Positions 1 through 64,000 of a stretch of DNA of 64,000 nt are shown here, piece by piece. The position numbers and the translations under genes are program-made. The notes beneath the pieces were generated by a model. That model was not told the DNA's origin, made no database searches, and saw only the letters and a program-made list of their open reading frames with translations. Positions within the stretch are counted from its first letter, which is position 1, and every line of letters starts with the position of its first letter. Origin of the DNA: Meridianimarinicoccus sp. MJW13 (GTDB lineage: Bacteria; Pseudomonadota; Alphaproteobacteria; Rhodobacterales; Rhodobacteraceae); the NCBI RefSeq assembly GCF_014901205.1, contig NZ_JACNMU010000003.1:310001-374000 (forward strand). Reading direction: 5' to 3'.

Positions 1-3000
1 GATGCAGCGACGGCGTCGAACAAGGCGGAAGCGATCGGCATGAAGGCCGGCATCCCGAGGCGGGCAGGCCATTCCGCGGCACGGTCGAAGAGGTTGACCA
101 TGAGACTGTGGCCCGACTTGCCCCAGGTCGGTGCGAGGCGGCCTCCAATCACCGGGATGGCGGTGACGTTCATATATTCGTGGGCGGCGGCGCGGGCAGC
201 GTTAGCCGCGACGTCGAAAACCTCAAGCTCTTCGAGACTGTCGATCGGGATCAGCACGGCCATCTCGCTCGGCGGCCAGGGAACGATCGCGTCCGTTGCC
301 TCGAGCGCTCGGACCTGCGCCGTGATACCTTGGTCGGCGAGAGCATCCCTCAGCTCGTTCGCGAAACGAGTGCGACCGGCGCCCATTGCAGCAGCGAAGC
401 GGGTGCCGATGAGGCGCAACGCGTTGTTCGGCCGCGCCTGACCAATCAAGGCGCGGTGCTTCAACGAAGGAGGGTAGGTCCCGCCAGCTACATCGCCGGC
501 AATATTCCTGATCGCCACGAGCATCTCCCGCAACCTACCGAGCGACGCTGGGGGGCCACCGATCAGATGCCAGGGCTCGTTCGCATAGGCGTTGTCGACG
601 TTGTCTATCAACGAGGCCATCCAGCCAATGAAGGCCGGTGCTCCGTTCGGCAGTTGATGGAAGCGGCGAATTACGTCGGTGCTCGCCGAGAAAAGAACGT
701 TCTGAAGCGGCGTGACGTGAACCCCCTGCGTGTCCTTTTCTGCACCGACGGCTACCACGTTCGGCGGAGTGAGTTCGCGCGCGGCATCGTGAACGGCATT
801 CGCGGAGGTGAGCTGGGCGTTTACCACGCTCTTGCCGATCAGGATCGTGTTGATGATGCGCTGTAGTGCCGGGACAAGTCGGTCGAGTAGCTGTGAGGCA
901 GCCGCGAGATAAGCCGTCTGGCTCGTCGTCGCGATGCGTGCTCCGATGGTCTCGCCCCAGAGACGGTTCCACGCCGGCAGCGCTGCCGGAGGTAGGTTGG
1001 CGCGGGGTATCCGTTTCTCGGCAAGGTTATGGCCTGCGAAACTTGCGAGCTCTCCGTTAGGAAGAATCGCCGACGAGGCGGCAACGTCGGATCGAGGGGA
1101 CAGGGCAAGCGCCGCTTCGCAGAGCCGCACGACCTCGTCGTGGGCGTTGTCGGCGCCGGGGATGCCGAGGTGGTAGTGGTCGACTCGTATCAAGCTTCCT
1201 TCCGGTGCATCCTCCAACAAGGGCTGGACCGCCCAAGGGATCTCAGAGGGTATGCGGGCGATCAACGCTTCTGCGCCGGCGGCGTCGACCCAGGCGACTG
1301 CCCGTTCGCGATCGATGGCCGCCAGCGAGCCTAGCAATCGCACTACCGGATCGAACGGTGCCCCGAGAAGGTCCGCAGGCCTGGATGTCAGCGCGTCAGC
1401 GAGTTTGGGGTGGAGAGGCAAGCCCATCAGAGCCGACAGCAACTGATCCAGTCCTACGACATCGGCCACGGGCGTGATCACGGCGGCCAAGGTGCTTTGG
1501 GGCAGCGCTTCAAGCAAAGCCGTGCGCGGATCGTTGACATACTCCTCGCGTAGCTCGGCGAGCCGAGCTCCAGCCTCCGTCGCGCGCGCTAGATTCTCGT
1601 TAATGCCGGAGAGCGAGGTGCCAGCGAAGCTCAGCATCATCGCGGTACCGATCTGCGTTGCCGGAAGCGCCCGAACCTCGGGAGTCTCGAGCCACAGGTC
1701 GACCGCTGTCGCGATCCGAACGGTTCCGAACCCGCGCAAGGCGGCCGAAAGGGTAGCAATGCTAGGGCTCTGCCGAATGTACTCGGCAACAATCCCCACA
1801 GCGTCTGCCGTCGATACGCCCCGGTGGCGCACGGAGTCAGCGATCAGTTGCTCGACGTTCGCAGCGGGCACCGAGCGCACCGCCTGTGCAAAGGTGTCAC
1901 TAATGAAGGGTGGTACATTACGGTGCGTAAGACGGACGAGTTCGGCGGAGCGAAGCTGGTGTAGGCCTGTGAGGAGGCTGTCCCCACCGTCGCGCACAAG
2001 ATGTTCCTCAACCAGGCGCCGCAGTCCACGCGCGATGCTGTCCGCCGAGAACTCCAAAACCTGCGGAAGTTGCCGCAGGTCGACGGCCGCGCCGGCGGCG
2101 GCGGCAAGTGATACAATCCGCAACGTCGCAAGCTCGGTTGTGCGCTCCTGGTCACGCAGCCGAGCGTCAACCTGCTCGCTCAGCGTTTGCTCGAAGCGTT
2201 CCCCGGCGCTCAGGATGTGTGTGTATTCGAGGACGAGGCCATTGCTCAGCGCCCAGGGCTCGCGCCACCCGCCCCACTGGGTCTTCCCACTCCGATTGAG
2301 CTCGTCGAAGATGCGCTTCGCTAGGTCGTTGTCTGGCTCGGCCCGGATCTCTGCTGCACGCGAGCGACCTTCGAGTAGGAAGAGGTCCTCCTCGCGGATT
2401 GAGCCGAGCAACAAGGCGCCCGGGATCGTGTTGAGTTCGCGGGTGAGCGCATCCCATCCCTCGGCGCCGCGCCGGCCGATGTCGTCCACGACAAACCCAA
2501 CTGGCGCGTCGGCACTGGCGCGCAGCGCTCGGAGCAGCCGACGCAAGTTAGGTAGATCGCGCTGCTCGATGCGAAGTAGCCGATACCATCGCACCGTGTG
2601 CCGAAGACCATGGGCGGTCTGCCACATGATGGCTGACTTGCCAGCACCCGACGGTCCGACTACGAGCGCGGCGCGGCGGAGCTCAAGCCCATGTGCCAGT
2701 CCCGCCTCGGGTTCGGCTCGCGGGACGACGAGTCCTGCGGCCACGTGGCCGGCCTGGACATCAACGCCGAGGTAGAACTCCGGGTCGTCGAGAGGCGTCA
2801 GGAAGTCGACGGGCTCGCAAGCGCCATCCAATATCGCCTGCTCGATCGCATCGATGTCGACCGCCTCGAGCGTGGTGGTGATGACAGAATCCGTGTCGCT
2901 CGCGGAAAGCCCCCGATAGTCCGCTGACTGCAGACGGCCGTTCTGGTTGGATAGGTTCCCGATCTCGACGAGCAACTGCGCGAAGCAGATTTGTGCAGTC

Positions 3001-3497
3001 AGCGGGCTGCAGCCCGTCTTCGCGACGATCGTTGCTATAGCCACCTCGTGCGGTTCCGGGACGTGCTGGATGATCGTCTTGGCGAGCAGGGCTTTGCCAA
3101 GCGCGCCACCAGGAAGCCTAGACCTGAGGCGGGCGTTCGGGGCAATCGTGTTGTCGGCCTGGGGCGGATGGTCGACGATCGGTCTCTCAAGGATCAGTTC
3201 GAGCGTTCCGGGAGCCGGCGTGAACTTGTCATGGCGGGTCCACAGGTCCTTCACATAGTCGCGGGCAGTGGCGAGGGGTGTCTCGCCCATGTGCTCGCGT
3301 CGGCTTTTCACCTGGACCAGCCATGTACGATTGGATCCTCTCCGCTCGATGTCGTCGTTGCCCTCGGGGATAATCGTCGCCGGCGCATCGATCCCCGCCC
3401 AGACACGCACAGCCAGCAAGGCGGCAACCGCGTCTTGGAAGCGGAAGCCGCGCCCGGCGTTGGAGCCATGTCGGTCGTGTGAGGCGGGGCCTGTCAT
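1..3497 (-). CDS. Cap4/DUF4297-like nuclease fused to a P-loop NTPase (3' end beyond window)
   Basis: Read on the minus strand from ATG at 3497, this frame stays open for 1165 codons to base 1, so its C-terminus lies outside the window. I checked every in-frame triplet and found no stop; an in-frame TAG at 3522-3524 closes it upstream, and a GTG at 3518 is an alternative start. Residues 15-64 match the Cap4/DUF4297 dsDNA endonuclease pattern: GRGFRFQDAVAA (15-26), E45, GNDDI (46-50) and VQVK (61-64), a PD-(D/E)xK core. A P-loop follows, with Walker A GPSGAGKS (281-288) and Walker B VVDDI (336-340). The remaining roughly 800 residues are unassigned. The nuclease-then-NTPase layout resembles Avs/STAND-type antiphage effectors, and the neighbours are restriction genes, so I infer a defence role. 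By my count twelve leucines use CTA, a codon rare elsewhere in the window, which suggests transfer. Subfamily is uncertain without the missing C-terminus. Confidence 0.85.
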   Translation of the reverse strand, partial: MTGPASHDRHGSNAGRGFRFQDAVAALLAVRVWAGIDAPATIIPEGNDDIERRGSNRTWLVQVKSRREHMGETPLATARDYVKDLWTRHDKFTPAPGTLELILERPIVDHPPQADNTIAPNARLRSRLPGGALGKALLAKTIIQHVPEPHEVAIATIVAKTGCSPLTAQICFAQLLVEIGNLSNQNGRLQSADYRGLSASDTDSVITTTLEAVDIDAIEQAILDGACEPVDFLTPLDDPEFYLGVDVQAGHVAAGLVVPRAEPEAGLAHGLELRRAALVVGPSGAGKSAIMWQTAHGLRHTVRWYRLLRIEQRDLPNLRRLLRALRASADAPVGFVVDDIGRRGAEGWDALTRELNTIPGALLLGSIREEDLFLLEGRSRAAEIRAEPDNDLAKRIFDELNRSGKTQWGGWREPWALSNGLVLEYTHILSAGERFEQTLSEQVDARLRDQERTTELATLRIVSLAAAAGAAVDLRQLPQVLEFSADSIARGLRRLVEEHLVRDGGDSLLTGLHQLRSAELVRLTHRNVPPFISDTFAQAVRSVPAANVEQLIADSVRHRGVSTADAVGIVAEYIRQSPSIATLSAALRGFGTVRIATAVDLWLETPEVRALPATQIGTAMMLSFAGTSLSGINENLARATEAGARLAELREEYVNDPRTALLEALPQSTLAAVITPVADVVGLDQLLSALMGLPLHPKLADALTSRPADLLGAPFDPVVRLLGSLAAIDRERAVAWVDAAGAEALIARIPSEIPWAVQPLLEDAPEGSLIRVDHYHLGIPGADNAHDEVVRLCEAALALSPRSDVAASSAILPNGELASFAGHNLAEKRIPRANLPPAALPAWNRLWGETIGARIATTSQTAYLAAASQLLDRLVPALQRIINTILIGKSVVNAQLTSANAVHDAARELTPPNVVAVGAEKDTQGVHVTPLQNVLFSASTDVIRRFHQLPNGAPAFIGWMASLIDNVDNAYANEPWHLIGGPPASLGRLREMLVAIRNIAGDVAGGTYPPSLKHRALIGQARPNNALRLIGTRFAAAMGAGRTRFANELRDALADQGITAQVRALEATDAIVPWPPSEMAVLIPIDSLEELEVFDVAANAARAAAHEYMNVTAIPVIGGRLAPTWGKSGHSLMVNLFDRAAEWPARLGMPAFMPIASALFDAVAA

Positions 3498-3625
3498 GTC
3501 ATTAAGAATAGGTCCCACTCGCTAGGGTTGCGAGTGGCTAGGTCCCTTCCGTGGTGATTATCGAGCTCGAATAGCGGTGACTTGATAGGGTTACAGCATT
3601 TCCGGATTAACCGCTTAGCACGCAT
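3494..3625 (-). CDS. Possible 43-residue ORF coupled to the nuclease-NTPase
   Basis: A small frame starts with ATG at 3625, after the res stop codon, and ends with a TGA at 3494-3496 that overlaps the ATG of the nuclease-NTPase gene in the arrangement ATGA. The product is basic at its N-terminus (MRAKRLIRK) and I recognise no domain. A GAAGG about ten bases upstream could serve as a weak ribosome site. Its value may lie in translational coupling of the large downstream gene rather than in its product. It could equally be chance: it is only 43 codons long in GC-rich DNA. Confidence 0.3.
   Translation of the reverse strand: MRAKRLIRKCCNPIKSPLFELDNHHGRDLATRNPSEWDLFLMT
3515..3537. other. Perfect 8-bp hairpin flanked by 8-bp direct repeats
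   Basis: CCACTCGC (3515-3522) and GCGAGTGG (3530-3537) form a perfect stem with a 7-base loop. The hairpin lies between two copies of TAGGTCCC (3509-3516 and 3539-3546). It sits just upstream of the nuclease-NTPase start, inside the small coupled ORF. No T-run follows on the minus strand, so it does not look like an intrinsic terminator. An operator, an attenuator or an RNA structure controlling translation of the big gene are all possible. Confidence 0.5.
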
Positions 3626-3653
3626 GAGTTGTCTACCTTCGCGATTACGTCCT

Positions 3654-6290
3654 TTAGATGTGGGCGCTGAGTTTCCCGATGATCTGATCACGCATGCCCA
3701 GTCCATCGACGGTTCTCTCGACCACAATGAACAGGCCCCTCTCACTGCTCGTCCTCTCCCATAGCTGACCGATGGTCCGCTTTTCGGCGGTGTCGGGGCC
3801 ATCGGCGATGTGGGCGCCCTTGTACTCCACGACGAGCAGTCGGCCGTCCTCCAACTGAGCCACGAAATCCGGATAGAACTTGTCCGTGGCCGTCGGCAAC
3901 CAGAACGAGTTGGGGTGGCGGGCCACGTTGCGGATCCAGAACTTGAGGCCCGGCAAGCTGTCGATGGCTTGCGCGCATTGGAATTCTTCACCGTTCTCGG
4001 CCCCGTCGAAAGCAGGTACATGGTCCGGCCCAAGGAAATGCTTACGAGGTTTCCAGCGCCCACGATACCGGCGCTGATCCCAGTACATCCCGTCCTTGAA
4101 CGCGAAGGCTTGGTCGAAGGACACGTCGACCTTGGCCTCCGGGGCGAAAAGATACCGCTGGTAGACGCCATCGCGTTCCTGCTGACGGATGGCGGCGAGC
4201 TTCTCGCGAACCTTGCGGGCGAGGATGAACTTGCACCGCATCAGCGCCGCGATGTGCATGCCGCGTACGGTGATCAGGTGGCCGACAAGGTCGCGCAGCC
4301 AGCGGAGCAATTCGCTCTGATGGATGTCCGGCTGGCGCACTTGGCGGTCGAGCCAGAACACCAGCGCCTCCGGTGTCCAGCCTTCAACATCGACGTCGAG
4401 TGCCAGTTGCTCCTCTTCGTCCGCGAACTGGTAGGTTATGCGGTTGCCGTCGAGGTCGATTTCGAAGCTGCGTGCCGTCTCGCGGATCGCGAACTCGCCT
4501 TCACCCAGTTTCGACGAGTGGTCGAGCAGCGACCAGTCGTGAAACTCCATGAACACGTCAGTGTCGGCGAACTCGAACTCGCCCTGGATCTCGGAGACCA
4601 GGCGGGGGACCTCGAACGCCTCGCCCTGTTCTGCAGGCGATAGCTGGTCCTTCACTTCGACGCGATACTTGGTGACGGCCGCCGAGAACCCCGTTCGTTC
4701 GGTCTCGGGGAGAGCCTCGACGATCGCCTTTTCGAGGCCGCCGTCAACACGCCCCGTCACGGCGATCTCGACCTTCCCATCGTCGGTTTCGCGAACGCTC
4801 ACCCCTTCGCGCTTCTTCAGTTCGGCAACCACCTCAGGTGTCGCCGTCACCGTGTGCTTGAAGGTCGGCTTCGGCTTGTCGCGCGGGCCGAAGAGGCCGG
4901 TATCTGCATCGAGCGAGGTCTGCGCAGGTTCGATGTTGTCGAGCGCCTCATCCTCCTCGAAGCCCATGGCCACCAGCTTGTCGGCCAGCGACCGCGCCGC
5001 CTCGCCGAACGACGGCTCCGACAGGAACGCATAGGCGCGGTTCAAATCCTCGGCCTTGCGGCGCTTGGCATAAGGCATCCGCAGGACTCGCCCCAGCAAC
5101 TGCTCGACGTCCACCGCGCTCTGGATCCGCGAGACCGAGCAGAAAGCATAGGCGAAGGAACAATCCCAGCCCTCCTTTAGCGCCTCGACTGTGATGACGT
5201 ACTCGATCGGGCATTTCGGATCGAACAGGTTGATGCCGTCCAGTTCGCGCTGATCGCCGGTGGCCACGGCGATCTTGTGTTCGGGGATCTGCTCGACCTC
5301 CATCAGGTGCTTCTTCAGCACCTCGACCGTCACCTCCTGGTTCTTGGGCTGCGCCTGGAACAGGACGATGGGTCGGATGTACGCCGTGTCCTTCTCTGCT
5401 TCCTCGGCCAGCGACGCCCGTGACGAGACGGCCCCATTCACGGCGTTCTGCCAGGTGTCGTGCTCGGACAGCATGATCGGCAGCTTGATCATCTCCTCGA
5501 GCTTCAGCTCCTGTGCCGTCACGCTGTGCAGGATGTTCGAGTTGAGCCGCGGCGTCGCCGTGAACTCGATGATCGCCGATGGATTGACCCGTGCCTGCAT
5601 TTCGCGCGTCAGGCCGGTAACCGCGTTGTGCGCCTCGTCCACGATCATCAGCGGCCGGTGGATATGCATCAGATTGGCGAAAGAGAACTTCACGCCGCCG
5701 CCTTCCAGCGTTTCCAGCCCCGGCAGGCTCTTGGGCAGCGCCGAAAAGTGCGGTTCCATGTTCTCGTTGTGGGAATAGACCTTCCGGCCCTCGGTGTTCG
5801 ACACGCGCAGGGTCTGGATCGTGCCCACGACGATGCAGCAATGGTCGCGGATGTCGTGCGGGCGGATGTGGGTGAAATCGGCGATGTCGAACACGCGCAC
5901 CCGGCCGTCGAAGGCCTCGTCCAGCGCTTGCCGATAGGGATGGCGGGCGTTCTTCAGCGCCTCAGCCGTCTGAAGCCGGATCGTGTTCGACGGAACCAGC
6001 CACAGGACCATCGGATAGTCCTTCTCCACCCAGGCGTCGCGCGCGACGCCGATGGAGTGGGCCCCGAGGATCGTCTTGCCGCCCCCGGTGGGCAGGCGCA
6101 GGCAGACATAGGGAACGGCCGGCAACTCCGCGAGCGGCGTGTAGCTGCCGCCGTACCGGCCGAGCCGCTTGGTCTGGTCCGGCTCCTTGGTGATCGCCTC
6201 GTACGCGCCCTTCGGGCCCGCCACGCGCGCCTCTTCGAAGAACCGGCGGAGAACGGAGAGAGTATCGGTCTGGTATTGCTTCAGTTTCAT
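3654..6290 (-). CDS. res: Type III restriction enzyme, res subunit (DEAH helicase-nuclease)
   Basis: This 878-residue protein is the translocating and cleaving subunit of a type III restriction-modification system; with Mod it cuts DNA carrying unmodified sites after ATP-dependent movement. Superfamily 2 helicase motifs are clear: Walker A PTGGGKT (67-73), DEAH (218-221), the FTATP motif III and the QLLGRVLRMP motif VI. The C-terminus carries an endonuclease core, PD at 807-808 and EYK at 822-824, a PD-(D/E)xK pattern in the usual place for Res. It is a little shorter than classical Res proteins. It follows mod by 11 bp on the same strand, so the two are almost certainly co-transcribed. All key motifs are intact, which argues for an active enzyme. 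Confidence 0.93.
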   Translation of the reverse strand: MKLKQYQTDTLSVLRRFFEEARVAGPKGAYEAITKEPDQTKRLGRYGGSYTPLAELPAVPYVCLRLPTGGGKTILGAHSIGVARDAWVEKDYPMVLWLVPSNTIRLQTAEALKNARHPYRQALDEAFDGRVRVFDIADFTHIRPHDIRDHCCIVVGTIQTLRVSNTEGRKVYSHNENMEPHFSALPKSLPGLETLEGGGVKFSFANLMHIHRPLMIVDEAHNAVTGLTREMQARVNPSAIIEFTATPRLNSNILHSVTAQELKLEEMIKLPIMLSEHDTWQNAVNGAVSSRASLAEEAEKDTAYIRPIVLFQAQPKNQEVTVEVLKKHLMEVEQIPEHKIAVATGDQRELDGINLFDPKCPIEYVITVEALKEGWDCSFAYAFCSVSRIQSAVDVEQLLGRVLRMPYAKRRKAEDLNRAYAFLSEPSFGEAARSLADKLVAMGFEEDEALDNIEPAQTSLDADTGLFGPRDKPKPTFKHTVTATPEVVAELKKREGVSVRETDDGKVEIAVTGRVDGGLEKAIVEALPETERTGFSAAVTKYRVEVKDQLSPAEQGEAFEVPRLVSEIQGEFEFADTDVFMEFHDWSLLDHSSKLGEGEFAIRETARSFEIDLDGNRITYQFADEEEQLALDVDVEGWTPEALVFWLDRQVRQPDIHQSELLRWLRDLVGHLITVRGMHIAALMRCKFILARKVREKLAAIRQQERDGVYQRYLFAPEAKVDVSFDQAFAFKDGMYWDQRRYRGRWKPRKHFLGPDHVPAFDGAENGEEFQCAQAIDSLPGLKFWIRNVARHPNSFWLPTATDKFYPDFVAQLEDGRLLVVEYKGAHIADGPDTAEKRTIGQLWERTSSERGLFIVVERTVDGLGMRDQIIGKLSAHI

Positions 6291-6301
6291 CCGATACCCC
6301 C

Positions 6302-7843
6302 TCAGGCCCGCGCTTTGACGTCGTAGGGCGTCTGCTTGAAGGTGATGCGCTCACGGTCGAGCGTCGCGGGCGTCAGCCGGGATTGTTCTCCATAGACGGT
6401 CAGCGGGCCGTCGAAGTCCGGCGCCAGCTTGGCGATATCCTCACAGATCAGGGCGAGGGTCGAGCGGGTCAGCACGTTGCCGCCGCCAGGCCTCTTGTCG
6501 CCAAGGATGCCGTTGTAGAGCAGCGCGTGCGCGCGGCCGTCATGGATGCCGAGCAGCGGGTTCTCGCCACTGCCGTCCCACGGACGGTCGGTTTCCGAGA
6601 ACCAGATATGCGCTGCCAGCACGGGGAAGCGGATGTCCTGCCGGATGTGACCTTCCTGGTCGAAGACGGGAGGGCCGAGCCGGTAGAAGCGGAAACCGCC
6701 GCCGCCCTTCCAACCCGCGCTCTCCGAAATGCCGCCTTGTTCACCGTCGATGACCTTCTGCAGGCGCGGCGCGCAGTGTGTGTGGGCATGCTCGCCCATT
6801 TCGATGCCGATGTATCGGCGGCCCATCTTATGAGCGACGGCGGCGGTTGTGCCGGACCCGAGGAAGGAATCGAGCACAAGGTCGTTCGGATCGGTTGCAA
6901 TGTTAATGATGCGTTGAATTAAGCGCTCGGGTTTCGGAGTCATGAAATTTACTTCACCGAACAGAGCTACGACTTCCTTCTTGGCCTCTTGGGTGTTTCC
7001 AACCTCAGTGTTCATCCACAAAGTCTGGGGTACGACTCCCTGCTTCACCTCTGCAAGGAAGCGCTTTATGCGCGGAGTGTTGTTGCCGTCCTTGCCCCAC
7101 CAGATCCTGCCGTCGCGGTCCATCTCCCAGAACCGCTCCTCCGACACGCGCCAATACATGCCATTCGGAGGACCTGCGATCACCCGGCCGCTGGGACAGG
7201 TAATCGCATATCTTCCGGCACCGTAGAAATTTCGCGCGGAAACGTCGCCGGAAGTCCAAGGGCCGCGTGGATCATTGTCCGGGTTCTTGTAGCCTTTGTT
7301 CATGCGGTCGGAACGCGGCATGGGGTTTGGCACCCACTTATCGGCATTCCTGGCAAAAACGAGGATATGGTCGTGATCATCTGAAAAATGGCGCGCAGTG
7401 TTCTTCGGCGAAAAGACCTTCTGCCAGAGAGTGTTGGCGATAAAATTTCGTCGCCCGAACACCTCATCCATGATGACCTTTAGGTAGTGCCCCTCGTTGT
7501 CGTCGATGGACACCCAGATCGAGCCATCCTCGGCCAGAAGATCGCGGAGCAGTTCCAGCCGGGGCCACATCATGGCCAGCCATTGCGTGTGCTCGAGGTT
7601 GTCGTCGTAGTGCTCGAAGGCGGAGCGCGTGTTGTAGGGCGGGTCGATGTAGATGCATTTCACCCGACCGGCATAGAAGGGCAGCAGGGCCTTCAGCGCT
7701 TCCAGGTTGTCGCCCTGGATCAGCATGTTGCCCGCGCCACCGTCGCCCGCCGACTGATCCGGGACTTCCTCCAGCAAGCGATAGGGCACATGCTGCGCCG
7801 TGCGGATGTCCTCGTCCCGTGTCAGCCAGTTCAGTATCGGCAT
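6302..7843 (-). CDS. mod: Type III DNA-methyltransferase, mod subunit
   Basis: This 513-residue protein is the site-specific DNA adenine methyltransferase and specificity subunit of the type III system. The amino-methyltransferase motif DPPYNT lies at 67-72 and the AdoMet-binding motif FLGSG at 327-331. Catalytic motif before AdoMet motif is the beta-class order typical of Mod proteins. The stretch between them (about 140-300) should contain the target-recognition region. It is shorter than many Mod proteins (around 600 residues) but no motif is missing. It starts 3 bp after the Phd-like gene and ends 11 bp before res, so phd-mod-res looks like one operon. Self-methylation would protect the host from Res. 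Confidence 0.93.
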   Translation of the reverse strand: MPILNWLTRDEDIRTAQHVPYRLLEEVPDQSAGDGGAGNMLIQGDNLEALKALLPFYAGRVKCIYIDPPYNTRSAFEHYDDNLEHTQWLAMMWPRLELLRDLLAEDGSIWVSIDDNEGHYLKVIMDEVFGRRNFIANTLWQKVFSPKNTARHFSDDHDHILVFARNADKWVPNPMPRSDRMNKGYKNPDNDPRGPWTSGDVSARNFYGAGRYAITCPSGRVIAGPPNGMYWRVSEERFWEMDRDGRIWWGKDGNNTPRIKRFLAEVKQGVVPQTLWMNTEVGNTQEAKKEVVALFGEVNFMTPKPERLIQRIINIATDPNDLVLDSFLGSGTTAAVAHKMGRRYIGIEMGEHAHTHCAPRLQKVIDGEQGGISESAGWKGGGGFRFYRLGPPVFDQEGHIRQDIRFPVLAAHIWFSETDRPWDGSGENPLLGIHDGRAHALLYNGILGDKRPGGGNVLTRSTLALICEDIAKLAPDFDGPLTVYGEQSRLTPATLDRERITFKQTPYDVKARA

Positions 7844-7846
7844 GCG

Positions 7847-8035
7847 CTACCGCTCGTCCTCTCGTTTCTTGCCGGAGGGTTCCACGGTCCGGCCGGTCAG
7901 CCGCTGGTACTCCTCGACCGCAAGGACGACGACTACCGGGCGCCCATGCTTCTCGACCACAACGGGCTCGGCCCGCGCCTCGTCGATCAACTGGCCGAAG
8001 TGATGCTTGGCCTCACGGGCAGACACGGCCTTCAT
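7847..8035 (-). CDS. Phd/YefM-family antitoxin-like protein leading the restriction operon
   Basis: This 62-residue protein starts MKAVSAREAKHHFGQLIDEA and continues with VVVEKHGRPVVVVLAVEEYQ, the typical N-terminal DNA-binding fold of Phd/YefM antitoxins. The C-terminal toxin-binding tail is short, highly charged and ends SGKKREDER. There is no RelE, Doc or PIN toxin next to it: the next gene, 3 bp away, is mod. A strong ribosome site (GGGAGGGG) precedes the ATG. Family members bind their own promoter, so the simplest inference is that it acts as a repressor timing expression of mod and res, perhaps through the inverted repeat 16 bp upstream. It could also be an antitoxin whose toxin was lost. 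Confidence 0.85.
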   Translation of the reverse strand: MKAVSAREAKHHFGQLIDEARAEPVVVEKHGRPVVVVLAVEEYQRLTGRTVEPSGKKREDER

Positions 8036-8050
8036 GGGCCCCTCCCTGAT

Positions 8051-8071
8051 TTGTGGTCAGAATGATCACAA
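8051..8071. promoter_or_regulatory. Operator-like inverted repeat upstream of the Phd-like gene
   Basis: TTGTGGTCA (8051-8059) and TGATCACAA (8063-8071) form an inverted repeat with 8 of 9 positions matching and a 3-base spacer. It lies 16 bp upstream of the Phd-like start codon, where an autoregulatory Phd/YefM operator would be expected. Binding is inference; only the symmetry and position are seen. Confidence 0.5.
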
Positions 8072-8335
8072 TGAAGGCGGCAGGTCAACGACCCGCGAGA
8101 GCGCCACGGTCAGATCGGGAGTTCGACGCCAGTGGCATGTCAACCAAATGGAACCGGGATCGGAGTCCGCGTGGACGCCGGAAAAAATAGGTTACAGAAC
8201 AGATGCTTGTAAGCTTTTCACCAGATTGGCGCAGTCAACAGGTCCGGAGAATATCGGCCCCGAGAGAACGCTTTGGGCCCTCTTCGCACCGGAGCTGGTG
8301 AACAGCCCCTCCCGCATAACCCTCCAAAACAACGG
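8072..8335. other. Non-coding gap between the defence island and tRNA-Ser
   Basis: I see no convincing gene here. Frames that cross this stretch also run over the tRNA and lack ribosome sites. It should contain the promoter of the phd-mod-res operon, but no clear -35/-10 pair stands out. No direct repeat of the tRNA 3' end and no integrase fragment were found in it. Confidence 0.4.
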
Positions 8336-8357
8336 AAAAATCCGGCCGCAGCCGGAT
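8336..8357 (-). terminator. Intrinsic terminator of tRNA-Ser
   Basis: On the minus strand ATCCGGC, a TGCG loop and GCCGGAT form a 7-bp GC-rich stem followed directly by a run of five T. It begins 26 bases after the encoded CCA of the tRNA, which is where its terminator should be. Confidence 0.8.
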
Positions 8358-8383
8358 CGGGAGAACGCTTTCGCGGGGGCAAG

Positions 8384-8473
8384 TGGCGGAGAGACAGGGA
8401 TTCGAACCCTGGAGACGGTTTCCCGCCTACACACTTTCCAGGCGTGCGCCTTCGACCACTCGGCCACCTCTCC
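8384..8473 (-). tRNA. tRNA-Ser (anticodon GGA)
   Basis: The minus strand begins GGAGAGGTGGCCGAGTGG and ends with CTCTCCGCCA, with the CCA encoded. The 7-bp acceptor stem (one G-U pair), the anticodon loop CTGGAAA giving anticodon GGA, the long variable arm typical of serine tRNAs and the GGTTCGAATCC T-arm are all present. It reads UCC/UCU serine codons. Its 3' end faces the defence island, a common orientation for island insertion, though no attachment repeat or integrase is visible here. Confidence 0.97.
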
Positions 8474-8485
8474 GTGAGGCGGACG

Positions 8486-8513
8486 GTTAGCAGAGATCGG
8501 GAACCGAGGGCAA
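8486..8513 (-). promoter_or_regulatory. Probable tRNA-Ser promoter
   Basis: On the minus strand TTGCCC and GCTAAC are separated by 16 bases and end 12 bases before the mature tRNA 5' end. The match to sigma-70 consensus is moderate; the position is right. Confidence 0.35.
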
Positions 8514-8686
8514 GGTGGTTTTGGTGTTTTTTCGTACTGGATGCCAGACGTTTGACGCGACAGCCGGTGGGGTCGTTGTCGCTCGCGGCTGCATTCTTCC
8601 ACACCGATGCAAACCGCGCGCGGCTGCGTCGCGACCCGGCCTCGATCCCTGCCCTGCCGTGCCGAAACCACCCCCGCAGTCAGGGC

Positions 8687-11098
8687 CTAGTCGGGATCGT
8701 CGCCTTCGGGCTCCCCCGGGTCGGCTCCGCGCGTTTGCTGGGGCGGCGGCATCATGGGGGTGACCTTGGGGGCAGCCCCCGAGCCTGCCATTTCGCCGAG
8801 GGCTTCGGGATTGCGCAGCCACAGGTCGCGCTGTGCGAAGGGGATCTCGATGTCTTCTTCCGCGAAGCGGCGGGCGATCTCGTGGTTCATGTCGGACTTC
8901 ACGCCCAGCAGGAAGTTGACGTCCCGCAGGATGGCGCGGATCTCGAAGTCGACCGAGTCTGCGCCGAACCCCATCAGGTAGACCGATGGCGGCGGCGAAA
9001 TCACCACCATGGGATGCTCGTTGGCGATCTCGAGCAGGATCTTTTCGACCTTGCGGGTGTCGGTGCCATAGGCCACGCCCACCGGCACGATAACGCGACC
9101 GATGAGATTGCCTCGGGTCCAGTTGGTAACCTGCCCCGAGACCAGATCGGCGTTGGGAATGATCACATCGGTGCGGTCGAAGGTTTCGATCCTTGTGGCG
9201 CGCACCGAGATGCGGCGGACATAGCCCATGACGCCGCCCACCTCGATCCAGTCGCCTTCCGACACCGGACGCTCCACCAGCAGGATGATGCCGGACACGA
9301 AGTTCGACACGATGGTCTGCAAGCCGAAACCGATGCCGACCGCCAGCGCCGAGGCCAGGATCGCGAGGTTCGAAAGATCAATGCCCGCCAGCGTCACCGA
9401 AACGATCGCGGCCAGGAAATACCCGATGTAGCCAACGCCCGAAACGATGGCTGTGCGCGCCCCCAGATCCAGCCGGGTCTTGGGCAGAACCGTGTTGCGC
9501 AGGGCACCCTGCACCAGCCGGGTCAGGCCCGCGCCCGCCGCGAACGCCACAGCCAGTGTGAAGAACACCATGGGCGACAGCTGTATCTCGCCGACCCTGA
9601 AGCCCTCGCGTACCTTGGCCAGGATCTCGGTCAGGTCGGTGACCCGCGCGCCCCAGATCAGCGCAATGAACGGCAACGACACCAGGATCAGCGCCGCCGC
9701 GACCAGCGTCGGGAGAAGACCCTCGTCAGCCTCGTCCTTGCCGCGGCTGGTCCGATACATCTGTATGGTCTGCCTGAACTCGCGATCCAGCAGAGAGATC
9801 AGACCCAACACCAGAAAGGTGCCGGCGGTGGAAAACACCAGTTGCTTGCTGAGCACCGCATAGCCGGCAATGCCCGCAAGCGGGCCGACGACCGCAAGGA
9901 ACATCCCGGCCAGAGCAAGGAAGTTGACCACCCCGTTCGAGAACCCGTGATCCTTCGAGATGTCCTGGGCGACCGTGTGGCGGAACAACCGGCCCATGCG
10001 TAGCAGCGCATAGGCACAAATGAAGCTCAGCAACAGGCCGACATAGGCTTCGGTCTGCGGCATGAACTGCATGCGTTGGGAAAAGGTGCTCAGCCCCTGC
10101 TCAAGCGCCAGGGTCAACACCATGGTGCGCGACAGCATCCGTCCGCCGGAAACCTGCGAGTTTTGCAGGCGCAGCGGTGTTTCGTCGGGACCCTCCTTGG
10201 GGAAAAGGTGGCGTGTCAGCCAGATCCCCGAAATCAGCATGAACCCGAAAGAGGCAAAGCCGGCCAGAAGCGCGCTGCCCGTCCGGCCGAACAGCCCGGT
10301 CAGTTGCAGCCCGACCAGCAGCAGGCCAAGACCGGCCCAGGGCAGCACCAGTTGCGCCGCCGCCAGGACCACCCGGACGACATGCTGCAGCACGCGATTT
10401 CGGATCTTGGCTGTTTTCTGGAAGGCTTTTTCCAGCCAGTGGCGGCTGCGGAACAGAAGAAAGATGCCCGCCAAAAACGAGATCAACACACTTGGCAGAT
10501 TGTCGATGATCGACTGGCGCTGGTGTTCGTCCCGCAGAATCAGGAGGATCTCGCTCGGCAGGCGGCCAAAGGCCTTTGAGAAATCGCCGAGCAGCGATCC
10601 CCAATTGAACGGGTTGATCGGGCTGGAGTACCGTTTCAGAACCTGCCGCGCCTGTCGGTCCCGCAGCACGGCATCGATCTCGCTGACCAGCCCGTCTGCT
10701 TCGACAAAGGCCTCGGTGGCGCGCAGGACCGGTTGGCGCAGTTCCAGAAGCTGCGTGTTCAGTGCCGCGCGACGGTTGGCGACCTCTTCGGCTTCGGCCT
10801 CGCCTTCAGCAGGGGCCGGTCCCAGGGCAGAAAGCTGACGCTCGATCCGCTCGACCTGGGATTCATTGGTGTTCTGCGCGGCCAGAAACCGCTCTCGATA
10901 CTCGGCCAGATCGTTGCGCAGCCGTTCCAACGTCGCATCATCGGCGGTGTCGGCCTCCAGCACACGCTCGATGCGTCCCGCCATGCTTTCCCAGTCGGCG
11001 AAGGTCTCCTCGGTGAGATCCTGCGCTGACAGCGGTGCCGCCAGAAGCAACACCAGCATCGCCGCAAGGCGCACATGCGCCGCGATGCGCGTCATCAT
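8687..11098 (-). CDS. Large MscS-family mechanosensitive channel (DUF3772 type)
   Basis: An 803-residue inner-membrane channel of the large MscS class, expected to open under membrane tension and release osmolytes. The frame extends upstream to 11320 into cysK, but the natural start is the ATG at 11098, 5 bp after cysK, giving a signal peptide that ends near LLAAPLSAQ. A coiled-coil-rich periplasmic region follows, then many hydrophobic segments. The C-terminal MscS domain is clear: IGFGLQTIVSNFVSGII is the pore helix and beta-domain entry, followed by the ISVRATRIETFD and IIPNADLVSGQVTNW signatures. A proline-rich soluble tail (MMPPPQQT) ends it. The very short spacing suggests co-transcription with cysK. 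Confidence 0.9.
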   Translation of the reverse strand: MMTRIAAHVRLAAMLVLLLAAPLSAQDLTEETFADWESMAGRIERVLEADTADDATLERLRNDLAEYRERFLAAQNTNESQVERIERQLSALGPAPAEGEAEAEEVANRRAALNTQLLELRQPVLRATEAFVEADGLVSEIDAVLRDRQARQVLKRYSSPINPFNWGSLLGDFSKAFGRLPSEILLILRDEHQRQSIIDNLPSVLISFLAGIFLLFRSRHWLEKAFQKTAKIRNRVLQHVVRVVLAAAQLVLPWAGLGLLLVGLQLTGLFGRTGSALLAGFASFGFMLISGIWLTRHLFPKEGPDETPLRLQNSQVSGGRMLSRTMVLTLALEQGLSTFSQRMQFMPQTEAYVGLLLSFICAYALLRMGRLFRHTVAQDISKDHGFSNGVVNFLALAGMFLAVVGPLAGIAGYAVLSKQLVFSTAGTFLVLGLISLLDREFRQTIQMYRTSRGKDEADEGLLPTLVAAALILVSLPFIALIWGARVTDLTEILAKVREGFRVGEIQLSPMVFFTLAVAFAAGAGLTRLVQGALRNTVLPKTRLDLGARTAIVSGVGYIGYFLAAIVSVTLAGIDLSNLAILASALAVGIGFGLQTIVSNFVSGIILLVERPVSEGDWIEVGGVMGYVRRISVRATRIETFDRTDVIIPNADLVSGQVTNWTRGNLIGRVIVPVGVAYGTDTRKVEKILLEIANEHPMVVISPPPSVYLMGFGADSVDFEIRAILRDVNFLLGVKSDMNHEIARRFAEEDIEIPFAQRDLWLRNPEALGEMAGSGAAPKVTPMMPPPQQTRGADPGEPEGDDPD

Positions 11099-11103
11099 GC
11101 GTG

Positions 11104-12135
11104 TCAATCCTCGTACACGGCGGGAAGTCTGGCAGGGGCCCGATCCAGCCATGCTGGCACGGGCAGCCCCTTTTCCTTCAGGAAGGCCGGGTTGAACAGC
11201 TTGGACTGATAGCGGGTGCCATAGTCGCACAGGATCGTCACGATGGTGTGGCCCGGCCCCATGTCCCGGGCCATGCGTACCGCGCCGGCGATGTTGATGG
11301 CCGAGGATCCGCCCAGACACAGTCCTTCTTCCTGCAGCAGGTCGAAGACATAGGGCAAGGCTTCCGCGTCGGGGATCTGGTAGGACATGTCGGGCGTAAA
11401 GCCTTCAAGGTTGGCGGTGATCCGCCCCTGCCCGATGCCTTCGGTGATCGAGCCGCCCTCGGCCTTCAACTCACCCTGTGTGTAGAAGTTGTACAGCGCC
11501 GCGCCCTCGGGATCGGCCAGACCGATTTTCACGCCCTTGGGTTGAAGCACTTCGGCCACCCCGGCGATGGTGCCGCCCGAGCCGACCGCGCAGATGAAGC
11601 CATCGACCTTGCCGCCGGTCTGGTCCCAGACCTCGGGAGCGGTGGTCTCGACATGCGCCTGCCGGTTGGCGACATTGTCGAACTGGTTGGCCCAGATGGC
11701 GCCGTTGGGCTCGGTCTTGGCAAGCTTCTCGGCCAGACGGCCTGAATAGCGGACGTAGTTGTTGGGATTGCGATAGGGGGCCGCCGGCACCTGCACCAGT
11801 TCGGCCCCGGCCAGACGGATCATCTCCTTCTTTTCCTCGCTCTGGGTCTCGGGGATCACGATCACCGTGCGGAACCCCATGGAGCAGCCCACCAGCGCCA
11901 GCCCGATGCCGGTGTTTCCCGCCGTGCCTTCGACAATGGTGCCGCCGGGTTTCAACTGGCCCTTGGCGACCGCGTCGCGGATGATATAAAGCGCGGCGCG
12001 ATCCTTGACCGACTGGCCCGGATTGAGGAATTCGGCCTTGCCGAGTATCTCGCAGCCGGTGGCGTCACTGACCTTGTTCAGGCGGATCAGGGGCGTGTTG
12101 CCGATTGCGGATGCCAGGTCAGGGTAAATCGCCAT
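11104..12135 (-). CDS. cysK: Cysteine synthase (O-acetylserine sulfhydrylase)
   Basis: A 343-residue PLP enzyme that makes cysteine from O-acetylserine and sulfide in the cytoplasm. The PLP lysine is K44 in NPGQSVKDR, and the substrate/phosphate loop EGTAGNTGIG lies near 69-78. The glycine-rich GSGGTIAGVAEVL segment contacts the cofactor phosphate. It sits downstream of trgB; in Rhodobacter sphaeroides trgAB and cysK are linked and together affect tellurite resistance, so the neighbourhood supports the same dual role here. At 343 residues it is slightly longer than E. coli CysK, as usual for this alphaproteobacterial subgroup. No trgA-like gene is adjacent. Confidence 0.93.
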   Translation of the reverse strand: MAIYPDLASAIGNTPLIRLNKVSDATGCEILGKAEFLNPGQSVKDRAALYIIRDAVAKGQLKPGGTIVEGTAGNTGIGLALVGCSMGFRTVIVIPETQSEEKKEMIRLAGAELVQVPAAPYRNPNNYVRYSGRLAEKLAKTEPNGAIWANQFDNVANRQAHVETTAPEVWDQTGGKVDGFICAVGSGGTIAGVAEVLQPKGVKIGLADPEGAALYNFYTQGELKAEGGSITEGIGQGRITANLEGFTPDMSYQIPDAEALPYVFDLLQEEGLCLGGSSAINIAGAVRMARDMGPGHTIVTILCDYGTRYQSKLFNPAFLKEKGLPVPAWLDRAPARLPAVYED

Positions 12136-12190
12136 TGGAACTCCAGAATGCAGATGTGTCTGCCTTGTCTAGGCACGCAAGGCGGCGGTT

Positions 12191-13216
12191 TCAACCGCCC
12201 GCACCAAGCCTGTGGTGGTTTGCATCAAGCCAGTAGGCGGAAATCATCAATGGCCCCACGGGAATGTCACCGCGCGTGATGGCGGCCATCAACCCGGTGC
12301 GACTCATGACATGGCCGCGGATGTCCTCACCCTCGATGTCCAGACCCGCCAGTTTTCCGGCATCGTCGGGCAGATCCGCCAGTCCGATGAAGGAATACAG
12401 GTACTCGGAAAACGCGCCGGTCGAGGGGTAGTATTCGCCGATCTTGTGCAGCCCCGTCACCTGCACATGCGCTTCTTCCCAGGCTTCGCGGATGGCGGTG
12501 TCCTCGGGATCGTCAGCCGGTTCGATCCGGCCCGCCACGGGTTCCATCAGCCAGAGCCCGCGATCGCCGCGCGCCAGCGGCGCGGCGCGCAACTGCTCGA
12601 TCACCAGCACCCGGTCGCGGACCGGGTCATAGGGCAGAACCGTCACCGCGTCGGAAGCCATGAACACCCCGCGCGTCAGGGCCTCGCTGCGGGTGCCGTC
12701 GAAATGGGCGTGGTCATAGATGTAATCGACCACGGTAAAATACTGATAGTAGCCATAGGACTTGTGCTGGACGGTCAGGTCATCGCGATCCAACCCGCTG
12801 GGGCAAACCCGCCGCGCCGCCTGCGCACGCAGTCGCGAATCCGCGCGCGACCAGATGTTGTTCAACCAGGTCGTCAGCGTCTCGGGCGAGCGCGACGTCC
12901 GGTGCAGCATGATCTCTTCCGCCGCCGCACGCCAGATGTTGCGCCACCGTGGCGTCCAGACGTCCGCACTGAAGGTTCGTCCCGCAAGTATCTGATTGTC
13001 CGGCAGGAGTTGTGCAAACTCCGTGGACAGGTCCAGCCCATGCGCGGCCAGATAGTAGTCCAGACGCGCCTGAGCCTCGGCGGTGATCAGCGTCAGGTCG
13101 GCCTGCGGCCAGCCTTCGGGATCGCTCAGGTGTGCCAGTTGGTAGGCGCCGCTGCCCAACACGGTCGTCAGCAATGTCTCGTCGGCCAACGGGCCCTGAA
13201 CCTTGTAGCTCGCCAT
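12191..13216 (-). CDS. trgB: TrgB-like NUDIX hydrolase (ADP-ribose pyrophosphatase type)
   Basis: The product has 341 residues from the ATG at 13216, which has AAGGAG seven bases upstream; the longer frame to 13288 has no such support. The N-terminal part (KVQGPLADETLL) resembles the gamma-glutamylcyclotransferase-like domain of TrgB proteins, and the C-terminal part is a NUDIX hydrolase with the box EPADDPEDTAIREAWEEAHV. NUDIX enzymes of this branch hydrolyse ADP-ribose-like nucleotides. The link to cysK repeats the Rhodobacter trgB-cysK arrangement associated with tellurite resistance. The box has His where the glycine near its end is usual, a mild deviation. Confidence 0.85.
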   Translation of the reverse strand: MASYKVQGPLADETLLTTVLGSGAYQLAHLSDPEGWPQADLTLITAEAQARLDYYLAAHGLDLSTEFAQLLPDNQILAGRTFSADVWTPRWRNIWRAAAEEIMLHRTSRSPETLTTWLNNIWSRADSRLRAQAARRVCPSGLDRDDLTVQHKSYGYYQYFTVVDYIYDHAHFDGTRSEALTRGVFMASDAVTVLPYDPVRDRVLVIEQLRAAPLARGDRGLWLMEPVAGRIEPADDPEDTAIREAWEEAHVQVTGLHKIGEYYPSTGAFSEYLYSFIGLADLPDDAGKLAGLDIEGEDIRGHVMSRTGLMAAITRGDIPVGPLMISAYWLDANHHRLGAGG

Positions 13217-13300
13217 GCGATCTCCTTGCGCCTGTCGCCCGTTGGTGCCTTCTTGGCGCGGGCGGGTCCAGCCGTCAGATGGCCCCACCCCCGCGACGGG

Positions 13301-14512
13301 TCAGGCGGGCGCGCGCACGGTGATCTGGGTCACATCGCAGACTCCGGTGCGGAAGGCCGCCGCGCAGGAGGTCAGATAAAAGTCCCACATGCGCCGGAAC
13401 CGATCATCGAAGCCCATGCGCGAGATCTCGTCCCAGCGATTATTGAAGGATTCGGCCCAGCGGCGCAGGGTCTGGCTGTAGCTCTCGCCGAACTCGATGG
13501 ATCCCGCCACCGCAAGGCCCGCCTTTTCCACCTCGCGACGCAGCACGCTAGGACTGGGCAGGAAACCTCCGGGGAAGATATACTTCTGGATGAAATCCAC
13601 CTGCTTGCGGTAGGCGTCAAAGCGGGGATCCTCGATGGTGATGATCTGCAAGGTGGCGGCACGGCCCGGTTTCAGGCGGTTGCGCAGGGTCTTGAAGTAG
13701 ACCGGCCAGTATTTCTCGCCCACCGCTTCGAACATCTCGATGGACGCGATGCCATCGTACTGCCCGGTTTCTTCGCGGTAATCCTGCAACTTGATCTCGA
13801 CGCGATCCGACAGGCCGATCCGTGCCATACGCGCGCGGGCATAGTCGTATTGTTCCTTGCTGATGGTCAGCCCGGTCACCTTCAGGCCCCGTTCTTTCGC
13901 GGCATACTCTGCGAACCCGCCCCAGCCACAGCCGATCTCCAGCACATGCTCGCCCGGTGCCACGTCCATGCCATCCACCATCGCGGCGTATTTCGCGGTC
14001 TGGGCGGCTTCCAGACTTTCCTGCCCGGTGTCGAACAGGGCCGACGAATAAGTCATCGTCTCGTCCAGCCACTGACCATAGAAATCATTGCCCAGATCGT
14101 AGTGGTGCGAGATGTTCTTCCTGGCCTGACGCCGCGAGTTCGACTGAAGCCAGAACCGCAGCCGCTCCAGCGCCCGCACCAGTCCCATGGCCGGGAATCC
14201 GTTCAGCATGGCGTCGTCGGCGGTGTTGATCAGATCCATGAAAGCCTGAAGGTCCGGCGTGCTCCACCACCCGTCCATATAGGCTTCCGAAAACCCAAGG
14301 TCGCCCTCGCGCAGCAGGCGCGCGAACACTTCACGGTTGTGAATGTGCACTTCCGCTACCGGACCGGGCGATGCCCCCTCGACGCGAAACACCCGCCCGT
14401 CGTCCAGATGCACATCCAGACGCCCGCAGGGAAGCCGCGCGGCCTGGGCAAAAGCCGCCCCGAAGTAACGCGGCAAATCGGTCTGCCCTTTGGTGCTGGT
14501 CAAGAATGTCAT
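13301..14512 (-). CDS. cfa: Cyclopropane-fatty-acyl-phospholipid synthase
   Basis: A 403-residue S-adenosylmethionine-dependent enzyme that adds a methylene bridge to unsaturated acyl chains of membrane phospholipids. The AdoMet motif is VLEIGCGWGGFAEYAA, and the family sequence SHHYDLGNDFYGQWLDE precedes it. The start at 14512 is chosen because AAGGAAC precedes it; the open frame further up overlaps phrB. It follows phrB by 49 bp on the same strand. The family also includes fatty-acid methyltransferases of other specificity, so the exact lipid product is not certain. Confidence 0.9.
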   Translation of the reverse strand: MTFLTSTKGQTDLPRYFGAAFAQAARLPCGRLDVHLDDGRVFRVEGASPGPVAEVHIHNREVFARLLREGDLGFSEAYMDGWWSTPDLQAFMDLINTADDAMLNGFPAMGLVRALERLRFWLQSNSRRQARKNISHHYDLGNDFYGQWLDETMTYSSALFDTGQESLEAAQTAKYAAMVDGMDVAPGEHVLEIGCGWGGFAEYAAKERGLKVTGLTISKEQYDYARARMARIGLSDRVEIKLQDYREETGQYDGIASIEMFEAVGEKYWPVYFKTLRNRLKPGRAATLQIITIEDPRFDAYRKQVDFIQKYIFPGGFLPSPSVLRREVEKAGLAVAGSIEFGESYSQTLRRWAESFNNRWDEISRMGFDDRFRRMWDFYLTSCAAAFRTGVCDVTQITVRAPA

Positions 14513-14561
14513 CTTCGTTCCTTTGTCCTGTTGCAGTGGCGAGGTTGTCCCCCCGCGTCTT

Positions 14562-15983
14562 TCAAAAATCCCGTGCCTCATAGGCGGCCAGCGCGCGTTT
14601 GCGCCCCTCGGCCAGGCCGACCACCGGGTCGGGATAGGCATCCTTGGCGCTCAGGCCCCAGGATCGGGGCACGGCATCGAAATAGGCCAACGCATCGGCA
14701 GAGGGGTTGGCGCGTCCTTCGGCCAGCCAGCGCCCGGAATACCCGTGGCCGGGATCGAACTTTTCCAATTGTGTCACCGGATTGAAAATCCGGAAATAGG
14801 GTGCCGCATCGGGGCCGCTGCCGGCAACCCATTGCCACCCCATGGCGTTAGAGGCCGGGTCCCAGTCGCGCAGGCAGTCGGCGAACCACGCCTGCCCGAT
14901 TTTCCAATGCGTCATCAGATGCTTGGTCAGATAAGATCCGACGATCATCCGCCCCCGATTGTGCATATGGCCGGTCACATACATCTCGCGCATGGCGGCA
15001 TCGACGAAGGGCACCCCGGTGCGCCCCTGTTTCCAGGCCATCACCTCGGGGCTGTCTTCCTTGCCGGACCAGCCGAAGCGATCCCAGCCCTCGCGCCAGT
15101 TGTCGGTGGTGATCCGGGGTGTGTGAAAGGCCAAATGGTGGGCGAATTCGCGCCAGACCAACTCCTTCAGGAAATGATCGGCCCCCTTCGCGCCTTGCCG
15201 CGCGGCCTCTTGCCCGGCGTGCCACAACCGGCGTGGGCTGATCTCGCCATGGGTCAGGTTCTCGCTGAGGAACGAGGTCGCGGGCTCTGCCGGGAAATCC
15301 CGCATCTTGCGGTAGTCGTCGACCGGCCCGTCCAGAAACCGCGCCAAACGGGTTTCGGCGGCCTCCTCTCCGACCCCCAGATGCGGGCGGACCACCTGGG
15401 CCCCGCGGTTCAGGGCGGCATCAAGCTGCCAGTCGGCAATGGTCTCTGACGCGGGCCAGGTGTCGGGGGCCGGAATGCGCGCAGGTGTGGCCAGCGGCAG
15501 GCCGGGATCACGATCCTTCACGGCCCGCCAATAGGGCGAATAAACCCGATAATAGCCGCCCTGCTTGGTGTCCACGGTCCAGGGTTCGAACAGCAGATGG
15601 CCCGCGAAGCTGCGCGCGTCGATGCCGTCGTCGACAAGCGCGGATTTGACCGAACTGTCGCGCGCGCGACTGTCCGGGTCCACAAGACGCGACCAGTAGA
15701 CCGCCGTCGCCCCGGTTTCGGCAATCAGCGCCCGCAGGGTATCAAGCGCCCTGCCCCGGCGCAGGATCAGGCGACTATCGGCGTCGCGCAGGCGCTTGTC
15801 CAGCGCCTCCGCCCCCAGCGCCAGCCGCCATCCGGGAAGCGCGCCGTGGGTTTCCATGACTTCGTCGTAGATGAACACAGGCAGGACCGGGACGTCCCGG
15901 TCGATGGCCGCACGCAGCGCGGGGTTGTCGGCCAGGCGCATATCACGCCTGACCCACCAGATGACCGGATCCTTGCTACTCAT
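14562..15983 (-). CDS. phrB: Deoxyribodipyrimidine photolyase
   Basis: A 473-residue cryptochrome/photolyase family protein that repairs UV-induced cyclobutane pyrimidine dimers with light. The N-terminal antenna domain opens VIWWVRRDMRLADNPAL. The C-terminal FAD domain shows HNRGRMIVGSYLTKHL and WDPASNAMGWQWVAGSG, the flavin and lesion-binding signatures of class I CPD photolyases. The length is normal for the class. It is the first gene of a phrB-cfa pair on the minus strand, 64 bp from acuI. Confidence 0.93.
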   Translation of the reverse strand: MSSKDPVIWWVRRDMRLADNPALRAAIDRDVPVLPVFIYDEVMETHGALPGWRLALGAEALDKRLRDADSRLILRRGRALDTLRALIAETGATAVYWSRLVDPDSRARDSSVKSALVDDGIDARSFAGHLLFEPWTVDTKQGGYYRVYSPYWRAVKDRDPGLPLATPARIPAPDTWPASETIADWQLDAALNRGAQVVRPHLGVGEEAAETRLARFLDGPVDDYRKMRDFPAEPATSFLSENLTHGEISPRRLWHAGQEAARQGAKGADHFLKELVWREFAHHLAFHTPRITTDNWREGWDRFGWSGKEDSPEVMAWKQGRTGVPFVDAAMREMYVTGHMHNRGRMIVGSYLTKHLMTHWKIGQAWFADCLRDWDPASNAMGWQWVAGSGPDAAPYFRIFNPVTQLEKFDPGHGYSGRWLAEGRANPSADALAYFDAVPRSWGLSAKDAYPDPVVGLAEGRKRALAAYEARDF

Positions 15984-16047
15984 ACCGCCCCCACGCGCGT
16001 CAAATGCCTTTACAATATCTTACGGCGCGGGATCGGGGTCGGATCAC

Positions 16048-17037
16048 TCAGGCGTGCACATCGACCACAACGCGGCCCTGCACCTGTCCTTTCAGGATAT
16101 CCGCCCCCAGTCGCGGCAGATCGGCAAGGGTCGCGGGTTGGATCATCGCTTCAAGCTTGTCCATGGGCAGGTCGGTGGCCAGACGATTCCACGCCTCGAC
16201 CCGGTCCTCGATGGGCCGCATCACGCTGTCGATGCCCAGCAGGTTGACTCCGCGCAGCAGGAAGGGAACGACGCTTGCGGGCAGATTGGCTCCGCCCGCC
16301 AGTCCCACGGCGGCCACCGATCCGCCGTATTTGATCTGTCCCAGCACCCGCGCCAGCATCGGCCCGCCGACGGCATCGATGCAGCCGGCCCAGGTTTCGG
16401 TCTCCAGCGGACGCTTGACGGTCTCGTTGATCTCGTCGCGCGGCACGATCTGCGACACGCCCAGCGATTTCAGGTAGTCGTCGGTCTCGGGCCGCCCGGT
16501 CACACCGGCCACCTCGTACCCGAGGTTGGCAAGGATCGCCGTGGCGACCGAGCCCACACCGCCGGCAGCCCCGGTGACCAGAACCGGACCCTTGTCAGGC
16601 GTCAGCCCGTGGTTTTCCAGCGCAATGACCGACAGCATCGAAGTATAGCCCGCCGTACCCACCGCCATCGCCTGCCGGGTGGTGATCGCCTCGGGCAGTT
16701 TCACCAGCCAGTCGGCCTTGACGCGGGCTTTCTCGGCGTAGCCGCCCCAGCGGTTTTCGCCGACGCGCCAGCCGTTCAGCACCACCCGGTCGCCGGGGGT
16801 GAAGCGCGGATCGTCGGAGCTTTCGACCACGCCCGCGAAATCAACGCCCGGCACATGCGGATAAGTGCGCACCAGCCCGCCGCCCGATCCAAGGCACAGC
16901 CCGTCCTTGTAGTTCACCGTCGAATATTCGACGGCCACAATCACGTCACCCTCGGGCAGGCGATCTACGGACACGTCTTCGATCGCGGCCGAGGTTTCTC
17001 CGGCTTCGTTCTTCTGAACCACCAGTGCTTTGAACAT
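16048..17037 (-). CDS. acuI: Acrylyl-CoA reductase-type zinc-free MDR oxidoreductase
   Basis: A 329-residue medium-chain reductase of the YhdH/AcuI group. The Rossmann motif is VLVTGAAGGVGSVATAIL, and the N-terminal STVNYKDGL and PHVPGVDFAGVV blocks are typical. AcuI reduces acryloyl-CoA to propionyl-CoA with NADPH and detoxifies acrylate made from dimethylsulfoniopropionate in marine roseobacters. No DMSP lyase gene is adjacent, so a general detoxifying role is equally possible. It is transcribed divergently from the PotD-like gene across a 192-bp gap. Confidence 0.85.
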   Translation of the reverse strand: MFKALVVQKNEAGETSAAIEDVSVDRLPEGDVIVAVEYSTVNYKDGLCLGSGGGLVRTYPHVPGVDFAGVVESSDDPRFTPGDRVVLNGWRVGENRWGGYAEKARVKADWLVKLPEAITTRQAMAVGTAGYTSMLSVIALENHGLTPDKGPVLVTGAAGGVGSVATAILANLGYEVAGVTGRPETDDYLKSLGVSQIVPRDEINETVKRPLETETWAGCIDAVGGPMLARVLGQIKYGGSVAAVGLAGGANLPASVVPFLLRGVNLLGIDSVMRPIEDRVEAWNRLATDLPMDKLEAMIQPATLADLPRLGADILKGQVQGRVVVDVHA

Positions 17038-17229
17038 CGTTTCCCCTTGTCGTTTTATCCGGTTGTATCGCGTGAAAGCGGCCCGGAATCCGTTAATGCC
17101 GTCCTTGGGTCATGCTTGACGGATTTTCCCGGCCTTGCCTACCGTTGGTTGCCACGTCAATCAAATGTGATTGCGGCCATGGTCAAAAAGATCGGGTCGA
17201 TGTGCAGAAAAACAAGGAGTCTCCAACAG

Positions 17230-18279
17230 ATGCGTTCCTCTCTCTCCCTTCTGGCCGGCGTATCGCTGTTGGCCCTGACCCTGCCGGCACAGGCCGACGA
17301 CGGCGAGTTGCTGATCCTTGACTGGTCGGGGTTCGAGGAAGATCCCTATTGGGAAGCCTACGCCGCAAAACATGGCGACATGCCGACTTATTCCTTCTTC
17401 GGGGATGAGGAAGAAGCGTTTCAGAAGTTGCGCTCGGGCTTTCGCGCGGATGTGGCCCACCCCTGCCCGCAATCCGTCCAGAAGTGGATCGAGGCCGACC
17501 TGATCGAACCCTGGGACGTGTCGAAGATCCCCAGCTACATGCAGGTGGCCGAGGTGTTCCGCACCGACCCGACCTTCGTGCAGGATGGCAAGGTCTATTT
17601 CATCCCCGGCGACATGGGCGCCACCGCCATCGCCTATAACACTGATGAGTTGACGCCCGAGGATGTCTCGACGCTTCAGGTCTTCACCAACCCGGCGCTG
17701 GCGGGGCGGATCTCGCTGCCCGATGTGGTCGATGATGCCTATGCGCTGGCCTATCTGGCCACCGGCACCACCGATTGGACGCAGGCCACCGAGGAGGATT
17801 TCCAGAAGGCCAGCGCCTGGTTGCGCGAAGTGCATCCGCTTGTGCGCACCTATTGGACCGATGGCGCCGAACTGGCGCAACTGATGGGCACCGGCGAGGT
17901 GCTGCTGAGCTGGGCCTGGAACGAAACCCCGGTGCAACTGGCCGACGAGGGCCAGCCGATTGCCTTTGAACGCGAGCCGCAGGAAGGATCTTCCATGTGG
18001 TTCTGCGGCTACGTCAACATCAAGGACGGTCCGGGCGACGAGGCCAAGGCGCATGACTTCATGGAAAGCTTCCTGCAACCCTCGGTCGCCGAATATATCG
18101 TCACCGAATGGGGCTATGGTCACGGCAATGCCGCTGCCATGGAGGCCATCGACGCCGCCACGCTGGAAGAGGTCGGGTTGAACCCCATCGACGGGCCGGT
18201 CCTGAACCAGGTGCCCATGGACATCCGCCTGCGCGAGCAGATGGTCAAAGAGTTCGAACGCATCAAGGCCGGCTTCTAA
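17230..18279 (+). CDS. potD: PotD-like periplasmic substrate-binding protein (polyamine type)
   Basis: A 349-residue extracellular solute-binding protein for a spermidine/putrescine-type ABC importer. The signal peptide is MRSSLSLLAGVSLLALTLPA with cleavage near AQA. The start at 17230 follows AAGGAG; a much longer frame upstream is only antisense to acuI. The region DWSGFEEDPYWEAY and the segment FIPGDMGATAIAYNTDEL match the PotD fold. No membrane component is adjacent; a potABC-type set lies at 51.9-54.7 kb and lacks a binding protein, so the two may be partners. Substrate is inferred from family only. Confidence 0.85.
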   Translation: MRSSLSLLAGVSLLALTLPAQADDGELLILDWSGFEEDPYWEAYAAKHGDMPTYSFFGDEEEAFQKLRSGFRADVAHPCPQSVQKWIEADLIEPWDVSKIPSYMQVAEVFRTDPTFVQDGKVYFIPGDMGATAIAYNTDELTPEDVSTLQVFTNPALAGRISLPDVVDDAYALAYLATGTTDWTQATEEDFQKASAWLREVHPLVRTYWTDGAELAQLMGTGEVLLSWAWNETPVQLADEGQPIAFEREPQEGSSMWFCGYVNIKDGPGDEAKAHDFMESFLQPSVAEYIVTEWGYGHGNAAAMEAIDAATLEEVGLNPIDGPVLNQVPMDIRLREQMVKEFERIKAGF

Positions 18280-18291
18280 GCCCCTGACAAG

Positions 18292-18315
18292 AAAGGCCCC
18301 ACTTCGGGGCCTTTT
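18292..18315. terminator. Bidirectional intrinsic terminator
   Basis: AAAGGCCCC, an ACTTC loop and GGGGCCTTTT form a strong stem followed by T on the plus strand and flanked by A for the opposite strand. It sits between the convergent potD-like and mbfA genes and can serve both. Confidence 0.85.
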
Positions 18316-18339
18316 CCTTGTCTGGCAGACAGGGCGTCG

Positions 18340-19317
18340 CTAACCGACGCCGATCAGGATGCCTGCGGCCAGCACCAGCGCGCCGCCCAGAACCACCTGC
18401 AGGGTTGCCCGGAAGAACGGCGTGTCCATGTATTTGTTCTGGATCCAAGCGATGGCCCAAAGCTCGATGAAGACGACGATTACGGCAATCGTGGTCGCGG
18501 TCCAGAAATCCGGGATCAGGTAGGGCAGCGCGTGGCCAAGCCCGCCGATCGTGGTCATCACCCCCGAGGCCACGCCGCGTTTCCATGCTGCCCCCCGGCC
18601 CGAGATTTCGCCATCGTCCGAGGCCGCTTCGGTGAAGCCCATCGAGATGCCCGCCCCGATCGAGGCCGCAAGCCCGACCTGGAAAGTCTGCCAGGTGTCC
18701 TGCGTGGCAAAGGCCGCGGCGAAAATCGGTGCCAGCGTCGAGACCGAGCCGTCCATCAACCCTGCCAGTCCAGGCTGCACCCAGGTCAGCACGAACTGCC
18801 GGTGCCGGGTCTTTTCCTCGGCATCCTTGGCGCTTTCGGTCAGATGCTGTTCGGCCAGATCGGCGGCCCTGGCCTCATGCCCGGCCTCGATGGCGGCCAG
18901 ATCGTTCAGAAGCGCGCGGGTGTCGGCATCGGTGCTGCGGCGAGCGGCGGCCTCGTAATAGCGTTGCGCGCCACGTTCCATTTCCTCGGCCTGCCCGCGA
19001 ATGTCGTCCAGCGACAGGTTCTCCATCAGCCAGACCGGCTTGCGGGTGTAGAAATCGGCGATGTGCTCGCGCCGGATCAGGGGGATGGTGTCACCGAACC
19101 GCGCCTTGTGCAGGTCGATCAACCGCTGCGCGTGCCCTTCTTCCTCGCGCGCCATGCCTTCGAAGATCTTTGCGCTGGCCGGATAGCTTTCACGCAGTCG
19201 CGCGGCGAAACTGCGGTAGATCTGGCTGTCGTCCTCCTCGGACGAAATCGCAAGGGCGAGCACTTCCTGCTCGGTCAGGTCGGAAAACCGCCGACGGCCG
19301 GTGAAACGGGACAACAT
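18340..19317 (-). CDS. mbfA: MbfA: membrane-bound ferritin fused to a VIT1-like transporter
   Basis: A 325-residue protein joining an N-terminal rubrerythrin/ferritin-like domain to a C-terminal VIT1/CCC1 membrane domain. The iron-site helices are visible as AISSEEDDSQIYRSF and GMAREEEGHAQRLIDLH, with a third at DLAAIEAGHEARA. The membrane part contains GLMDGSVSTLAPIFAAAF and three or more hydrophobic helices. In Agrobacterium and Bradyrhizobium MbfA exports iron and protects against iron and peroxide stress under Irr control. An Irr-type box lies 13 bp upstream of the start, and AAGGTGGA is the ribosome site. Confidence 0.93.
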   Translation of the reverse strand: MLSRFTGRRRFSDLTEQEVLALAISSEEDDSQIYRSFAARLRESYPASAKIFEGMAREEEGHAQRLIDLHKARFGDTIPLIRREHIADFYTRKPVWLMENLSLDDIRGQAEEMERGAQRYYEAAARRSTDADTRALLNDLAAIEAGHEARAADLAEQHLTESAKDAEEKTRHRQFVLTWVQPGLAGLMDGSVSTLAPIFAAAFATQDTWQTFQVGLAASIGAGISMGFTEAASDDGEISGRGAAWKRGVASGVMTTIGGLGHALPYLIPDFWTATTIAVIVVFIELWAIAWIQNKYMDTPFFRATLQVVLGGALVLAAGILIGVG

Positions 19318-19330
19318 GGATCCACCTTTT

Positions 19331-19345
19331 TTAGAACCGTTCTAA
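19331..19345. promoter_or_regulatory. Irr box (iron control element) upstream of mbfA
   Basis: TTAGAACCGTTCTAA is a perfect 6-3-6 palindrome and matches the alphaproteobacterial ICE/Irr-box core TTAGAA-N3-TTCTAA. It ends 13 bp before the mbfA start codon, close enough to block transcription when bound. Irr regulation of mbfA is established in related bacteria; here it is predicted. Confidence 0.85.
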
Positions 19346-19429
19346 TATTCTATCCCCGTTGTATCGCGTCCAAACGACAAATCAAGCCCGATCCTGCCTG
19401 CGGCCGCTTGCACATGGCCGCATCAGCGC

Positions 19430-19770
19430 CTACATTTGGATTGTTCTTCGGAACTATGGACATAAACGCGCTCGTAATACACGGACTGGACCCGGGGGCG
19501 GTACCCGGCGGCTCCACCAAAAATCCTTTGTTTGGGGATCATGGGGCCGAAACAGGATCGACGGACGTCTAAAGGGGTTAGCTTTGTCTCGGTGAGATAC
19601 CACCGTTATCGGTTCAAAAAGCATAGTTGCAAACAACAATCGTGCTCCGGTGGCAGTCGCTGCGTAAGCAGTGCCTAATACCGAAATCTTAAGTCCAGTC
19701 GCTTTGCAGCGGCTGGCGGGGTTCGCAGGTACCTGGCAACAGAAACCTGCACTTCCCCCCCAACATGCGA
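19430..19770 (+). ncRNA. ssrA: Circularly permuted two-piece tmRNA (ssrA)
   Basis: The acceptor piece comes first and ends GGCGGCTCCACCA at 19519. The coding piece starts GGGGCCGAAACAGGATCGACGG at about 19543. GGGGCCG pairs with CGGCTCC, giving a 7-bp acceptor stem with a G-U at pair 3, the alanyl-tRNA synthetase identity element. The tag frame is at 19629-19667 and encodes ANNNRAPVAVAA followed by TAA. A piece order of acceptor before coding, with an intervening loop, is the permuted form known from alphaproteobacteria. tmRNA rescues stalled ribosomes and tags the products for ClpXP. The 5' and 3' limits given are estimates. Confidence 0.9.
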
Positions 19771-19832
19771 CGCTGTCGTGACACCCGCAGGCTTCGGCTT
19801 GCGCCCTTGGCCCGTGGCGGTCACACATTCGC

Positions 19833-21095
19833 ATGGCCTCGCCTTCCCCTTCCCTTGGCGCACTCTGGCGCGTGTTCGGCCGCATCGGCCTGTTGTCCTT
19901 TGGCGGCCCGGCGGCGCAGATCGCGCTGATGCATCGCGAGCTGGTCGAGGATCGCCCCTGGCTGACCGAGGACCAGTTCCTGCGCGCCCTGTCCTTCTGC
20001 ATGATGCTGCCCGGCCCCGAGGCGATGCAGCTAGCCACCTATGCCGGATGGCGGTTGCGCGGGGTGCCCGGCGGGCTGCTGGGCGGGGCGCTGTTCGTGC
20101 TGCCCGGTGCGGCGGTGATCGCGGCGCTGTCCCTGCTCTATGCCCGGTTCGGCACGCTGCCTCTGGTGGCGGCGCTGTTCGTGGGCATCAAGGCCACGGT
20201 GGTGGTGATCGTGTTGGAGGCCCTGCTGCGGGTCAGCCGCAAGGCGCTGAAGTCCACCGACCGCTGGGCCATCGCCGGGCTGTCCTTCGTGGGCATCTTC
20301 TTCCTGCACCTGCCGTTTCCGGCCATCATCCTTGCCGCCGGGACCTATGGGTTTCTCAGCACCCGCGCCCGGCCCCCTGACGACGCAACCGCCCTGCCGC
20401 GCGGGCATCTGCGCCGCACGATTGCCGTCTGGGGCGGGTTGTGGCTGCTGCCCGTCGCGGCCCTGTGGCTGGCGGATGCCGCTTTCCTGACAGATCTGGC
20501 GCTGTTCTTCTCGAAGCTTGCAGTTGTGACTTTCGGCGGCGCCTATGCGGTGCTGGCCTATATGACCCAGGCCGTGGTGGCCGAGCATGGCTGGATCAGC
20601 ACGCAGCAGATGATCGACGGACTGGGACTGGCCGAAACCACGCCGGGGCCGCTGATTCTGGTGACGCAATTCGTCGGCATGCTGGCGGGCGATCTGCGTG
20701 GCGGCGTGGGGCTGGCACTGGCCTCGGGCGCGGTGGTGCTGTGGGTGACCTTTGTGCCCTGCTTCCTGTGGATCTTCGCGGGTGCCCCTTACATCGACTG
20801 GCTGGCGCATCAGCCGCGCCTGTCCGGCGCCCTGTCGGCGATCACCGCCGCGGTGGTGGGGGTGATCCTGAACCTGTCGGTGTGGTTCGCCCTGCATGTG
20901 CTGTTCGGACAGGTCACCGAGGTACGCTTCGGCCCCGTCACCCTGCTGCGCCCCGACTGGGCCAGTTTTGACACCCCAGCCGCCGCCCTTGGCCTGATCG
21001 CCGCCCTGTGCCTGTTGCGCCTGCACTGGCCGCTGCCACGGGTTCTGGCCGTGTCGGCCGGGCTGGGGCTGGCGCTCGGGCTGGCGGGCATCTGA
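19833..21095 (+). CDS. chrA: Chromate transporter (ChrA family)
   Basis: A 420-residue inner-membrane protein of the chromate ion transporter family, with two homologous CHR halves. Each half begins with a conserved FGGPAAQIALMH or FGGAYAVLAYMTQ segment and contains a proline-rich PGP motif (MLPGPEAMQLATY and TTPGPLILVTQFVG). About ten to twelve hydrophobic segments are visible. Family members export chromate, though many genomic homologues have no tested substrate. It lies directly downstream of ssrA and is probably transcribed separately. The ribosome site is weak, so the exact start is less certain. Confidence 0.9.
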   Translation: MASPSPSLGALWRVFGRIGLLSFGGPAAQIALMHRELVEDRPWLTEDQFLRALSFCMMLPGPEAMQLATYAGWRLRGVPGGLLGGALFVLPGAAVIAALSLLYARFGTLPLVAALFVGIKATVVVIVLEALLRVSRKALKSTDRWAIAGLSFVGIFFLHLPFPAIILAAGTYGFLSTRARPPDDATALPRGHLRRTIAVWGGLWLLPVAALWLADAAFLTDLALFFSKLAVVTFGGAYAVLAYMTQAVVAEHGWISTQQMIDGLGLAETTPGPLILVTQFVGMLAGDLRGGVGLALASGAVVLWVTFVPCFLWIFAGAPYIDWLAHQPRLSGALSAITAAVVGVILNLSVWFALHVLFGQVTEVRFGPVTLLRPDWASFDTPAAALGLIAALCLLRLHWPLPRVLAVSAGLGLALGLAGI

Positions 21096-21173
21096 AAGAA
21101 TGGGCGTTTTCTGCCCTTTTCATTCCCGCCCCCCTTCCGATAGACCTTTAGAAAGGAAAGAGGGCCGAGCCAT

Positions 21174-21647
21174 ATGTCACGCAGCATCGACTACGGAAAT
21201 CTCATGCACCGCGCCATGCGCACCCTGATCCGGCAGGTGCTGGAAGAGGTGTCCGAGCACGGCCTGCCCGGAGAGCATCATTTTTTCATCACCTTCGATA
21301 CGCTGCACCCCGATGCGCAAATGGCCGACTGGCTGTCGGACCGCTACCCGGAAGAAATGACCATCGTCGTGCAGCACTGGTTCGACAATCTGGTGGTGGA
21401 TGACGACGGTTTTGCCATCACCCTGAATTTCGGCGACCGGCCCGAGCCGCTGTATATTCCCTATGATGCCATCCGCACCTTCGTGGATCCGTCTGTGGAA
21501 TTCGGCCTGCGCTTCGAAACCCAGGACGACGAGGACGACGACGACCTGGAAGCCGCCCCCATGGCCGAGGACGTGGATCCCGAGGCAGAACAGGCTTCCG
21601 GGCCGAAAGACGCCGAAGTCGTCAGCCTGGACAGTTTCCGCAAGTAG
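21174..21647 (+). CDS. sspB: SspB-alpha ClpXP adaptor
   Basis: A 157-residue protein of the alphaproteobacterial SspB family. The N-terminal domain, with HHFFITFDTLHPDAQMADWL and MTIVVQHWFDNLVV, forms the ssrA-tag-binding fold. It is followed by a very acidic linker (DDEDDDDLEAAP) and a short basic C-terminus, DSFRK, the kind of tail that docks on ClpX. SspB delivers tmRNA-tagged proteins to ClpXP. The tmRNA gene is 1.4 kb upstream on the same strand, which links tag and adaptor. Start at 21174 follows AGAGGGCCGAGCC. Confidence 0.92.
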   Translation: MSRSIDYGNLMHRAMRTLIRQVLEEVSEHGLPGEHHFFITFDTLHPDAQMADWLSDRYPEEMTIVVQHWFDNLVVDDDGFAITLNFGDRPEPLYIPYDAIRTFVDPSVEFGLRFETQDDEDDDDLEAAPMAEDVDPEAEQASGPKDAEVVSLDSFRK

Positions 21648-21758
21648 GCAGGGCGCGCGGGTAACCGGCTGATATCGCTAACCCGCTTCCCCGTCGCATT
21701 GCCAGCCCTCCAGCCGCCGCTTATAGGCATCGGGAACCTGTTTTCAGAGGATATCCCG

Positions 21759-23153
21759 ATGACCCAGACCCGCACCGAATCCGACAGCTTCGGACCGCTT
21801 GAAGTTCCTGCCGACAAGTATTGGGGCGCCCAGACCCAGCGGTCGATCATGAACTTCCCCATCGGCTGGGAAAAACAGCCCGTGGCCATTGTGCGCGCGC
21901 TTGGCGTCATCAAGAAAGCCTGCGCCATGCAGAACAAGGCAACCGGCGATATGGACGCCCGCATTGCCGATGCTGTGATCGAAGCCGCCGGTGAAGTGAT
22001 CGAGGGCAAGTTCGACGACAACTTCCCGCTGGTGGTCTGGCAGACGGGCTCGGGCACCCAGTCGAACATGAACTCAAACGAGGTCATCGCCAACCGCGCG
22101 ATCGAGATCCTGGGCGGCGTCATCGGCTCGAAAGACCCGGTGCATCCGAACGACCATTGCAACATGGGCCAGTCATCCAACGACACCTTCCCGACCGCCA
22201 TGCATATCGCCACCGCCATGTCGGTGCGCGACGTGCTGCTGCCGGGCCTGACCAAGCTGGCCGAGGGTCTGGAAGCCAAGTCGGAAGAGTTCAAGGACAT
22301 CATCAAGATCGGCCGCACCCATACCCAGGATGCCACGCCGCTGACGCTGGGCCAGGAATTCTCGGGCTACGCGCATATGATCCGCCAGGGCATCGCCCGC
22401 GTCGAGACCGCGCTGCCGGGCATTTATGAACTGGCCCAGGGCGGCACCGCCGTCGGCACCGGCCTGAACACCAAGCAGGGCTGGGGCGAGGCCGTGGCGG
22501 CCCATATGGCCGAGATCACCGGCCTGCCCTTCGTCACCGCCCCCAACAAGTTCGAAGCCCTGTCGGCCCATGACGCGATGGTGTTCATGTCCGGCGCGCT
22601 CGCGACCGTGGCCGGGTCCATGTACAAGATCGCCAACGACATCCGCTTCCTCGGCTCCGGCCCGCGTTCCGGTCTGGGCGAACTGATCCTGCCGGAGAAC
22701 GAGCCGGGTTCGTCGATCATGCCGGGCAAGGTCAACCCGACCCAGGCCGAGGCCATGACCCAGGTTGCCGCCCATGTGATGGGCAACGACGCGGCGATAA
22801 AATTCGCCGGCAGCCAGGGCCATTTCGAGTTGAACGTCTACAACCCGATGATGTCCTACAACCTGCTGCAGTCGATCCAGCTTCTGGGCGACGTGGCCGA
22901 CAGCTTTACCCAGCGGATGCTGCTGGGCATCCAGGCGAACGAGCCGCGCATCGACAAGCTGATGAAGGAAAGCCTGATGCTGGTGACGGCTCTGGCGCCG
23001 ACCATTGGCTACGACAATGCCACCAAGGTCGCCAAGACTGCCCACAAGAACGGCACGACGCTGAAAGAAGAAGCCATCGCCCTTGGCTTCGTGGATGAGG
23101 CCACCTTTGACGCTGTGGTGCGCCCCGAAGACATGATCGGCCCGAAAAGCTGA
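21759..23153 (+). CDS. fumC: Fumarate hydratase, class II
   Basis: A 464-residue homotetrameric TCA-cycle enzyme interconverting fumarate and malate without an iron-sulfur cluster. The lyase signature [11 protein letters not shown] is at 317-327, the catalytic histidine region [10 protein letters not shown] at 185-194, and the early [11 protein letters not shown] block is intact. The start at 21759 is chosen over 21699 because AGAGGATAT precedes it and family members begin here. The length is standard. It is flanked by sspB and the YpfJ-like gene on the same strand. Confidence 0.96.
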
Positions 23154-23187
23154 TTGGTGTTTCCTTCGCCAGACGGTTGACCCACCC

Positions 23188-23220
23188 CTCTGGTTTCAGG
23201 GACACTTCCAGAAACCGGAG
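23188..23220 (+). other. Hairpin overlapping the ribosome site of the zinc peptidase gene
   Basis: CTCTGGTTTC (23188-23197) can pair with GAAACCGGAG (23211-23220), ten pairs including one G-U, around a 13-base loop. The 3' arm runs into the GGAGGAGAAGG ribosome site of the next gene, 12 bases before its ATG. No T-run follows, so control of translation seems likelier than termination. Confidence 0.4.
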
Positions 23221-23231
23221 GAGAAGGTCAG

Positions 23232-24077
23232 ATGCGTTGGCAAGGACGGCGGACAAGTCGTAACATCGAAGACCGGCGTGGCCGCCGCATGACGGGCGGC
23301 CCCGCAAAACTGGGCGGAATCGGCCTTTTGGCCGTGGTCCTGATCGGCGCCTTTCTGGGGGTCGATGTCACTCCCTTTCTGGGCGGCGGCGGCATGAGCC
23401 CGGCGCCCGCCCCCACCGGCCCCAACCAGATCGACGACAGCTCCGAGGAATTCGTGGCTGTCGTGCTGGCCGACACCGAAGAGGTCTGGGGCGAGATCTT
23501 CCGCAATTCCAACCTGCAATACATGGAGCCGAAGCTGGTGCTGTTTACCGGCCGCACGTCTTCGGCCTGCGGGCTGGCGGATGCGGCCACCGGCCCGTTC
23601 TACTGCCCCAACGATCAGCAGGTCTATCTGGACACCGATTTCTTCCGGATCATGGACACCGAACTGGGCGCCCGCGGCGATTTCGCCAAGGCCTATGTGG
23701 TGGCGCATGAGGTTGGCCATCACGTCCAGAACCTTCTGGGGGCGCTGGAGCACAGCAACCGGTTGCGCGCCCAGTCCAGCCAGGCCGAATCCAACGCCAT
23801 CTCGGTGCGGGTCGAACTTCAGGCCGACTGTTATTCAGGCCTTTGGGCCCGCGCCGTGCAGGACCGCTTCGGCGTGCTGGAGTCCGGCGATATCGAAGAG
23901 GCACTGAATACCGCCGCGCGGATCGGCGATGACGCCCTGCAAAAGGCCAGCCGCGGGGTGGTGGTGCCCGACAGTTTCACCCATGGTACCAGCGAGCAGC
24001 GGCAGCGCTGGTTCGCGGCAGGCTATCAGACCGGCAATCCACAAGCCTGCGACACCTTCTCGGCAAGGGATCTCTGA
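23232..24077 (+). CDS. ypfJ: YpfJ-family neutral zinc metallopeptidase
   Basis: A 281-residue protein of the putative neutral zinc metallopeptidase family (KPN_02809/YpfJ). One transmembrane helix lies near 29-45 after a basic N-terminus, so most of the protein is outside the cytoplasm. The metal site is HEVGHH at 159-164, with an acidic ligand expected further on in the ELQADCYSGLWA segment. CGLADAATGPFYCP (113-126) is a conserved family block. Substrate is unknown. It begins a run of tightly spaced genes: the next starts 3 bp after it. Confidence 0.9.
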   Translation: MRWQGRRTSRNIEDRRGRRMTGGPAKLGGIGLLAVVLIGAFLGVDVTPFLGGGGMSPAPAPTGPNQIDDSSEEFVAVVLADTEEVWGEIFRNSNLQYMEPKLVLFTGRTSSACGLADAATGPFYCPNDQQVYLDTDFFRIMDTELGARGDFAKAYVVAHEVGHHVQNLLGALEHSNRLRAQSSQAESNAISVRVELQADCYSGLWARAVQDRFGVLESGDIEEALNTAARIGDDALQKASRGVVVPDSFTHGTSEQRQRWFAAGYQTGNPQACDTFSARDL

Positions 24078-24080
24078 CCC

Positions 24081-24272
24081 ATGGCGGACACCCCCATCAA
24101 CCTGTCGCGGTTTCGCAAGGCCAAGGTGCGCGCCGAGCGCAAGCGGCAGGCCGATGCCAATGCGGTGAGCCATGGCCGCACCCGCGCCGAGAAGACCCGC
24201 GACAACGCCGAGGTCGCAAAAGTCACCCGTCTGCTGGATCATGCCCGCCGCGACGACGCCACCGACGCATGA
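24081..24272 (+). CDS. DUF4169 family small basic protein
   Basis: A 63-residue, strongly charged protein with the family pattern INLSRFRKAKVRAERKRQAD followed by NAVSHGRTRAEKTRD. It is conserved in Rhodobacterales and related groups; the function is unknown, and the high lysine/arginine content is compatible with nucleic-acid binding. It sits 3 bp after the zinc peptidase gene, and its stop overlaps the start of the ribbon-helix-helix gene by 4 bp, so the three are probably one transcript. Confidence 0.85.
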   Translation: MADTPINLSRFRKAKVRAERKRQADANAVSHGRTRAEKTRDNAEVAKVTRLLDHARRDDATDA

Positions 24273-24547
24273 CGGCCCGTCCGCGCAAACGCTCGCTGAC
24301 GCTGCACGGCCATGCCACCAGCGTGTCGCTGGAAGATGCCTTCTGGGATGCCTTCCGCCAGATCGCCATCGAGGACGGGCTGTCGGTCAACGCGCTGGCG
24401 GCCCAGGTCGATGAGGCGCGCGGGCTGGAAGTGGGGCTTGCCACCGCCATCCGCCTGTTCGTGCTGTCGCACACGCAAGAGGCGCTGGCCCGCGCCCGGT
24501 CACAGGTGCAAGTGACAGCAGATGACATTTCCAAGCCGCCTCTGTAG
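24269..24547 (+). CDS. Ribbon-helix-helix domain protein
   Basis: A 92-residue protein with the RHH_4-type pattern RKRSLTLHGHATSVSLEDAF followed by WDAFRQIAIEDGLSVNALAA, a short strand then two helices. Such proteins bind DNA as dimers. Its start overlaps the DUF4169 stop codon by 4 bp, suggesting translational coupling. The target is unknown. The first strand is longer than in most RHH regulators, as is usual for this alphaproteobacterial subgroup. Confidence 0.8.
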   Translation: MTARPRKRSLTLHGHATSVSLEDAFWDAFRQIAIEDGLSVNALAAQVDEARGLEVGLATAIRLFVLSHTQEALARARSQVQVTADDISKPPL

Positions 24548-24613
24548 GGTCGCGGTCGATCCACTTTTGCGACCGTCGGACCCGAACCGGGGCGCGGCAG
24601 AACTGCGGAACCC

Positions 24614-25750
24614 ATGCAAGCGCCTGAAACCCTTCGCCTTGTCGGCCTGACCCTGCCCGCCAACAGCCCGGTGCTGCGGGATCACATGCGCCCGCCCGCG
24701 CGGCACACCGAGAACTATCAGCAGGCCTATGACCGCACGACGCTGTTCTACGACGTCGTCCGCCGGCCCGAGCGTGGCGACCTGCTGATCACCGCCCCAC
24801 CGCTGATGAACCTGCGACCGGTGCTGACCGAAGGGTTGCGCGATGCGCAGGACGCGCCGCTGCGGTTGCGCATCCGGGATTTCGACAAGTACGCCCAGAT
24901 CCGGGTCGCCGGGATGCATGACCGACTGACGTTTCACGGCCCCTCGGAAGTGACCGAGATTCTGCCCCGAACCGATGACGCGCCACCGTTTTCCGCCCTG
25001 AACTGCGCGGTGACCATGAACCGCAACAACCCGCTGCTCTGGGTGCAGACCTGGGCACTGCACCATGTGCGGCAGCATCGGCTGGAGGGGGTGTTGATCT
25101 TCGACAATGGTTCGACCGACTACACGCCCGAGGATCTGGCCGGGGCATTGGCGCAGGTGCCGGGGTTGAAATCCATCTGCGTGGCCTCGGCCCCCTACCC
25201 CTATGGCACCACCGACAAGGTGCTGAAGGGCGAAACCCGGCCGAATTTCCTGCAACCGGCCATGCTGAACCTGGCGCGCGGGTCGTTCCTGCGGCAGGCG
25301 CGGGCGGTGCTGAATTGTGATATTGATGAGCTGGTGCTCAGCCGCGATGGCACCTCGGTTTTCGACCGGGCGGCATCGAAACCCTGGGGGGCGGCGCGGC
25401 TGCCGGTCTATTGGGCCGATCCCGCGCCGGGCACCCAGGGCCCGTCGCCGCAATGGGCGCATCGCTGGCGCAACCCGACACGCACTCGCACGCCGCGCAA
25501 ATGGTGTGTGGCACCGCGTGGCTTGCTCAGCAAGATGGGCTGGTACGTGCATCATGTCGGCGGCGAGGCGTTCAAGCTGAACCGCGAAAGCACAGCGCAT
25601 GAAATCGTCCATTGCCGGGCCTGTTCCACCGGCTGGCATCCGTTCAAGGCGCGGCACAAGGCCAACGGGGATCTGCGCGAAGATCCGGAACTGAAGAGCC
25701 TGATGGATGATCTGGAGCGGCAGGTGAAGGAGCTTGGATTTGCACAGTGA
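24614..25750 (+). CDS. Glycosyltransferase family 2-like protein (tandem copy 1)
   Basis: A 378-residue protein with the Glyco_tranf_2_4/GT92-like pattern: NCAVTMNRNNPLLWVQTWAL, then LIFDNGSTDYT for the nucleotide-sugar site, and a DxD-type CDIDEL motif. An N-terminal module of about 120 residues (RPPARHTENYQQAYDRTTLF) is shared with the next gene. There is no signal peptide or membrane segment. It overlaps the next gene by 17 bp. Sugar and acceptor are unknown; cell-surface polysaccharide work is a guess. Confidence 0.8.
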   Translation: MQAPETLRLVGLTLPANSPVLRDHMRPPARHTENYQQAYDRTTLFYDVVRRPERGDLLITAPPLMNLRPVLTEGLRDAQDAPLRLRIRDFDKYAQIRVAGMHDRLTFHGPSEVTEILPRTDDAPPFSALNCAVTMNRNNPLLWVQTWALHHVRQHRLEGVLIFDNGSTDYTPEDLAGALAQVPGLKSICVASAPYPYGTTDKVLKGETRPNFLQPAMLNLARGSFLRQARAVLNCDIDELVLSRDGTSVFDRAASKPWGAARLPVYWADPAPGTQGPSPQWAHRWRNPTRTRTPRKWCVAPRGLLSKMGWYVHHVGGEAFKLNRESTAHEIVHCRACSTGWHPFKARHKANGDLREDPELKSLMDDLERQVKELGFAQ

Positions 25751-26864
25751 CCACCTGATCCTCGAGGCCTGCGGCCGGGTCCTGGACCCGGACGGCCCGA
25801 TCGTGCGCGACCATGTGCGCAAACCCGACCGCCGCACCCAGCAATACCTGGAGCGGTTCGATCGCACGACGCTCTACTACGATTGCGTCTACCTGGCCGA
25901 GCGGCGCAGCTATCTGTTCACCGCCCCGCGGTTCCTGAACCTCTGGAGGCCGTTCCGGCAGGGGCTGCGGGTCAACGGGAAAAAGACGCGGGCAGTGACG
26001 CGGCGCAAGTGGCTACGCTGTGAACAGGTCGAAGTGCATGCCCCGCGCGGCAGCCTGACGCTGGATTGGCAGGGCGAGACCGCGCCGGTCGCCTTTCGCG
26101 ATGGCATCGGCGATTGCTTCGCCGGGCTGAACTGCCTTGTGGCGGTGAACAAGAACAACCGCCTGGATTGGATCGCCGACTGGGCCGCCTATTACGCGCA
26201 GACACATGGGGCCGAGGGCGTCGTGCTGTTCGACAACGGCTCGACCGACTACACGCTGGCCGAGGTGAACGCGCGGCTGTCACAGGTGCGGGGACTGGCC
26301 CGCTCGGCGGTGATCTCGGCACCTTATCCCTATGGCCCGACCGACCGGTCGCGCAAATTGGAGGTCAGCCCGCGGTTCTTCCAGACCGCCATGCTGAACA
26401 TCGGGCGGCGCGATCCGCTGGCCCGCGCCCGCGCGGTGCTGAGCGTGGACATCGACGAGATCGCCCGCAAGGCCGACGACGCACCCAGCATTTTCGATTT
26501 GGCGGTGGGGAACATGGTCGGCATGGCCACGCTGAACGGAGTCTGGGTCTATCCGGACCCCGACACCGATGGCCCCGTGGGACACGCGGCGCATGGGTTT
26601 CGCCGCAGCCCGGATCGTCCGTGCAACCGCAAGTGGTGCCTGCGCCCAGGCGGCGTACAGGATCGCTTTGGCTGGGCCGTTCATCATATTGGCGGCCCGT
26701 TGCAGGATCTGTTCACCAACCAGACACAGGTCAGCCTGCTGCACTGTCGCGGCACCTCGACGGGATGGAAGCGCAATCGTTTTACCGATCCAGGAGAATT
26801 GCTGGAAGATCCTGAACTGGAGACATTCTGGAACACGCGCTTCCCAAAGCCTGCCGCCGAATAA
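25734..26864 (+). CDS. Glycosyltransferase family 2-like protein (tandem copy 2, TTG start)
   Basis: A 376-residue paralogue of the preceding gene. It shares the KPDRRTQQYLERFDRTTLYY N-terminal module, the VLFDNGSTDYT motif, the APYPYGPTDR block and VDIDEIA in place of CDIDEL. No ATG is suitably placed: the start is TTG at 25734, four bases after GAAGGAG, inside the 3' end of the first copy, so translation is probably coupled. The two copies have diverged considerably outside the motifs, which points to an old duplication with different acceptors. Confidence 0.8.
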   Translation: MDLHSDHLILEACGRVLDPDGPIVRDHVRKPDRRTQQYLERFDRTTLYYDCVYLAERRSYLFTAPRFLNLWRPFRQGLRVNGKKTRAVTRRKWLRCEQVEVHAPRGSLTLDWQGETAPVAFRDGIGDCFAGLNCLVAVNKNNRLDWIADWAAYYAQTHGAEGVVLFDNGSTDYTLAEVNARLSQVRGLARSAVISAPYPYGPTDRSRKLEVSPRFFQTAMLNIGRRDPLARARAVLSVDIDEIARKADDAPSIFDLAVGNMVGMATLNGVWVYPDPDTDGPVGHAAHGFRRSPDRPCNRKWCLRPGGVQDRFGWAVHHIGGPLQDLFTNQTQVSLLHCRGTSTGWKRNRFTDPGELLEDPELETFWNTRFPKPAAE

Positions 26865-26949
26865 GTGGCAGGCTTTTGGCCGTGAGTATTTTTACCAAGA
26901 AGAAGCTACGGCAAATATCTACGTCAGCCGTGGAATTACGTCAGGCAGG

Positions 26950-27192
26950 CTATTTCTTTTTACCGGCCTGATTGTGATCGCCGGAATTTCCGGGATCAAG
27001 ATCCCTGCCGGACTCAGACGGCGTTTTCCTGCCGCGGAATTCACCACCGTTGCCCTTGCCGGCATTCGCTTCTCGGTTGATTTCGATCTGGTGCTTCTTT
27101 GCCTCGCTCCAGTTGGGGTTGTCGGCATTGATCGCCGAAGGTGCAGAGACACTCATGACCAGCCCTGCCGCAAGTAGGATGCGCATTGCCAT
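26950..27192 (-). CDS. Small exported protein of unknown function
   Basis: An 80-residue protein with a signal peptide (MAMRILLAAGLVMSVSAPSA, cleavage likely near INA-DN). The mature part of about 55 residues is hydrophilic and rich in lysine, glycine and asparagine, ending NSGDHNQAGKKK. GGGAGGG lies upstream of the ATG at 27192. I recognise no family. An AT-rich perfect palindrome 37 bp upstream may control it. It could also start at the second ATG (27186). Confidence 0.6.
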   Translation of the reverse strand: MAMRILLAAGLVMSVSAPSAINADNPNWSEAKKHQIEINREANAGKGNGGEFRGRKTPSESGRDLDPGNSGDHNQAGKKK

Positions 27193-27228
27193 TGGTAGAC
27201 CCTCCCTTTTGAAAGTCCCTCCAATATA

Positions 27229-27251
27229 TCAAATTTATTGAATAAATTTGA
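27229..27251. promoter_or_regulatory. Perfect 11-1-11 AT-rich palindrome
   Basis: TCAAATTTATT and AATAAATTTGA flank a single G, a perfect 23-bp palindrome in an unusually AT-rich stretch of this GC-rich window. It lies 37 bp upstream of the small exported protein. This is a plausible operator for a dimeric regulator; which one is unknown. The rest of the 27193-27450 gap is AT-rich and also contains AATTGAGA (27301-27308) and its inverted copy TCTCAATT (27331-27338). Confidence 0.45.
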
Positions 27252-27450
27252 GGTAGAACAAATTGGGATTTGCGACTGAATTTCCCGGCAGCCCCTGATG
27301 AATTGAGAAATTATACCGCGTTCATTCTTCTCTCAATTTCGTGTGACAACCTATAAGAATAAAATTCACCAAAAACGTGCGGGAATTAACGCATGCCGGG
27401 TATTTCGAATCTTCCGGGACGAGCCTTGCAAAATCAGCGGCGCATTGGGA

Positions 27451-28206
27451 TTACCCAAGGGCGGCCAACGCCGGGAAATGCTCCAGCAGCCAATAGGAAA
27501 ACGAGGAGAACCCGCCGGTCAGCATCAGCAGGCCGATGGTCCATAGCAGCAGGCCCATGACCTTTTCGATCTGCTCCATATGGCGCTTCATCCAGCCCAT
27601 CACACCGGTCAGGCGCGGCAGGAAGGCCGCGACCAGCAGGAAGGGCACGCCCAGACCGATGGCATAGATCGACAACAGCAGCGTGCCGCGGGTGAGCGAG
27701 GCTTCGGACGCGGCCAGCGACAGGATTGCGCCCAGTTGCGGCCCGATGCAGGGCGTCCAGCCAAAGGCGAAGGCGAGGCCGAGCACATAGGCACCAAGGG
27801 CCGAGCCGCCGCGGTCCCCGGCATCCAGACGTGCTTCGCGATCCAGAATGCCGATGCGATAAACGCCGATGAAGTGAGCACCGAAGATCATCACGAGGAT
27901 GCCGGCGATGGTGTTGAAATATCCCTGGTAGCTGAGAAACAGCGTCCCGATGGCCGAGGCGGTGAAGCCCAGGAACAGGAACACCGTGGACAGACCCAGC
28001 ACGAAGAACAGCGCGGGCAAGATCGCCCGGTTGCGTTGGGTGCTTTCGCGATCGGACAGGTCGGCCAGCGACACGCCGCTCATGTAAGCCAGATACGGCG
28101 GCACGATGGGCAGCACGCAGGGCGACAGGAAAGACAGCATTCCGGCGACCAGCGCCACGGCCATGGCGGGCAGCAGCCCTGCGTCGATGATTTCGATCCC
28201 AAACAT
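27451..28206 (-). CDS. ccdA: CcdA-type thiol-disulfide transporter for cytochrome c biogenesis
   Basis: A 251-residue inner-membrane protein with six hydrophobic helices that moves reducing equivalents from cytoplasmic thioredoxin to the periplasm. The redox cysteines are C30 in LSPCVLP and C153 in WTPCIGP, in the first and fourth helices as expected. Reductant passes to apocytochrome c or periplasmic thioredoxins. The length fits CcdA rather than full DsbD. It is transcribed divergently from the TusA-family gene, with 93 bp between. Confidence 0.92.
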   Translation of the reverse strand: MFGIEIIDAGLLPAMAVALVAGMLSFLSPCVLPIVPPYLAYMSGVSLADLSDRESTQRNRAILPALFFVLGLSTVFLFLGFTASAIGTLFLSYQGYFNTIAGILVMIFGAHFIGVYRIGILDREARLDAGDRGGSALGAYVLGLAFAFGWTPCIGPQLGAILSLAASEASLTRGTLLLSIYAIGLGVPFLLVAAFLPRLTGVMGWMKRHMEQIEKVMGLLLWTIGLLMLTGGFSSFSYWLLEHFPALAALG

Positions 28207-28299
28207 GGCTTTGGCTTATCTCAAGCGCCGAGGGGCGTCACGTCGCCGAATGTCACATTCCCGTGGTCTTTGTGCGCGGTGCGGATTATTTCGTTGGCC

Positions 28300-28527
28300 A
28301 TGACCCATGATCTTGAAGTCGACGCCCTGGGGCTGCTGTGCCCCCTGCCCGTTCTCCGCGCGCGCAAGCGCCTGCAAGGCCTGTCGTCCGGGCAGGTGTT
28401 GTGTCTGCTGGCCGATGATCCTGCAGCGGTCATAGATGTGCCCCACTTCTGCAATGAAGCGGGGCACGATCTGCTGTCGCAGTCCAGCGAAGGCGCGGTG
28501 ACGCGCTACCTGATCCGCAAGGGATAG
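28300..28527 (+). CDS. TusA-family sulfurtransferase-like protein
   Basis: A 75-residue protein with the SirA/TusA signature DALGLLCPLPVLRARKRL; the sulfur-carrying cysteine would be C14. Proteins of this family pass persulfide sulfur in tRNA thiolation or to other acceptors. The start at 28300 gives the family's standard length; the frame continues upstream but only as antisense to ccdA. It ends 10 bp before the end of rne on the other strand. The precise pathway is not evident from the neighbours. Confidence 0.88.
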   Translation: MTHDLEVDALGLLCPLPVLRARKRLQGLSSGQVLCLLADDPAAVIDVPHFCNEAGHDLLSQSSEGAVTRYLIRKG

Positions 28528-28537
28528 ACGGCGCGGG

Positions 28538-31500
28538 TCAGAGACCCGCCGACCACCATCCGCGCTTTTTCGGCTTGGCCGGTTCTGCCGGTGCGTCCTC
28601 TGCGGGCGCGCTTTCAGCGGTCTCCTCGACCACCGGTTCCGCAAGGATGGCCGGGGCCGGAGTGGGCTCGGCCTCCGGTTCCGGGGCGGTGTCCGGCGCA
28701 GGGGGGCTTTCTTCAGGTGCATCCGGTTCGACCGTGGCGCCATTGATCACCGCTTCGGCCAGATCTGCCTCGGCAAGCGGGACCACTGCCGGGGCGGCAT
28801 CGGTCTGCGGCGCCGGATTGTCCAGCGGGGCAGGATCAGCCTGCGGTACGACATCCATCTGGGGCGCGGGTTCGGCCTCGGTTTGAACCTCGATCACCTC
28901 GGCAACAACAGCCGGAGTTTCCTCTGCCGGTGTGGCCTCGGGCTCTGTCAGAGGGGTTTCCTCTGCCGTGTCCTGCGGTGCGGCATCGACGGGGGCCGCC
29001 GCGACCTGCGGATCGTCCTGCTGCGGAGCTTCGGCAGCAGATTCGGACCCAGCATCTGCGGCCGCGTCTTCGCCGCTTGCCGCAGTGGCCTCGCCGTTTT
29101 CGCCGTTGGCACCATTGCCGCGCCGACGACGCCGGCGACGACGGCGCTTACGCGGCTTGTCGTCTCCATCCTCGCGGGCTTCGGTCCGCTCTTGCTCGCC
29201 CTCGGGCTGGGTCTCGGGGGTGGCCTCGACGGTGACATCTTCGGCCTCCTCGACGATGTCATCCTCTTCCTCGAACTCGGGCATGTTCGACATGTCGATC
29301 GAGATCACGGGTGCTGCGACTTCCACCTTGCGGGTGGCGGTCTTGAACTTCTCGACCGAGTAGTCGGGGCTGATCAGGGTCACATCCGCCTCGACCCGAA
29401 CGGCCATGCCGTAACGCGTCTCGATATGGGCGATGTGTTCGCGCTTGGCGTTCATCAGGTAGTTGGCGATGACCACCGGGGCTTTCACCAGCACCTCGCG
29501 CGAGCGGTTGCGCGTGCCTTCGTCCTCCAACTCCCGCAGAATTGCCAGCGAGACGTTGTCGTCCGACCGCACCAGGCCGGTGCCGTGGCAATGGGCGCAA
29601 GGCTGGGTCGTGGCCTCGATCATGCCGGGACGCAGACGCTGACGCGACATTTCCAGCAGGCCGAACCCCGAGATCCGGCCCACCTGGATACGGGCGCGGT
29701 CGGTCTTCAGCTTGTCTTTCAGACGCTTCTCGACGGCAGCGTTGTTCTTGCGCTCTTCCATGTCGATGAAGTCGATGACGATCAGACCGGCAAGGTCGCG
29801 CAGGCGGCACTGGCGCGCCACTTCCTCGGCGGCTTCCAGGTTGGTCTTGAGCGCGGTTTCCTCGATCGAGCCTTCCTTGGTCGCCTTGCCCGAGTTCACA
29901 TCCACGGCCACCAGCGCCTCGGTCACACCGATCACGATGTAGCCGCCGGATTTCAGGCGCACGGTCGGATTGAACATCTCGCTCAGGTAGGTTTCCACCT
30001 GGAACCGCGAGAACAGCGGCATCGGTTCGTTGTAGTGTTTCACGTTCTTGGCGTGGGACGGCATGATCATCTTCATGAAGTCCTTGGCGATGCGATAGCC
30101 ACCTTCGCCTTCCACCAGAACCTCGTCGATCTCGCGGTTGTAGATGTCGCGGATTGTGCGTTTGATCAGGTCGCCTTCTTCATAGATCTTCGCGGGCGCG
30201 ACCGACTTCAGCGTCAGTTCGCGGATCTGTTCCCACAGGCGTTGCAGGTATTCATAGTCGCGCTTGATCTCGGCCTTGGTGCGCTTGGCACCGGCGGTGC
30301 GCACGATCAGGCCCGCGCCCTTGGGCACGTCAATCTCGGCGGCGATCTGTTTCAGCTTCTTGCGGTCAGCGACGTTGGTGATCTTGCGGCTGATGCCGCC
30401 GCCACGGGCGGTGTTGGGCATCAACACGCAATAACGGCCGGCCAGCGACAGATAGGTGGTCAGGGCCGCGCCCTTGTTGCCGCGTTCTTCCTTGACCACT
30501 TGCACCAGCATGATCTGGCGGACCTTGACCACTTCCTGGATCTTGTAGCGACGCGGACGCGGGCGGCGCGGCGGGCGAATGTCCTCGACCGTGTCATCAT
30601 CGGCCACGTCTTCGATCTGATCGTCTCCGTCCTTGGACTCGACTTCTTCGACGGGCGTTTCGATGGGCAGTTCGGCGTCATCATCCGCGGCGGCATCGGC
30701 CAGCGGCGGCAGCGAATCGGCCGGCTCGTCGGCCACCTCGGCCGCCGGGGTATCGTCGTCGGTGTCTTTCAGGGTTTCCGGATCGGCACTGGTCACCACG
30801 TCCGACGGGGTGCTGGCCGCGATGGAGCGCGGGCCGTCGGTGTCGGGGGTCTCTTCAGGTGCGGCGTCATCTGCGGGAGCGGGAGTTTCCGTTGCCGGAG
30901 CGTCTTCGGAGTTCTCGGGGGTGTCGGCCTGCGGCGCAACTTCGTCCTGCGGCGTCTCTGCCTGCACGGCAACGTCAACGGTCTCGGGGGCGGCATCAAC
31001 CTCGGGGGCGGCGGCGGCAACAACCTCGGGGGCGGCGGCAGGCTCCACTTCGGGGGCAGTGCTTTCGGCCTCGGATGCGGGGGCAACCTCGGCGGTGTCC
31101 ACGGTCACGTCAGCCTCGGCATCCACCTTGGCGGGCAGATCGTCCACCAGCGTGGCTGCGTCCTGCGTCTGGTCATCTTCGCCCAGATCGACCACATCCA
31201 TGCCCGGAATCGCGGGCTCAACCGCGGCCGCAGCCTCGGTCACCGGCGTGTCAGAATTGGCATCCTTCGATTTGTCGGACTTCCGACGCGACCGCGTGCG
31301 CGAGCGGCGGGGTTTCGAAGGTTTTTCTTCTTCCCCGTCCTCGGCGTCATTGTCGCGCATCTGATCGGCATAGGCCTGTTCCTCGGCCAGCAGCGCCTCG
31401 CGATCCGCGACCGGGATCTGGTAATAGTCGGGATGGATTTCCGAGAACGCCAGAAACCCGTGACGGTTTCCGCCATAGTCCACAAAGGCCGCCTGAAGCG

Positions 31501-31657
31501 ACGGTTCGACCCGCGTAACCTTTGCTAGATAGATGTTGCCAGCAATCTGGCGCTTGTTCTCCGATTCAAAGTCGAATTCCTCGACCTTGTTTCCGTCAAC
31601 AACAACGACGCGGGTCTCTTCCGCATGCGTTGCGTCGATAAGCATTTTCTTAGCCAT
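28538..31657 (-). CDS. rne: Ribonuclease E/G with long insertion in the S1 domain
   Basis: A 1039-residue endoribonuclease, the core of RNA turnover and rRNA processing. The start MAKKMLIDATHAEETRVVV at 31657 is the conserved alphaproteobacterial N-terminus. The S1 domain begins near residue 38 but is split by an acidic, proline/alanine-rich, low-complexity insert at about 105-370; S1 resumes at RYKIQEVVKVRQIMLVQVVK. The catalytic region includes LVAVDVNSGKATKEGSIEETA and the zinc-link CAHCHGTG. The C-terminal third is disordered, with an arginine cluster (RKRRRRRRRRRG) likely to bind RNA and partners. Its promoter and leader lie in the 409-bp gap upstream. Confidence 0.95.
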   Translation of the reverse strand: MAKKMLIDATHAEETRVVVVDGNKVEEFDFESENKRQIAGNIYLAKVTRVEPSLQAAFVDYGGNRHGFLAFSEIHPDYYQIPVADREALLAEEQAYADQMRDNDAEDGEEEKPSKPRRSRTRSRRKSDKSKDANSDTPVTEAAAAVEPAIPGMDVVDLGEDDQTQDAATLVDDLPAKVDAEADVTVDTAEVAPASEAESTAPEVEPAAAPEVVAAAAPEVDAAPETVDVAVQAETPQDEVAPQADTPENSEDAPATETPAPADDAAPEETPDTDGPRSIAASTPSDVVTSADPETLKDTDDDTPAAEVADEPADSLPPLADAAADDDAELPIETPVEEVESKDGDDQIEDVADDDTVEDIRPPRRPRPRRYKIQEVVKVRQIMLVQVVKEERGNKGAALTTYLSLAGRYCVLMPNTARGGGISRKITNVADRKKLKQIAAEIDVPKGAGLIVRTAGAKRTKAEIKRDYEYLQRLWEQIRELTLKSVAPAKIYEEGDLIKRTIRDIYNREIDEVLVEGEGGYRIAKDFMKMIMPSHAKNVKHYNEPMPLFSRFQVETYLSEMFNPTVRLKSGGYIVIGVTEALVAVDVNSGKATKEGSIEETALKTNLEAAEEVARQCRLRDLAGLIVIDFIDMEERKNNAAVEKRLKDKLKTDRARIQVGRISGFGLLEMSRQRLRPGMIEATTQPCAHCHGTGLVRSDDNVSLAILRELEDEGTRNRSREVLVKAPVVIANYLMNAKREHIAHIETRYGMAVRVEADVTLISPDYSVEKFKTATRKVEVAAPVISIDMSNMPEFEEEDDIVEEAEDVTVEATPETQPEGEQERTEAREDGDDKPRKRRRRRRRRRGNGANGENGEATAASGEDAAADAGSESAAEAPQQDDPQVAAAPVDAAPQDTAEETPLTEPEATPAEETPAVVAEVIEVQTEAEPAPQMDVVPQADPAPLDNPAPQTDAAPAVVPLAEADLAEAVINGATVEPDAPEESPPAPDTAPEPEAEPTPAPAILAEPVVEETAESAPAEDAPAEPAKPKKRGWWSAGL

Positions 31658-32066
31658 GTAATCTCTTTGCACCGACCCGGCGGAGGCGCGTGGGCAATCT
31701 GCTCTGGCCTGCGGTGGGGGTGTCTAGTTGCGGCGACGCCTGCCCCAGTCCCATGCCGCCACACGCGGCCGGCCATCCGGGCCGTCGCTGCGTCAGTCAT
31801 GTTCCGTGCGCAATGCATCGCATTCTGGTCCTTGGCGCGTGCTGCGCCGTTGAAAACCCATGCGGCAGAAGCCTGATGATGGGCCGTGATACTACCCCAG
31901 GGGGGCTGTCTTTCGTCTGCCTGTGGCGCCCGGTCCGAAAGGGTCGGTCAGCGCAAAGGCAGGGAAATCTCTCGGGGCGCTTGGCCCCGATGTCTCATTA
32001 AACCCGTCAAGTGTGAAATGACAATGGCTCAAACAGAGTTTTCTCGATGCAACACCGCCACGGTGT
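31658..32066. other. Non-coding gap: leader of rne and end of dctD
   Basis: No gene is supported in these 409 bp. The stretch probably carries the rne promoter and a long 5' leader, which in E. coli mediates autoregulation; that role here is inference. At 32051-32067 AACACCG, CCA and CGGTGTT form a small hairpin that begins at the dctD stop codon, without a T-run. Confidence 0.4.
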
Positions 32067-33392
<1,326 letters not shown>

Positions 33393-33405
33393 CCTCGTGT
33401 CTCCG

Positions 33406-35169
33406 TCATTGGGCGGCCAGGCTATCCTCGCCGTAAACCGGAAGTTGCATTTCGAACAGGGCCCCGCCTTCGGGACGATTTCGGGCAATCAGGCGTCCGC
33501 CCAGATCGTTGACGATGCTGCTTGAGATCGCCAGCCCAAGACCCAGCCCGTCGCCGGGATCCTTCGTGGTGTAGAAGGGTTCGAACAATGAGTCGAAATC
33601 GTGGATTCCGTCGCCATTGTCCAGCACCGACAGCGAAACGTGATCGCCCTCGGCCAGCAAAACTGTGATTTCGGGCGTATCGACCGAGGCCGCAGCATCG
33701 ACCGCGTTGCGCAGCAGGTTCACGATCACCTGTTCCATCCGGTAACGGTCGCCCAGAACCAGCGTCGGTTCTTCGGGCAGGCTGACCGAGACTTCGATCT
33801 GAAGCTGGCGCAGTTGCGGCTCCATCATCGACAGCGACGAGGTCACCGCCTCGCGCATGTCCACCTTGCCCAGGGTTTCGGTGTTCTTCGAGGCATAGGA
33901 TTTCAACTGGCGCGTAATCGCGCCCATGCGGTCGATCAGATCGTTGATGCGCTGCAACGAGGACACCGCCTCTTCGGTGCGCTTGCGGCTGATCAGCAGG
34001 CGGGCCCCGGCCAGATAGGTTTTCATCGCGGCCAGCGGCTGATTCAATTCGTGGCTGACCGCCGCCGACATTTCGCCCAATGCGGCCAGTTTCGACGATT
34101 GCGCGATGGTCTGTTCGGCCACTTCAAGGTTTTTCTCGGCTTTCTGGCGTTCGGCGATTTCGCGTTGCAGCAACACGTTCAGCTTGCGCAGTTCCGACGA
34201 TTCCTTCTGCAAGCGGGCCGAGCGGCGTTCGGCCTGCCGCGAGGTGGTGTAGAACAGGGTGGCGGCAAGGATGGCGAAGGCCATGACCTCGATGGCCACC
34301 GCCGTGGCCACGCGCTCGCGCACGGTTTCATGGGACGAATAGCCGACGATGCGCCATCCCTGGAACGGGATCCGCGCCTCGGAGCGGATCACCGGGAGGC
34401 CATGCACCACCGTATCGGTCGCCCCGGAGAGGGTCAGCCAGGCGGTGCGCAGGTTGGTCCAGGTCTTGGCCTGCTCGGTCCCCAGCGCCAGGGCTTCTTC
34501 CTCGGTCTTGTTGCGCCAGCGCGAGTCCGTGGTCAGCAGGATGGCGCCACTGCTGTCGGTGACGATCAGCGCCTCGGCAATACCAGCCCAGCTGCGTTCG
34601 TATTTCTTCAGATCGACACTGACCACGATGACGCCCAGAACGTCATTGCCCTGGGTGACCTTGCGCGAATAAGTGAAGATCGGCAGCCCCAGCTCATCCA
34701 GTTGCGAGTTGAACACCGTCGTGTTCGACCGCAGCGCATTCACAAGGTAGGGATCGGTCCGGTGGATCGTGCCAAGCTCCAGCCGGTCGCTGGAGGCCAC
34801 AGTGCGGCCATCCACATCCAGCAGCAGCAGCCGGGCGGCCCCGATCTCGTCGCGGTATTCGATCAGGCGTTGCGTGCTTTGCGAGAAATCCCCCGCCGCC
34901 AGCGCCGAGGTCAGATGCGGGTCGCGGGCCAGAAGCTGCGGCACGATCGAGCTTCGCCGCAATTCGGACATCACGTTGCCGGAAAACAGCGCCAGCCGCA
35001 CCTCGGATTCGGCGCGAATCTCGGCCACGGTGCGGGCGCTGAGCACCACGATGGTGACCCAGATTACCACCGCTGCGATGATGGCCAGAAAACCCAGAAA
35101 GACCCGTGGCCGCCAAAGCCCCGAGTCAAACCTGCCCGTCATGTGAGAATTGCGGCTTTCGCTTGTCAT
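33406..35169 (-). CDS. dctB: DctB-like sensor histidine kinase
   Basis: A 587-residue inner-membrane sensor kinase. One transmembrane helix lies near 26-48 (LGFLAIIAAVVIWVTIVVL), and a periplasmic sensor region of about 250 residues resembling the DctB double-PAS fold ends at a second helix (EVMAFAILAATLFYTT). A coiled coil leads to the phospho-acceptor histidine in AAVSHELNQPLAAMKTYL. The ATP-binding domain has the N, G1 and G2 boxes (NLLRNAVDAA, DNGDGI, GLGLGLAI). DctB proteins sense C4-dicarboxylates, but no dicarboxylate transporter is nearby, so the ligand is uncertain. A second possible start is 35142. Confidence 0.88.
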   Translation of the reverse strand: MTSESRNSHMTGRFDSGLWRPRVFLGFLAIIAAVVIWVTIVVLSARTVAEIRAESEVRLALFSGNVMSELRRSSIVPQLLARDPHLTSALAAGDFSQSTQRLIEYRDEIGAARLLLLDVDGRTVASSDRLELGTIHRTDPYLVNALRSNTTVFNSQLDELGLPIFTYSRKVTQGNDVLGVIVVSVDLKKYERSWAGIAEALIVTDSSGAILLTTDSRWRNKTEEEALALGTEQAKTWTNLRTAWLTLSGATDTVVHGLPVIRSEARIPFQGWRIVGYSSHETVRERVATAVAIEVMAFAILAATLFYTTSRQAERRSARLQKESSELRKLNVLLQREIAERQKAEKNLEVAEQTIAQSSKLAALGEMSAAVSHELNQPLAAMKTYLAGARLLISRKRTEEAVSSLQRINDLIDRMGAITRQLKSYASKNTETLGKVDMREAVTSSLSMMEPQLRQLQIEVSVSLPEEPTLVLGDRYRMEQVIVNLLRNAVDAAASVDTPEITVLLAEGDHVSLSVLDNGDGIHDFDSLFEPFYTTKDPGDGLGLGLAISSSIVNDLGGRLIARNRPEGGALFEMQLPVYGEDSLAAQ

Positions 35170-35216
35170 GCCCTAGCCTGCCCCACCCGTGCTGACGTTG
35201 CAAAAGGAACATGGGG

Positions 35217-35240
35217 GTGGTGGCGGATGCCCGCCACCAC
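35217..35240 (-). terminator. Strong hairpin after purQ
   Basis: GTGGTGGCG, a 6-base loop and CGCCACCAC form a 9-bp GC-rich stem 17 bp beyond the purQ stop. There is no T-run, so factor-independent termination is doubtful; it may stabilise the 3' end of the purC-purS-purQ transcript. Confidence 0.4.
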
Positions 35241-35257
35241 TTGCGGCAGGTCTTCGC

Positions 35258-35929
35258 CTAGGCGGTGGCCAGGCTGGACATGATCGACGAGAAAATCGCC
35301 GCGCCGTCGGTGCCGCTGTGAAGTGGATCAATGGCACGCTCGGGATGCGGCATCATTCCCAGCACCCGGCGGTTTTCCGACAGGATGCCGGCGATGCGGT
35401 CCATCGAACCGTTGATGTCGGTGGCATAGCGGAAGGCCACGCGATCTTCGCCCTTCAGGCGGGCCAGCACCTCGGTATCGGCGAAATAATTGCCATCGTG
35501 GTGCGACACCGGAATTTCGATCTGGCTGCCTGCCTCAAGATCGGCGGTGAACGGGCTGTCGGTGGTGACCACGTCCAGCGGAACCGGCTTGCAGACGAAC
35601 TTGATCCCGGCATTGCGCATCAGTGCACCGGGCAGGATGCCGCTTTCGGTCAGCACCTGGAAGCCGTTGCAGATGCCCAGCACCATGCCGCCTTTTGCGG
35701 CGAAATCGGCCACCGCGCGGGTGATCGGCGCCTGCGCGGCAATCGCGCCGCAGCGCAGGTAATCCCCGTGCGAAAATCCGCCCGGCACCCCGACGATGTC
35801 GATGCCTGCGGGCAGTTCGGTGTCCTTGTGCCAGACCATCGCGGGCTTCTGCCCACCGAAGGCCTCGAAGGCGACGGCCAGATCCCGGTCACAGTTCGAA
35901 CCGGGGAAGACGATGACAGCGGCGCGCAT
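35258..35929 (-). CDS. purQ: Phosphoribosylformylglycinamidine synthase, glutaminase subunit
   Basis: A 223-residue class I glutamine amidotransferase that supplies ammonia for FGAM synthesis in purine biosynthesis as part of the PurL-PurQ-PurS complex. The nucleophile is the cysteine of [21 protein letters not shown] is the N-terminal signature, and the HPER near the C-terminus holds the catalytic His and Glu. The start at 35929 shares one base with the purS stop (TGATG). No purL is in the window; the small-type PurL must be elsewhere. Confidence 0.95.
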
Positions 35930-36168
35930 CAGGCGATCTCGATCCGGTAGCTTTCGATCACCGTGTTGGCGAGCAGTTTTTCGCACATGCGGGTCACCTG
36001 ATCATGTGCCGCGTCGCGATCTTCGCCCGTCAGGTCCAGTTCGATGATCTTGCCCTGGCGGACCCCTTCGACCCCGTCGAACCCCAGCGTGCCAAGGGCA
36101 TGACGCACCGCTTCGCCCTGGGGGTCAAGAACCCCCTGTTTCAGCATGACATGCACGGTAGCTTTCAT
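35929..36168 (-). CDS. purS: Phosphoribosylformylglycinamidine synthase subunit PurS
   Basis: A 79-residue protein, [20 protein letters not shown] at the N-terminus, a canonical PurS. It bridges PurQ and small PurL in the FGAM synthase complex. The frame extends upstream into purC, but family length and the start context favour 36168. Its stop codon overlaps purQ by one base, and purC ends 8 bp upstream, so purC-purS-purQ is one operon. Confidence 0.95.
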
Positions 36169-36176
36169 CGTCGGCC

Positions 36177-36938
36177 TCAGTTGATCAGTGTCGGTTTGGT
36201 GATGGGCGTGGAGTTCGAGGGCAGAACCCCCAGACGCCGGGCCAGTTCGGAATAGGCATCGGACAGGCTGCCCAGATCCTGCCGGAACACGTCCTTGTCC
36301 AGTTTGCGGCCGGTTTCGATGTCCCACAGGCGGCAGCTGTCCGGGCTGATCTCGTCGGCCAGGATCAGGCGCTGATAGTCGCCGTCGTAGACGCGACCGA
36401 TCTCGATCTTGAAGTCGATCAGGCGGATGCCGACGGCCATGAAGACGCCCGACAGGAAGTCGTTCACCCGCAGCGCCAGCGATACCATGTCGTCCAGATC
36501 CTGCTGGCTGGCCCAGCCGAAGGTGGCGATGTTTTCCTCGGTGACCAGCGGATCGCCCAGCCCGTCATCCTTGTAGCAGAATTCGACCATCGGGCGCGGC
36601 AGCACCTTGCCCTCGGGAATGCCCAGACGCTTGCTGAGCGAACCCGCTGCGCGGTTGCGCACGATGACTTCCAGCGGGATGATCTCGACCTGCCGGATCA
36701 ACTGTTCGCGCATGTTCAGCCGACGGATGAAATGAGTCGGCACCCCGACCTCGTTCAATCCGTTCATGAAGAACTCGGACAGCCGGTTGTTCAGCACGCC
36801 CTTGCCGTCGATGATGTCATGCTTGGCCGCGTTGAAGGCGGTGGCATCATCCTTGAAATACTGCACATAGGTGCCGGGCTCGGGGCCTTCATAGAGAATC
36901 TTGGCTTTGCCTTCATAGATCTTCTTGCGGCGTGCCAT
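36177..36938 (-). CDS. purC: SAICAR synthetase
   Basis: A 253-residue ATP-dependent enzyme that joins CAIR and aspartate to SAICAR, step eight of purine synthesis. [14 protein letters not shown] at the N-terminus is the ATP-binding signature, and [10 protein letters not shown] and [10 protein letters not shown] are the two PurC signatures. The start at 36938 follows GGAG; the longer frame upstream runs antisense to the ATPase inhibitor gene. First gene of purC-purS-purQ. It is divergent from the DUF1476 gene, with 160 bp for both promoters. Confidence 0.96.
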
Positions 36939-37098
36939 GGGGTCTCCGATCTGACATGAGGGGCGCGACGGTTCGCGCCGGGTATCGGGCGTATATGCCA
37001 ATGCCGTAAGTGTCGCAAGGCGAGCGCCGCCCTGCCCCTTGTGGCATCTGGCCATAGCTTGCATAACCGGGGCAACAACGACCGTGCGGAGACCCCCG

Positions 37099-37416
37099 AT
37101 GACCACATTCGACGAACGCGAAAGCGCCTTTGAAAACAAGTTCGCCCATGAAGCAGAGCTTGAATTCCTGTCGGAATCGCTGCGGAACAAGCAGATCGCC
37201 TATTGGGCCGCCGAAAAATTGGGCATGAGCACCGCCGAAGCGGCCCTCTATGCCAAGGACCTGATCAAGGCCGATTTCTCGGAACCGGGCCCCGAAGTGG
37301 TGGTGCGCAAGCTGGTTGCCGACCTGAAAGATGTTGCTGACGAGGCCACCATCCGTGCGAAGATGGAAGAATCCCTTGAAGTAGCACGCAAGAAGGTCTT
37401 CGGCGACGAGGCCTGA
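37099..37416 (+). CDS. DUF1476 protein, zeta-type inhibitor of F1-ATPase
   Basis: A 105-residue helical protein of the DUF1476 family. It begins [20 protein letters not shown]; in Paracoccus the zeta subunit with this pattern inhibits the F1Fo-ATPase and prevents ATP hydrolysis when the proton gradient falls. The N-terminal inhibitory helix and the following four-helix region ([20 protein letters not shown]) fit. The start at 37099 is preceded by a GGAGACC-like sequence. An intrinsic terminator 46 bp downstream suggests a single-gene transcript. Confidence 0.88.
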
Positions 37417-37462
37417 GCGAAAGGGCCTTGCCCTGCGGCCCTGGTGGCCGCTGTATAGAAGA

Positions 37463-37484
37463 AAGCCCGCCCGTGCGGGCTTTT
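37463..37484 (+). terminator. Intrinsic terminator after the ATPase inhibitor gene
   Basis: AAGCCCGC, CCGT loop and GCGGGCTT form an 8-bp stem ending in TTTT. It lies between the DUF1476 gene and the homocysteine methyltransferase gene. Confidence 0.88.
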
Positions 37485-37514
37485 GCCGTTGATGCCTGAC
37501 CCTGGGAGGTACCC

Positions 37515-38534
37515 TTGCCCGACGCGCTCTCCGATCTTCTTGCCACGCGGGACTGGATCCTGGCCGATGGGGCCACCGGCACCAACCTTTTCAACATGGG
37601 GCTGTCGTCCGGCGATGCGCCCGAGATGTGGAACGAGACCCAGCCCGACAAGATCCGGGCGTTGTATCGCGGCGCGGTCGAGGCGGGCAGCGACCTGTTC
37701 CTGACCAACAGTTTCGGCAGCAACCGTGCCCGGTTGAAGCTGCACGACATGGGCCACCGATCCCACGAGTTGTCGCGCGTAGCCGCCGAACTGGGCCGCG
37801 AGGTGGCCGATGCCGCTGACCACAAGGTCGTCGTCGCAGGCTCGATGGGCCCCACCGGCGAGATCATGGCCCCCATGGGCCAGCTGACCCATGCGCTGGC
37901 CGTCGAGATCTTCCACGAACAGGCCGAGGGGCTGAAGGCCGGCGGCGCCGATGTTCTGTGGATGGAGACGATCTCGGCCGCCGAGGAATACAAGGCCGCC
38001 GCCGAGGCCGCCGAACGGGTCGGGATGCCGTGGTGTGGCACCATGAGTTTCGACACCGCCGGGCGCACCATGATGGGGCTGACCGCCGCCGATCTGGCCA
38101 AGATGATCGACCGGATGCAACACAAGCCGCTGGCCTTCGGCGCCAATTGCGGCGTCGGCGCATCCGACCTGCTGCGCACGGTTCTGGGGATCACCGCGCA
38201 GGGGCCGGAAACCCCGGTCATCGCCAAGGGCAATGCGGGCATTCCGAAATATGTCGATGGCCATATCCACTATGATGGCACGCCCGACCTGATGGCGCGC
38301 TACGCCGTGCTGGCCTTGCACAGCGGCGCCACCATCATCGGCGGGTGCTGTGGCACCACCCCCGATCACCTGCGCGCCATGCGCGCCGCACTGGAAGACG
38401 CCACCCCCGGCCCCCGGCCCAGCCTGGATGACATCGCCGGCGCGCTTGGGGCATTTTCCTCGGCCAGCGACGGGCTCGACAGCACACCGATCCCCTCGCG
38501 CGGGCGCGGTCGGCGGCGCAGAAGCCCTACCTGA
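37515..38534 (+). CDS. bmt: Homocysteine S-methyltransferase (BHMT/MetH N-terminal type)
   Basis: A 339-residue zinc-dependent methyltransferase equivalent to the homocysteine domain of MetH. The zinc cysteines are C212 (GANCGVG) and C278-C279 (IIGGCCGTTPDH); the N-terminal ADGATGTNLF is conserved. There is no fused folate, cobalamin or activation domain. The corrinoid protein gene follows in the same direction, matching the split methionine synthase reported for Phaeobacter and relatives, where separate homocysteine, cobalamin and pterin proteins work together. The methyl donor may be methyl-corrinoid from either folate or a methylated amine. The C-terminus (SRGRGRRRRSPT) is basic. Confidence 0.88.
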   Translation: MPDALSDLLATRDWILADGATGTNLFNMGLSSGDAPEMWNETQPDKIRALYRGAVEAGSDLFLTNSFGSNRARLKLHDMGHRSHELSRVAAELGREVADAADHKVVVAGSMGPTGEIMAPMGQLTHALAVEIFHEQAEGLKAGGADVLWMETISAAEEYKAAAEAAERVGMPWCGTMSFDTAGRTMMGLTAADLAKMIDRMQHKPLAFGANCGVGASDLLRTVLGITAQGPETPVIAKGNAGIPKYVDGHIHYDGTPDLMARYAVLALHSGATIIGGCCGTTPDHLRAMRAALEDATPGPRPSLDDIAGALGAFSSASDGLDSTPIPSRGRGRRRRSPT

Positions 38535-38636
38535 GGTCGGGAACGCCGGTACAGGTGTCGCGAACCAGACAGTCCGCGGCCCCGATATCACGAAAACATG
38601 GTGGAAAGAGTAACCCCCGATCCGGGATACGCCGCC

Positions 38637-39335
38637 ATGAGTGAAGACGACGACATCATCCTGTCCGAACTGGCCGACGACGAATTGGTCGAGCAGATGT
38701 TCGATGACCTCTACGATGGCCTCAAGGAGGAGATCGAGGAAGGCGTCAACATCCTGCTGTCCCGCGGCTGGGCGCCGTATCGCATCCTGACCGAAGCACT
38801 GGTTGGCGGCATGACCATCGTCGGCCGCGACTTCCGCGACGGGATCCTCTTCGTACCCGAGGTGCTGCTGGCCGCCAACGCCATGAAGGGCGGCATGGCA
38901 ATCCTGAAACCGCTGCTGATCGAAACCGGTGCGCCGCGCGTTGGCAAGATGGTGATCGGCACCGTGAAGGGCGACATCCACGACATCGGCAAGAACCTTG
39001 TGTCGATGATGATGGAAGGCGCCGGGTTCGAGGTGGTCGATCTGGGCATCAACAACGCGGTCGAAGCCTATCTGGACGCGCTGGAAACCGAAAAGCCCGA
39101 TATCCTTGGCATGTCGGCGCTGCTGACCACCACCATGCCCTACATGAAAGTGGTGATCGACACGATGGTCGAGAAGGGCCTGCGCGACGACTATGTGGTT
39201 CTGGTGGGCGGTGCGCCGCTGAACGAAGAATTCGGCCGCGCCATCGGGGCCGACGCCTATTGCCGGGATGCCGCCGTGGCCGTGGAAACCGCGAAATCCT
39301 TCATGGAACGCCGACACAACCAACTGGCCAATTGA
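38637..39335 (+). CDS. Corrinoid (B12-binding) methyl-carrier protein
   Basis: A 232-residue cobalamin protein of the MtbC/MttC/MtgC type. The B12-binding DxHxxG motif is GDIHDIGKN (D113, H115, G118), preceded by a four-helix cap (about 10-90) and followed by the second cobalamin contact GMSALLTTTMPYM and the VLVGGAPL loop. Start at 38637 gives the usual MSEDDD N-terminus; an ATG at 38598 is possible. It should carry a methyl group between a methyltransferase and Bmt next door. The pterin-binding partner and the reductive activator are not in the window. Confidence 0.9.
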   Translation: MSEDDDIILSELADDELVEQMFDDLYDGLKEEIEEGVNILLSRGWAPYRILTEALVGGMTIVGRDFRDGILFVPEVLLAANAMKGGMAILKPLLIETGAPRVGKMVIGTVKGDIHDIGKNLVSMMMEGAGFEVVDLGINNAVEAYLDALETEKPDILGMSALLTTTMPYMKVVIDTMVEKGLRDDYVVLVGGAPLNEEFGRAIGADAYCRDAAVAVETAKSFMERRHNQLAN

Positions 39336-39379
39336 CCCGGACGGCGCCCTGAGGGGCGTCCAACCCCAAGGCCGCGCCC

Positions 39380-39991
39380 ATGCCTGACACCCAACATGCT
39401 CCCCCCGACCGCATCCTCATCATCGGCTGTGGCGCCATCGCACGTGAGATCCTTGCGCTGAAAGAGGCCAACGGCTGGGATCATCTGGATCTGACCTGCG
39501 TGCCCGCGATCTATCACAACCACCCCGAGAAAATCCCCGGCGCGGTGCGGGAACTGCACGCCAAGCATCACAATGCCTATGACCGGATCGACGTGGCCTT
39601 CGCCGATTGCGGCACCGGCGGGCTGTTGCAGAATGTCTGCGACGAGCTTGGCATGGCAATGATCGCCGGGCCACATTGCTATGCCTTCTTCCAGGGCGCG
39701 GCCGCGCCACCGCCCGAGGACGACATGACCGCCTTCTACCTGACCGACTTCCTGGTGCGGCAGTTCGATGCCTTCGTCTGGAAACCGCTGGGGCTGGATC
39801 GCCACCCCGAGTTGCGCGACATGTATTTCAGCCATTACGAGCGGCTGATCTATCTGGCCCAGGTGCCCGACCCGGAACTGGACGCCCGCGCCCGCGACTG
39901 CGCGCAACGCCTGGGGCTGGCCTTCGAACGGCGCGAGACCGGTTTCGGCGGGCTGGCCGACTGGATGGCCACCCGCGCAACCCCGGCCTAG
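39380..39991 (+). CDS. DUF1638 protein of the corrinoid module
   Basis: A 203-residue protein of the DUF1638 family: RILIIGCGAIAREIL at the N-terminus, ADCGTGGLL and AGPHCYAFF in the middle. Conserved cysteines (GCG, DCG, HCY) suggest metal or cofactor binding. DUF1638 genes are often found with MttB-like and corrinoid protein genes, as here, 44 bp after the corrinoid protein. The biochemical role is unknown. Its TAG stop shares a CTAG with the stop of sufE on the other strand. Confidence 0.82.
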   Translation: MPDTQHAPPDRILIIGCGAIAREILALKEANGWDHLDLTCVPAIYHNHPEKIPGAVRELHAKHHNAYDRIDVAFADCGTGGLLQNVCDELGMAMIAGPHCYAFFQGAAAPPPEDDMTAFYLTDFLVRQFDAFVWKPLGLDRHPELRDMYFSHYERLIYLAQVPDPELDARARDCAQRLGLAFERRETGFGGLADWMATRATPA

Positions 39992-40416
39992 GCGGCGGCG
40001 GTTTCTCCGGCCACCAGACGGATGCGTTCCACCATCGCCCGCAATCCGTTCGAACGCTGCGACGACAGGTGATCGTTCAGGCCCAGACGGCCCAGTTCCG
40101 CAGCGGCATCCACCTGCCCCACTTCGCGCACCGAAAGGCCGGAATACAGCGCGTGCAGGATGGCGATCAGCCCGCGCACGATCATCGCGTCGCTTTCGCC
40201 TTCGAAGTCAAAGGTCGCCTCGGGCCCGCTGCCGTCGATGATCGGACGGATCCAGACCTGGCTGGCGCAGCCGTCCACCTTTGTCGCCGGCACGCGAAAC
40301 ACTTCGTCCAGCGCGGGCATTTCCTTGCCCAACTCGATCACATGGCGATAGCGATCTTCCCAGTCGTCCAGAAACTCGAACGTATCGGCAATCTCTTCAA
40401 AGCGTTCCGTGGCCAT
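39988..40416 (-). CDS. sufE: SufE family sulfur acceptor
   Basis: A 142-residue protein counted from ATG at 40416, which has GAGGG five bases upstream; a GTG at 40422 is also possible. The sulfur-accepting cysteine is C50 in KVDGCASQVWI. SufE takes persulfide from the cysteine desulfurase SufS for iron-sulfur cluster assembly. No suf operon is adjacent, a common situation for alphaproteobacterial sufE. It is convergent with the DUF1638 gene and overlaps it by 4 bp. Confidence 0.92.
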   Translation of the reverse strand: MATERFEEIADTFEFLDDWEDRYRHVIELGKEMPALDEVFRVPATKVDGCASQVWIRPIIDGSGPEATFDFEGESDAMIVRGLIAILHALYSGLSVREVGQVDAAAELGRLGLNDHLSSQRSNGLRAMVERIRLVAGETAAA

Positions 40417-40503
40417 TTGCACCCTCTTGGTTTTCGTGCCATCACCTAAGCCGCACAGAGGCGCACGTCCAGAACCCCAACCCTTGGCAGCACGAGCATA
40501 TTG

Positions 40504-40971
40504 ATGATTCTTTCTTTTGGCATCTCGCGCCCGCTGATCCTGTTGGCCCTTTGCGGCACGCTTGCCGGGTGTGGCAACAGCCTGGGTGGCTGGTTCAACA
40601 CCGCGCCCCCCGACACGCTAGAGCCCGAGGACGGCTATGATCCCATCGTGACCGACAGCCGCCGTCCGGTCGCCACCATCACGGATCTGCGAATCGCCCC
40701 GTCGCCCGGCGGCGTCATCGTGCAGGCCAACGGATTACCGCCTACCCAGGGATACTGGGACCTGGAACTGGTCCGCGTCGGAGAGGACGCAGCACCCGCC
40801 AGCGAGATCCGATTGGAGTTTCGCGCCCGCCCGCCGATCGGCGAAACGGCCGTCGGAACAGCAGAAAGCCGCGACCTGGAAGTCGCGACTTTTCTCAGCA
40901 ACCATGAATTGGCGGGGGTCAGCAGGATCACGGTGATCGGGCAGAGCAACTCGCGCACGGCCCGGCGCTGA
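40504..40971 (+). CDS. Predicted lipoprotein of unknown function
   Basis: A 155-residue protein with a lipoprotein signal peptide: a hydrophobic segment ILLALCGT followed by the lipobox LAGC, so the mature protein starts at cysteine and is membrane-anchored. The rest is a small beta-rich domain (TITDLRIAPSPGGVIVQANG) with no cysteine. I recognise no family. The codon before is TTG, so the start could be 40501. It is convergent with the DUF6456 gene, 2 bp apart. Confidence 0.75.
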   Translation: MILSFGISRPLILLALCGTLAGCGNSLGGWFNTAPPDTLEPEDGYDPIVTDSRRPVATITDLRIAPSPGGVIVQANGLPPTQGYWDLELVRVGEDAAPASEIRLEFRARPPIGETAVGTAESRDLEVATFLSNHELAGVSRITVIGQSNSRTARR

Positions 40972-40973
40972 GT

Positions 40974-42101
40974 CTAGCCAATCAGCCGATTGGCCATCGC
41001 ACCCTGTTCGTCATAGTGACGCTTGAGCCGCTGTAGCGCGATGCGCAACACCACCTTGCCCGAGCGCGCCGACCAGCCCATCGATTTCTCGGTGGTCTCG
41101 ATCCCCTCCAGGAAGCAGCAACAGCGCAGCACCACGTCGCCCAGACCCGCGCCCAGTTCCTCAAGTGCCGCCATGACCCGGCGCCGGGCCGCCTCCGAGG
41201 TGGCATTGCCGCATGTGGAGGCCCAGTCCATGTCCGACTGCGGTTCGCTCAGGATATTGGCCCAGTTCTGAGCCACTTGCGGCCCCAGTTGCGACATCTC
41301 GAAATCTTCGCGCAGACGCTCTCCGGCGGCGACAAGATCGTCGGTCAGGAAGGGTTGGCCGGATTTGTCCTTGCGCCGGGCCAGCGCCGACAACGGCGAT
41401 TCCGACAGGTTGTAACAAGGGCGCCGACGGCGGCCCGAGGGGCTTTGCGCCACCGGGTCCATGTGCCGGTGCTGCCCGGCAAAGGGATCGGCGGATTCGT
41501 GCAGTTCCGTTGTATCGTTGGCTTCGGCCAGCATCCGTTTCAACGCCGCGCGCCCGACCCCGGTGATGGTGTACTTCGAAATCCGGCCCTTACCGGTGAT
41601 GCGGATCCAGTCGTTCAGCGCCATGACCTCGGCCACCTCGCGGTCCACCACGGCCGTTCGCGTGGTGTCGCCGCCGGGAAGGTCCCGCACCACGACCGCC
41701 TTTTCCATGTCCTGCGCGAAAGCCAGCACCGCCCCGCTTTCGGCCAACCTGCGCAGGACGCGTTTGGCCTCGCGGCTCAGGTCCTGTCGGCACTCTGGCG
41801 AGAACTGGGCTTGGATCGTGGCAGTCATGGTTCGGGTCTCCTCGGGCGAATGATCCTGAATTGTGTGGTCGAAGGGTAAGTCACTCAAACGATTGAAGGC
41901 ACCATCTACGAGCGGGTCCTCACGCCTGTTTTCAAAACGGCGGACACGACGCATTACAGTGGAAGGCTGGTATCCGGTATCGCGTGCGATGGCGCGGATC
42001 GACCTTCCCAACTCGGTATGAACTACGTAATGAATAGCCGCTTCGGGCAGCCACCACACAGCAGAAAACGTTTCGGATGTCACAATCGCCTGATTGGTCA
42101 C
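40974..42101 (-). CDS. DUF6456 helix-turn-helix protein
   Basis: A 375-residue protein starting with GTG at 42101, seven bases after GAGGAGA. The N-terminal part has a helix-turn-helix (SIRAIARDTGYQPSTVMRRV), and the C-terminal half is the DUF6456 domain (PLSALARRKDKSGQPFL, EKSMGWSARSGKVVLRIAL). Probably a DNA-binding regulator, conserved in Rhodobacterales; target unknown. It is divergent from the DUF6477 gene, and this pairing recurs in the order, so they may act together. Confidence 0.82.
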   Translation of the reverse strand: MTNQAIVTSETFSAVWWLPEAAIHYVVHTELGRSIRAIARDTGYQPSTVMRRVRRFENRREDPLVDGAFNRLSDLPFDHTIQDHSPEETRTMTATIQAQFSPECRQDLSREAKRVLRRLAESGAVLAFAQDMEKAVVVRDLPGGDTTRTAVVDREVAEVMALNDWIRITGKGRISKYTITGVGRAALKRMLAEANDTTELHESADPFAGQHRHMDPVAQSPSGRRRRPCYNLSESPLSALARRKDKSGQPFLTDDLVAAGERLREDFEMSQLGPQVAQNWANILSEPQSDMDWASTCGNATSEAARRRVMAALEELGAGLGDVVLRCCCFLEGIETTEKSMGWSARSGKVVLRIALQRLKRHYDEQGAMANRLIG

Positions 42102-42326
42102 GCTGAAGTCTCCTCAAGCCTTGCGAGCGGCACAGGCTTCCCCCACGGATTGGCCTGTTGAGCCTGTCGCAACACTTCTTTCAGGTCTGTTAAAATTGTC
42201 TGCATGGTTAAGCATTGTTTATAATGCCTAAATCTTGGTAGCCGTGGCGGACGGCGAGTTGCTTAAAATGCAACACACTCAATCTGGTTATCAATGTTGT
42301 TGCGAAAACCAGCACAGGAGAATGAC

Positions 42327-42659
42327 ATGATCGATCCCCTCAGCGCCCTGAAGTCCCTGAACCGACCCACGCTTCTGGTGACCGCCGCGCGCCTTGCGCT
42401 GCCCGGATACAGCCGTGAAAAAGAGCTGCCACGCCTGCTGAACACGCCCAATGTGCCCGGCCGCAACCAGTGCATCCTGAAGTTGATGGAGTTGGAATCA
42501 GAGCTGAACGCCCAGCGGCGGGCCAAGGATCCCGTCTATGGACCGGCCCGCCATGTCAAGATTCTGTCCGCCCTGATGCACGAATCGCAACACCCTCGTG
42601 CGCCGAAGCGCCGTCAGCTGAAAGCGTCAGCGACCTCGGACTTCCTGCGGGCGATATAA
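42327..42659 (+). CDS. DUF6477 family protein
   Basis: A 110-residue protein starting at ATG 42327 after CAGGAGAATGAC. The sequence LNRPTLLVTAARLALPGYSR followed by LMELESELNAQRRAKDPVYG marks the DUF6477 family, small basic helical proteins of unknown function in Rhodobacterales. Its last 46 bases overlap the end of mttB on the other strand. The promoter region shared with the DUF6456 gene (42102-42326) is AT-rich and contains TTAAGCATTGTTTAT. Confidence 0.8.
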   Translation: MIDPLSALKSLNRPTLLVTAARLALPGYSREKELPRLLNTPNVPGRNQCILKLMELESELNAQRRAKDPVYGPARHVKILSALMHESQHPRAPKRRQLKASATSDFLRAI

Positions 42660-44158
42660 TCCTGCAGGGCATCTCGAATCGCCGGATCCAGCCCCGGCTG
42701 CTGATAGTCCGCCAGCAACTTGCGAACCTTGCGATTGGCCAGCGTCCGTGTGTCCGGCGCGTCATCGTCGATCCAGGTCTCGTAGGGGCGGTAGTCCAGC
42801 AGGTTGCTTCGCCAGAACGCGGTCTTGAAATTCGACTGGGTGTGGGCGCAGCCCAGGAAATGCCCGCCCGGCCCGACCTCGCGAATGGCCTCCAGTGCCA
42901 GATCGTCTTCGCTGACCGTGGGCTTGCGCGCCAGTCGGTGCAGGATGCCCAGTTGATCGGCGTCCATCACGAACTTCTCGGGCGAGGCCACCAGCCCGCC
43001 CTCAAGCCAGCCACAGGCGTGCAGCATGAAGTTGACGCCGGACATCAGCGCCAGGTTCAGCGAATTCGCGGTCTCATAGGCGGCCTGCGCATCGGGCAGT
43101 TTCGAGCCGTTGAAGCTGCCGCCTGACCGATAGGGCACCCCGAGCCGGCGCGCCAGTTGCCCTGCACCAGCGGTGATCTGGGCGGCTTCCGGGGTACCGA
43201 AGGTGGGCGCGCCCGAGTTCATGTCGATCGAGGTCACGAAGGCGCCGAAAATCACCGGGGCACCGGGACGAATCAACTGGCTGTAGGCGATTCCGGCCAG
43301 CACCTCGGCAAACACCTGCACCAGCGTGCCCGCCACGGTCACCGGCGACATCGCCCCGCCCACGATGAAGGGCGAGATGATGCAGGCCTGGTTGGCCATC
43401 GCGTATTCTTCCAGCGCCCCCATCATCACCGAATCGAATGTCAGCGGCGAGTTGATGTTGATCAGCGACGTCATCACCGTGTTCTGCGCCACGAACTCGG
43501 CGCCGAACAGGATCTCGCACATTTCGATGCTGTGACGGGCGCGCTCGGGCTCGGTCACCGCCCCCATGAAGGGTTTGTCCGACAGGGTCATATGCGCCAT
43601 CAGCATGTCCAGATGGCGCTTGTTGGCGGGAATGTCGGTGGGTTCGCACACGGTGCCGCCGGACAGATGCAGCCAGGGGCTCATCTGCCCCAGCTTCACG
43701 AAATCATGGAAATCGGCGAGAGTCGCGTAGCGACGGTTGCCTTCCAGATCCAGCACGAAGGGCGGACCATAGACCGGGGCCAGCACCAGGTTGTCGCCGC
43801 CGATCTCGACCGAGTGTTCCGGATTGCGCGCATGATGGGTGAACCTGGCCGGTGCGGTGGCACACAGCTTGCGGGCCAGCCCGCGCGGGATATGCACGCG
43901 TTCGCCCTGCACATCCGCCCCGGCCTCGCGCCAGCGGTCCAGCGCGGCAGGGTTTTCCACGAAATTGACGCCGATCTCTTCCAGAACGGCTTCCGCCGCG
44001 GCCTCGATCCGGTCCAGCGCCGCGTCATCGAACAGGTCCAATGTTGGGATATCGCGGGCGATGACCTTGGCGGTCTCGACCTGAGTGCTGCTGCGTTCCG
44101 CGCGGCGCGCTGCGCCACCGCCGCCACGTCCGCGCCGTCGTCTGCCTTCATCCGCCAT
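42614..44158 (-). CDS. mttB: MttB-family (non-pyrrolysine) corrinoid methyltransferase
   Basis: A 514-residue TIM-barrel methyltransferase of the trimethylamine methyltransferase superfamily. The frame is uninterrupted with no in-frame amber codon, so it belongs to the non-pyrrolysine group typified by glycine betaine methyltransferase MtgB. Conserved blocks include [36 protein letters not shown] and [14 protein letters not shown]. The N-terminus is arginine/glycine-rich ([19 protein letters not shown]), an addition not needed for the barrel. Start at 44158 follows AAGGGACC. Together with the corrinoid protein and Bmt 3-5 kb away it could demethylate a quaternary amine and pass the methyl to homocysteine; the substrate is unknown. 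Confidence 0.88.
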
Positions 44159-44234
44159 GATCTGGTCCCTTGATCGTGCATTCTTCCCGAAGGGGTGGCG
44201 TAGACCTAGCCAACCGCAGGCTGCGACCACATCG

Positions 44235-44317
44235 GTTTTGCGTCTCCTCGCGGCGCAAAACGACATTCGCACGGCTTTTCAGGCCCGCTGGCGGCATGGG
44301 CTTCGGGAAAGCCATGC
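44235..44317. other. Two inverted repeats between mttB and guaA
   Basis: GTTTTGCG (44235-44242) and CGCAAAAC (44254-44261) form a perfect 8-bp stem with an 11-base loop. GCATGG-G-CTT and AAG-CCATGC (44294-44317) form a second, bulged stem 44 bp before the guaA ATG. They lie in the shared upstream region of two divergent genes. Their role is unknown; they could be operators or a guaA leader structure. Confidence 0.35.
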
Positions 44318-44360
44318 AGACTCACTTGCAAGGCCCCGCGCCCTTGCCTATCAGCCTGCC

Positions 44361-45920
44361 ATGACAGATGTTTCCCATGACCGCCTGCTGATTGTCGATT
44401 TCGGCAGTCAGGTGACCCAGCTCATCGCGCGCCGCCTGCGCGAGCTGAACGTGTATTGCGAGATCCACCCCTATCAGAATGTCACCACCGACTTCGTGCG
44501 CCAGATGGCACCGAAGGCCGTGATCTTCTCGGGCGGGCCGGACAGCGTGACCCGCGAGGGGTCTCCGCGCGTGCCACAGGACATCTTCTCGATGGGTCTG
44601 CCGATCCTGGGGATCTGCTATGGCCAGCAGGTGATGATGCACCAGTTGGGCGGCAAGGTCGAAAGCGGCCATGGCACCGCCGAATTCGGCCGCGCCTATG
44701 TCACCCGGCAGGGCCAGCTTGATCTGCTGGACGGCTGGTTCGCCGAGGGCCCCGAGCAGGTCTGGATGTCGCATGGCGACCATGTCAGCGAGATCGCGCC
44801 GGGCTTTCAGGTCTATGGCACTTCGCCCAACGCGCCCTTCGCCATCACCGCCGATCCCGAACGGCATTTCTATGCGGTGCAGTTTCACCCCGAAGTGCAC
44901 CACACCCCACACGGCAAGACGCTGTACGAGAATTTCGTGAAGCTGGCCGGGTTTACCGGCGACTGGACCATGGGCGCCTACCGCGAAGAGGCGATCCGCC
45001 TGATCCGCGAACAGGTGGGCGAAAAGAAAGTCATCTGCGGCCTGTCGGGTGGTGTCGACAGTTCGGTCGCGGCGGTGCTGATCCACGAGGCCATCGGCGA
45101 CCAGCTGACCTGCGTCTTCGTCGACCACGGTCTGTTGCGCAAGAACGAGGCCGAGGAAGTCGTGGCCATGTTCCGCGACAACTACAACATCCCGCTGATC
45201 CATGCCGACGAAAGCGCCCTGTTCCTTGGCGAGCTGGACGGCCAATCCGACCCGGAAACCAAGCGCAAGATCATCGGCAAGCTGTTCATCGACGTGTTCC
45301 AGAAACACGCCGACAGTATCGACGGGGCCGAGTTCCTGGCCCAAGGCACGCTGTACCCGGATGTGATCGAATCGGTCAGCTTCTCGGGCGGGCCATCGGT
45401 CACCATCAAGTCGCACCACAACGTCGGCGGGCTGCCCGAGAAGATGGGCCTGAAACTGGTCGAACCCCTGCGCGAGCTGTTCAAGGACGAGGTTCGCGCC
45501 CTGGGCCGCGAATTGGGCCTGCCCGACAGTTTCATCGGCCGCCACCCCTTCCCCGGTCCGGGCCTGGCGATCCGCTGCCCTGGCGAGATCACCCGCGAGA
45601 AGCTGGCAATCCTGCGCGAGGCCGACGCGGTCTACATCGACCAGATCCGCAAGCATGGGCTGTACGACGAGATCTGGCAGGCTTTCGTGGCCATTCTGCC
45701 GGTGCGTACCGTGGGCGTCATGGGCGACGGGCGGACCTATGACTATGCCTGTGCGCTGCGCGCGGTGACCTCGGTCGATGGCATGACGGCGGATTACTTC
45801 CCGTTCAGCCACGAGTTCCTGGGCGAAACCGCGACCCGGATCATCAACGAGGTCAAGGGCATCAACCGCGTCACCTATGACGTCACATCGAAGCCGCCGG
45901 GCACGATCGAGTGGGAATGA
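44361..45920 (+). CDS. guaA: GMP synthase (glutamine-hydrolysing)
   Basis: A 519-residue two-domain enzyme converting XMP to GMP with ammonia from glutamine. The glutaminase domain has C86 (GICYGQQ), H176 and E178 (FHPEVHH). The ATP pyrophosphatase loop is SGGVDS at 229-234, and the C-terminal dimerisation part ends in KPPGTIEWE. The start at 44361 ([17 protein letters not shown]) is the family start; the longer frame upstream overlaps mttB antisense. Confidence 0.97.
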
Positions 45921-45954
45921 CCTGACAGACACCGGGGCGTGTGGGCCGCAAAAT

Positions 45955-45984
45955 TTGCGCCAGCGCCCCGATTCTCTGTATACT
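45955..45984 (+). promoter_or_regulatory. Probable promoter of the zinc-ribbon gene
   Basis: TTGCGC (45955-45960) and TATACT (45979-45984) are separated by 18 bases and lie 33 bp before the ATG at 46018. This is a good sigma-70-like pair for this GC-rich DNA. Confidence 0.4.
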
Positions 45985-46017
45985 CGGTCATCTCCCATCG
46001 TTGACCGAGGCCACGTC

Positions 46018-46215
46018 ATGCATCTACGCCTCTTCAAATGTCCCAATTGCGGCCATCACATGCGACTGGGCGGGACGCGCTGCCGGCGCTGTTATTCGGA
46101 AAAGCCGGTGGTCTATTCGGCGTCCTTCATCGCATTTCTGGGATTCGTGTCCGGGCTGATCGCGGTCGCCTATCTGACGTATTGGGTCGCCACCCACATT
46201 CCGGCCACGCAGTAG
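46018..46215 (+). CDS. Small zinc-ribbon membrane protein
   Basis: A 65-residue protein. CPNCGHHM and CRRCYSEK form a four-cysteine zinc ribbon, followed by one transmembrane helix (FIAFLGFVSGLIAVAYLTYW) near the C-terminus. The frame is open further upstream but would overlap guaA; the ATG at 46018 has a promoter-like pair just before it. I do not recognise the family and infer no function beyond a membrane-anchored zinc ribbon. Confidence 0.6.
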   Translation: MHLRLFKCPNCGHHMRLGGTRCRRCYSEKPVVYSASFIAFLGFVSGLIAVAYLTYWVATHIPATQ

Positions 46216-46353
46216 GTCGTTTACAACACCCGGACGTTTTTTGGCCCGTGTCGTAGCGTTGAAAAAACTGTGACGCTACGTCTGGTTTGACGCCAATCCC
46301 CTGCAATTTTTAATGAAACCTGGGAACAGAAGACCACATCAAGTGGGGGAGAC

Positions 46354-47499
46354 ATGACGAGATCACTTAAACTGGCGACAGCCATTGTCGGGCTGGCCGG
46401 CGCAGCGCAGGCCGGCGGCATCGACCGATCCGGCCAGCCGATGGACCTTCTTTTCAAGGATGGCAACTACCTTGAATTTTCCGCGGTCCGGACCATCCCA
46501 AGCGTCAGCGGCACTGACCTGCCGCAATCGCCGCCGGGATTCCCGGTCCCGTATGACAGCGGCGCGTCTTACAATGACGTGGCTGATGCGTTCAACGACC
46601 TGCGGTTCGGCATCAAGTACGACTTCAACGAAAAGTTCAGCGTGGCCTTCATGGGCGGCGAGGACTACGGCGTCGATGTCCTGTACCCCGAAGAGACCGG
46701 CTCGCTTCTGGGCGGCACGCTCGCGGATGCCAATTCCTACGCGCTGGCGCTGGTCGGCCGCTTCCACGTCAACGAGAACTTCAGCTTTCATGCCGGTGTG
46801 CGTCGCCAGACAGCCGACGGCAAGATCGGCCTTGGCGGTCTCGCCTACGGCGGGGTCAACGGGTACGAGGTGAACCTCGGCGAGGATTCGGCCTGGGGCT
46901 ATATTGTCGGCGGTGCCTACGAGCGGCCCGAGATCGGGCTCCGCGTCGCGCTGACCTACAACTCGACGATCACCCACAGCTTCAAGACCACGGAAACCCT
47001 GAACGGGGCCAGCCTGGGCAACAGCAAGAAAACCGATGTGGACATCCCGCAGTCGGTGAACCTGGACTTCCAGACCGGCGTTGCCGAAGACACGCTGGTG
47101 TTCGGCCAAATCCGCTGGGTCGATCATTCGCAGTTCACCGTGGATCCCGAGATTTTCACCGCCCTGACCGGAACCGGCCTGGTGAAAGTGGACAACTCCA
47201 CCACCTACACGCTGGGGGTCGGCCACCGCTTCTCCGATCAGATCAGCGCCTCGATCGCCTACATCTACGACGATGTCTACGGCGACGATCTGGTGTCGCC
47301 GCTGGCGCCCACCCATGGCAGCCAGGCGCTGCGCATCGGGGCCACCTACCGCGTCAACCAGGTCGAATTCGCCGCCGGTATTCGCTATACGTGGCTGGGC
47401 GATGCCTTGGCCGAAACCGGCACGCCGGACGTGGCGCGCGCCGATTTCTCGGACAACAGCGCGGTCTCGGTCGGTCTGCGCGTCGGCTATTTCTTCTGA
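46354..47499 (+). CDS. FadL/OmpP1-like outer-membrane transport protein
   Basis: A 381-residue protein with a signal peptide (MTRSLKLATAIVGLAGAAQA) and alternating hydrophobic strands ending in phenylalanine (RVGYFF), as in outer-membrane beta-barrels. Its pattern resembles the FadL/OmpP1/TodX family that takes up long-chain fatty acids and other hydrophobic compounds (QAGGIDRSGQPMDLLFKDGN, RFGIKYDFNEKFSVAF). It is somewhat shorter than E. coli FadL. A strong terminator follows 21 bp after the stop. Confidence 0.82.
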   Translation: MTRSLKLATAIVGLAGAAQAGGIDRSGQPMDLLFKDGNYLEFSAVRTIPSVSGTDLPQSPPGFPVPYDSGASYNDVADAFNDLRFGIKYDFNEKFSVAFMGGEDYGVDVLYPEETGSLLGGTLADANSYALALVGRFHVNENFSFHAGVRRQTADGKIGLGGLAYGGVNGYEVNLGEDSAWGYIVGGAYERPEIGLRVALTYNSTITHSFKTTETLNGASLGNSKKTDVDIPQSVNLDFQTGVAEDTLVFGQIRWVDHSQFTVDPEIFTALTGTGLVKVDNSTTYTLGVGHRFSDQISASIAYIYDDVYGDDLVSPLAPTHGSQALRIGATYRVNQVEFAAGIRYTWLGDALAETGTPDVARADFSDNSAVSVGLRVGYFF

Positions 47500-47520
47500 A
47501 GCCAACCAACCGCTTTACTG

Positions 47521-47545
47521 AAGGGCCGCCCATGGGCGGCCCTTT
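47521..47545 (+). terminator. Intrinsic terminator after the FadL-like gene
   Basis: AAGGGCCGCC, a CATG loop and GGCGGCCCTT form a perfect 10-bp stem followed by T. It isolates the porin gene from the P-loop protein gene. Confidence 0.85.
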
Positions 47546-47620
47546 GTCGTTGCCGCCGGCTTTGTGTTGAAGCGCCCCGGCCTTCCCTGCTAGGCGAGAG
47601 CGGCAAGACAGGGGCAGCAC

Positions 47621-48484
47621 ATGATCACACGACCCACCGCCGATGCCTGGCGGCAGCAGGACCGCAAACGCATTCTCTTTTTCGGCATGTCGGGGCTCGG
47701 CAAGACCCATGTGTCGTCGATGCTGCGCGACTGCGGCGGCTGGTTCCACTATTCGGTCGATTACCGCATCGGCACCCGCTACATGGGCGAACATATCGTC
47801 GACAATTTCAAGCGCGAGGCGATGCGCAACCCCTTTCTGGCGGAACTGCTGCTGAGCGATTCGATCTACATCGCCTCGAACATCACCTTCCACAACCTGG
47901 CGCCACTTTCGACCTATCTGGGCAAGCCCGGAGATCCGGCCAGGGGCGGCCTGCCCTTCGACGAATACCTGCGCCGGCAGGAGCAGCACCGTGTGGCCGA
48001 GGTTGCCGCCCTGCTGGACACCGCCCATTTCGCGCATCGTGCCGAAGACCTGTACGGCTACCGCGACTTCGTCTGCGACAGCGGCGGCTCGATCTGCGAG
48101 GTCGTGGATCCCGAAGACCCGGAAGATCCGGTGCTGACCGCCCTGGCCGACACCGCGCTGATGGTCTGGATCGAAGGCTCCGACGCCCATACCGCCGAAC
48201 TGGTGCGCCGCTTCGACAAGGCGCCCAAGCCGATGTATTACCAGCCCGCCTTCCTGACCGAGAAATGGGCCGAATACCTGGACCTGAAATCGGTGCCCGA
48301 GGACAAGGTCGATCCCGACGATTTCGTGCGCTGGACCTATGCCCGCGCGCTGGCGCACCGGCAGCCGCGCTATGCCGCGATGGCCCGCAACTGGGGCATC
48401 TCGGTCAAGGCCGAAGACATCGCCGCCGTCCACAATGCCAAAGACTTGACCGACCTTGTCGCCCGCACGCTTGAGGCCCGTTGA
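47621..48484 (+). CDS. P-loop NTPase of unknown function
   Basis: A 287-residue cytoplasmic protein with Walker A GMSGLGKT at 22-29 in a short N-terminal strand-loop (RILFFGMSGLGKTHVSSML). DFVCDSGGSICEVVD may be the second nucleotide-site segment, and LMVWIEGSD resembles a kinase core strand. It looks like a small-molecule-kinase-like fold rather than AAA+. I recall similar proteins annotated only as ATPase in Rhodobacterales. It lies 44 bp before metA on the same strand; a role in that pathway is not shown. Confidence 0.75.
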   Translation: MITRPTADAWRQQDRKRILFFGMSGLGKTHVSSMLRDCGGWFHYSVDYRIGTRYMGEHIVDNFKREAMRNPFLAELLLSDSIYIASNITFHNLAPLSTYLGKPGDPARGGLPFDEYLRRQEQHRVAEVAALLDTAHFAHRAEDLYGYRDFVCDSGGSICEVVDPEDPEDPVLTALADTALMVWIEGSDAHTAELVRRFDKAPKPMYYQPAFLTEKWAEYLDLKSVPEDKVDPDDFVRWTYARALAHRQPRYAAMARNWGISVKAEDIAAVHNAKDLTDLVARTLEAR

Positions 48485-48528
48485 CCCACGGCCTATATCC
48501 CTAAGTTCACGCAATCTCGGGAAAACCC

Positions 48529-49446
48529 ATGCCCATCAAGATCCCCTCCGACCTGCCCGCCTATGATGTTCTCGACCGCGAGGGCGTCATGGTCATGTCC
48601 GAAGGGCGGGCCGCGCATCAGGACATCCGCCCACTGCAAATCGGCCTGCTCAACCTGATGCCCAAGAAGATCCAGACCGAAACGCAATTTGCCCGGCTGA
48701 TCGGCGCAACACCGCTGCAGATCGACCTGACCCTGATCCGCATGTCCGAGCATCAGTCCAAGACCACCTCGGCCGAGCACATGGAAGCCTTCTACCAGCC
48801 CTTCGAGGCGGTGAAGCACCGAAAGTTCGACGGTCTGATCATCACCGGCGCCCCGATCGAGCATCTGCCCTTCGACGAGGTCACCTATTGGGACGAGCTG
48901 TGCGAGGTCTTCGACTGGACCCAGACCCATGTGCAATCGACCTTCGGCGTCTGCTGGGGCGGCATGGCGATGATCAACTATTTCCACGGCGTGCGGAAAC
49001 ACATGCTGCCGCACAAGGCGTTTGGCTGTTTCCGGCACAAGAACCTCGATCCGGCTTCGCCCTATTTGCGCGGGTTCTCGGATGATTTCGTGATCCCGGT
49101 CAGCCGCTGGACCGAAATGAAACAGGACGAGATCGACGCCGCCCCTGGGCTGAAGACCCTGCTGGGCAGCGACGAGGTCGGCCCCTGTCTGGTCGAGGAC
49201 AAGGGCCATCGCGCGCTCTATAACTTCAACCACTTCGAATACGACAGTGGCACGCTGAAGGAAGAATACGATCGCGATGTGGACGCGGGTGTGACAATCA
49301 ACGTGCCGGGGCACTATTATCCCGACAACGATCCGTCGCGCACGCCGCTGAACCGCTGGCGGTCGCACGCGCATCTGCTTTATGGCAACTGGATCAACGA
49401 GATCTACCAGCACACGCCGTTCGATCTGAACGAGATCGGGCACTAG
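48529..49446 (+). CDS. metA: MetA homoserine O-acyltransferase, probably acetyl-specific
   Basis: A 305-residue enzyme that activates homoserine for methionine synthesis. The catalytic cysteine is C142 ([11 protein letters not shown]), and [10 protein letters not shown] covers the acyl-specificity position: residue 111 is Glu. Work on MetA enzymes shows Gly111 for succinyl-CoA and Glu111 for acetyl-CoA, so this is predicted to be a homoserine O-acetyltransferase despite its family name. The gene is followed by a hydrolase gene one base later. The gap upstream is only 44 bp, too short for a typical SAM riboswitch. Confidence 0.93.
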
Positions 49447-49447
49447 G

Positions 49448-50410
49448 ATGCTGGAATTGGCCACAGCGGCGGCGCTAACCGGCGGCGCGGTGCTGGGCGT
49501 GGATCGTCTGGCCACGCGCGCCGAATCCCAGGCCGAGGCCGAGTTTCCGCCCGAAGGCCGGATCCTGACCATCGACGGGGTGAAGGTGCATGCCTGGGTT
49601 CAGGGCAGCGGCCCCGATCTGGTGCTGCTGCACGGTGCGGGCGGCAACCTGCGCGACTTCACCTTTGCGCTGGCCCCGCGTCTGGCCCGCGACTTCCGCG
49701 TCATTGCCTTCGACCGGCCCGGCCACGGCTTCACCGGCAGGGTGCCCGAGGCCGCCGAGGCCAAGCGCGGCGAAAGCCCGCGCGAACAGGCCCGTCTTCT
49801 GCAGGCCGCCGCGCGACAGTTGGGCGTGACCCGCGCGCTGGTGCTGGGTCAAAGCTTCGGCGGTGCCGTCGCCATGGCCTGGGCGCTGGAAGATCCTGCC
49901 ATGACCGCCGGACTGGTGATCGTATCCGGCGCCACCATGCCCTGGCCCGGCAAGCTGAAACCCTCGTACCACGTCAACGCCAGCCGCGCCGGGGCCACCA
50001 CGCTGGTGCCGCTGCTGACCGCTTTTCCGCCGCAAAGCCTGATGGATCAGATCCTGTCGGGCATCTTTGCCCCCGCGCCGGTGCCACAGGGATTTACCGC
50101 GCATTTCGGCCTGCCGCTGAGCCTGCGCCGCACCACCATGGTCGCCAATGCCCGGCAGGTCACCGGCCTGAAGGACCATGTCATCGCCATGTCCGGCCAG
50201 TATGGCACGCTTCAGATGCCCGCCGAACTGGTCCACGGCGCGCTGGACACCATCGTTCTGCCCGACATCCATGCCGAGCCGCTGTCCACCTTGCTGCCCG
50301 ACGCCCGGCTGACGATGCTGGACGATGCCGGTCACATGCCGCATCACACCCATCCCGATGCCGTGCTGGATGCTGTCGCGCGGGTCGCCGAACGCGCCGG
50401 ATTGCGCTAA
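49448..50410 (+). CDS. Alpha/beta hydrolase
   Basis: A 320-residue alpha/beta-fold hydrolase. The nucleophile elbow is GQSFGG with S136, the oxyanion HGAGG is at 62-66, and the catalytic histidine lies in DDAGHMPHH near 295; an aspartate in GALDTIVLPD is the likely third member. A short hydrophobic N-terminus (MLELATAAALTGGAVLGVDR) may anchor it in the membrane. It begins one base after metA, so co-transcription is near certain; any role in methionine metabolism is unproven. Substrate unknown. Confidence 0.85.
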   Translation: MLELATAAALTGGAVLGVDRLATRAESQAEAEFPPEGRILTIDGVKVHAWVQGSGPDLVLLHGAGGNLRDFTFALAPRLARDFRVIAFDRPGHGFTGRVPEAAEAKRGESPREQARLLQAAARQLGVTRALVLGQSFGGAVAMAWALEDPAMTAGLVIVSGATMPWPGKLKPSYHVNASRAGATTLVPLLTAFPPQSLMDQILSGIFAPAPVPQGFTAHFGLPLSLRRTTMVANARQVTGLKDHVIAMSGQYGTLQMPAELVHGALDTIVLPDIHAEPLSTLLPDARLTMLDDAGHMPHHTHPDAVLDAVARVAERAGLR

Positions 50411-50436
50411 TTCCTTCAGGTCGCTAGGTTTTGACG

Positions 50437-51315
50437 ATGACAGACGTTGCAGACCTGCCCTTTGATGGCGCCATCACCCGGTTTTTCGAAACCGAAGCCC
50501 CCGATCACGTCCGCAGCGCCATCAATGGCGGCGACAAGGTGATCCTGATCCCGCCTTATCCCTATGACCATCGGATGAAGTCGCGAGAGTATTCCGAGAC
50601 CCTTTACAAGCTTCAGATCGAACTGGCCAAGCTTCAGGCCTGGGTGCAAGCCTCGGGCGCGCGCGTCATCATTGTGTTCGAGGGCCGCGATGCGGCGGGC
50701 AAGGGCGGCGCGATCAAGCGGTTCAAGGAAAACATGAACCCGCGCGTGGCGCGGGTCGTGGCCTTGTCGAAACCCTCGGACACCGAGCGGTCGCAGTGGT
50801 ATTTCCAGCGCTACATCGCCCATTTCCCAGCCGCCGGTCACATCGCCCTGTTCGACCGGTCCTGGTACAATCGTGCCGTGGTCGAACGGGTCTTCGACTT
50901 CTGCACCACCGCCGAACGGGAGCAATTCTTCGATCAGGTGCCCGCCCTGGAAGAGGCGCTTGTGGATGACAACGTGCATCTGGTGAAAATCTGGCTTGAG
51001 GTCGGCCGCGCCGAACAATTGCACCGCTTTCTGTCGCGCGAGAAAGATCCGCTGAAGCAATGGAAGCTCAGCCAAATCGACGTGGACGGGCTGCGCCGCT
51101 GGGATGCCTATACCGTTGCTATCCAGGAAACCTTCGACCGCACCCACAGCGCCCATGCGCCCTGGACCGTCATCAAGGCCGATGACAAACGCCGCGCCCG
51201 CATCGCGGTGATCCAGCGGGTGCTCAGCCAGATCCCCTATGCCGGCAAGGATGCCGAAGTGGCCTGCGCCCCGGATCCGGCAATCTGCGGCGGCCCTGAA
51301 ATCTGGAATGGCTAA
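50437..51315 (+). CDS. ppk2: Polyphosphate kinase 2
   Basis: A 292-residue PPK2-family kinase that transfers phosphate between polyphosphate and nucleotides. Walker A is GRDAAGKGG (83-91), the lid/Walker B segment FDRSWYNR (139-146), and the ERSQWYFQRY block is conserved. One PPK2 domain of this length and sequence fits the class that acts on nucleoside diphosphates. The start at 50437 is preferred to TTG at 50431. Its last 8 bp overlap the TetR gene start. Confidence 0.93.
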   Translation: MTDVADLPFDGAITRFFETEAPDHVRSAINGGDKVILIPPYPYDHRMKSREYSETLYKLQIELAKLQAWVQASGARVIIVFEGRDAAGKGGAIKRFKENMNPRVARVVALSKPSDTERSQWYFQRYIAHFPAAGHIALFDRSWYNRAVVERVFDFCTTAEREQFFDQVPALEEALVDDNVHLVKIWLEVGRAEQLHRFLSREKDPLKQWKLSQIDVDGLRRWDAYTVAIQETFDRTHSAHAPWTVIKADDKRRARIAVIQRVLSQIPYAGKDAEVACAPDPAICGGPEIWNG

Positions 51316-51925
51316 ACGCGGCTATCACCATGGCAATCTGCGGCAGGCGCTTGTGGATGCGGCGCTGAACCTGATCGCCGAACGTGGGCCCACCGGCTTT
51401 ACCCTCTCCGAGGCGGCGAAGGCCGCTGGCGTGACCCCGGCGGCCGTCTACCGCCATTTTCAGGGTCGCGAGGATCTGATCGCGGAATGTGCGCGGCAGG
51501 GATACGAGATCTTCGCCGACCTGATGGAGTTCGCCTTCGACGGTGGCAAACCCACCGCCCTGTCGGCCTTCGAAGCCACGGGCCGCGCCTATCTGGCCTT
51601 TGCCCGCAAGTATCCCGGTCACTACGTGTCGATGTTCGAAAGCGGCATCTCGGTCAATCGTACCCCGGAACTGGCACGCGCCTCGGCCCGTGCGCGCGGC
51701 GTGCTGGAACACGCCGCCGAAAACCTGTCCCAGCACATCCCGAAGGAAAAGCGCCCGCCGGCGGCCATGGTCAGCGCCCATGTCTGGGCGCTCAGCCACG
51801 GGGTGGTGGAACTGTTCAGCCGGGGCGAGCCCGGCAGCCAGGCCCCCTATCCGCCCGAGGATCTGCTGGAAGCGGGCGTCGGCATCTACCTGCGCGGGCT
51901 GGGTCTGATCGCCCCGGACCGCTGA
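51308..51925 (+). CDS. TetR/AcrR-family regulator
   Basis: A 205-residue regulator with the N-terminal TetR helix-turn-helix (FTLSEAAKAAGVTPAAVYRH) and a ligand-binding C-terminal region (TetR_C_33-like). The ATG overlaps the ppk2 stop in ATGGCTAA, so translation is likely coupled. It might regulate ppk2 or the convergent potABC-type operon, whose end is 3 bp away, but no operator is evident. Confidence 0.88.
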   Translation: MAKRGYHHGNLRQALVDAALNLIAERGPTGFTLSEAAKAAGVTPAAVYRHFQGREDLIAECARQGYEIFADLMEFAFDGGKPTALSAFEATGRAYLAFARKYPGHYVSMFESGISVNRTPELARASARARGVLEHAAENLSQHIPKEKRPPAAMVSAHVWALSHGVVELFSRGEPGSQAPYPPEDLLEAGVGIYLRGLGLIAPDR

Positions 51926-51928
51926 CCT

Positions 51929-53017
51929 TCAGGTCTCGGCAAAGGGGATCAGCGCGCCGGGTTCCCACGCCAGCCGGATGGCATCGCCGCGCGACAGCAC
52001 CGGACGGCTGATCATGTTCTTCATGGAACAGGTGACCGGTGCCTGCCTGCCCTGCAAGGCAATCTCGTAATAGGTCATGTCGCCGTAATAGGCGCGATCC
52101 TCGACCACCCCATCGACGAACTTGCCGGTGGGCAGTTCCGACGAGGTGAACAGCACCGACATGGATTCGGGCCGCAAGCCGAAGGTCATCGGTCCCGGTG
52201 CTGCGCCGTCGGGCAGGAAGTCACGCGGCAGGGCCACTGCGCCCAGTCCCGGAATATCGGCCAGCAGATGCGCGCCATCCTGGCGCAAGGCCCCGGGCAG
52301 CAGGTTCATCATGCCGATGAATTCGCCCACCTTGCGGCTGTTGGGCCGCAGGTACAGGCCTTCGGGCGTATCCACCTGCGCGATCGCGCCTTCGAACATC
52401 ACCGCGATGCGGTCGGACATGATCAGGGCTTCTTCCTGATCGTGGGTGACAAGGATGAAGGTGATGCCCACCTGCCGTTGCAGGCGCCGCAACTCGGTCT
52501 GCATCTGCTCGCGCAGTTTCTTGTCCAGCGCCGACAGCGGTTCATCCAGCAACAGCACCTTTGGCTTCAGGATCAGCGCGCGGGCCAGCGCCACCCGTTG
52601 CCGCTGACCGCCTGACAACGCATGCGCGGCGCGCGGGCCATAGCCGCCAAGACCGACCATCTCCAACGCCTCTTCGACGGCGCGGGTCTTGTCGGCGCGC
52701 GGCATGGGCGACTTGCGCAGCCCGAAGCCGACGTTCTGAGCCACGGTCAGATGCGGGAAGATGGCATAGCTTTGAAACACCATGTTGGTCGGGCGCCGGT
52801 TCGGCCCGACCCCGGCCATGTCCTGCCCGTCGATGGCCAGCACCCCGTTCTCGGGCATCTCGAACCCGGCGATTGACCGCAGAAGCGTGGTCTTGCCACA
52901 GCCCGATGGCCCCAGCAGCGAGAAGAACTCGCCTTCGGCGATCTCGAGGTTGATATCGCGCAGCGCGTGATAGTCGCCATAGTACTTGTTGATCCCCTGA
53001 AGGGAGATGAGCGCCAT
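51929..53017 (-). CDS. potA: PotA-like ABC transporter ATPase
   Basis: A 362-residue ATPase of a polyamine-type importer. Walker A GPSGCGKTT (36-44), the signature LSGGQRQRVALARAL and Walker B LLLDEPLSALD are intact, and a C-terminal TOBE domain of about 110 residues follows. Start at 53017 shares a base with the stop of the upstream permease (TGATG). It is the last gene of a potB-potC-potA-like operon that lacks its binding protein. Confidence 0.93.
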   Translation of the reverse strand: MALISLQGINKYYGDYHALRDINLEIAEGEFFSLLGPSGCGKTTLLRSIAGFEMPENGVLAIDGQDMAGVGPNRRPTNMVFQSYAIFPHLTVAQNVGFGLRKSPMPRADKTRAVEEALEMVGLGGYGPRAAHALSGGQRQRVALARALILKPKVLLLDEPLSALDKKLREQMQTELRRLQRQVGITFILVTHDQEEALIMSDRIAVMFEGAIAQVDTPEGLYLRPNSRKVGEFIGMMNLLPGALRQDGAHLLADIPGLGAVALPRDFLPDGAAPGPMTFGLRPESMSVLFTSSELPTGKFVDGVVEDRAYYGDMTYYEIALQGRQAPVTCSMKNMISRPVLSRGDAIRLAWEPGALIPFAET

Positions 53018-53835
53018 CAGAGGAACCCTCCTGTTTCTGCACCACCGCGTTTGCGCACCCCGCGCCGCCGCGCCCATTCCGCCAGGATCAGCAGCAGGAT
53101 CGACAGGCTGACCAGGATCGTGCCCAGGGCCATGACCACCGGCAGCCGCTGCGGAAAGCGCAACTGGCCCCACAGATAGACCGGCAGCGTGGCGTCAGAC
53201 CCCGACAGGAAGAAGGCGATGATGAATTCATCCATGGAAATCGTGAAGGCGATCAGCAGCGACGAGATGATCCCCGGCATCACCAGCGGCAGCACGATCA
53301 GCCGGAACACACCCCAGGAATTTTCACCCAGGTCGATGGCGGCTTCCTCCAGCGAGACATCCAGCGACTGGAAGGCCGAATTGAGGATCGCGATGGAAAA
53401 CGGCGTGCAGATCAGCACATGCCCAAGGATCACCGTCAGCGAGCTGAGCTGAAGCCCCAGTTGCAGGAACACCACCAGCAGCGACACCGCCACGATGATT
53501 TCGGGCAGCACCAGCGGCAGCATGATCAACCCCATGATCCCGCCCTTGCCCGGAAACCTGTAGCGCGCGGCGGCGCGGGCGGCGCAGATGCCCAGCAGGG
53601 TCGAGACGGCGGCCGTGATCAGCGCAATGCGCACCGAAGTCAGAACCGCCGCGTGCAGGGCCTCGACCTCGACCAGTTGCGCGAACCATTCGGTGGTGAA
53701 GCTGCTCAGTGGAAAGGCGATGACAGTGGAGCTGTTGAAGGCGAAGATCGGCAGCAGCAGAATCGGCAGATACAGGAACACAAGGTACAGCGCCGCATAG
53801 AGCCGCAGCCAGCCGCCCCGGAACAGCGCGCTCAT
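53017..53835 (-). CDS. potC: PotC-like ABC transporter permease
   Basis: A 272-residue permease with six hydrophobic helices. The conserved EAA loop (SLEEAAIDLGENSWGVFRLIVLP) contacts the ATPase. It starts 4 bp inside the end of the PotB-like gene (ATGA). The substrate class is inferred from the family (spermidine/putrescine or related). Likely partner: the PotD-like protein at 17.2 kb or another binding protein outside the window. Confidence 0.92.
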   Translation of the reverse strand: MSALFRGGWLRLYAALYLVFLYLPILLLPIFAFNSSTVIAFPLSSFTTEWFAQLVEVEALHAAVLTSVRIALITAAVSTLLGICAARAAARYRFPGKGGIMGLIMLPLVLPEIIVAVSLLVVFLQLGLQLSSLTVILGHVLICTPFSIAILNSAFQSLDVSLEEAAIDLGENSWGVFRLIVLPLVMPGIISSLLIAFTISMDEFIIAFFLSGSDATLPVYLWGQLRFPQRLPVVMALGTILVSLSILLLILAEWARRRGVRKRGGAETGGFL

Positions 53836-54701
53836 GACCGCCCCCGCAGATAGCGGCGGTTCAGCGCCACGAAGATCAGGGCAATGATCGTCACGATCAC
53901 CATGGCCACCACCGCCAGCGTCGCGCCCATGGGCGCATTGTTCAGCTTCAGAAATTGTGTCTGGATCATGTTGGCGATCATCAGCCCGCCCGGCCCGCCC
54001 ACCAGCCGCGGCGTGACATAGTCCCCGATGGTCGGGATGAAGACGATCAGGCTGGCCGCCACCACGCCCGGCATGGCCAGCGGCAAGGTCACCCGGAAGA
54101 ACGCCGACAGCCGGGTTTCGCCCAGATCCTGCGCCGCCTCAAGCAGCGATCGGTCGATACGTTCCAGCGACACGAAGATCGGTAGAATCGCGAAGGGTGC
54201 AAAAGCATGGGCCAGCGTAATGACCACAGCGTTGAAATTGTACAGGATCACCGTCAGCGGCTCGTCAATCAGGCCCAGCCCGATCAGCCCTGAATTCAGC
54301 ACCCCGTTGTAGCCCAGGATCACTTTCCACAGAAACACCCGGATCAGGTAGGAGGTCCAGAACGGGATCGTCACAAGGAAGATCCACAGCGACTTGCGCC
54401 CCGCCGGCACGTGAAACGAGATGAAATAGGCCACCGGAAAGGCCAGCAGCACCGTCACCAGCGTCACCAATCCGGCGATCTTCAGCGACCGGATCATCAA
54501 CTCGCGATAGATCGGGTCGGTGAACGCCTCGCGGTAGTTGGTCAGGGTGAAGCTTTTGTCGATGGTCAGATAATCCTGCGTCCAGAAACTGAACGCCAGA
54601 ATTGCGGCCATGGGCGCGGCCAGCAGCAGCACCGCGTACAGCAAGGGCGCAGAAATCAAGGCAAGGCCGCGTCTGGCCCCGGATGTGCGCAAGTCCGTCA
54701 T
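53832..54701 (-). CDS. potB: PotB-like ABC transporter permease
   Basis: A 289-residue permease with six helices and the EAA loop (SLLEAAQDLGETRLSAFFRVTLP). Start at 54701 follows AGGAA; the frame is open to 54872 without support. First gene of the transporter operon. The short upstream gap is shared with the divergent GT2 gene. Confidence 0.92.
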   Translation of the reverse strand: MTDLRTSGARRGLALISAPLLYAVLLLAAPMAAILAFSFWTQDYLTIDKSFTLTNYREAFTDPIYRELMIRSLKIAGLVTLVTVLLAFPVAYFISFHVPAGRKSLWIFLVTIPFWTSYLIRVFLWKVILGYNGVLNSGLIGLGLIDEPLTVILYNFNAVVITLAHAFAPFAILPIFVSLERIDRSLLEAAQDLGETRLSAFFRVTLPLAMPGVVAASLIVFIPTIGDYVTPRLVGGPGGLMIANMIQTQFLKLNNAPMGATLAVVAMVIVTIIALIFVALNRRYLRGRS

Positions 54702-54916
54702 GGAAGTTCCTGTTGCCCGTTTGCGGGCGAGTATTGTGCCTGCGCCCGCCCCTGTAAACAGCCTGTTGACCTTGTTGACCCAAGGGCGTGACGCCTGCGC
54801 ACAGAAGCCCAGAAAGCCCTTTGTCCGATGCCGTCCAGCCGCTATCAGCAAGGGACAGGCCTGCCGGTCCACAGGTGGGCCGGTTGTGTGTCAAACGGTT
54901 GCGTGGAGTGCCGACC

Positions 54917-55867
54917 ATGAAAACCATTTCCGTCGTCTCGCCGTGTTACAACGAGGAAGACAACGTCTTCCAATGCTATGAAACCGTCCGCGCGATCTTT
55001 GCCGAACACCTGCCGGACTATCGGTTGGAACATATCTTTGTCGACAATGCCTCGACCGACCGCACGCCCGAGATCCTGCGCGAAATGGCCGCCAAGGATC
55101 CCACGATCCGCGTGGTGCTGAACGCCCGCAATTTCGGGGTGTTCCGGTCAACCTTCAACGGGTTGCGCTATGCCACTGGCGACGCGGTGGTGGTGATGCT
55201 GCCGGTCGATCTGCAAGACCCGCCCGAGATGATCCCCGAATTCGTCCAGCTGTGGCAAAGCGGCTATGACGTGGTGGCCGGCGCCCGCAACATCCGCGAG
55301 GAAGGCTATTTCCTGCGCAACGCGCGCGGCCTGTTCTACCGGACCCTGAACCGGCTGTCGGATGTGACCCTTGAGCCGTCGGTCGGAGAGTTCCAGCTGA
55401 TTGACAAGAAGGTGCTGAAGGCGGTGCTGTCGCACAACGACCACTACCCCTATATCCGGGGCATCATCGCCTCCTGCGGGTTCAGGCGGATCATCGTGCC
55501 CTATACGTGGAAGGCCCGCAAACGCGGCCTGTCCAAGCACAACATGGGGGCGCTGACCGATGTGGCGCTGAACGCGATCTTCGCCTTCTCGCGCGCGCCG
55601 ATGCGGTTCTGCACGATCTCCGGGCTGGTCATCGCGGTGGGCTGCATCCTGTTTGCGCTGTTCGAGGTTCTGCTCTTCCTGATCGCGCCCAGCGATGCAC
55701 CGCGCGGCACCATGACGATCATCGTGTCGCTGTTCTTCCTGAGCGGCATTCAGTTGCTGTTCATCGGGATGCTGGGCGAATACATCACCGCGATCCACAA
55801 CCAGGTGCGCGGCGGCCCGCTGGTGATCGAGGAAGATCGTCTGAACATCGACGAAGACAGCGCCTAG
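54917..55867 (+). CDS. Membrane-bound family 2 glycosyltransferase (DPM1/GtrB-like)
   Basis: A 316-residue protein. The GT-A domain has SVVSPCYNEEDNV, DNASTDRTPEI and the catalytic-site LPVDLQDPPE motif. Two C-terminal transmembrane helices follow (FCTISGLVIAVGCILFALF and TIIVSLFFLSGIQLLFIGML), as in bactoprenol-phosphate glucosyltransferases (GtrB). It probably loads a sugar onto undecaprenyl phosphate. A GtrA flippase-like gene is convergent and overlaps by 4 bp at a shared CTAG, supporting a GtrA/GtrB pair. Confidence 0.9.
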   Translation: MKTISVVSPCYNEEDNVFQCYETVRAIFAEHLPDYRLEHIFVDNASTDRTPEILREMAAKDPTIRVVLNARNFGVFRSTFNGLRYATGDAVVVMLPVDLQDPPEMIPEFVQLWQSGYDVVAGARNIREEGYFLRNARGLFYRTLNRLSDVTLEPSVGEFQLIDKKVLKAVLSHNDHYPYIRGIIASCGFRRIIVPYTWKARKRGLSKHNMGALTDVALNAIFAFSRAPMRFCTISGLVIAVGCILFALFEVLLFLIAPSDAPRGTMTIIVSLFFLSGIQLLFIGMLGEYITAIHNQVRGGPLVIEEDRLNIDEDSA

Positions 55868-56262
55868 GCGGGGCGACCTTCCCACGGGAAGCGGTCGGTC
55901 AGCACCTTGGAAATGGCGATGAACGACAGGGCGGCGGCGGGCAGCACCAGCACCGCCTGCGCCACGATCGGCCCCATGCCCAGCCGCAACAGCCCGGCCA
56001 GACCGGCCGCGTTCAGCGCGTACAGCCCGGCATAGACAGCGGCATAGGCCGGCATCCGCGAGGTGCCCTTGGCCGAGAACACCAGCCGCGCGTGGGTGAA
56101 ATAGTTCCAGACCACGCCACAGGCAAAGGCCAGCGCCAGCGCCGCCTGCGGCCCCAGCCCCAGCAGCACCAGCACCGCGTACAGCGCATAGCCAAAGCCG
56201 GTGTTCAGCACGCCGACGGCAAGGAATTTCACAAAGCGCGAACGCAGAAGATCGCCGATCAT
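55864..56262 (-). CDS. GtrA-family membrane protein
   Basis: A 132-residue protein with four hydrophobic helices, FVKFLAVGVLNTGFGYALY at the N-terminus and the VWNYFTHARLVF block typical of GtrA. Such proteins are thought to flip undecaprenyl-linked sugars. Its start overlaps the epimerase gene stop by 4 bp, so it is the last gene of the sugar operon. Confidence 0.9.
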   Translation of the reverse strand: MIGDLLRSRFVKFLAVGVLNTGFGYALYAVLVLLGLGPQAALALAFACGVVWNYFTHARLVFSAKGTSRMPAYAAVYAGLYALNAAGLAGLLRLGMGPIVAQAVLVLPAAALSFIAISKVLTDRFPWEGRPA

Positions 56263-57131
56263 GCCGGGGCACTCCCGTCGGTCAGGGTGGCCGACACGGC
56301 GGACGTCAGGTCATGGCGTGGGCGAAACCCGATGCTGGCCAGGCGCGTGGTGTCCGCCGCCAGTCTGGCCGGATCGGACGCGGGGCGCGGCCGGGCGCCC
56401 AGATCAACCAGGTCTTCGCCGTCCAACTGCCGCGCCACTTCACCGATCAGGTCGCGCACGGCAATGGTCTGGCCGCTGGCGATATTGACCGGACCTTGCA
56501 AGTCGTTGTCCAGCACCGCGACCAGCGCGCGGGCCAGATCCTCGACCTGAAGAAAGTCGCGTTCCTGCAGCCCATCGGTGCAGGCCACCCGCTCCCTCGC
56601 GCGCAGCCCGGCAATCAGATCGCCCAGTAAGCGCCCGCGCGGCTCTCCCGGCCCGTGGACAAAGAAGATCCGCCCCCAGGCCAGCGACAGGTTCAGTGCG
56701 GATCCCGCCCCACACAAGGCCAGCCCGGTGCCCGCCTTGGCCGCGCCATAGGGGGTGGCAGGCCGCAGCGCAGAGTCTTCGGACAATTCGGATACCGACC
56801 AATCATATTCGGCGCAGGAGCCCGCAAACACCGCCCGCCTGCCGCCATGCTGGGCGAACCGTCGCGCCAGATGCAACGTCGCGGCGGCCCAGTCCAGATT
56901 GGCGGGCGACGTCCAGCGATCCGCTGCCCCTGCATGCCAGGCCAGATGCACCAGACCCTCGGGACGCTCCCGCGACAGCAGGCCCTCGACGGCGCCCGCA
57001 TCCAGCAGATCGCAGGTCAAACCGCCCTGCCCGCTGCGCGACACCGGCAAAACATCGTGCCCGGCAGCATAGAGCGCGCGGGCGGTCTGCCGCCCGATCA
57101 GGCCGGTGGCGCCGGTCAGCAGAACCCGCAT
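56259..57131 (-). CDS. NAD-dependent epimerase/dehydratase family sugar reductase
   Basis: A 290-residue extended SDR protein. The dinucleotide motif is TGATGLIGRQTA, and the catalytic YGAAK lies near the middle (TPYGAAKAG). After the CDP-glucose dehydratase and the C-methyltransferase, it probably reduces or epimerises the 4-keto sugar. It begins 1 bp after the methyltransferase gene ends and overlaps gtrA by 4 bp. Confidence 0.85.
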   Translation of the reverse strand: MRVLLTGATGLIGRQTARALYAAGHDVLPVSRSGQGGLTCDLLDAGAVEGLLSRERPEGLVHLAWHAGAADRWTSPANLDWAAATLHLARRFAQHGGRRAVFAGSCAEYDWSVSELSEDSALRPATPYGAAKAGTGLALCGAGSALNLSLAWGRIFFVHGPGEPRGRLLGDLIAGLRARERVACTDGLQERDFLQVEDLARALVAVLDNDLQGPVNIASGQTIAVRDLIGEVARQLDGEDLVDLGARPRPASDPARLAADTTRLASIGFRPRHDLTSAVSATLTDGSAPA

Positions 57132-57132
57132 G

Positions 57133-58371
57133 TCAGGAAATCCGGATCTCGGGCACGGCGGTGACGAATTGCGTGCCGTCCTCGGCCAGATCCGACAGTT
57201 GCGCGATGATCTCGTCGCGCAGGTTCCACGGCAAGATCAGCACGTAATCCGGGCGATCCTCGCGCAGCGCCTCGACCGGCCGCACTGGGATCTGGCTGCC
57301 GGGCAGAAGGGTGTTTTGCTTGGCCGGGTTGCGATCCACGCAATAGGCGATGCGATCCGGGCCGACCTGCGCATAATTCAGGATCGTGTTGCCCTTGGCC
57401 GCAGCGCCATAGGCCGCCACCAGCCTGCCTTCGACCTTGGCGTGATCCAGGAACCCCAGCAGCCCGCGGCGCACCGCCTCGACCTTTTCCGAGAAGCCTT
57501 CGTAGCCCGCCACCTGGTCCAGCTTGGCCGCCGCTTCGCGGGCCCGCACGCGGGCCACACCCGGCGCCTCGGCATGGCTGGCCGCATCACGGCAGGCAAA
57601 GACCCGCAGCGAGCCGCCATGCGTCGGCAGGTCTTCCACGTCAAAGACCCGCAACCCGGCCTTGGCAAAGATCGTCTCGACCGCCAGCAGCGACAGATAG
57701 GAATAATGCTCGTGATAGATGGTGTCGAACTGCACCTGTTCGATCAGGTTCAGAAGATGCGGAAACTCGACCGTATAAACAGCGTCGCCGGTCAGAAGCG
57801 TGGCGACGCCGGCCACGAAATCATTGATGTCCGGCACATGGGCCAGCACGTTAGCCGAACAGATCAGGCGCGGCAATTGCCCTTCGGCCACCAGCGCCTT
57901 GGCGAAGGCCTCGCCGAAAAATTCCACCCGCGTGGGCACGCCCTTGTCGATAGCCACCTGCGCGACATTTCCCGACGGCTCCACCCCCAGCACGGGAATG
58001 CCCTTTTCGACGAAATACTGCAGCAGGTAGCCGTCGTTCGAGGCAATCTCGACCACCAGATCGTCCGGCCCCAGCCCGAAGCGCGTTGTCATCGCCTCCA
58101 CATAGGCTTTGCAATGGGCCAGCCAACTGTCCGAGAAAGAGGAGAAATAGGCGTATTCCGACGAGAAGATCTCTGCCGCCGGGACCGCGTCATCGGCCTG
58201 CACCAGCCAGCAGTTTTCACAGACCCGCACATGCAGCGGGTAGAAAGGCTCGGACTGGCCGGCCATCTCGGGCGGCACATAGGAATTGGCCAGCGGCGAC
58301 AGGCCCAGATCGACGAAGGTGCGGGTCAGCGGGGTGCCACAATGGCGGCAATCGGGAACGGAATTCATCAA
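57133..58371 (-). CDS. Sugar C-methyltransferase (zinc-binding, AdoMet-dependent)
   Basis: A 412-residue enzyme of the NDP-hexose C-methyltransferase type (Methyltransf_13/14). The N-terminal zinc site is CRHCGTPL with a second pair in VCENCWLV. The AdoMet domain follows (VEIASNDGYLLQYFVEKGI), and the C-terminal domain includes AYGAAAKGNTILNY. It overlaps rfbG by 4 bp. Family members methylate carbon 3 of 4-keto-6-deoxy sugars. Without RfbH-type dehydratase nearby, the product would be a C-methyl-branched 6-deoxyhexose. Confidence 0.9.
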   Translation of the reverse strand: MMNSVPDCRHCGTPLTRTFVDLGLSPLANSYVPPEMAGQSEPFYPLHVRVCENCWLVQADDAVPAAEIFSSEYAYFSSFSDSWLAHCKAYVEAMTTRFGLGPDDLVVEIASNDGYLLQYFVEKGIPVLGVEPSGNVAQVAIDKGVPTRVEFFGEAFAKALVAEGQLPRLICSANVLAHVPDINDFVAGVATLLTGDAVYTVEFPHLLNLIEQVQFDTIYHEHYSYLSLLAVETIFAKAGLRVFDVEDLPTHGGSLRVFACRDAASHAEAPGVARVRAREAAAKLDQVAGYEGFSEKVEAVRRGLLGFLDHAKVEGRLVAAYGAAAKGNTILNYAQVGPDRIAYCVDRNPAKQNTLLPGSQIPVRPVEALREDRPDYVLILPWNLRDEIIAQLSDLAEDGTQFVTAVPEIRIS

Positions 58372-59432
58372 GAAGACCCCATAAGCATTTCAAACTGTTC
58401 AATTTGTTCAGAGCAAAGATCGCGCACGGAGGCCCCGCGCGACCAGCGGCCATACCAGCCTGCGGTCATGTCGATGGTCTGCTCGAAGTCCAGCAAGGGA
58501 CGCCAGCCCAACTCGACCCGCGCCTTTGACACATCGAGACGCAGCAATCTGGCCTCATGCAGATCGGCGGCGGCAGGATCGTGGCGAATGTCGCCCTGTC
58601 CCAGGGCGGCCACCACGGCCCGCGCCACATCGTCCACCGGGCGTTCCTCGGCGCGGTCGGGGCCAAAGTTCCAGCCCTCGGCCATTTCTGGGTGATCCAC
58701 CTGCGCCAGCGCCAGCATCATGTAGCCCGACAGCGGTTCCAGTACATGCTGCCACGGCCGGATCGAGAACGGCTGGCGCAGGGTCACATGACCGTCACCG
58801 CCCAGGCAGCCGCGCACGATATCGGGGACCAGACGATCCTCGGCCCAGTCGCCGCCGCCGATCACATTGCCAGCGCGCACGGTGGCCACGCGCACCGGCT
58901 GATCCGGCTCGAAGAAACTGGCGCGCATGGCCGCGGTGGCCAGTTCGGTGGCCCCTTTCGACGCCGAATAGGGATCATGCCCGCCCATCGGGTCGGTCTC
59001 GCGATAGCCCCAGATCTGCTCGACATTGGCATAGGCCTTGTCCGAGGTCGCCACGATCACCGATTGCAGCCCCTCGACCCCGCGCAGTGCGTCCAGCAGT
59101 TGCACGGTGCCCAACACGTTCGAGGCAAAGGTTTCCACCGGCTCGCGATATGAGCGGCGCACCAGCGCCTGCGCGGCCAGATGAAAGACGAACTCTGGCT
59201 GGCTGGCGGTAATGGCAGCGTCCAGTGCGGCGCGGTCATTCAGATCGCCGATGTGGCTGTCGACCTCGGACAGGCCCAGCAGTTGCCACAGGTTCGGATC
59301 GGTCTCGGGCGCCAGCGCATAGCCTGTCACCCTGGCCCCGCAGCGCACCAGCCAGGCGCAAAGCCACGCCCCCTTGAACCCGGTGTGCCCGGTGACCAGA
59401 ACGCGCCGGCCCTTGAAGCGGTTGAAACTCAT
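58368..59432 (-). CDS. rfbG: CDP-glucose 4,6-dehydratase
   Basis: A 354-residue extended SDR enzyme converting CDP-glucose to CDP-4-keto-6-deoxyglucose. VLVTGHTGFKGAWL is the RfbG-type NAD motif, and YSASKGATELA contains the catalytic Tyr and Lys. The start at 59432 overlaps rfbF in ATGA; a GTG at 59447 is less likely. Tightly packed in the operon. Confidence 0.94.
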   Translation of the reverse strand: MSFNRFKGRRVLVTGHTGFKGAWLCAWLVRCGARVTGYALAPETDPNLWQLLGLSEVDSHIGDLNDRAALDAAITASQPEFVFHLAAQALVRRSYREPVETFASNVLGTVQLLDALRGVEGLQSVIVATSDKAYANVEQIWGYRETDPMGGHDPYSASKGATELATAAMRASFFEPDQPVRVATVRAGNVIGGGDWAEDRLVPDIVRGCLGGDGHVTLRQPFSIRPWQHVLEPLSGYMMLALAQVDHPEMAEGWNFGPDRAEERPVDDVARAVVAALGQGDIRHDPAAADLHEARLLRLDVSKARVELGWRPLLDFEQTIDMTAGWYGRWSRGASVRDLCSEQIEQFEMLMGSS

Positions 59433-60202
59433 TCCCAGATCTTCCACGGTGCCTTCCCGGTGGCCCAGGCCGCTTCCAGTTCCTGTTTCTCGCGGATCGT
59501 GTCCATGGGTTGCCAGAAGCCGCTGTGCTCGAAGGCCATCAACTCGCCATCACGGGCCAGGTTCATCAGCGGATCGCGCTCCCAGATGGTGCTGTCGCCA
59601 TCCAGATAACGGCCCACCTCGGGCGACAAGACGAAGAAGCCGCCGTTGATGAGGCCCCCGTCGCCCAACGGTTTTTCCAGAAAATCGGTGACGGTGTGGC
59701 CGGTCAGCTCCAGCTGGCCGAACCGGCGCGGTGGCGGCACAGCAGTCACGGTCGCCAGCTTGCCGTGCGACTTGTGAAAGTCGATCCCCGCACGCACGTC
59801 GATATCGCCCACCCCGTCGCCATAGGTCAGGCAGAACGCCTCGTCCTCCTGCACATAGGGCATGACCCGCTTCAGACGCCCGCCGGTCATCGACTCGGCT
59901 CCGGTGTCCACCAGATGCACTTTCCACGGCTCTGATTCGGTGCGGTTGATGGTCATCTCGCCGGTGGCCAGATCGAAGGTGACATCCGACCGGTGCAGAT
60001 AGAAGTTCGCGAAGTATTCCTTGATGATGTAGCCGCGATAGCCAAGGCAGACCACGAATTCATTGACCCCGTGGGCACCGTAGATCTTCATGATGTGCCA
60101 CAGGATCGGCAGACCGCCGATTTCGACCATGGGTTTTGGAATGCGGACCGTTTCCTCGCTCAGACGTGTTCCCAGACCGCCCGCAAGAATAACACATTTC
60201 AT
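59429..60202 (-). CDS. rfbF: Glucose-1-phosphate cytidylyltransferase
   Basis: A 257-residue nucleotidyltransferase making CDP-glucose from CTP and glucose 1-phosphate. The signature AGGLGTRLSEETVRIPKPMV and the LTYGDGVGDIDV metal-binding segment are canonical. It is the first gene of rfbF-rfbG-methyltransferase-epimerase-gtrA, and sets the pathway as CDP-linked. The upstream gap of 187 bp to rpsI carries the promoter and the rpsI terminator. Confidence 0.95.
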   Translation of the reverse strand: MKCVILAGGLGTRLSEETVRIPKPMVEIGGLPILWHIMKIYGAHGVNEFVVCLGYRGYIIKEYFANFYLHRSDVTFDLATGEMTINRTESEPWKVHLVDTGAESMTGGRLKRVMPYVQEDEAFCLTYGDGVGDIDVRAGIDFHKSHGKLATVTAVPPPRRFGQLELTGHTVTDFLEKPLGDGGLINGGFFVLSPEVGRYLDGDSTIWERDPLMNLARDGELMAFEHSGFWQPMDTIREKQELEAAWATGKAPWKIWE

Positions 60203-60339
60203 CGCCTACTCCCGAATACGCTTTTCACAAGTTTCCAACAAACACCGGCTGTTACATCGGCCTTAGCATGAGACAGGGACAACGAGAAGGAAAACGGTGA
60301 CGCGGGGTGAACAGCCGCGGCGCCTGAGGCCGGACAGCA

Positions 60340-60364
60340 AAAAGGGCCGCCGAAGCAGCCCTTT
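60340..60364 (-). terminator. Intrinsic terminator of rplM-rpsI
   Basis: On the minus strand AAAGGGCTGC, a TTCG tetraloop and GCGGCCCTTT pair over ten positions (one T-G) and are followed by further T. It lies 25 bp beyond the rpsI stop. Confidence 0.9.
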
Positions 60365-60389
60365 CGCAAGATCGTAACGTGAAACGCGA

Positions 60390-60890
60390 TCAGCGCTTCG
60401 AGAACTGGAAGCTACGGCGCGCCTTGCGCTTACCGAATTTCTTACGTTCCACGACGCGGCTGTCGCGGGTCAGGAAGCCTGCGGCTTTCAGCGCGGCGCG
60501 CAGCGACGGATCGTACAGTTGCAGCGCCTTCGAGACACCGTGCTTCACAGCACCGGCCTGACCCGAAAGACCGCCACCCTTCACGGTGGCCATCACGTCG
60601 AACTGGTCTTCGACACCGGCAACGGTGAATGGCTGGCGCAGAATCATCTGCAGCACCGGACGGGCGAAATAGGTGTTCAGGTCCTTGCCGTTCACGGTGA
60701 CCTTGCCGGAGCCCGGCTTGATCCAGACACGGGCGACCGCGTCTTTCCGCTTGCCGGTGGCGTAGGACCGACCCAGTTCGTCACGAACCGGCTCACGCGG
60801 TTCGGCGGCATCTTCCAGAACCGACAGATCGACGTCGGCAGTTTCAACGGCGCCTTTCAGGGCGTCGAGCGACTTGATTTCCTCGGCCAT
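60390..60890 (-). CDS. rpsI: 30S ribosomal protein S9
   Basis: A 166-residue S9 with an N-terminal extension of about 35 residues, as in other alphaproteobacteria. The core starts [19 protein letters not shown] and the C-terminus ends in the conserved basic tail [11 protein letters not shown] that reaches the tRNA in the P site. It follows rplM by 2 bp. Confidence 0.98.
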
Positions 60891-60892
60891 GA

Positions 60893-61354
60893 TCAGCTCC
60901 GCGTGTTCTTGGTGTTCATCGACTTGACGTCCAGCACTTCCGGGGCTTGCGCCTCATGGGGGTGCTCGGCGCCGGCGTAGACGCGCAGATTGGTCATCTG
61001 CTGGCGGCTCAGACGGTTGCCCGGCAGCATGCGCTGCACGGCCTTCGTCACCACGCGCTCGGGATGCGCGCCTTCCAGGATCTTGCCTGCGGTGATCGAC
61101 TTGATGCCACCCGGATGGCCGGTGTGGCGGTAGTAGACCTTGTCGGTCCGCTTGCGGCCGGTCAGCTGGATCTTGTCCGCGTTGATCACGATGACATTGT
61201 CACCCATGTCCATATGCGGAGTGAAGGACGGCTTGTGCTTGCCGCGCAGACGCATGGCGACGATCGAGGCAAGACGGCCCAGAACAACGCCCTCGGCGTC
61301 GATCAGGATCCACTTCTTGTCGATGTCAGCCGGTTTGGCTGTGAAGGTTTTCAT
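60893..61354 (-). CDS. rplM: 50S ribosomal protein L13
   Basis: A 153-residue L13: [19 protein letters not shown] at the N-terminus and the [20 protein letters not shown] and [10 protein letters not shown] blocks. First gene of rplM-rpsI; the usual pairing. Confidence 0.98.
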
Positions 61355-61529
61355 TGGGATGACCCTTTAGTCTGGGTTGGGGGCAAGAGCCCCCGGTATT
61401 CGGATTGCGCGGTTTTAGCCAACCCGACACCACGGTCAAGCGGAAAACGCGGATTTCGGGATGAAAAAGAGCGTATTACAAGTAAGGTATCAAAATACCC
61501 CGACCTTCTGCCATCTAAGTCCCGGTTAA

Positions 61530-61560
61530 ACAAGAACATCTGCCGAAAGGGCAGATGTTC
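61530..61560 (-). terminator. Intrinsic terminator of the VPLPA-CTERM gene
   Basis: GAACATCTGCC and GGCAGATGTTC form a perfect 11-bp stem around a 5-base loop, followed on the minus strand by TTGTTT. It begins 25 bp after the stop codon. Confidence 0.8.
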
Positions 61561-61585
61561 CGTGCAATCGGGGTTGTTTTCGGGG

Positions 61586-62446
61586 TCAGCGGCGACGCAC
61601 GTAGCTGCGCATCATCGTCAGCGCCCAAAGCAGCAGAAGCAGGGTTGCGGGCAGCGGAACCGGCGCAACTTGCGGCGACGATCCGCCCGCGGGCATGCCC
61701 GGTCCGCCACCGCCATTGCCCGGGAAGATCCCGCCGCCCGGCGTGCCGGAGCCGCCGCCGGGGCCGCCGCCAGATCCGCCACCGGATCCATTGCCCCCGC
61801 CGCCGCCACCGCCGCCCAGGAATCCCAGGTTCGTTCCCGGACCCGAGCCGAACAGCGGCGTGCCGCCATTGCCGTTGGGATTGGACACCCCGACCAGAAG
61901 ATTGCCCGAAGGATCGCCGAAGACACCCGGGATCCAGAACGACGGGGCCGTGCCAAGCGCGAACACCGGCTCCCCCTCGCCGCCCGGAAGGCCGTCCGGC
62001 GGATAGAGGTTCGAGATTTCCACGATCAGCGATTTGCCGGGGCTGTCCTCGACCGGGTCCAGGTCGGACATGTCGTCCTGCCACAGCTGGACATGCATGC
62101 CGCCGTTCTCGCGAAGCTCATCCGAGACGACAAGCGAGGCCTTGTCGGCCAGACCCACCGACGTGGCGCATTCGCCGTCCGGTTCGATCATCGTGACGAC
62201 CGGGTTGCCCTTGCCATTGGCCGGGGGCGTGATGCTGACCAGCGGGCAGCCATCCAGATACAGGTAGACCGTCTCGACGATGGATTCGTCGCCATCGTTG
62301 ATGAACCCCTTGACCGGGGGTTCAGTGACCAGAAGCTCGGGGGTGGTGGCGTCGGGAGATCCGGCAAACGCGCTTGTGGCCGCAACTGCGACTGCACTTG
62401 CGGTGGCGAAAGCCCTGATGATCGCCTTGTGCCCTGCCTTGGACAT
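61586..62446 (-). CDS. Exported glycine-rich protein with VPLPA-CTERM sorting signal
   Basis: A 286-residue protein with a signal peptide (ATASAVAVAATSAFA). A beta-rich domain of about 150 residues (EPPVKGFINDGDESIVETVY) is followed by a long glycine-rich linker with repeated GGGSGGG-like units. The C-terminus reads VPLPATLLLLLWALTMM and then the basic tail RSYVRRR: a VPLPA-CTERM type sorting signal, normally cut by an exosortase. No exosortase gene is in the window. Function unknown; probably surface or matrix protein. Confidence 0.8.
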   Translation of the reverse strand: MSKAGHKAIIRAFATASAVAVAATSAFAGSPDATTPELLVTEPPVKGFINDGDESIVETVYLYLDGCPLVSITPPANGKGNPVVTMIEPDGECATSVGLADKASLVVSDELRENGGMHVQLWQDDMSDLDPVEDSPGKSLIVEISNLYPPDGLPGGEGEPVFALGTAPSFWIPGVFGDPSGNLLVGVSNPNGNGGTPLFGSGPGTNLGFLGGGGGGGGNGSGGGSGGGPGGGSGTPGGGIFPGNGGGGPGMPAGGSSPQVAPVPLPATLLLLLWALTMMRSYVRRR

Positions 62447-62667
62447 TGTCTTCTCCCACGCTTCTGGCCGCGGTCCCCGTTACGCACGCGGCATTCACTC
62501 ATAAACATACGAATACTTGCTTTATTTGGGGGGGCGGCCGCGGATTTGCATCTGCCCTTTTGGCGATGCTGCGTATGCAAAGGTATAGGTTTGCCCAAGC
62601 ACGCCGCGCATTGCACGGCTCCCCACTCTTGAAACACAGGTACTCCGCGCCCTGCGTGCGTTCAAGT

Positions 62668-63099
62668 TTAAGGCAGGGAATAGGTTAACGTGGCGCGCGC
62701 GACGTCACGTCGTTTCGGCCCGCGCGACCAGATTCGCACGTCCCCGACCGCCAGGCTGCGGCCCAGTTTCAGCAGTTCCACATCCGCCACCAGATCGACG
62801 CCCGCTTCGGGTTTGCGCATGAAGTCGATCGAACAGTTGGTCGTGACCGCCAGCGCCTTGGGGCCGACCATCGACAGCACCGCCAGGTAGACCCCCAGAT
62901 CGGCCAGCGTGAACATGGTGGGGCCAGAGACCGTGCCGCCGGGACGCAGGTTGTCCGATCGCACCGGCATGGCCACGCGCACGCGCATCGGCGCCAGTTC
63001 TTCGACCTCGATCAGATCGGCCACCTGCGGGAACTCGGCCCGCAGGAAGGCGTGCAGCGCATCGGCATCCATCTTGAGGGGGTGCAAGGGATCAGCCAT
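62668..63099 (-). CDS. PaaI-type hotdog thioesterase
   Basis: A 143-residue hotdog-fold protein. The segment LRPGGTVSGPTMFTLADLGV contains the family's active-site aspartate region, and VTTNCSIDFMRKP is the usual second strand. It sits 9 bp after the PaaG-like isomerase gene on the same strand. Such enzymes release acyl-CoA thioesters in aromatic degradation or as a salvage step. Confidence 0.85.
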   Translation of the reverse strand: MADPLHPLKMDADALHAFLRAEFPQVADLIEVEELAPMRVRVAMPVRSDNLRPGGTVSGPTMFTLADLGVYLAVLSMVGPKALAVTTNCSIDFMRKPEAGVDLVADVELLKLGRSLAVGDVRIWSRGPKRRDVARATLTYSLP

Positions 63100-63108
63100 G
63101 CAGAGCCG

Positions 63109-63885
63109 TCAGCGTCCCTGGTAGTCGGGCACGCGCTTTTCCAGGAAGGCCAGAACCCCTTCACTGAAATCACGGGTGGCCCCGGCCTTGCCCTGAAGCT
63201 GGGCTTCAAGCGCCAGTTGCGCCTCAAGATCATTGGCCATGCTGGCGCGCAGGGCCTGCTTGGTCAGCCGGTAGGCCTGGGTCGGGCCGGTGGCCAGATG
63301 CACGGCGCGGCGGGCCACATGCTGGTTGAAGTCCGCATCCGGCACCGCTTCCCAGATCATGCCCCAGGCGGCGGCCTGGCGGGCCGGGATCGGCTCGGCG
63401 AACAGGGCCGCCCCCATGGCCTTGGCCATGCCCATCTGGCGCGGCAGCCAATAGGTGCCGCCCGCGTCCGGGATCAGGCCGATGCGGCTGAAGGCTTGCA
63501 GGAAGACCGCGCTTTCGGTGCCGATGACAACATCTGCCGCCAGCGCAAGATTGGCCCCGGCCCCGGCGGCCGTGCCGTTGACCGCCGACACCGTCGGGAT
63601 CGGGCAGTCGAAGATGGCCCGCAGCATCGGCACGTATTCGTCCCGCAGCACCCGTTCGATGTCCAGGTTCACCGCGCCGCTGCCATCGCCCAGATCCTGC
63701 CCGGAACAGAAGGCATCGCCGGCCCCGGTCATCACCAGCACCCGCGCGTTGTCCTGCGCGATGCGGATCGCCGCCGGGATCTCGGCCCGCATCTGGGCAT
63801 TGAGCGCGTTCTTCACATCGGGCCGGTTGAGGGTCAGCCGCGCGATGTGATCCTCGATGCTCAGGTCGATTGTCTGAAAGTCCAT
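63109..63885 (-). CDS. paaG: Enoyl-CoA hydratase/isomerase (PaaG-like)
   Basis: A 258-residue crotonase-fold enzyme. The oxyanion-hole segments are AFCSGQDLGD and VNGTAAGAGANLALAADVV. FCSGQDL and the IPDAGGTYWLPRQ region resemble PaaG, the ring-opening isomerase of phenylacetate degradation, and the thioesterase next door supports that. Other crotonases cannot be excluded, and no further paa genes are visible. Confidence 0.8.
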   Translation of the reverse strand: MDFQTIDLSIEDHIARLTLNRPDVKNALNAQMRAEIPAAIRIAQDNARVLVMTGAGDAFCSGQDLGDGSGAVNLDIERVLRDEYVPMLRAIFDCPIPTVSAVNGTAAGAGANLALAADVVIGTESAVFLQAFSRIGLIPDAGGTYWLPRQMGMAKAMGAALFAEPIPARQAAAWGMIWEAVPDADFNQHVARRAVHLATGPTQAYRLTKQALRASMANDLEAQLALEAQLQGKAGATRDFSEGVLAFLEKRVPDYQGR

Positions 63886-63950
63886 ATCCGTCTCCGCCAG
63901 GTTGCGGGCAAGTTACTTGGAAATCGTCCCCAAGCCAGAAGAACGCGGGG

Positions 63951-64000
63951 TCATTCCTTCAGGATTTCCTGCAGGCGCTGTTCTTCCTTGGAATCCAACG
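63951..64000 (-). CDS. C-terminal end of a gene continuing beyond the right edge
   Basis: Reading from 64000 down, the minus strand encodes LDSKEEQRLQEILKE followed by TGA at 63951-63953. This acidic, helical tail is cut by the window and cannot be assigned. It lies 65 bp upstream of the PaaG-like gene. Confidence 0.5.
   Translation of the reverse strand, partial: LDSKEEQRLQEILKE

Follow-up and report, generated by a model that had tools for sequence, protein, structure and literature searches.

A minus-strand open frame leaves the window at its left edge (the window being the whole stretch of DNA analyzed, 64,000 nucleotides of Meridianimarinicoccus sp. MJW13, C14:310001-374000), directly beside the genes of a type III restriction system, and the locus raises the question of what the product of this frame does and whether it does so together with the restriction enzyme. 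Comparisons of sequences and predicted structures make it fairly probable that the protein, here called the nuclease-STAND protein, is an Avs-like antiphage STAND receptor carried as defense cargo by a prophage-like element.

A Cap4-type nuclease joined to a STAND-like NTPase

The list of open reading frames offers two candidate starts for the gene, GTG 3518 and ATG 3497. The latter is the likely start, because the copies at two related loci (L005 and L006) begin with identical residues (MTGPASHDRHGS in all three genes). A sequence-only reading had claimed a frame of at least 1165 codons running off the left edge, and this was borne out: from ATG 3497 there are 1165 codons within the window, and extension leftward in the same contig to the stop at C14:309685 gives a protein of 1270 aa in full (Table 1). 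Five relatives with 54 to 99% identity are collinear with the protein end to end. Whole-gene dN/dS is 0.195 against L005, 0.132 against L006, and 0.248 against L007, so that purifying selection acts on the protein throughout, and in each of 7 gene segments the value lies below 0.34 in all three comparisons. Further long ORFs overlap the gene on both strands; the collinear relatives and the low dN/dS over the whole length indicate that the nuclease-STAND frame is not a chance one. Relative to L007, conservation is highest in residues 225-400 (77% identical) and lowest in residues 1031-1270 (36%).

Table 1. Features of the locus, with positions in the window
Feature	Position	Strand	Basis
Cap4-type nuclease/STAND NTPase gene, 5' 1165 of 1270 codons	3..3497, remainder left of window	-	frame, relatives
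N-terminal PD-(D/E)xK nuclease domain, Cap4/DUF4297 type, ~residues 11-140 (E45, D49, Q62, K64)	3078..3467	-	profile, alignment
Walker A, residues 281-288, GPSGAGKS	2634..2657	-	alignment
Walker B, residues 334-339, GFVVDD; D338 invariant in 13/13 aligned	2481..2498	-	alignment
GLHxxRS motif, residues 511-517, end of winged-helix-like region	1947..1967	-	G, L, H, R invariant in 13/13
C-terminal region from residue 561; predicted helical, alpha/beta patch, terminal helical bundle; presumed sensor	3..1817	-	model, profiles
Type III restriction subunit (Res), same cargo block	3654..6290	-	Pfam, PADLOC
Type III methyltransferase subunit (Mod), same cargo block	6302..7843	-	Pfam, PADLOC
Right end of mobile element	8213..8391	.	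diverged copy C14:254405-254583; both end at same base, tRNA-Ser 3' end
tRNA-Ser (GGA), presumed integration site	8384..8473	-	element end inside its 3' end

The residues typical of Cap4/DUF4297-type PD-(D/E)xK nucleases (E45, D49, and Q62-x-K64) are present within residues 11-68; E45, D49, and K64 are kept in all 12 aligned sequences, this one included, and Q62 in 11 of them, with D in the other. The matches of an N-terminus profile in the PDB were solely Cap4-type defense nucleases: LmuA (2.8e-8), HamA (2.4e-7), and a SAVED-domain protein (0.015). In Pfam, residues 11-68 score 17.5 bits with PF14130 and do not reach the gathering score of 26.2 bits. The earlier reading had proposed a Cap4/DUF4297 nuclease core with E45, D48-D49, and Q62-V63-K64, followed by a Walker A motif at residues 281-288; all of these stand exactly there, the core is supported by the catalytic residues together with the LmuA and HamA profile matches, and by sequence the N-terminal domain falls among the PD-(D/E)xK nucleases.

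The Walker A and Walker B motifs of the P-loop domain are invariant across the aligned members. Pfam nSTAND_NTPase5 (PF25199) matches this domain at 3.6e-6 but with 27.3 bits against a gathering score of 34; all 10 members that were run against Pfam match it, 6 of them with this family as their top match, and none reaches 34 bits. On these motifs and profile matches a STAND-type NTPase is probable. The NTPase is followed by a winged-helix-like region ending in GLHxxR, and the GLHxxRS motif is possibly the counterpart of the MHD motif of NLR proteins.

The ~700 residues from 561 to 1270 gave no match by sequence to a solved structure (best E value, 0.15), and to that extent the long region after the P-loop is as unmatched as had been claimed. 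A model of residues 501-1270 (structure prediction here used an alignment of 6 sequences) has a pLDDT of 58 and consists mainly of helices, apart from a small alpha/beta patch around residues 1061-1117. Foldseek returned nothing below 1e-3 for this model, and its VIA matches to HEAT-like proteins lie within the noise stated for helical models. A profile of 9 Pseudomonadota C termini recognized a stretch of ~124 positions in Arthrobacter (5.5e-10); the same profile gave an E value of 1.1, the level of shuffles, against the Hymenobacter member, and the Pseudanabaena and viral-contig members were not among its 20 best matches. When members were left out in turn, all four Pseudomonadota members tried were recognized, at 1.6e-32 to 4.5e-137. 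By these profile comparisons, sharing of this type of C terminus is established for Pseudomonadota only. The nuclease-NTPase core is present in Pseudomonadota, Actinomycetota, Bacteroidota, and Cyanobacteriota. A constant effector and switch with a changing C terminus would fit a receptor, although simple divergence would look alike.

Comparison with Avs and with DNA-sensing systems

In antiviral STAND proteins, as described in PMC10907252, the effector and the STAND domain are usually accompanied by a C-terminal sensor that varies. In the nuclease-STAND protein, effector and NTPase follow each other in the Avs order, and the role of the C-terminal region as a sensor is assumed from its position. 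Avs3 and Avs4 likewise consist of an N-terminal PD-(D/E)xK nuclease, a central STAND NTPase, and a long C terminus, but their chains (2028 and 1534) are longer than the 1270 aa found here. Avs4 was the best Foldseek match of the (poor) N-terminal model, and Avs3 was the fourth VIA match for residues 1-640; among the PDB sequence matches listed (in one list, the best 60 of 157) there was no Avs chain. The PADLOC library holds Avs models, none of which matched the part of the protein within the window at E ≤ 1 or any of 13 members, this one included, at E ≤ 0.1. For lack of such a match, membership in Avs proper is not supported, though the protein is built like an Avs. The sequence-only placement among Avs/STAND-like effectors is thus supported as regards the STAND-type NTPase (with PF25199 below its cutoff) and a layout that, among solved structures, is most like Avs, and not as regards Avs proper. 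Avs5 is different too, since it uses a Sir2 effector and nSTAND3 (PMC12931631), whereas a Cap4-type nuclease and an nSTAND_NTPase5-like domain are found here. Among the literature matches listed, none had a title or abstract describing a receptor of the Cap4-nSTAND5 type or tying one to type III enzymes, and the defense catalogue that we used gave mainly nuclease-domain matches for the family (LmuA, HamA).

LmuA of Lamassu, which has the same E...D...QxK layout, and HamA of Hachiman are the nearest solved sequences to the nuclease domain. In those two systems the nuclease is paired with a separate SMC or helicase partner, whereas here the NTPase is STAND-like and fused to the nuclease; the SMC-like LmuB is absent among the neighbors identified at the window locus, namely, Res, Mod, and a serine integrase. 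In HerA-DUF4297 the ATPase is likewise a separate protein, the hexameric HerA (PMC11291478), and unlike in that system, HerA was not among the neighbors identified at the loci studied here. The DUF4297-HerA nuclease has been described as promiscuous on dsDNA and dependent on dimerization for its activity, with infected cells losing both host and phage DNA.

How an Avs-like receptor of this build might work can be sketched from STAND biology and from the Cap4 relatives. In the resting state it would be monomeric, its P-loop domain and winged-helix-like region would enclose a nucleotide, and the Cap4-type nuclease would be held away from its partners. The trigger would be the binding of an infection product by the ~700-residue C-terminal region; the likeliest product is a phage protein, since Avs proteins bind a conserved one such as terminase or portal. 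By analogy with other STAND proteins, nucleotide exchange and oligomerization would then throw the switch, and the nuclease domains would pair and degrade dsDNA as those of Cap4 relatives do. The infected cell would be killed or arrested, or else the phage DNA would be cleared.

The trigger might instead be foreign DNA (its ends, its topology, or plasmids), as in Lamassu, and not a phage protein; the C-terminal helical region would then bind DNA. Hachiman senses DNA. Lamassu does so as well (PMC12904381), and LmuA and HamA, which among solved proteins stand nearest to the nuclease, come from these DNA-sensing systems; furthermore, the predicted C-terminal helices match HEAT subunits of cohesin and condensin, as well as importins. 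However, those helical matches do not rise above the noise already mentioned, and the NTPase is STAND-like by Pfam and neither an SMC protein nor a helicase. We therefore regard the sensing of DNA as unlikely and the sensing of a phage protein as the better reading.

The type III neighbors and the cargo slot of a prophage-like element

The mod, res, and nuclease-STAND genes lie on one strand, with the last downstream; the gap between Mod and Res is 11 bp, that between Res and the nuclease-STAND gene is 156 bp, and a search of 3300-3800 for promoter-like or terminator-like sites gave none. PrrC acts beside a type I enzyme as a back-up, and the nuclease-STAND protein could by analogy be a back-up to the type III enzyme that senses when a phage anti-restriction protein blocks restriction and then kills the cell. 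The close spacing would suit such a role, as would the conservation of the gene set in Sagittula salina and on a Paracoccus contig, but the distribution of the genes makes it quite improbable. The Mod-Res-nuclease-STAND arrangement was seen only at these two loci and at the window locus, and all three represent one element lineage. No such Res or Mod was found within ~10 kb on either side of L006 (whose protein is 77% identical), L007, or L008, and among plasmids, the 54 records with Res (E ≤ 1e-50) and the 11 with the nuclease-STAND protein (E ≤ 1e-5) have no record in common. In addition, DNA identity to the Paracoccus copy is ~83% over the nuclease-STAND gene and the integrase (83.3% as far as 3539) and rises abruptly to 94.5% in Res, beginning at 3659, so that the nuclease-STAND and restriction modules have probably been exchanged separately. 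Given the single lineage, the lack of shared plasmids, and the sharp step in divergence, a partnership with the type III enzyme is not supported, contrary to the earlier suggestion that the protein works beside it. General co-occurrence with Res and Mod, as expected of a type III restriction-modification component, was likewise not seen in the plasmid records or at the three loci L006, L007, and L008.

The restriction genes themselves differ unevenly from the Paracoccus copy (window 3654-7843), with 96% protein identity for Res and only 70% for Mod, and the middle of mod (6884-7536) gives no DNA alignment at all; target specificity may thus have been replaced by recombination within mod.

The nuclease-STAND gene and Mod-Res are cargo of a prophage-like element, in which they lie between a large serine integrase and the tRNA-Ser end. 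The integrase is left of the gene (L002:11682-13163, window -2318 to -838; phrog_95, 2.9e-113), and further left there are genes for terminase (L003:3705-5708; 4.4e-264), portal (L003:1937-3493; 1.3e-104), tape measure (1.2e-217), tail, and endolysin proteins; the helicase, AAA_24, and PD-(D/E)xK genes on that side are read as phage replication genes. At the right end, alignment with the Paracoccus copy stops at 8391, the same base at which the cargo block ends. The last ~180 bp have their diverged counterpart in a second element on the same contig. The integrase region of this element is 80 to 83% identical in DNA to that of the first, and the genes for HsdR (with EcoEI_R_C), HsdS, and HsdM, a type I restriction system, lie between its integrase and its end. 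Another genome of the same genus (G005) has a related integrase (83 to 84%) and the same end at its tRNA-Ser, and its slot holds a type II methyltransferase (3.2e-166) and a HATPase protein with a match (7.3e-14) to a type II restriction model. With type III, type I, and type II-like restriction systems in three elements, the integrase/tRNA-Ser slot is, on these comparisons, an exchangeable site for restriction and defense cargo. In the second element (C14:243539-254583; L047:2258-12594), a DUF932 protein sits between HsdS and HsdM.

The P2-like phages and P4-like satellites of E. coli have been described as prophage defense hotspots (PMC9122126). The present slot is alike in that related prophage-like elements have variable defense cargo at one and the same site, and it is unlike in its large serine integrase and tRNA-Ser end and in that its nearest named copy is from Sagittula salina.

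Relatives, their neighborhoods, and the meaning of the family

Close relatives were found at 5 loci from genome contigs and, by tblastn (E ≤ 1e-5), in 11 plasmid records, 6 of which are typed conjugative; a search of 50,697 phage records gave no copy at E ≤ 1e-5. Full-length or near full-length copies occur in 3 of 385 alphaproteobacterial genomes, this one included: 13 genomes passed, of which G000, G383, and G222 hold such copies, and the others hold the nuclease only (5) or the P-loop region only (5). From a second set of 6 genomes, G000 and G678 were used, and G741 (pieces on both strands), G751 (contig edges), and G550 and G668 (partial) were left out. Also excluded from alignments was L012, from a Sphingopyxis plasmid (L012:9001-13325; 62% identity), a copy that is truncated beside an IS21 element and ends after residue 629.

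Relatives were seen in 15 independent contexts, and 8 of these contain a recognized defense gene other than a toxin-antitoxin gene, a count made without control neighborhoods; on this count the family does not lie mainly outside defense contexts. The count falls to 7 of 15 without the PLD-type nuclease at L006, which is below the Pfam cutoff. Contexts were merged for the window locus with L005 and L009 and for L010 with L033, and four Agrobacterium records were taken as one (L013); the 15 include L008, with its neighbors unscanned, and the neighbors of L011, L012, L015, and L017 were judged by deposited annotation only. In addition to that nuclease, the defense neighbors are the type III system (window locus, L005, and L009), Abi_2 (L007), a NACHT-type protein (L010 and L033; NACHT below cutoff, NCAB2 3e-29 and 4e-30), a SMEK-NACHT protein in Agrobacterium (L013; NACHT below cutoff), MmeI (L016, by annotation), cas3, cas8c, and cas7 of CRISPR type I-C (L034), and Abi_2 with a 1288-aa protein containing a reverse-transcriptase domain (L043). 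NCAB2 and SMEK_N are far above cutoff in the NACHT-type neighbors. Only toxin-antitoxin type genes are annotated at L011 (AbiE), L012 (HipA), and L014 (RES), and no defense gene was seen at L015 and L017 (annotation) or at L018, where a 1526-aa AAA protein lies upstream.

Several of these neighborhoods have features of their own. In Marinovum algicola and another alphaproteobacterial genome (L010:9046-17227 and L033:2576-10922), the relative is followed in overlapping frames by an NCAB2 protein of NACHT type with 1458 to 1470 aa, the overlap at L010 being 14 bp; these are apparently two STAND receptors in one operon, reminiscent of paired NLRs. At L034 (1655-12005), the relative comes directly after cas3, cas8c (Csd1), and cas7, and its third-position GC is 0.38 compared with 0.85 to 0.89 for the cas genes, as if it had been inserted into the CRISPR locus. 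The Abi_2 and reverse-transcriptase-domain proteins beside the relative at L043 (1227-6097) are encoded in overlapping frames and are possibly a defense reverse transcriptase pair. A conserved 91-aa ORF follows the gene at L007 (13939-14214) and L008 (13942-14217), with no Pfam match for the L007 copy. The L008 contig is labeled Bacillus sp. 2B10, and its copy aligns closely with that of Sphingobium ummariense, so this organism label may be wrong.

The weakest alternative, that the gene serves the mobile element (for example, by stabilizing the prophage or controlling the lysis decision) and not defense, fits its place next to phage genes, between integrase and element end, but is very hard to reconcile with relatives on plasmids, conjugative ones among them, and beside CRISPR or reverse-transcriptase genes, with their absence from the phage records searched, and with restriction systems filling the same slot elsewhere.

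As an Avs-like receptor, then, the nuclease-STAND protein probably helps the host cell resist other phages, judging from its architecture and its neighbors. A more tentative possibility, to which we give distinctly less weight, is that it represents a class of its own, and a new one, among nuclease-armed antiviral STAND receptors, with a Cap4-NTPase core found in at least four phyla and a Pseudomonadota C-terminal region that recognizes a phage product sensed by no known Avs. If prophages do carry such a receptor as an exchangeable weapon, it must be blind to the matching product of its carrier, such as the terminase or portal; since this copy lies beside prophage genes that include a terminase and a portal gene, the question of how a sensor borne by a phage spares its bearer can be addressed directly here. 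In sum, our results mark out a family of Cap4-armed STAND receptors, with the long C-terminal region as presumed sensor, and they point to the integrase/tRNA-Ser slot as a place to look for further defense genes in this bacterial group.
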